Source: JAGLHV01 sp023132075 [NCBI: bacterium]
Lineage (GTDB): Bacteria > CBDUZB01 > JAGLHV01
Reading direction: 5' to 3'
DNA length: 9,733 nucleotides
NCBI GenBank assembly: GCA_023132075.1
Contig: JAGLYT010000038.1
Coordinates: 1 to 9,733 of the forward strand
How positions within the stretch are numbered: position 1 is the stretch's first letter; each line of letters begins with the position of its first letter. The translations under genes and the position numbers were made by a program. Shown here piece by piece: positions 1 through 9,733 of the stretch. The notes beneath the pieces are model-generated. The model had not been told where the DNA came from and did not search any database. It saw nothing but the letters and a program-made list of their open reading frames with translations.

Positions 1-221
1 AAGCGGAGGAATCGTTAAAAAAGGCACTACGGGAAGAATTTTCTATTATTTATTTAATGGAGGATTATTTGCACAGCATGGAAAAAATAGAAAAAATGAG
101 TAAAGATTTACCTGTGACAATAATAACTGTTCCCGGTCGAAGAAAAGGAAAAAATCCGGGGTGGATGAGATTAAAAAAAATGGTGGAAGAAGCCACCGGG
201 GTTGATTTATTGAAAGAATAA
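1..221 (+). CDS. atpF: V/A-type ATP synthase subunit F, C-terminal part (5' end outside window)
   Basis: Reading from base 3 there is an open frame of 72 codons to the TAA at 219-221, with no start needed because the gene enters from the left edge. The visible sequence has a helix, then the stretch LPVTIITVPG followed by a basic glycine-rich loop, and an amphipathic C-terminal helix (LKKMVEEATGVDLL). This is how V/A-ATPase subunit F ends: a Rossmann-like domain with a strand leading to an I-P-G type turn and a terminal helix that contacts the D subunit of the central stalk. The full family protein is about 100-110 residues, so roughly a third is missing. The frame ends 26 bases before subunit A, matching the F-A-B-D order of Thermus-type operons. 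The position of this short frame next to A is the strongest support; similarity alone is modest. Confidence 0.8.
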   Translation, partial: AEESLKKALREEFSIIYLMEDYLHSMEKIEKMSKDLPVTIITVPGRRKGKNPGWMRLKKMVEEATGVDLLKE

Positions 222-247
222 AAGAGATATAATTCAAGGAGAAGATA

Positions 248-2035
248 GTGAAAATAAAAGGAAAAATAATGAAAGTATCAGGTCCTCTGGTAGTTGCTAC
301 CGATTTGCCGGGGGTAAAGATGTATGAAGTTGTTCGGGTAGGGGAGGAAGGATTAATCGGGGAAGTAGTGGAATTAAAAGGAGACCATGTTTCCATACAG
401 GTTTATGAAGAAACTACCGGAATAGGGCCGGGAGAAATTGTTGTTGCTACCGGACAGCCTTTGTCAGTAGAATTAGGCCCGGGCCTGGTCACTTCCATTT
501 ATGACGGAATTCAAAGGCCGTTAGAAATAATCAAACAGAAAGTGGGGGATTATATTACCCGGGGGATAGATTTACCCAAAATTAATCGGGAGAAAAAATG
601 GAAATTTGTTCCGCAGGCGAAAAAAGGAGAAAAGGTTAATGCAGGGGATGTTTTAGGAGAAGTAAAAGAAACCGAATTAGTAATGCATAAGATTATGGTT
701 CCTCCCGGGGTGGAGGGGACGATAAAAAATATTTTTGAGGGAGAATTTACTGTAGAAGATACTATTGCGGAATTGAGTGTTGAAGGGGAAAAACAAATAA
801 AAAAACTTTGTATGTTACAGCATTGGCCGGTGCGTCAAGCACGGCCTTACCGGAAAAAACTTACACTAGAAGAGCCGTTAATTACCGGTACGCGGGTAAT
901 CGATACTTTTTTTCCCATAGCCAAGGGAGGAACAGCCTGTATCCCGGGGCCTTTTGGAAGTGGAAAAACCGTGGTACTTCACCAATTGGCCAAATGGTCG
1001 GATGCTGATATTATCGTTTATGTGGGATGTGGAGAGAGGGGCAATGAAATGACTGATGTTTTATTAGAATTTCCGGCCTTGAAGGATCCTCTCACCGGGG
1101 AATCATTAATTAAAAGAACAATTTTAATTGCTAATACCTCTAATATGCCGGTAGCGGCACGGGAAGCTTCTATTTATACAGGGATTACGCTGGCTGAATA
1201 TTTTCGGGATATGGGATATAGGGTAGCCTTAATGGCTGACTCAACCTCCCGCTGGGCGGAAGCATTAAGAGAGATGTCCGGAAGATTGGAAGAAATGCCG
1301 GGAGAAGAAGGATATCCTGCCTATTTAGCTTCAAGAATCGCTTCTTTTTATGAGAGGGCAGGAAAGGTAACCTGTTTAGGTTCTGACCAACGAATCGCTT
1401 CTCTTTCTATTGTCGGGGCGGTTTCTCCCCCCGGAGGAGATCTGGCCGACCCGGTAGTACAAAATACTTTGCGTATTGTAAAGGTTTTTTGGGGATTGGA
1501 GGACCGGCTGGCTTATATGCGTCATTTTCCGGCAATAAACTGGTTGCGTAGTTATTCTTTATATGTAGATAATATCAGTGAATACATGGAAAAAGAAGTA
1601 GCTCCGGATTTTATCAAAATGCGTGACGAAGCGCTAAAGATTTTACAAAAAGTAGCTAATCTGGAAGAAATCGTGCGTTTAGTGGGATTGGAGGCATTGT
1701 CTTCGGGAGATAGATTGATTTTAGAAATGGGAAAAACAATAAAAGAAGATTTTTTACATCAACATGCTTTTGATGAAGTAGATACGTATACCTCTTTAAA
1801 AAAACAGTATAGAATGCTTAAGATTATTATGAAATTATATTACTTTGTACAGGAACTATTGGACAAAATTCCTTTTGAGCAATTGATGGAGCTAAAAGTC
1901 AGGGAAGAGATAAGTAAAATGAAATTTATTAAAGAAAAAGAACTTAACCGTTTTGAAGAAATTGAGAAGGAATTGGAAAAAGAGATAAAAATGAAAAAGG
2001 AGTCTTTGGAAAAAGAAAGCGTATTAAGTGAATAA
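248..2035 (+). CDS. atpA: V/A-type ATP synthase catalytic subunit A
   Basis: This 595-residue protein is the ATP-hydrolysing or ATP-synthesising subunit of the V1/A1 head, which alternates with B in an A3B3 ring. The N-terminal beta barrel covers about residues 1-75. The A-specific bulge (non-homologous region) lies around 110-190. The Walker A loop GPFGSGKT is at 234-241, with K240 and T241 binding phosphate and Mg. The catalytic glutamate is E263 in GCGERGNEM, and the Walker B aspartate is D331 in [14 protein letters not shown]. The C-terminal helical domain ends in a charged lysine/glutamate-rich tail. Length and motifs are normal, so the enzyme should be active. The start is GTG at 248, chosen because AAGGAG at 236-241 sits 6 bases upstream; an ATG at 269 lacks as good a site. 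Ion specificity (H+ or Na+) cannot be read from A. Confidence 0.97.
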
Positions 2036-2198
2036 ATAAAGGGTGGGGATTTCCCTATTCTCCTTTTTCAAAAAGAGAGAAAGGCACAGTGTATTTTTTT
2101 AAGCAAGAATAGATAGGAATTTCTAACTATAAGCTTTGCAGTCATTACCATATATAAATAATTTTTTTTGACATTACCGTAAAAAAGAGGAGGAAACA
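2036..2198 (+). other. long A-B intercistronic spacer with a hairpin
   Basis: This 163-base gap separates the A and B subunit genes, although neighbouring junctions in the operon are 26 and 4 bases. It holds an imperfect hairpin at 2058-2081: TTCTCCTTTT pairs with AAAAG and GAGAA around a 3-base loop, with A2076 bulged. A run of seven T follows at 2094-2100, too far from the stem for a classical terminator. A TTGACA at 2168-2173 lacks a matching -10 before atpB. The heptamer CATTACC occurs twice (2143-2149 and 2172-2178). No convincing ORF is seen. Confidence 0.5.
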
Positions 2199-3590
2199 TT
2201 GAAAGTTAAAGAATATAGAACTATTTCCGGTATGGCCGGGCCGTTGATTTTTGTAGAAGGAACCGAAGGGGTAAAATACGGAGAAATTGTTGAGGTGCGT
2301 TTAGGGATTGCCGGTGGTAGTAAGGAAAAAGTGCGTACCGGGAAAGTATTGGAAGTAACGGAAGATAAAGTTTTAGTGCAGTTATTTGAAGGCAGTGCAG
2401 GGCTTAATTTAAACGAAAGCCGGATAAGATTTTTAGGAAAAGGGGTTGAATTAGCAGTTTCCCCTGATATGTTGGGAAGAATTTTTGATGGAATGGGAAA
2501 ACCTATTGATGGGGGACCGGAGATTATTGCTGAGAAAAAATTGGATATAAACGGGGAATCAATTAACCCTGCTGCCCGGAATTATCCTAACGAATTTATT
2601 CAAACAGGTGTTTCTGCTATTGATGGGATGAATACCCTGGTACGAGGACAAAAGTTACCTATTTTTACCGGTTCAGGTTTGCCTCATAATGAATTGGCTG
2701 CCCAGATAACTCGCCAGGCAAAAATTTTAGGGAAAGACGAAAAATTTGCAGTCATTTTTGCGGCTATGGGGATTACTTTCGAAGAAGCTGATTATTTTAT
2801 TAATGATTTTAAAAAAACCGGGGCTATTGAAAGAGCAGTCCTTTTTATTAATCTGGCTAATGATCCGGCGATAGAACGGTTGGCTACGCCCCGTATAGCT
2901 TTAACTGCGGCGGAATATCTGGCTTTTAGCCAGGGAATGCATGTATTAGTTATCCTTACGGATATGACTAACTATGGGGAAGCGTTACGGGAAGTTTCTG
3001 CGGCAAGGAAAGAAATTCCGGCCCGGAGGGGTTATCCGGGATATATGTATACGGATTTATCTACTATTTATGAAAGAGCAGGAAGGATCAGGGGGAAAAA
3101 GGGGTCCATTACCCAAATTCCTATTTTGAGTATGCCCGAAGACGATAAAACACATCCTTTACCGGATCTTACCGGATATATTACCGAAGGACAGGTTATT
3201 TTAAGCCGGGAATTATATCACAGGGGTATTTATCCTCCCATAGATATTTTACCTTCTCTTTCCCGCTTGAAGGAAAAAGGTATTGGCCGGGAGAAAACAA
3301 GGGAAGACCATGCTGATGTAACCTCACAGCTTTTTGCTTCTTATGCCCGGGGAAAAGAAGTTAAGGAATTAGCTGTAATATTAGGGGAGGCAGCTCTTTC
3401 TCCTGTAGATAAGTTGTTTTCCCGCTTTGCCGATATATACGAAAATGAATTTGTCAAACAAGCTGAAGATGAAAACCGAAGTATTGAAAATTCTTTAGAT
3501 CTTGCCTGGAAACTTTTAAAAACACTTCCCCGGCAGGAATTAAAGAGAGTAAAAGATGCGATGGCAGAGAAATATATGGGGAAAGAGTAA
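2199..3590 (+). CDS. atpB: V/A-type ATP synthase regulatory subunit B
   Basis: This 463-residue protein is the non-catalytic partner of A in the A3B3 head. The N-terminal beta barrel runs to about residue 75 and the nucleotide-binding-fold domain follows. At the Walker A position it has the B-type sequence [13 protein letters not shown] (about 157-169), lacking the lysine of a functional P-loop, as expected. [14 protein letters not shown] (about 252-265) is the B-subunit counterpart of the Walker B segment. In PSLSRL, R356 is the probable arginine finger reaching into the catalytic site of the adjacent A subunit. The length is normal. The start is TTG at 2199, supported by a strong GAGGAGG at 2187-2193, 5 bases upstream. 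The gene follows A after an unusually long spacer and is followed by D after 4 bases. Confidence 0.97.
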
Positions 3591-3594
3591 ACTA

Positions 3595-4215
3595 ATGCGT
3601 TTAAATGTAAATCCTAACCGGATGGAATTGCTGAAATTAAAAAAACGGATAGTTCTGGCTCATCGGGGGCATAAATTATTAAAAGATAAGCAGGACGAAT
3701 TAATGCGTTATTTTTTAAGCCGGTTGACCGAAGTAAAAAAAATGCGTAAAGAAGTAGAAAATGATTTAATCAAAGCACACCAAAATATGCTTATGGCACG
3801 GGCGATAAGTTCCCCTCAGATAGTAGAAGAAGCTTTACTTTATCCGAGTACAAAAATTGAGATTGAAAGCTTTTTTACCCCTTTGATGAATTTACGACTG
3901 GTTAATTACCGGGTGAAAATAGAAGAACAAAAACTTACTTATGGGTTGGTTAATACCTCCAGCAAATTAGATTATGCCCTGGACTTTTATGCGCAATTAT
4001 TGCCTAAAATGATAAAATTAGCTGAATTGGAGAAAAATTTAGAGATTATCGCTAAAGAAATCACTCTTACCCGCCGACGGGTAAATGCCCTGGAATATAT
4101 ATTGATTCCGGATTTGAAAGAAACAATACGCTATATAACAATGAAGCTGATGGAATTAGAGCGGGGAAATCTGGTTCGTTTGATGAAAGTAAAGGAAATA
4201 GTCAGAAAACATTAG
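3595..4215 (+). CDS. atpD: V/A-type ATP synthase central-stalk subunit D
   Basis: This 206-residue protein is the rotor shaft subunit, counterpart of gamma in F-type ATPases. Its N- and C-terminal helices form the coiled coil inside the A3B3 ring. The N-terminus LNVNPNRMELLKLKKR followed by LAHRGHKLLKDK is highly typical of D. The C-terminus is another long helix, with TRRRVNALEYILIPDL ahead of a basic tail. The frame is open back to an ATG at 3556, but that would add 13 residues overlapping the end of atpB. ATG 3595 gives the canonical N-terminus 4 bases after the atpB stop, with a purine-rich GGGGAAAG at about 3578-3585 serving as ribosome site. This tight spacing suggests translational coupling to B. 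No clear terminator follows, so where the operon transcript ends is unknown. Confidence 0.95.
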   Translation: MRLNVNPNRMELLKLKKRIVLAHRGHKLLKDKQDELMRYFLSRLTEVKKMRKEVENDLIKAHQNMLMARAISSPQIVEEALLYPSTKIEIESFFTPLMNLRLVNYRVKIEEQKLTYGLVNTSSKLDYALDFYAQLLPKMIKLAELEKNLEIIAKEITLTRRRVNALEYILIPDLKETIRYITMKLMELERGNLVRLMKVKEIVRKH

Positions 4216-4309
4216 AAATAAACAACAGTTAATTAGTTTGATTGGTTTTATTGGTTGAATTGGTAAAAACATTGATGAAAGCTAAATTTGTAAAGGATTG
4301 GAAGAAAAA

Positions 4310-4324
4310 CTATTTTTAAAATAG
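4310..4324. promoter_or_regulatory. perfect inverted repeat at the mntA leader (possible operator)
   Basis: CTATTTT (4310-4316) and AAAATAG (4318-4324) form a perfect 7-base inverted repeat around one central T. It ends at the mntA ribosome site (AGGGGA, 4323-4328). Toxin-antitoxin operons are often autoregulated at such sites, so an operator is possible. An A/T-only palindrome can also arise by chance in AT-rich DNA. Confidence 0.3.
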
Positions 4325-4332
4325 GGGAATAA

Positions 4333-4638
4333 ATGGATAAAAAAACAAAAATACAAATTGATAAAGTTAAAGAAAAAATTCTTCCGATATTACTTAAATA
4401 TGGGGTAACACATATTGGTTTATTTGGCTCAATTGTTCACGGCATGATGACCAGTAAAAGCGATATTGATATTCTTGTTGAGTTTCCCAAAAAACTTAAG
4501 ATAAGTCTTCTGGATGTTATTCATATCAGAAATGAAATAAAGGATGTATTAGGTAAAGAGGTTGATTTAATTCAATACCCTGCTATTAAGCCGCTATTAA
4601 GAAAGAAGATATTGTCAGAGGAGGTTAAAATACTATGA
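4333..4638 (+). CDS. mntA: MntA-type nucleotidyltransferase antitoxin
   Basis: This 101-residue minimal nucleotidyltransferase belongs to the DNA polymerase beta superfamily. The GSX10DXD signature is complete: G32-S33, then D44 and D46 in SKSDIDILVEF. The third acidic residue is probably D78 in GKEVDLIQY. In characterised MntA-HepT pairs, MntA neutralises HepT by transferring AMP to a tyrosine near the HepT active site. The catalytic residues are all present, so this protein could be active. The start ATG 4333 is preceded by AGGGGA at 4323-4328. Its stop overlaps the hepT start as ATGA (4635-4638), the usual coupled arrangement. Codons in this gene use fewer of the CCGG/CCCGGG-type combinations common in the ATPase genes, which hints at separate origin. 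Confidence 0.88.
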   Translation: MDKKTKIQIDKVKEKILPILLKYGVTHIGLFGSIVHGMMTSKSDIDILVEFPKKLKISLLDVIHIRNEIKDVLGKEVDLIQYPAIKPLLRKKILSEEVKIL

Positions 4639-4988
4639 GTAAAGGCCTAACTGTTTATCTTGACGATATTGTAAAGAGTATAAAAGATATTGAAATATTT
4701 GTAAAAAATATTACAGAGGAAGATTTTTATCAGGATCTGAAGACTCAAAGAGCTGTTAGAGCAACATTGGAAATAATAGGAGAAGCATCGAAGAAGCTTC
4801 CTGATGAATTTAAAAAAAAACATTCTGGTATACCCTGGAGAGATATGACTGATATGCGAAATGTTTTAATTCATGACTAGGGCAATATAATTTTAGATAA
4901 TATTTGGAATGTTATTAAAAATGATTTACCTGAATTAAAAGAGAAAATCGTACCTTTGTGGAAAAAAGAAGTTGGGGATAAAAAATAA
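4635..4988 (+). pseudogene. hepT: HepT-like HEPN toxin interrupted by an in-frame TAG
   Basis: The first 81 codons encode a helical HEPN-domain protein that starts in the ATGA overlap with mntA. It reaches the RNase motif R75-NVLI-H80-D81 (R-X4-H) and then meets TAG at 4878-4880. Without any frameshift the same frame continues for 35 codons (GNIILDNIWNVIKNDLPEL and onward) to TAA at 4986-4988, and this tail is typical of the HepT C-terminus. Total length with the TAG counted as one residue is 117, normal for the family. The TAG stands where HepT proteins have the tyrosine of R-X4-H-X-Y, the residue AMPylated by MntA. The simplest reading is a nonsense mutation (TAT or TAC to TAG) that inactivates the toxin. 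A sequencing error or amber readthrough cannot be excluded. The truncated protein would keep R75 and H80 but lose the last helix. Confidence 0.8.
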
Positions 4989-5110
4989 AAAAAATTGGGA
5001 AAAGTCTGTAAGCTAATAATTCACTTTTTAACAGGAATTAAAAAGAAACAAGATGTAATTAGTTTTTATATACAAAAAAAGAGAACAGATAATTTTTTGT
5101 GTGATAAAAT

Positions 5111-5980
5111 ATGAGTGAAGAAGACAAAATATTAAAAGTATATGATGTAATTTACCCCGGGGAAGAAAAAATTCTTCCTGCTATCTATGAAAAGGATAAA
5201 CAATTCTTTGATATGGCAGTGAAACTATTAAAATTATTCAGTCTTTCGAAAGAGATAATTAAACCGGAGAATATTAGTAAGGAAGTTAGAGACGCATTTT
5301 TCGGATTGCACACGCAATCATTTAGATTATTTCGTTCTATTGTGATATTATGTAAATCCGGTCTTGCATCAGAAGCCTTCATACAACTTCGTTCTTTATT
5401 AGAAGTAATAAGTTATTTGCTTTATATTGCTGAAAAAGATCATCAGGGACGATTAGAATATTATCAACATTCCAGAAGTTTATCGGAAAAAGTTGCTCTG
5501 GATAAATATTTGTATTGGTTTCCTAACAAAAGATCAAATCTAAATAAAAAAATAGAGCAGATAGAGGAGAAAGAAAAAGAAGCAATACAATATTTTAAAA
5601 GAAAACATGGGAAAAATATAAAATTAAAAGAGATTAAAAAGAAATGTTTAAGAGCAAGGCAAGCTGCCGAAACCTTAAAAAATAATAAACTATTTTTTAA
5701 TGATATATATATGTTTATTTATCCTCGCTCATCGGCTATAAGTCATGGTGAGAAAATAGGTGAGTATCTTTCTCCTTCCGATAATCTGACAGAAGTTCGA
5801 GGCCGATTGATGGGAGGACATAGAAGAGTGTGTTTAATTTATTCTTGTAGTCTTTTTTTCTCGGGTATCCAAAGGATAAATGAGTTATTTCAAATAGGAA
5901 AAGATAATATAATAAACGAGATGGGTAAAGAGTTAAAAGAGCTTATTAAAAACAATAATAAGCAAGTAATAAAAAGTTGA
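5111..5980 (+). CDS. DUF5677-like protein of unknown function
   Basis: This 289-residue, predominantly helical, soluble protein has no signal peptide. The stretch at about residues 68-110 reads as helix with FRSIVILC, then an alanine-containing helix and LRSLLEVISYLL, with R94 and E98. A second motif, AISHGE, has S211-H212. This R..E plus S-H pattern resembles the DUF5677 family, whose biochemical role is not established; related helical families occur near defence genes. A basic coiled segment lies at about 155-190. No good Shine-Dalgarno precedes ATG 5111, so the start could be leaderless or misplaced. It follows the MntA-HepT remnant by 122 bases in which no ORF or clear promoter was found. 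The position beside a toxin-antitoxin remnant suggests an accessory or defence role, but that is inference. The family call comes from pattern recall only. Confidence 0.6.
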   Translation: MSEEDKILKVYDVIYPGEEKILPAIYEKDKQFFDMAVKLLKLFSLSKEIIKPENISKEVRDAFFGLHTQSFRLFRSIVILCKSGLASEAFIQLRSLLEVISYLLYIAEKDHQGRLEYYQHSRSLSEKVALDKYLYWFPNKRSNLNKKIEQIEEKEKEAIQYFKRKHGKNIKLKEIKKKCLRARQAAETLKNNKLFFNDIYMFIYPRSSAISHGEKIGEYLSPSDNLTEVRGRLMGGHRRVCLIYSCSLFFSGIQRINELFQIGKDNIINEMGKELKELIKNNNKQVIKS

Positions 5981-5983
5981 CAG

Positions 5984-6010
5984 CTCTCCCCCTATTCCCT
6001 TAGAGGAGAG
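5984..6010 (+). other. small hairpin before the TIM-barrel gene
   Basis: CTCTCC (5984-5989) and GGAGAG (6005-6010) can pair as a perfect 6-base stem around a 15-base loop, starting 3 bases after the previous stop codon. It is not followed by a T-run, so it is not a standard terminator. The TIM-barrel ribosome site (GAGGT, 6024-6028) lies outside the stem. Confidence 0.3.
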
Positions 6011-6035
6011 ATAAGGTCAAAATGAGGTAATTTAA

Positions 6036-6848
6036 ATGCCGGTAATCGGGATGGCTACCAGTAATTTTTTTTTGGTAAAAGATGTTTATGAAGCAGTAAA
6101 ATTTGCCCGGGAGAATGAGTTTTCCGGGGTAGAGATATGGAGCGATGTTCCCCATTGTTATGTAGACGATTTTACCCGGGATAAAGAGCAGTGGAGCAGG
6201 TTGCATACACTTTTAACGGAAAGTAAGATGAAAAGTGCTTTACATGCCCCTATGTTTGGAATAAATATTGCTTCGATAAATCATGGTATACGGAAAGAAT
6301 CAATACGGCAGGTAAAAGCCTCTATAGATTTAGCCCATACCTTAGGAAGTGAAATAGTAGTTTTTCATTCAGGGAAACGGCCTGCAGTAATAACTCCTTC
6401 CAGAGTAAAAGAGCTAACTTTTAATTTGAATATAGATGCCATCATGGCGATAAAAAATTATGCCCGGGAAAAAAAAGTGTATGCAGTATTAGAAAATTGT
6501 GGAGTAGATAGGGATGATTATGAGGAGAGTTTAGCTGATTTTGTGCATCTGGTTGAAACCTGTAAAATAAATGTATGCTGGGATGTGGGGCATTCTCACT
6601 GTTCCTGGGGGGTAAAAGAGACTTTTGAGTCTTTAAAAGACAAAATCAAGCATATTCATATTCACGATAATGATAGGTCTTATGACCAGCATTTACCCGT
6701 CGGAATGGGAAATATTGATTACCAATTGATTTTTCCTTTTTTAAAAGAATTTCCGGGGATGATTGTTCATGAAATTCAAGGTATGAATAACTGTGAGGAA
6801 AAAACTATTCAGAGTAAAAAAGAACTAGATAAATTATTAAGATATTAA
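6036..6848 (+). CDS. xylose-isomerase-like TIM-barrel protein (sugar phosphate isomerase/epimerase family)
   Basis: This 270-residue cytosolic protein belongs to the AP endonuclease 2/xylose isomerase-like TIM-barrel superfamily (PF01261 type). Beta strands ending in polar residues repeat through the chain: FSGVEIW, SALHAP, IVVFHSG, YAVLENCG, INVCWDVGHSH, IKHIHIHDND and IVHEIQG. The expected divalent metal ligands are visible as E153 (LENCG), D183 (CWDVGH), a histidine among H206/H208/H210, and E246 (VHEIQ). These fit an isomerase or epimerase active site, but members of this fold also include endonuclease IV and various lyases, so the substrate cannot be assigned. The ATG at 6036 has GAGGT at 6024-6028, 7 bases upstream. 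The next gene is a purine permease 228 bases downstream; a shared pathway is possible but not shown. Confidence 0.85.
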   Translation: MPVIGMATSNFFLVKDVYEAVKFARENEFSGVEIWSDVPHCYVDDFTRDKEQWSRLHTLLTESKMKSALHAPMFGINIASINHGIRKESIRQVKASIDLAHTLGSEIVVFHSGKRPAVITPSRVKELTFNLNIDAIMAIKNYAREKKVYAVLENCGVDRDDYEESLADFVHLVETCKINVCWDVGHSHCSWGVKETFESLKDKIKHIHIHDNDRSYDQHLPVGMGNIDYQLIFPFLKEFPGMIVHEIQGMNNCEEKTIQSKKELDKLLRY

Positions 6849-6910
6849 AGTGAATGAGTTTATTTAATAATACTGTAATATTTTAAGTAATAGTTAAAAG
6901 ACGGTTGAAT

Positions 6911-6963
6911 TGCTTGCTTGTCCTCCAATCTTTAAGGAGGGTCTCGCCAGTCTGTTATGGCGG
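6911..6963 (+). repeat. hairpin repeat, copy 1 (two adjacent units)
   Basis: Unit a is CCTCC (6922-6926) pairing with GGAGG (6936-6940) over a 9-base loop. Unit b is CGCCA (6945-6949) pairing with TGGCG (6958-6962) over an 8-base loop. Unit a matches the hairpin at 9588-9617 closely. The unit b sequence CGCCAGTCTGTT (6945-6956) recurs exactly in inverted orientation at 8480-8491. No T-run follows, so terminator function is unlikely. Confidence 0.7.
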
Positions 6964-6975
6964 AGTTTTGATTAG

Positions 6976-7030
6976 TATTTATAAGTTGGGAAATAGAACG
7001 GGGAAAAATAAAGGCAAAAGATGTTTTCTC
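6976..7030 (+). repeat. leader-region repeat before the permease, copy 1
   Basis: This block resembles 9681-9733 at the right edge. It starts with TATTTATAAG against TATTTATGAG, includes the exact 14-mer AAATAAAGGCAAAA (7006-7019 and 9710-9723), and ends in a shared ATGTTTT (7021-7027 and 9725-9731). It lies downstream of a hairpin repeat in both places, so hairpin plus block may be one composite element or a conserved gene leader. Confidence 0.65.
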
Positions 7031-7080
7031 TCTTACGCGTAATTTTACTCTATTTACTGAAGGGGCGAAATAATCTATGA
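7021..7080 (+). CDS. possible 19-residue hydrophobic leader peptide
   Basis: An ATG at 7021, six bases after AAAGG (7010-7014), opens a 19-codon frame (MFSLLRVILLYLLKGRNNL). Its TGA at 7078-7080 overlaps the permease ATG as ATGA. That arrangement would couple translation of the two. The peptide is hydrophobic and then basic. Its start region (AAAGGCAAAA, one base, ATGTTTT) is repeated at 9714-9731, suggesting selection or a shared repeat origin. Such a short frame can occur by chance, so translation is unproven. Confidence 0.35.
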   Translation: MFSLLRVILLYLLKGRNNL

Positions 7081-8390
7081 ATCGAGTATTAGAAAAAATT
7101 TTTAAATTAAAAGCTCATGGAACGACAATAAAAACAGAAATATTGGCGGGCCTGGTTACTTTTATGACTATGGCTTATATTATTGTCGTTAATCCGGCTA
7201 TTCTACAAAGGGCCGGGATACCTATAGGGCCATCGATGGTAGCGACAGTAATTGCTGCTTTTTTTGGAACAATATTAATGGCTTGTTATGCTAATAGGCC
7301 TTTTGCTATTGCCCCTTATATGGGGGAAAATGCTTTTATTGCTTTTACAGTGGTAGGTGTATTGGGCTATTCCTGGCAAACTGCCCTGGGAGCGGTTTTT
7401 ATCGGGGGCGTAATTTTTACATTCCTCACTGTCTTTAAACTGCGGGGTTGGTTAGCTAATGCTATTCCGATGGGACTTAAATATAGTTTTGCCGCTGGGA
7501 TTGGGCTGTTTTTAACCTTTATCGGGTTAAATGAAACCGGTATTATTTGTTTAGGTGTTCCCGGGGCACCTGTTCATCTGGGTAAGGTTACCAGCACACC
7601 GGTGTTATTATCTATCTTTTGTTTCCTTTTAATTGCTTCTTTAATGATTAAAAAGATAAAAGGTTCCATAATCATTGGAATATTAGCAACGACTTTTTTG
7701 TCTTTTATTTTTGGAGTAGCAGAAGTTCCTTCCAGTTGGATTAGTTTTCCCCCCAGTATTGCCCCTATTTTTCTTAAAATAGATTTTTTAGGTGCTTTAA
7801 AATGGGGATTTGTTCCGATAATCCTTACCTTATTTATTATGGATTTTGTGGATACTATTGGAACATTAATTGGAGTTTCCGCCCGGGCGGGATTTTTAGA
7901 TAACAAGGGAAATCTTCCTGAAATAGAAAAACCGATGTTAGCTGATGCCTTAGCTACTGTTGTTGGTTCATTGGTAGGAACTACAACCACCGGGACTTAC
8001 ATTGAATCGGCTGCAGGAATTGAAGAAGGTGGCCGGACAGGATTGAGTTCTTTGATTGTAGCTCTCTTGTTTTTAAGTAGTCTTTTTTTTGTTCCTTTTC
8101 TTACTGCAATTCCTTCTCTGGCTTACGGTCCGGTTTTAATTATTGTTGGTCTTTTAATGTTAGAGTCAATAACTAAAATTGATTTTAAAGACTATACAGA
8201 ATCTATACCTGCTTTTGTTGTTATAATTTTAATGAGTTTTACTTATAATATTGGGGTAGGGATAACGGGAGGATTTGTTCTTTATCCTTTTTTTAAAATA
8301 GTTGCCGGCAGATATAAAGAAATTCATCCGGCAATGTGGGTGTTAACCGGGATGTCTCTTTTGTTTTTTATTTTTTATCCTTATGGATGA
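7077..8390 (+). CDS. AzgA/PbuG-type purine (guanine/hypoxanthine or adenine) permease, NCS2 family
   Basis: This 437-residue polytopic inner-membrane protein probably imports purine bases by proton symport. The N-terminus carries the family signature AGLVTFMTMAYIIVVNP (24-40). The substrate-site half-helices appear at APYMGENAFIAF (79-90) and at TTTTGTYIESAAGIEEGGRT (302-321). DFVDTIGTLIG (256-266) matches the conserved helix-8 motif with acidic residues. Long hydrophobic stretches account for about 12-14 membrane segments, as in the family. Where many relatives have APGMGLNAYF, this protein has APYMGENAFI, so it belongs to a divergent subgroup and exact base specificity is unclear. The ATG at 7077 has GAAGGGG at about 7059-7065 and overlaps the end of a possible leader ORF. 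No purine riboswitch core was found upstream. Confidence 0.9.
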   Translation: MNRVLEKIFKLKAHGTTIKTEILAGLVTFMTMAYIIVVNPAILQRAGIPIGPSMVATVIAAFFGTILMACYANRPFAIAPYMGENAFIAFTVVGVLGYSWQTALGAVFIGGVIFTFLTVFKLRGWLANAIPMGLKYSFAAGIGLFLTFIGLNETGIICLGVPGAPVHLGKVTSTPVLLSIFCFLLIASLMIKKIKGSIIIGILATTFLSFIFGVAEVPSSWISFPPSIAPIFLKIDFLGALKWGFVPIILTLFIMDFVDTIGTLIGVSARAGFLDNKGNLPEIEKPMLADALATVVGSLVGTTTTGTYIESAAGIEEGGRTGLSSLIVALLFLSSLFFVPFLTAIPSLAYGPVLIIVGLLMLESITKIDFKDYTESIPAFVVIILMSFTYNIGVGITGGFVLYPFFKIVAGRYKEIHPAMWVLTGMSLLFFIFYPYG

Positions 8391-8463
8391 AGAAAAGTAG
8401 ACAGATAATTAGATAAAAAATAGATTTTTTCGTACTAAAAGTGTAGGGAAGAGTAAATGTAGG

Positions 8464-8506
8464 GCAAGGCTTTCCTCCAAACAGACTGGCGGACAAGTAG
8501 CCTTGC
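8464..8506. repeat. hairpin repeat, inverted copy 3, inside an 8-base inverted repeat
   Basis: GCAAGGCT (8464-8471) and AGCCTTGC (8499-8506) are perfect inverted repeats. The 27 bases between them, read on the - strand, give TGTCCGCCAGTCTGTTTGG followed by AGG, which aligns with the hairpin units at 6920-6941 and 9596-9617. AACAGACTGGCG at 8480-8491 is the exact reverse complement of 6945-6956. Lying after the permease stop, it could stabilise a 3' end, but no T-run follows the stem. Confidence 0.65.
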
Positions 8507-8557
8507 GTTGTAAAAAGTAAGGCAGATTTTTAGAGATTATTCGACAATATACTTAAG

Positions 8558-8581
8558 AAATTGTTTCACGTGAAACAATTT
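8558..8581. other. parS: parS centromere-like site (ParB/Spo0J binding)
   Basis: A 24-base perfect palindrome is centred between 8569 and 8570. Its core at 8562-8577 is TGTTTCACGTGAAACA, which fits the chromosomal parS consensus TGTTNCACGTGAAACA and is fully symmetric. ParB (Spo0J) loads as a CTP-dependent clamp at such sites, spreads on flanking DNA and recruits ParA and SMC for origin segregation. It lies in a 256-base gene-free stretch between the permease and patatin genes. parS sites usually cluster near the replication origin, so this window is probably origin-proximal, although plasmids carry related sites. The parA/parB genes are not in the window. Confidence 0.9.
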
Positions 8582-8592
8582 AGCAGTATCTT

Positions 8593-8598
8593 TATAAT
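8593..8598 (+). promoter_or_regulatory. possible -10 element for the patatin gene
   Basis: TATAAT at 8593-8598 is a consensus sigma-70-type -10 hexamer, 49 bases before the patatin start. No good -35 is present 16-18 bases upstream; that position falls inside the parS palindrome. The AT-rich context makes a chance match plausible. Confidence 0.3.
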
Positions 8599-8646
8599 TA
8601 ATATTAGAGGGATATTTAATTTGCCGATTAAATATGGTGAAATAAT

Positions 8647-9564
8647 ATGCGTAAATTAAAGGTTGGTTTGGCTCTGGGTGGTGGTGGAGCAAGGGGATTT
8701 GCTCATTTGGGAGTTTTAAAAGTCTTTCAACAACATAAAATTCCCATTGACATTATTGCCGGAACAAGTATGGGGGCAATGATTGGAGGATTGTATGCTT
8801 TACATCCGGATATTGATTTTTTGGAAAATAAAATACAAAATAATCTAAAAAGCGATTTATTCGGGGAACTGAGTAGAAATCTTTTAAAACAAGATGAGCA
8901 GAGTCAAATCAGGCCATTCAATCGTTTTATTAGTTATATTAAACAGTTATACCTTTATTATAATTTATACAAAAAGAAAGATTCTCTCCTGGAAGAAAAA
9001 CAAATAGAAAAGATTTTAGAGGTGCTTTTTTCCAAAAAGAATATAGAAGACGCAAAAATTCCGTTTGTTTGTGTGGCGGCAGATCTTTGCAAAGGAGAAG
9101 AAATTATTTTTTCCCGGGGGCCAATAAGAGAAGCCGTGCAGGCAAGTATGACTATTCCCGGGGTTTTTCCCCCTTTACGCTGGAAAGAAAAATTGCTGGT
9201 GGATGGAGCGGTAGTAGAAACTGTCCCGGTGAATGCGGCTTTTAAATTGGGAGCGGATATAGTAATTGCGGTAGATGTGAGGAGTAAATTACGACATATA
9301 AGTAGTATAGATAATGGCCTTGCTATTATTTTTAGAGCAAATAAGATTAGCGGGATAAATTTTTCTGATTTGCAATTGAAGAAGGCGGATTTCGTGCTTA
9401 GTCCCGGAATAAAAAATATTTCCTGGATGAGTTTTAAAAAAGCTGATTTTTGTATTCAACAGGGAGAAAAAGAGGCAAATTTAAAGATAGAGGAAGTAAA
9501 ATCCTTAATAAATAGAATGCGAAAAAAGACATTTTTAAAAAGGCTTCTGGGAAGAGAAAGTTAA
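8647..9564 (+). CDS. patatin-like phospholipase, RssA-type
   Basis: This 305-residue protein is a serine acyl hydrolase of the bacterial patatin family, expected to cleave acyl esters of phospholipids or related lipids. The oxyanion-hole loop GGGGARG is at 11-17. The nucleophile elbow is GTSMG with S41 as the probable catalytic serine. The second dyad member is D186 in VDGAVVE. The order and spacing match the RssA/YchK-type proteins of about 300 residues, and no signal peptide is visible, so the protein is probably cytosolic or loosely membrane-associated. A region rich in tyrosine and lysine at about 98-120 (YIKQLYLYYNLYKKK) may lie against a membrane. The C-terminus is basic. ATG 8647 has GGTGA at 8636-8640, 6 bases upstream. 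The natural substrate cannot be inferred. Confidence 0.9.
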   Translation: MRKLKVGLALGGGGARGFAHLGVLKVFQQHKIPIDIIAGTSMGAMIGGLYALHPDIDFLENKIQNNLKSDLFGELSRNLLKQDEQSQIRPFNRFISYIKQLYLYYNLYKKKDSLLEEKQIEKILEVLFSKKNIEDAKIPFVCVAADLCKGEEIIFSRGPIREAVQASMTIPGVFPPLRWKEKLLVDGAVVETVPVNAAFKLGADIVIAVDVRSKLRHISSIDNGLAIIFRANKISGINFSDLQLKKADFVLSPGIKNISWMSFKKADFCIQQGEKEANLKIEEVKSLINRMRKKTFLKRLLGRES

Positions 9565-9587
9565 AAAATTTTGGAATTGGTGAGTTT

Positions 9588-9617
9588 GCCTGCCTGTCCT
9601 TCAGTCTGTAAGGAGGG
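9588..9617 (+). repeat. hairpin repeat, copy 2
   Basis: CCTTC (9598-9602) can pair with GGAGG (9612-9616) using one G-T wobble, or CCTT (9598-9601) with AAGG (9610-9613). The surrounding bases match 6913-6941 at most positions (TTGCCTGCCTGTCC against TTGCTTGCTTGTCC, then TAAGGAGGGT in both, with adjoining A). It lies just after the patatin stop, in the same orientation as copy 1. Confidence 0.7.
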
Positions 9618-9680
9618 TTTAGGGTTTAGATATTAGGATTTCGGATTTGTCTGTTTGTGTTTATGACAATGTGTGACTAT

Positions 9681-9733
9681 TATTTATGAGTCAGGAGTTA
9701 GACTAGGGGAAATAAAGGCAAAACATGTTTTTC
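9681..9733 (+). repeat. leader-region repeat, copy 2, cut by the window edge
   Basis: This is the counterpart of 6976-7030, with the exact 14-mer AAATAAAGGCAAAA at 9710-9723 and an ATG at 9725 followed by TTTT. By analogy with copy 1 an ORF may begin at 9725 and run out of the window. The stretch 9618-9680 between this block and the hairpin shows no feature. Confidence 0.6.

What the first reader, a model, noticed from the sequence alone, without database searches (positions are those of the whole stretch)
8558..8581. Perfect parS site in a 24-base palindrome, away from any par genes
The core at 8562-8577 fits the parS consensus known from Spo0J/ParB systems and is fully symmetric, with four additional symmetric bases on each side. 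A 24-base exact palindrome is very unlikely by chance. It marks the window as probably origin-proximal and implies a ParABS system elsewhere in the genome. It also sits just before a TATAAT, so ParB loading might affect the patatin promoter.
Basis: partly seen in the sequence, partly recalled or inferred. Interest (0 to 1): 0.72.

Follow-up and report, generated by a model that had tools for sequence, protein, structure and literature searches.

The report
Ordinary chromosome-segregation parS site near origin
This is a textbook docking site for the bacterial chromosome-segregation protein ParB, close to the replication origin and probably a few thousand bases from the partner genes, so it is ordinary.

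Summary
Window 8558-8581 is an exact 24-base palindrome around an exact 16-base parS, TGTTTCACGTGAAACA, at 8562-8577. The 16-mer is expected 0.0001-0.0007 times in this 1.87 Mb assembly; the palindrome alone is weaker evidence (0.28 expected). The origin-proximal ParABS reading is supported. One ParB was found in the assembly, with the parS-type residues R173 and G201, and a ParA, both on contig C21. The 24 bases are identical in a sister species, G002, which has a second parS 2 kb away between rsmG and an amylase gene. The gene order pieced together from both genomes is dnaA - rnpA - yidC - nadD - argS - mnmE - V-ATPase - permease - parS - patatin - rsmG - parS - amylase - parA - parB, with the GC-skew switch at dnaA: parS is about 39 kb from dnaA and 3.9 kb from parA in G002. 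"Away from any par genes" is therefore best read as an assembly effect: the stretch with rsmG and the second parS is missing from the own assembly. A promoter-like pair overlaps parS before patatin; regulation is unproven. Verdict: an ordinary chromosomal parS.

The parts
8562..8577 (.). parS core TGTTTCACGTGAAACA, predicted ParB-binding and loading site
   Evidence: exact consensus, sole copy in the assembly; conserved in sister genome G002
8558..8581 (.). 24-base perfect palindrome holding the parS core, with 4 extra symmetric A/T bases on each side
   Evidence: all 24 bases identical in G002
8570..8598 (+). promoter-like pair GTGAAA - 17 - TATAAT; the first hexamer lies inside the right half of parS (inferred, weak)
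   Evidence: 10 of 12 consensus matches; 3 sites found against 1.2 expected in 8380-8700; same arrangement in G002
8647..9564 (+). patatin-like phospholipase gene (305 aa), the neighbour downstream of parS
   Evidence: PF01734, E 1e-33; below the cut-off of the RssA model NF007623 (140 of 272 bits)
7077..8390 (+). Xan_ur_permease-family transporter gene upstream of parS
   Evidence: PF00860, E 2.2e-41

Best explanation
The palindrome is a chromosomal parS: the 16-base site on which ParB (encoded at G000:C21:1062-1910, -) binds, is loaded as a CTP clamp and spreads along neighbouring DNA. ParA (C21:4486-5247, -) then moves the ParB-covered origin region towards the daughter cells, and SMC is probably recruited there. 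It is one of probably two parS sites flanking patatin-rsmG near parA, about 39 kb from dnaA in the sister genome. Shown here by computation: the exact site, its conservation in the sister, one ParB with the parS-type specificity residues, a ParA, and an origin-proximal gene order with a skew switch at dnaA. Inferred from established knowledge of ParABS: binding, loading, spreading, segregation and SMC recruitment.
For: Exact consensus far above chance. One ParB_N match in the assembly, with ParB_N, HTH_ParB and ParB_C domains all over cut-off, a GERRWR stretch, and Q162, G170, K171, R173, N178, G201, R204 in Caulobacter numbering; R173 and G201 mark parS rather than NBS binding (PMC7383237, passages). 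ParA on the same contig. In G002: parS at C148:5273 and 7340, parA starting at 3465, rsmG and the patatin gene between the two sites. All 24 bases identical between own and G002 copies while the flanks differ. Own contigs C312 and C21 align to G002 C148 in compatible order and orientation. Own contig C324 bridges G002 C175 (gyrB-dnaN-dnaA, then rnpA-yidC, with skew switch) to C148 and ends, in G002 coordinates, about 0.4 kb before the window begins. Among 24 other genomes with exact sites (the parS-bearing genomes except G000 and G002), 20 have a ParA, ParB or RsmG match in the stretch of up to about 10 kb either side (no control on random stretches was run).
Against: Only one site is in the own assembly. 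The other same-genus genome, G001 (94% complete), has no parS with up to 2 mismatches although it has a ParB; RsmG and this patatin orthologue are also not found there, so an assembly gap is likely but not shown. G002 shows no ParB_N match: its contig C148 ends on that side of parA. 4 of the 24 comparison genomes (G018, G037, G038, G040) show no ParA, ParB or RsmG match near their sites. The 711-base overlap of C175 and C148 is only 96.3% identical and the C175 copy has an in-frame stop, so the join rests on own contig C324. No genome is closed. No binding data.
Confidence: 0.95

Rival explanations
1. A Noc-binding site (NBS) or other operator of a ParB paralogue.
For: The best NCBIfam hit of the genome's ParB is nucleoid_noc TIGR04285 (256 bits), Noc and ParB being close paralogues.
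Against: That score is below the Noc model's cut-off of 315 bits. The protein has R173 and G201, not Q173 and R201, and no lysine at 179 or 184 (against PMC7383237, passages). The site is parS, and the NBS core looked for is not in the window. Only one ParB_N match is in the assembly, which is 87% complete.
Confidence: 0.02
2. parS that also serves as an operator (an addition to the best explanation, not an alternative): ParB bound there represses the patatin promoter, because the presumed -35 hexamer lies within parS.
For: Promoter-like pair 8570-8598, 10 of 12 matches, kept in G002. Precedent: P. aeruginosa ParB represses PA0011 and PA0013 through intergenic parS3 and parS4 (review PMC7022226, section headed 10, read in full).
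Against: 3 promoter-like sites found against 1.2 expected. Over 103 of 104 parS sides (one dropped for want of sequence), a TATAAT-like hexamer at 16-18 bases occurs twice, both in this genus; other spacings give 0-5 (among the 23 sides in DNA under 42% G+C: 2, other spacings 0-4). In B. [quoted passage not shown] Two close species cannot show selection for it.
Confidence: 0.15
3. A chance palindrome or a transcription-factor operator with no link to ParB.
For: 24-base palindromes are expected 0.28 times in an assembly of this size.
Against: The exact parS 16-mer is expected 0.0001-0.0007 times; it is conserved in the sister and lies near parA and rsmG there.
Confidence: 0.02

Closest known systems
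Chromosomal parS of ParABS systems (B. subtilis consensus TGTTNCACGTGAAACA, table passage in PMC7022226)
   Same: Identical 16-base site, origin-proximal, one ParB found and a ParA, more than one site near parA in the sister genome.
   Different: Nothing essential. Four extra symmetric A/T bases on each side; in G002 an alpha-amylase gene and a parS lie between rsmG and parA, and on own contig C21 parA and parB are 2.6 kb apart.
NBS of the Noc system
   Same: 16-base ParB-family site (PMC7383237, passages; PMC8429893, start of abstract in the listing).
   Different: Different bases at the two discriminating positions; no Noc-type protein detected.
P. aeruginosa parS3 and parS4, intergenic parS with local repression (PMC7022226, section headed 10)
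   Same: Intergenic parS directly upstream of a gene.
   Different: No expression data here.

Membership tests
Chromosomal parS (ParABS) | Match to the TGTTNCACGTGNAACA consensus, palindromic | tested here: met
   Exact, fully symmetric
Chromosomal parS (ParABS) | Cognate ParB with parS-type specificity residues in the same genome | tested here: met
   One ParB_N match; ParB_N + HTH_ParB + ParB_C; R173 and G201 (residues from PMC7383237, passages)
Chromosomal parS (ParABS) | ParA in the same genome | tested here: met
   C21:4486-5247, AAA_31 1.1e-68 and CbiA 1.8e-26; no NCBIfam equivalog model passed its cut-off among the 25 of 30 families shown
Chromosomal parS (ParABS) | Origin-proximal position | tested here: met
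   About 39 kb from dnaA by overlapping contigs of G000 and G002; skew switch at dnaA; inferred order, not a closed genome
Chromosomal parS (ParABS) | Near the parAB genes or clustered with further sites (usual, not required) | tested here: met
   In G002: second parS 2.05 kb away, parA 3.9 kb away; in the own assembly the stretch is missing
Chromosomal parS (ParABS) | ParB binding, CTP-dependent loading and spreading | not testable with these tools
   Needs purified protein or ChIP-seq
NBS (Noc) | NBS sequence and a Noc with Q173, K179/K184, R201 | tested here: not met
   Residues R, S, N, G; site is parS; Noc model below cut-off

The most novel reading that the evidence does not exclude
In this genus parS doubles as a regulatory element: the patatin promoter's -35 hexamer is built into the right half of parS, so loading of ParB at the origin shuts off, or gates by cell cycle, a lipid hydrolase gene.
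Probability: 0.12. Interest if true: 0.4.

Novelty: new member of a known kind. Interest (0 to 1): 0.12.

Why it matters
It places a contig of a fragmentary assembly next to the replication origin and shows that this lineage has a standard ParABS system with a ParB predicted to be parS-specific. It also shows how an assembly break can make a parS site look orphaned. No principle of segregation changes.

Tried and rejected
Considered Noc/NBS: rejected on specificity residues and model cut-off. Considered that the site is a lone orphan: rejected because the sister's second site falls in a stretch missing from the own assembly. Considered that parS sites generally carry a promoter at this spacing: not enriched. 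Sites with 3 mismatches in the own genome: 8 against 5 for the control, dropped as chance. The many weak DNA hits are short and scattered over many contigs (dispersed repeats); they were not used for the contig order. In those two calls only 40 of 325 and 40 of 169 first-look candidates were scored for G000, so a weak match could be missed, though the parS core itself was found. The cumulative-skew minimum of L111 falls between dnaN and dnaA, whereas two DnaA-box-like sites lie between dnaA and rnpA; the exact origin was not pursued. The named-genome scan gave 4 loci, of which only L073 (a contig labelled 'Clostridia bacterium isolate CSMAG_496', of the same length as G002's C148) matches at 92%; the phylum was not settled. 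Livny 2007 (PMC2168934) is not held and was not read.

Full report
Observation. The 24 bases at 8558-8581 form a perfect palindrome, and 8562-8577 is TGTTTCACGTGAAACA. It is the longest perfect palindrome in the window; the five others of at least 12 bases have exactly 12. With the window's base composition the exact 16-mer is expected 0.0007 times in the 1,874,619-base assembly, and 0.0001 times under a first-order Markov model; a 24-base palindrome of any sequence is expected 0.28 times in the assembly. So the match to parS, not the symmetry as such, is the strong evidence. The pattern TGTTNCACGTGNAACA occurs once in the assembly and never as the reversed control. Allowing 3 mismatches adds 8 places, all with exactly 3, against 5 for the control.

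The genome has the partner genes. One ParB_N match was found in the own assembly, on contig C21. The protein carries ParB_N, HTH_ParB and ParB_C domains above Pfam cut-offs, and a ParA-type ATPase gene lies on the same contig, 2.6 kb away. Its six best matches among solved structures are called ParB or Spo0J, followed by Noc and ParB chains (16 matched sequences in all). In the numbering of Caulobacter ParB, fixed by counting from the LTQE stretch, it has Q162, G170, K171, R173, N178, G201 and R204; position 172 is T instead of S, 179 is S and 184 is N. PMC7383237 (passages) reports that R173 and G201 contact parS and are conserved in ParB, that Noc has Q173 and R201, and that 179 and 184 vary among ParBs but are almost always lysine in Noc. 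The protein is therefore predicted to read parS, not NBS. The NCBIfam Noc model is its best hit there (256 bits) but below that model's cut-off of 315.

The site is not really apart from the par genes. In the same-genus genome G002 two exact parS sites lie on contig C148 at 5273 and 7340. Reading from the window's permease onwards the order is permease - REP-associated tyrosine transposase - parS - patatin - rsmG - parS - alpha-amylase - parA - a gene that matches the one lying between parA and parB on own contig C21. parA starts at 3465, so the counterpart of the window's parS is 3.9 kb from it. The 24-base palindrome is identical in both species, while the surrounding aligned DNA is about 90% identical. 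Own C21 matches C148:166-3504, and the window matches C148 between 17983 and 6368 in six pieces. The 2.9 kb between holds the amylase gene, the second parS and rsmG. Searched alone (2,606 bases), this stretch gives in the own assembly only short matches in its first 200 bases and the parS of the window (40 of 169 candidates scored), and no GidB/RsmG family match exists in the own assembly. The single site and the missing par genes are thus best read as an assembly gap.

The site is origin-proximal. G002 contig C175 carries gyrB (cut by the end of the stretch fetched, below the model's cut-off), dnaN and dnaA on one strand and rnpA and yidC on the other, named by NCBIfam, and the GC skew changes sign at dnaA. 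Its end overlaps the end of C148 by 711 bases at 96.3%; the C175 copy of the gene there has an in-frame stop. Own contig C324 is collinear with both, running proA - nadD - an LCP-like gene - rsfS - argS - rsmI - mnmE - jag - ntpI and ending, in G002 coordinates, about 0.4 kb before the point where the window starts (100 bases of C324 were not read). The names nadD, rsfS, argS, mnmE and jag come from NCBIfam; proA, LCP-like, rsmI and ntpI are recalled from the look of the proteins. By arithmetic on these coordinates parS lies 11.9 + 27.0 = about 39 kb from dnaA in G002. The window's own skew is positive in all seven 1.5-kb blocks, as on the rnpA side of C175. Own dnaA is on C136, which matches the dnaA stretch of C175. 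The order across contigs is inferred, since none of the three genomes is closed.

Comparison set. Of 41 genomes searched, 26 have exact sites. Leaving out G000 and G002, I fetched stretches of up to about 10 kb on either side, where the contigs allowed, for all 24 others; 20 of 24 have a tblastn match (E up to 1e-8) to ParA, ParB or RsmG in them, two of these 20 (G005, G008) to RsmG alone, and 4 (G018, G037, G038, G040) have none. G011 has three stretches, of which one has the matches; it is counted as positive. No control on random stretches was run. G001, same genus, has no site with up to 2 mismatches and no RsmG match but does have a ParB at 78% identity to the own one; its parS remains unseen.

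Promoter question. A pair GTGAAA-17-TATAAT (8570-8598) overlaps the right half of parS; 69 bases lie between parS and the patatin ATG, and the pair is kept in G002. Three promoter-like sites were found in the 321 bases scanned against 1.2 expected (sd 1.1). Over 103 parS sides a TATAAT-like hexamer at 16-18 bases occurs twice, both in this genus; other spacings give 0-5. Local repression by ParB at intergenic parS is documented in P. aeruginosa, while in B. subtilis genes next to parS did not change (PMC7022226, section headed 10, read in full). It remains possible and unproven.

Function. By established knowledge of ParABS (reviews PMC7333895 and PMC7022226, passages), ParB loads at parS, spreads, is moved by ParA and recruits SMC, and one origin-proximal parS can suffice. 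These steps are inferred for this organism.

Verdict. An ordinary chromosomal parS; the lineage was not identified beyond the label of the sister's contig.

Noticed in passing
L036:14362-17727 (G002) against window 248-2035: The V/A-type ATPase subunit A gene of the sister genome carries an intein (Intein_splicing 3.6e-19, LAGLIDADG_3 5.9e-19) inserted right after the P-loop lysine; the window's copy is intein-free and aligns on both sides of it.
   Followed up: partly
window 4333-4880: Nucleotidyltransferase and HepT-like gene pair; the HepT-like frame is cut short by an in-frame stop (81 aa, matching positions 3-93 of 120), and the sister G002 has the nucleotidyltransferase ORF but only about 100 bases between it and the next gene, so no room for the HepT-like gene.
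   Followed up: partly
window about 6899-6960, 8455-8520, 9580-9640 (by eye); L036:48-186 and 6157-6341: Dispersed short repeats: the L036 stretches match dozens of contigs of G000 and G001, and a REP-associated tyrosine transposase gene sits beside parS in G002. They may explain the many contig breaks, including the one that hides rsmG and the second parS.
   Followed up: partly
window 5111-5980: DUF5677 protein of unknown function between the HepT-like gene and a TIM-barrel (AP_endonuc_2) gene; no such ORF is listed at this place in G002, and window 4695-6019 has no DNA match there.
   Followed up: no
L094:10670, L101:10001: Other genomes carry parS in longer perfect palindromes (40 and 32 bases), so symmetric flanks beyond the 16-mer recur.
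   Followed up: no
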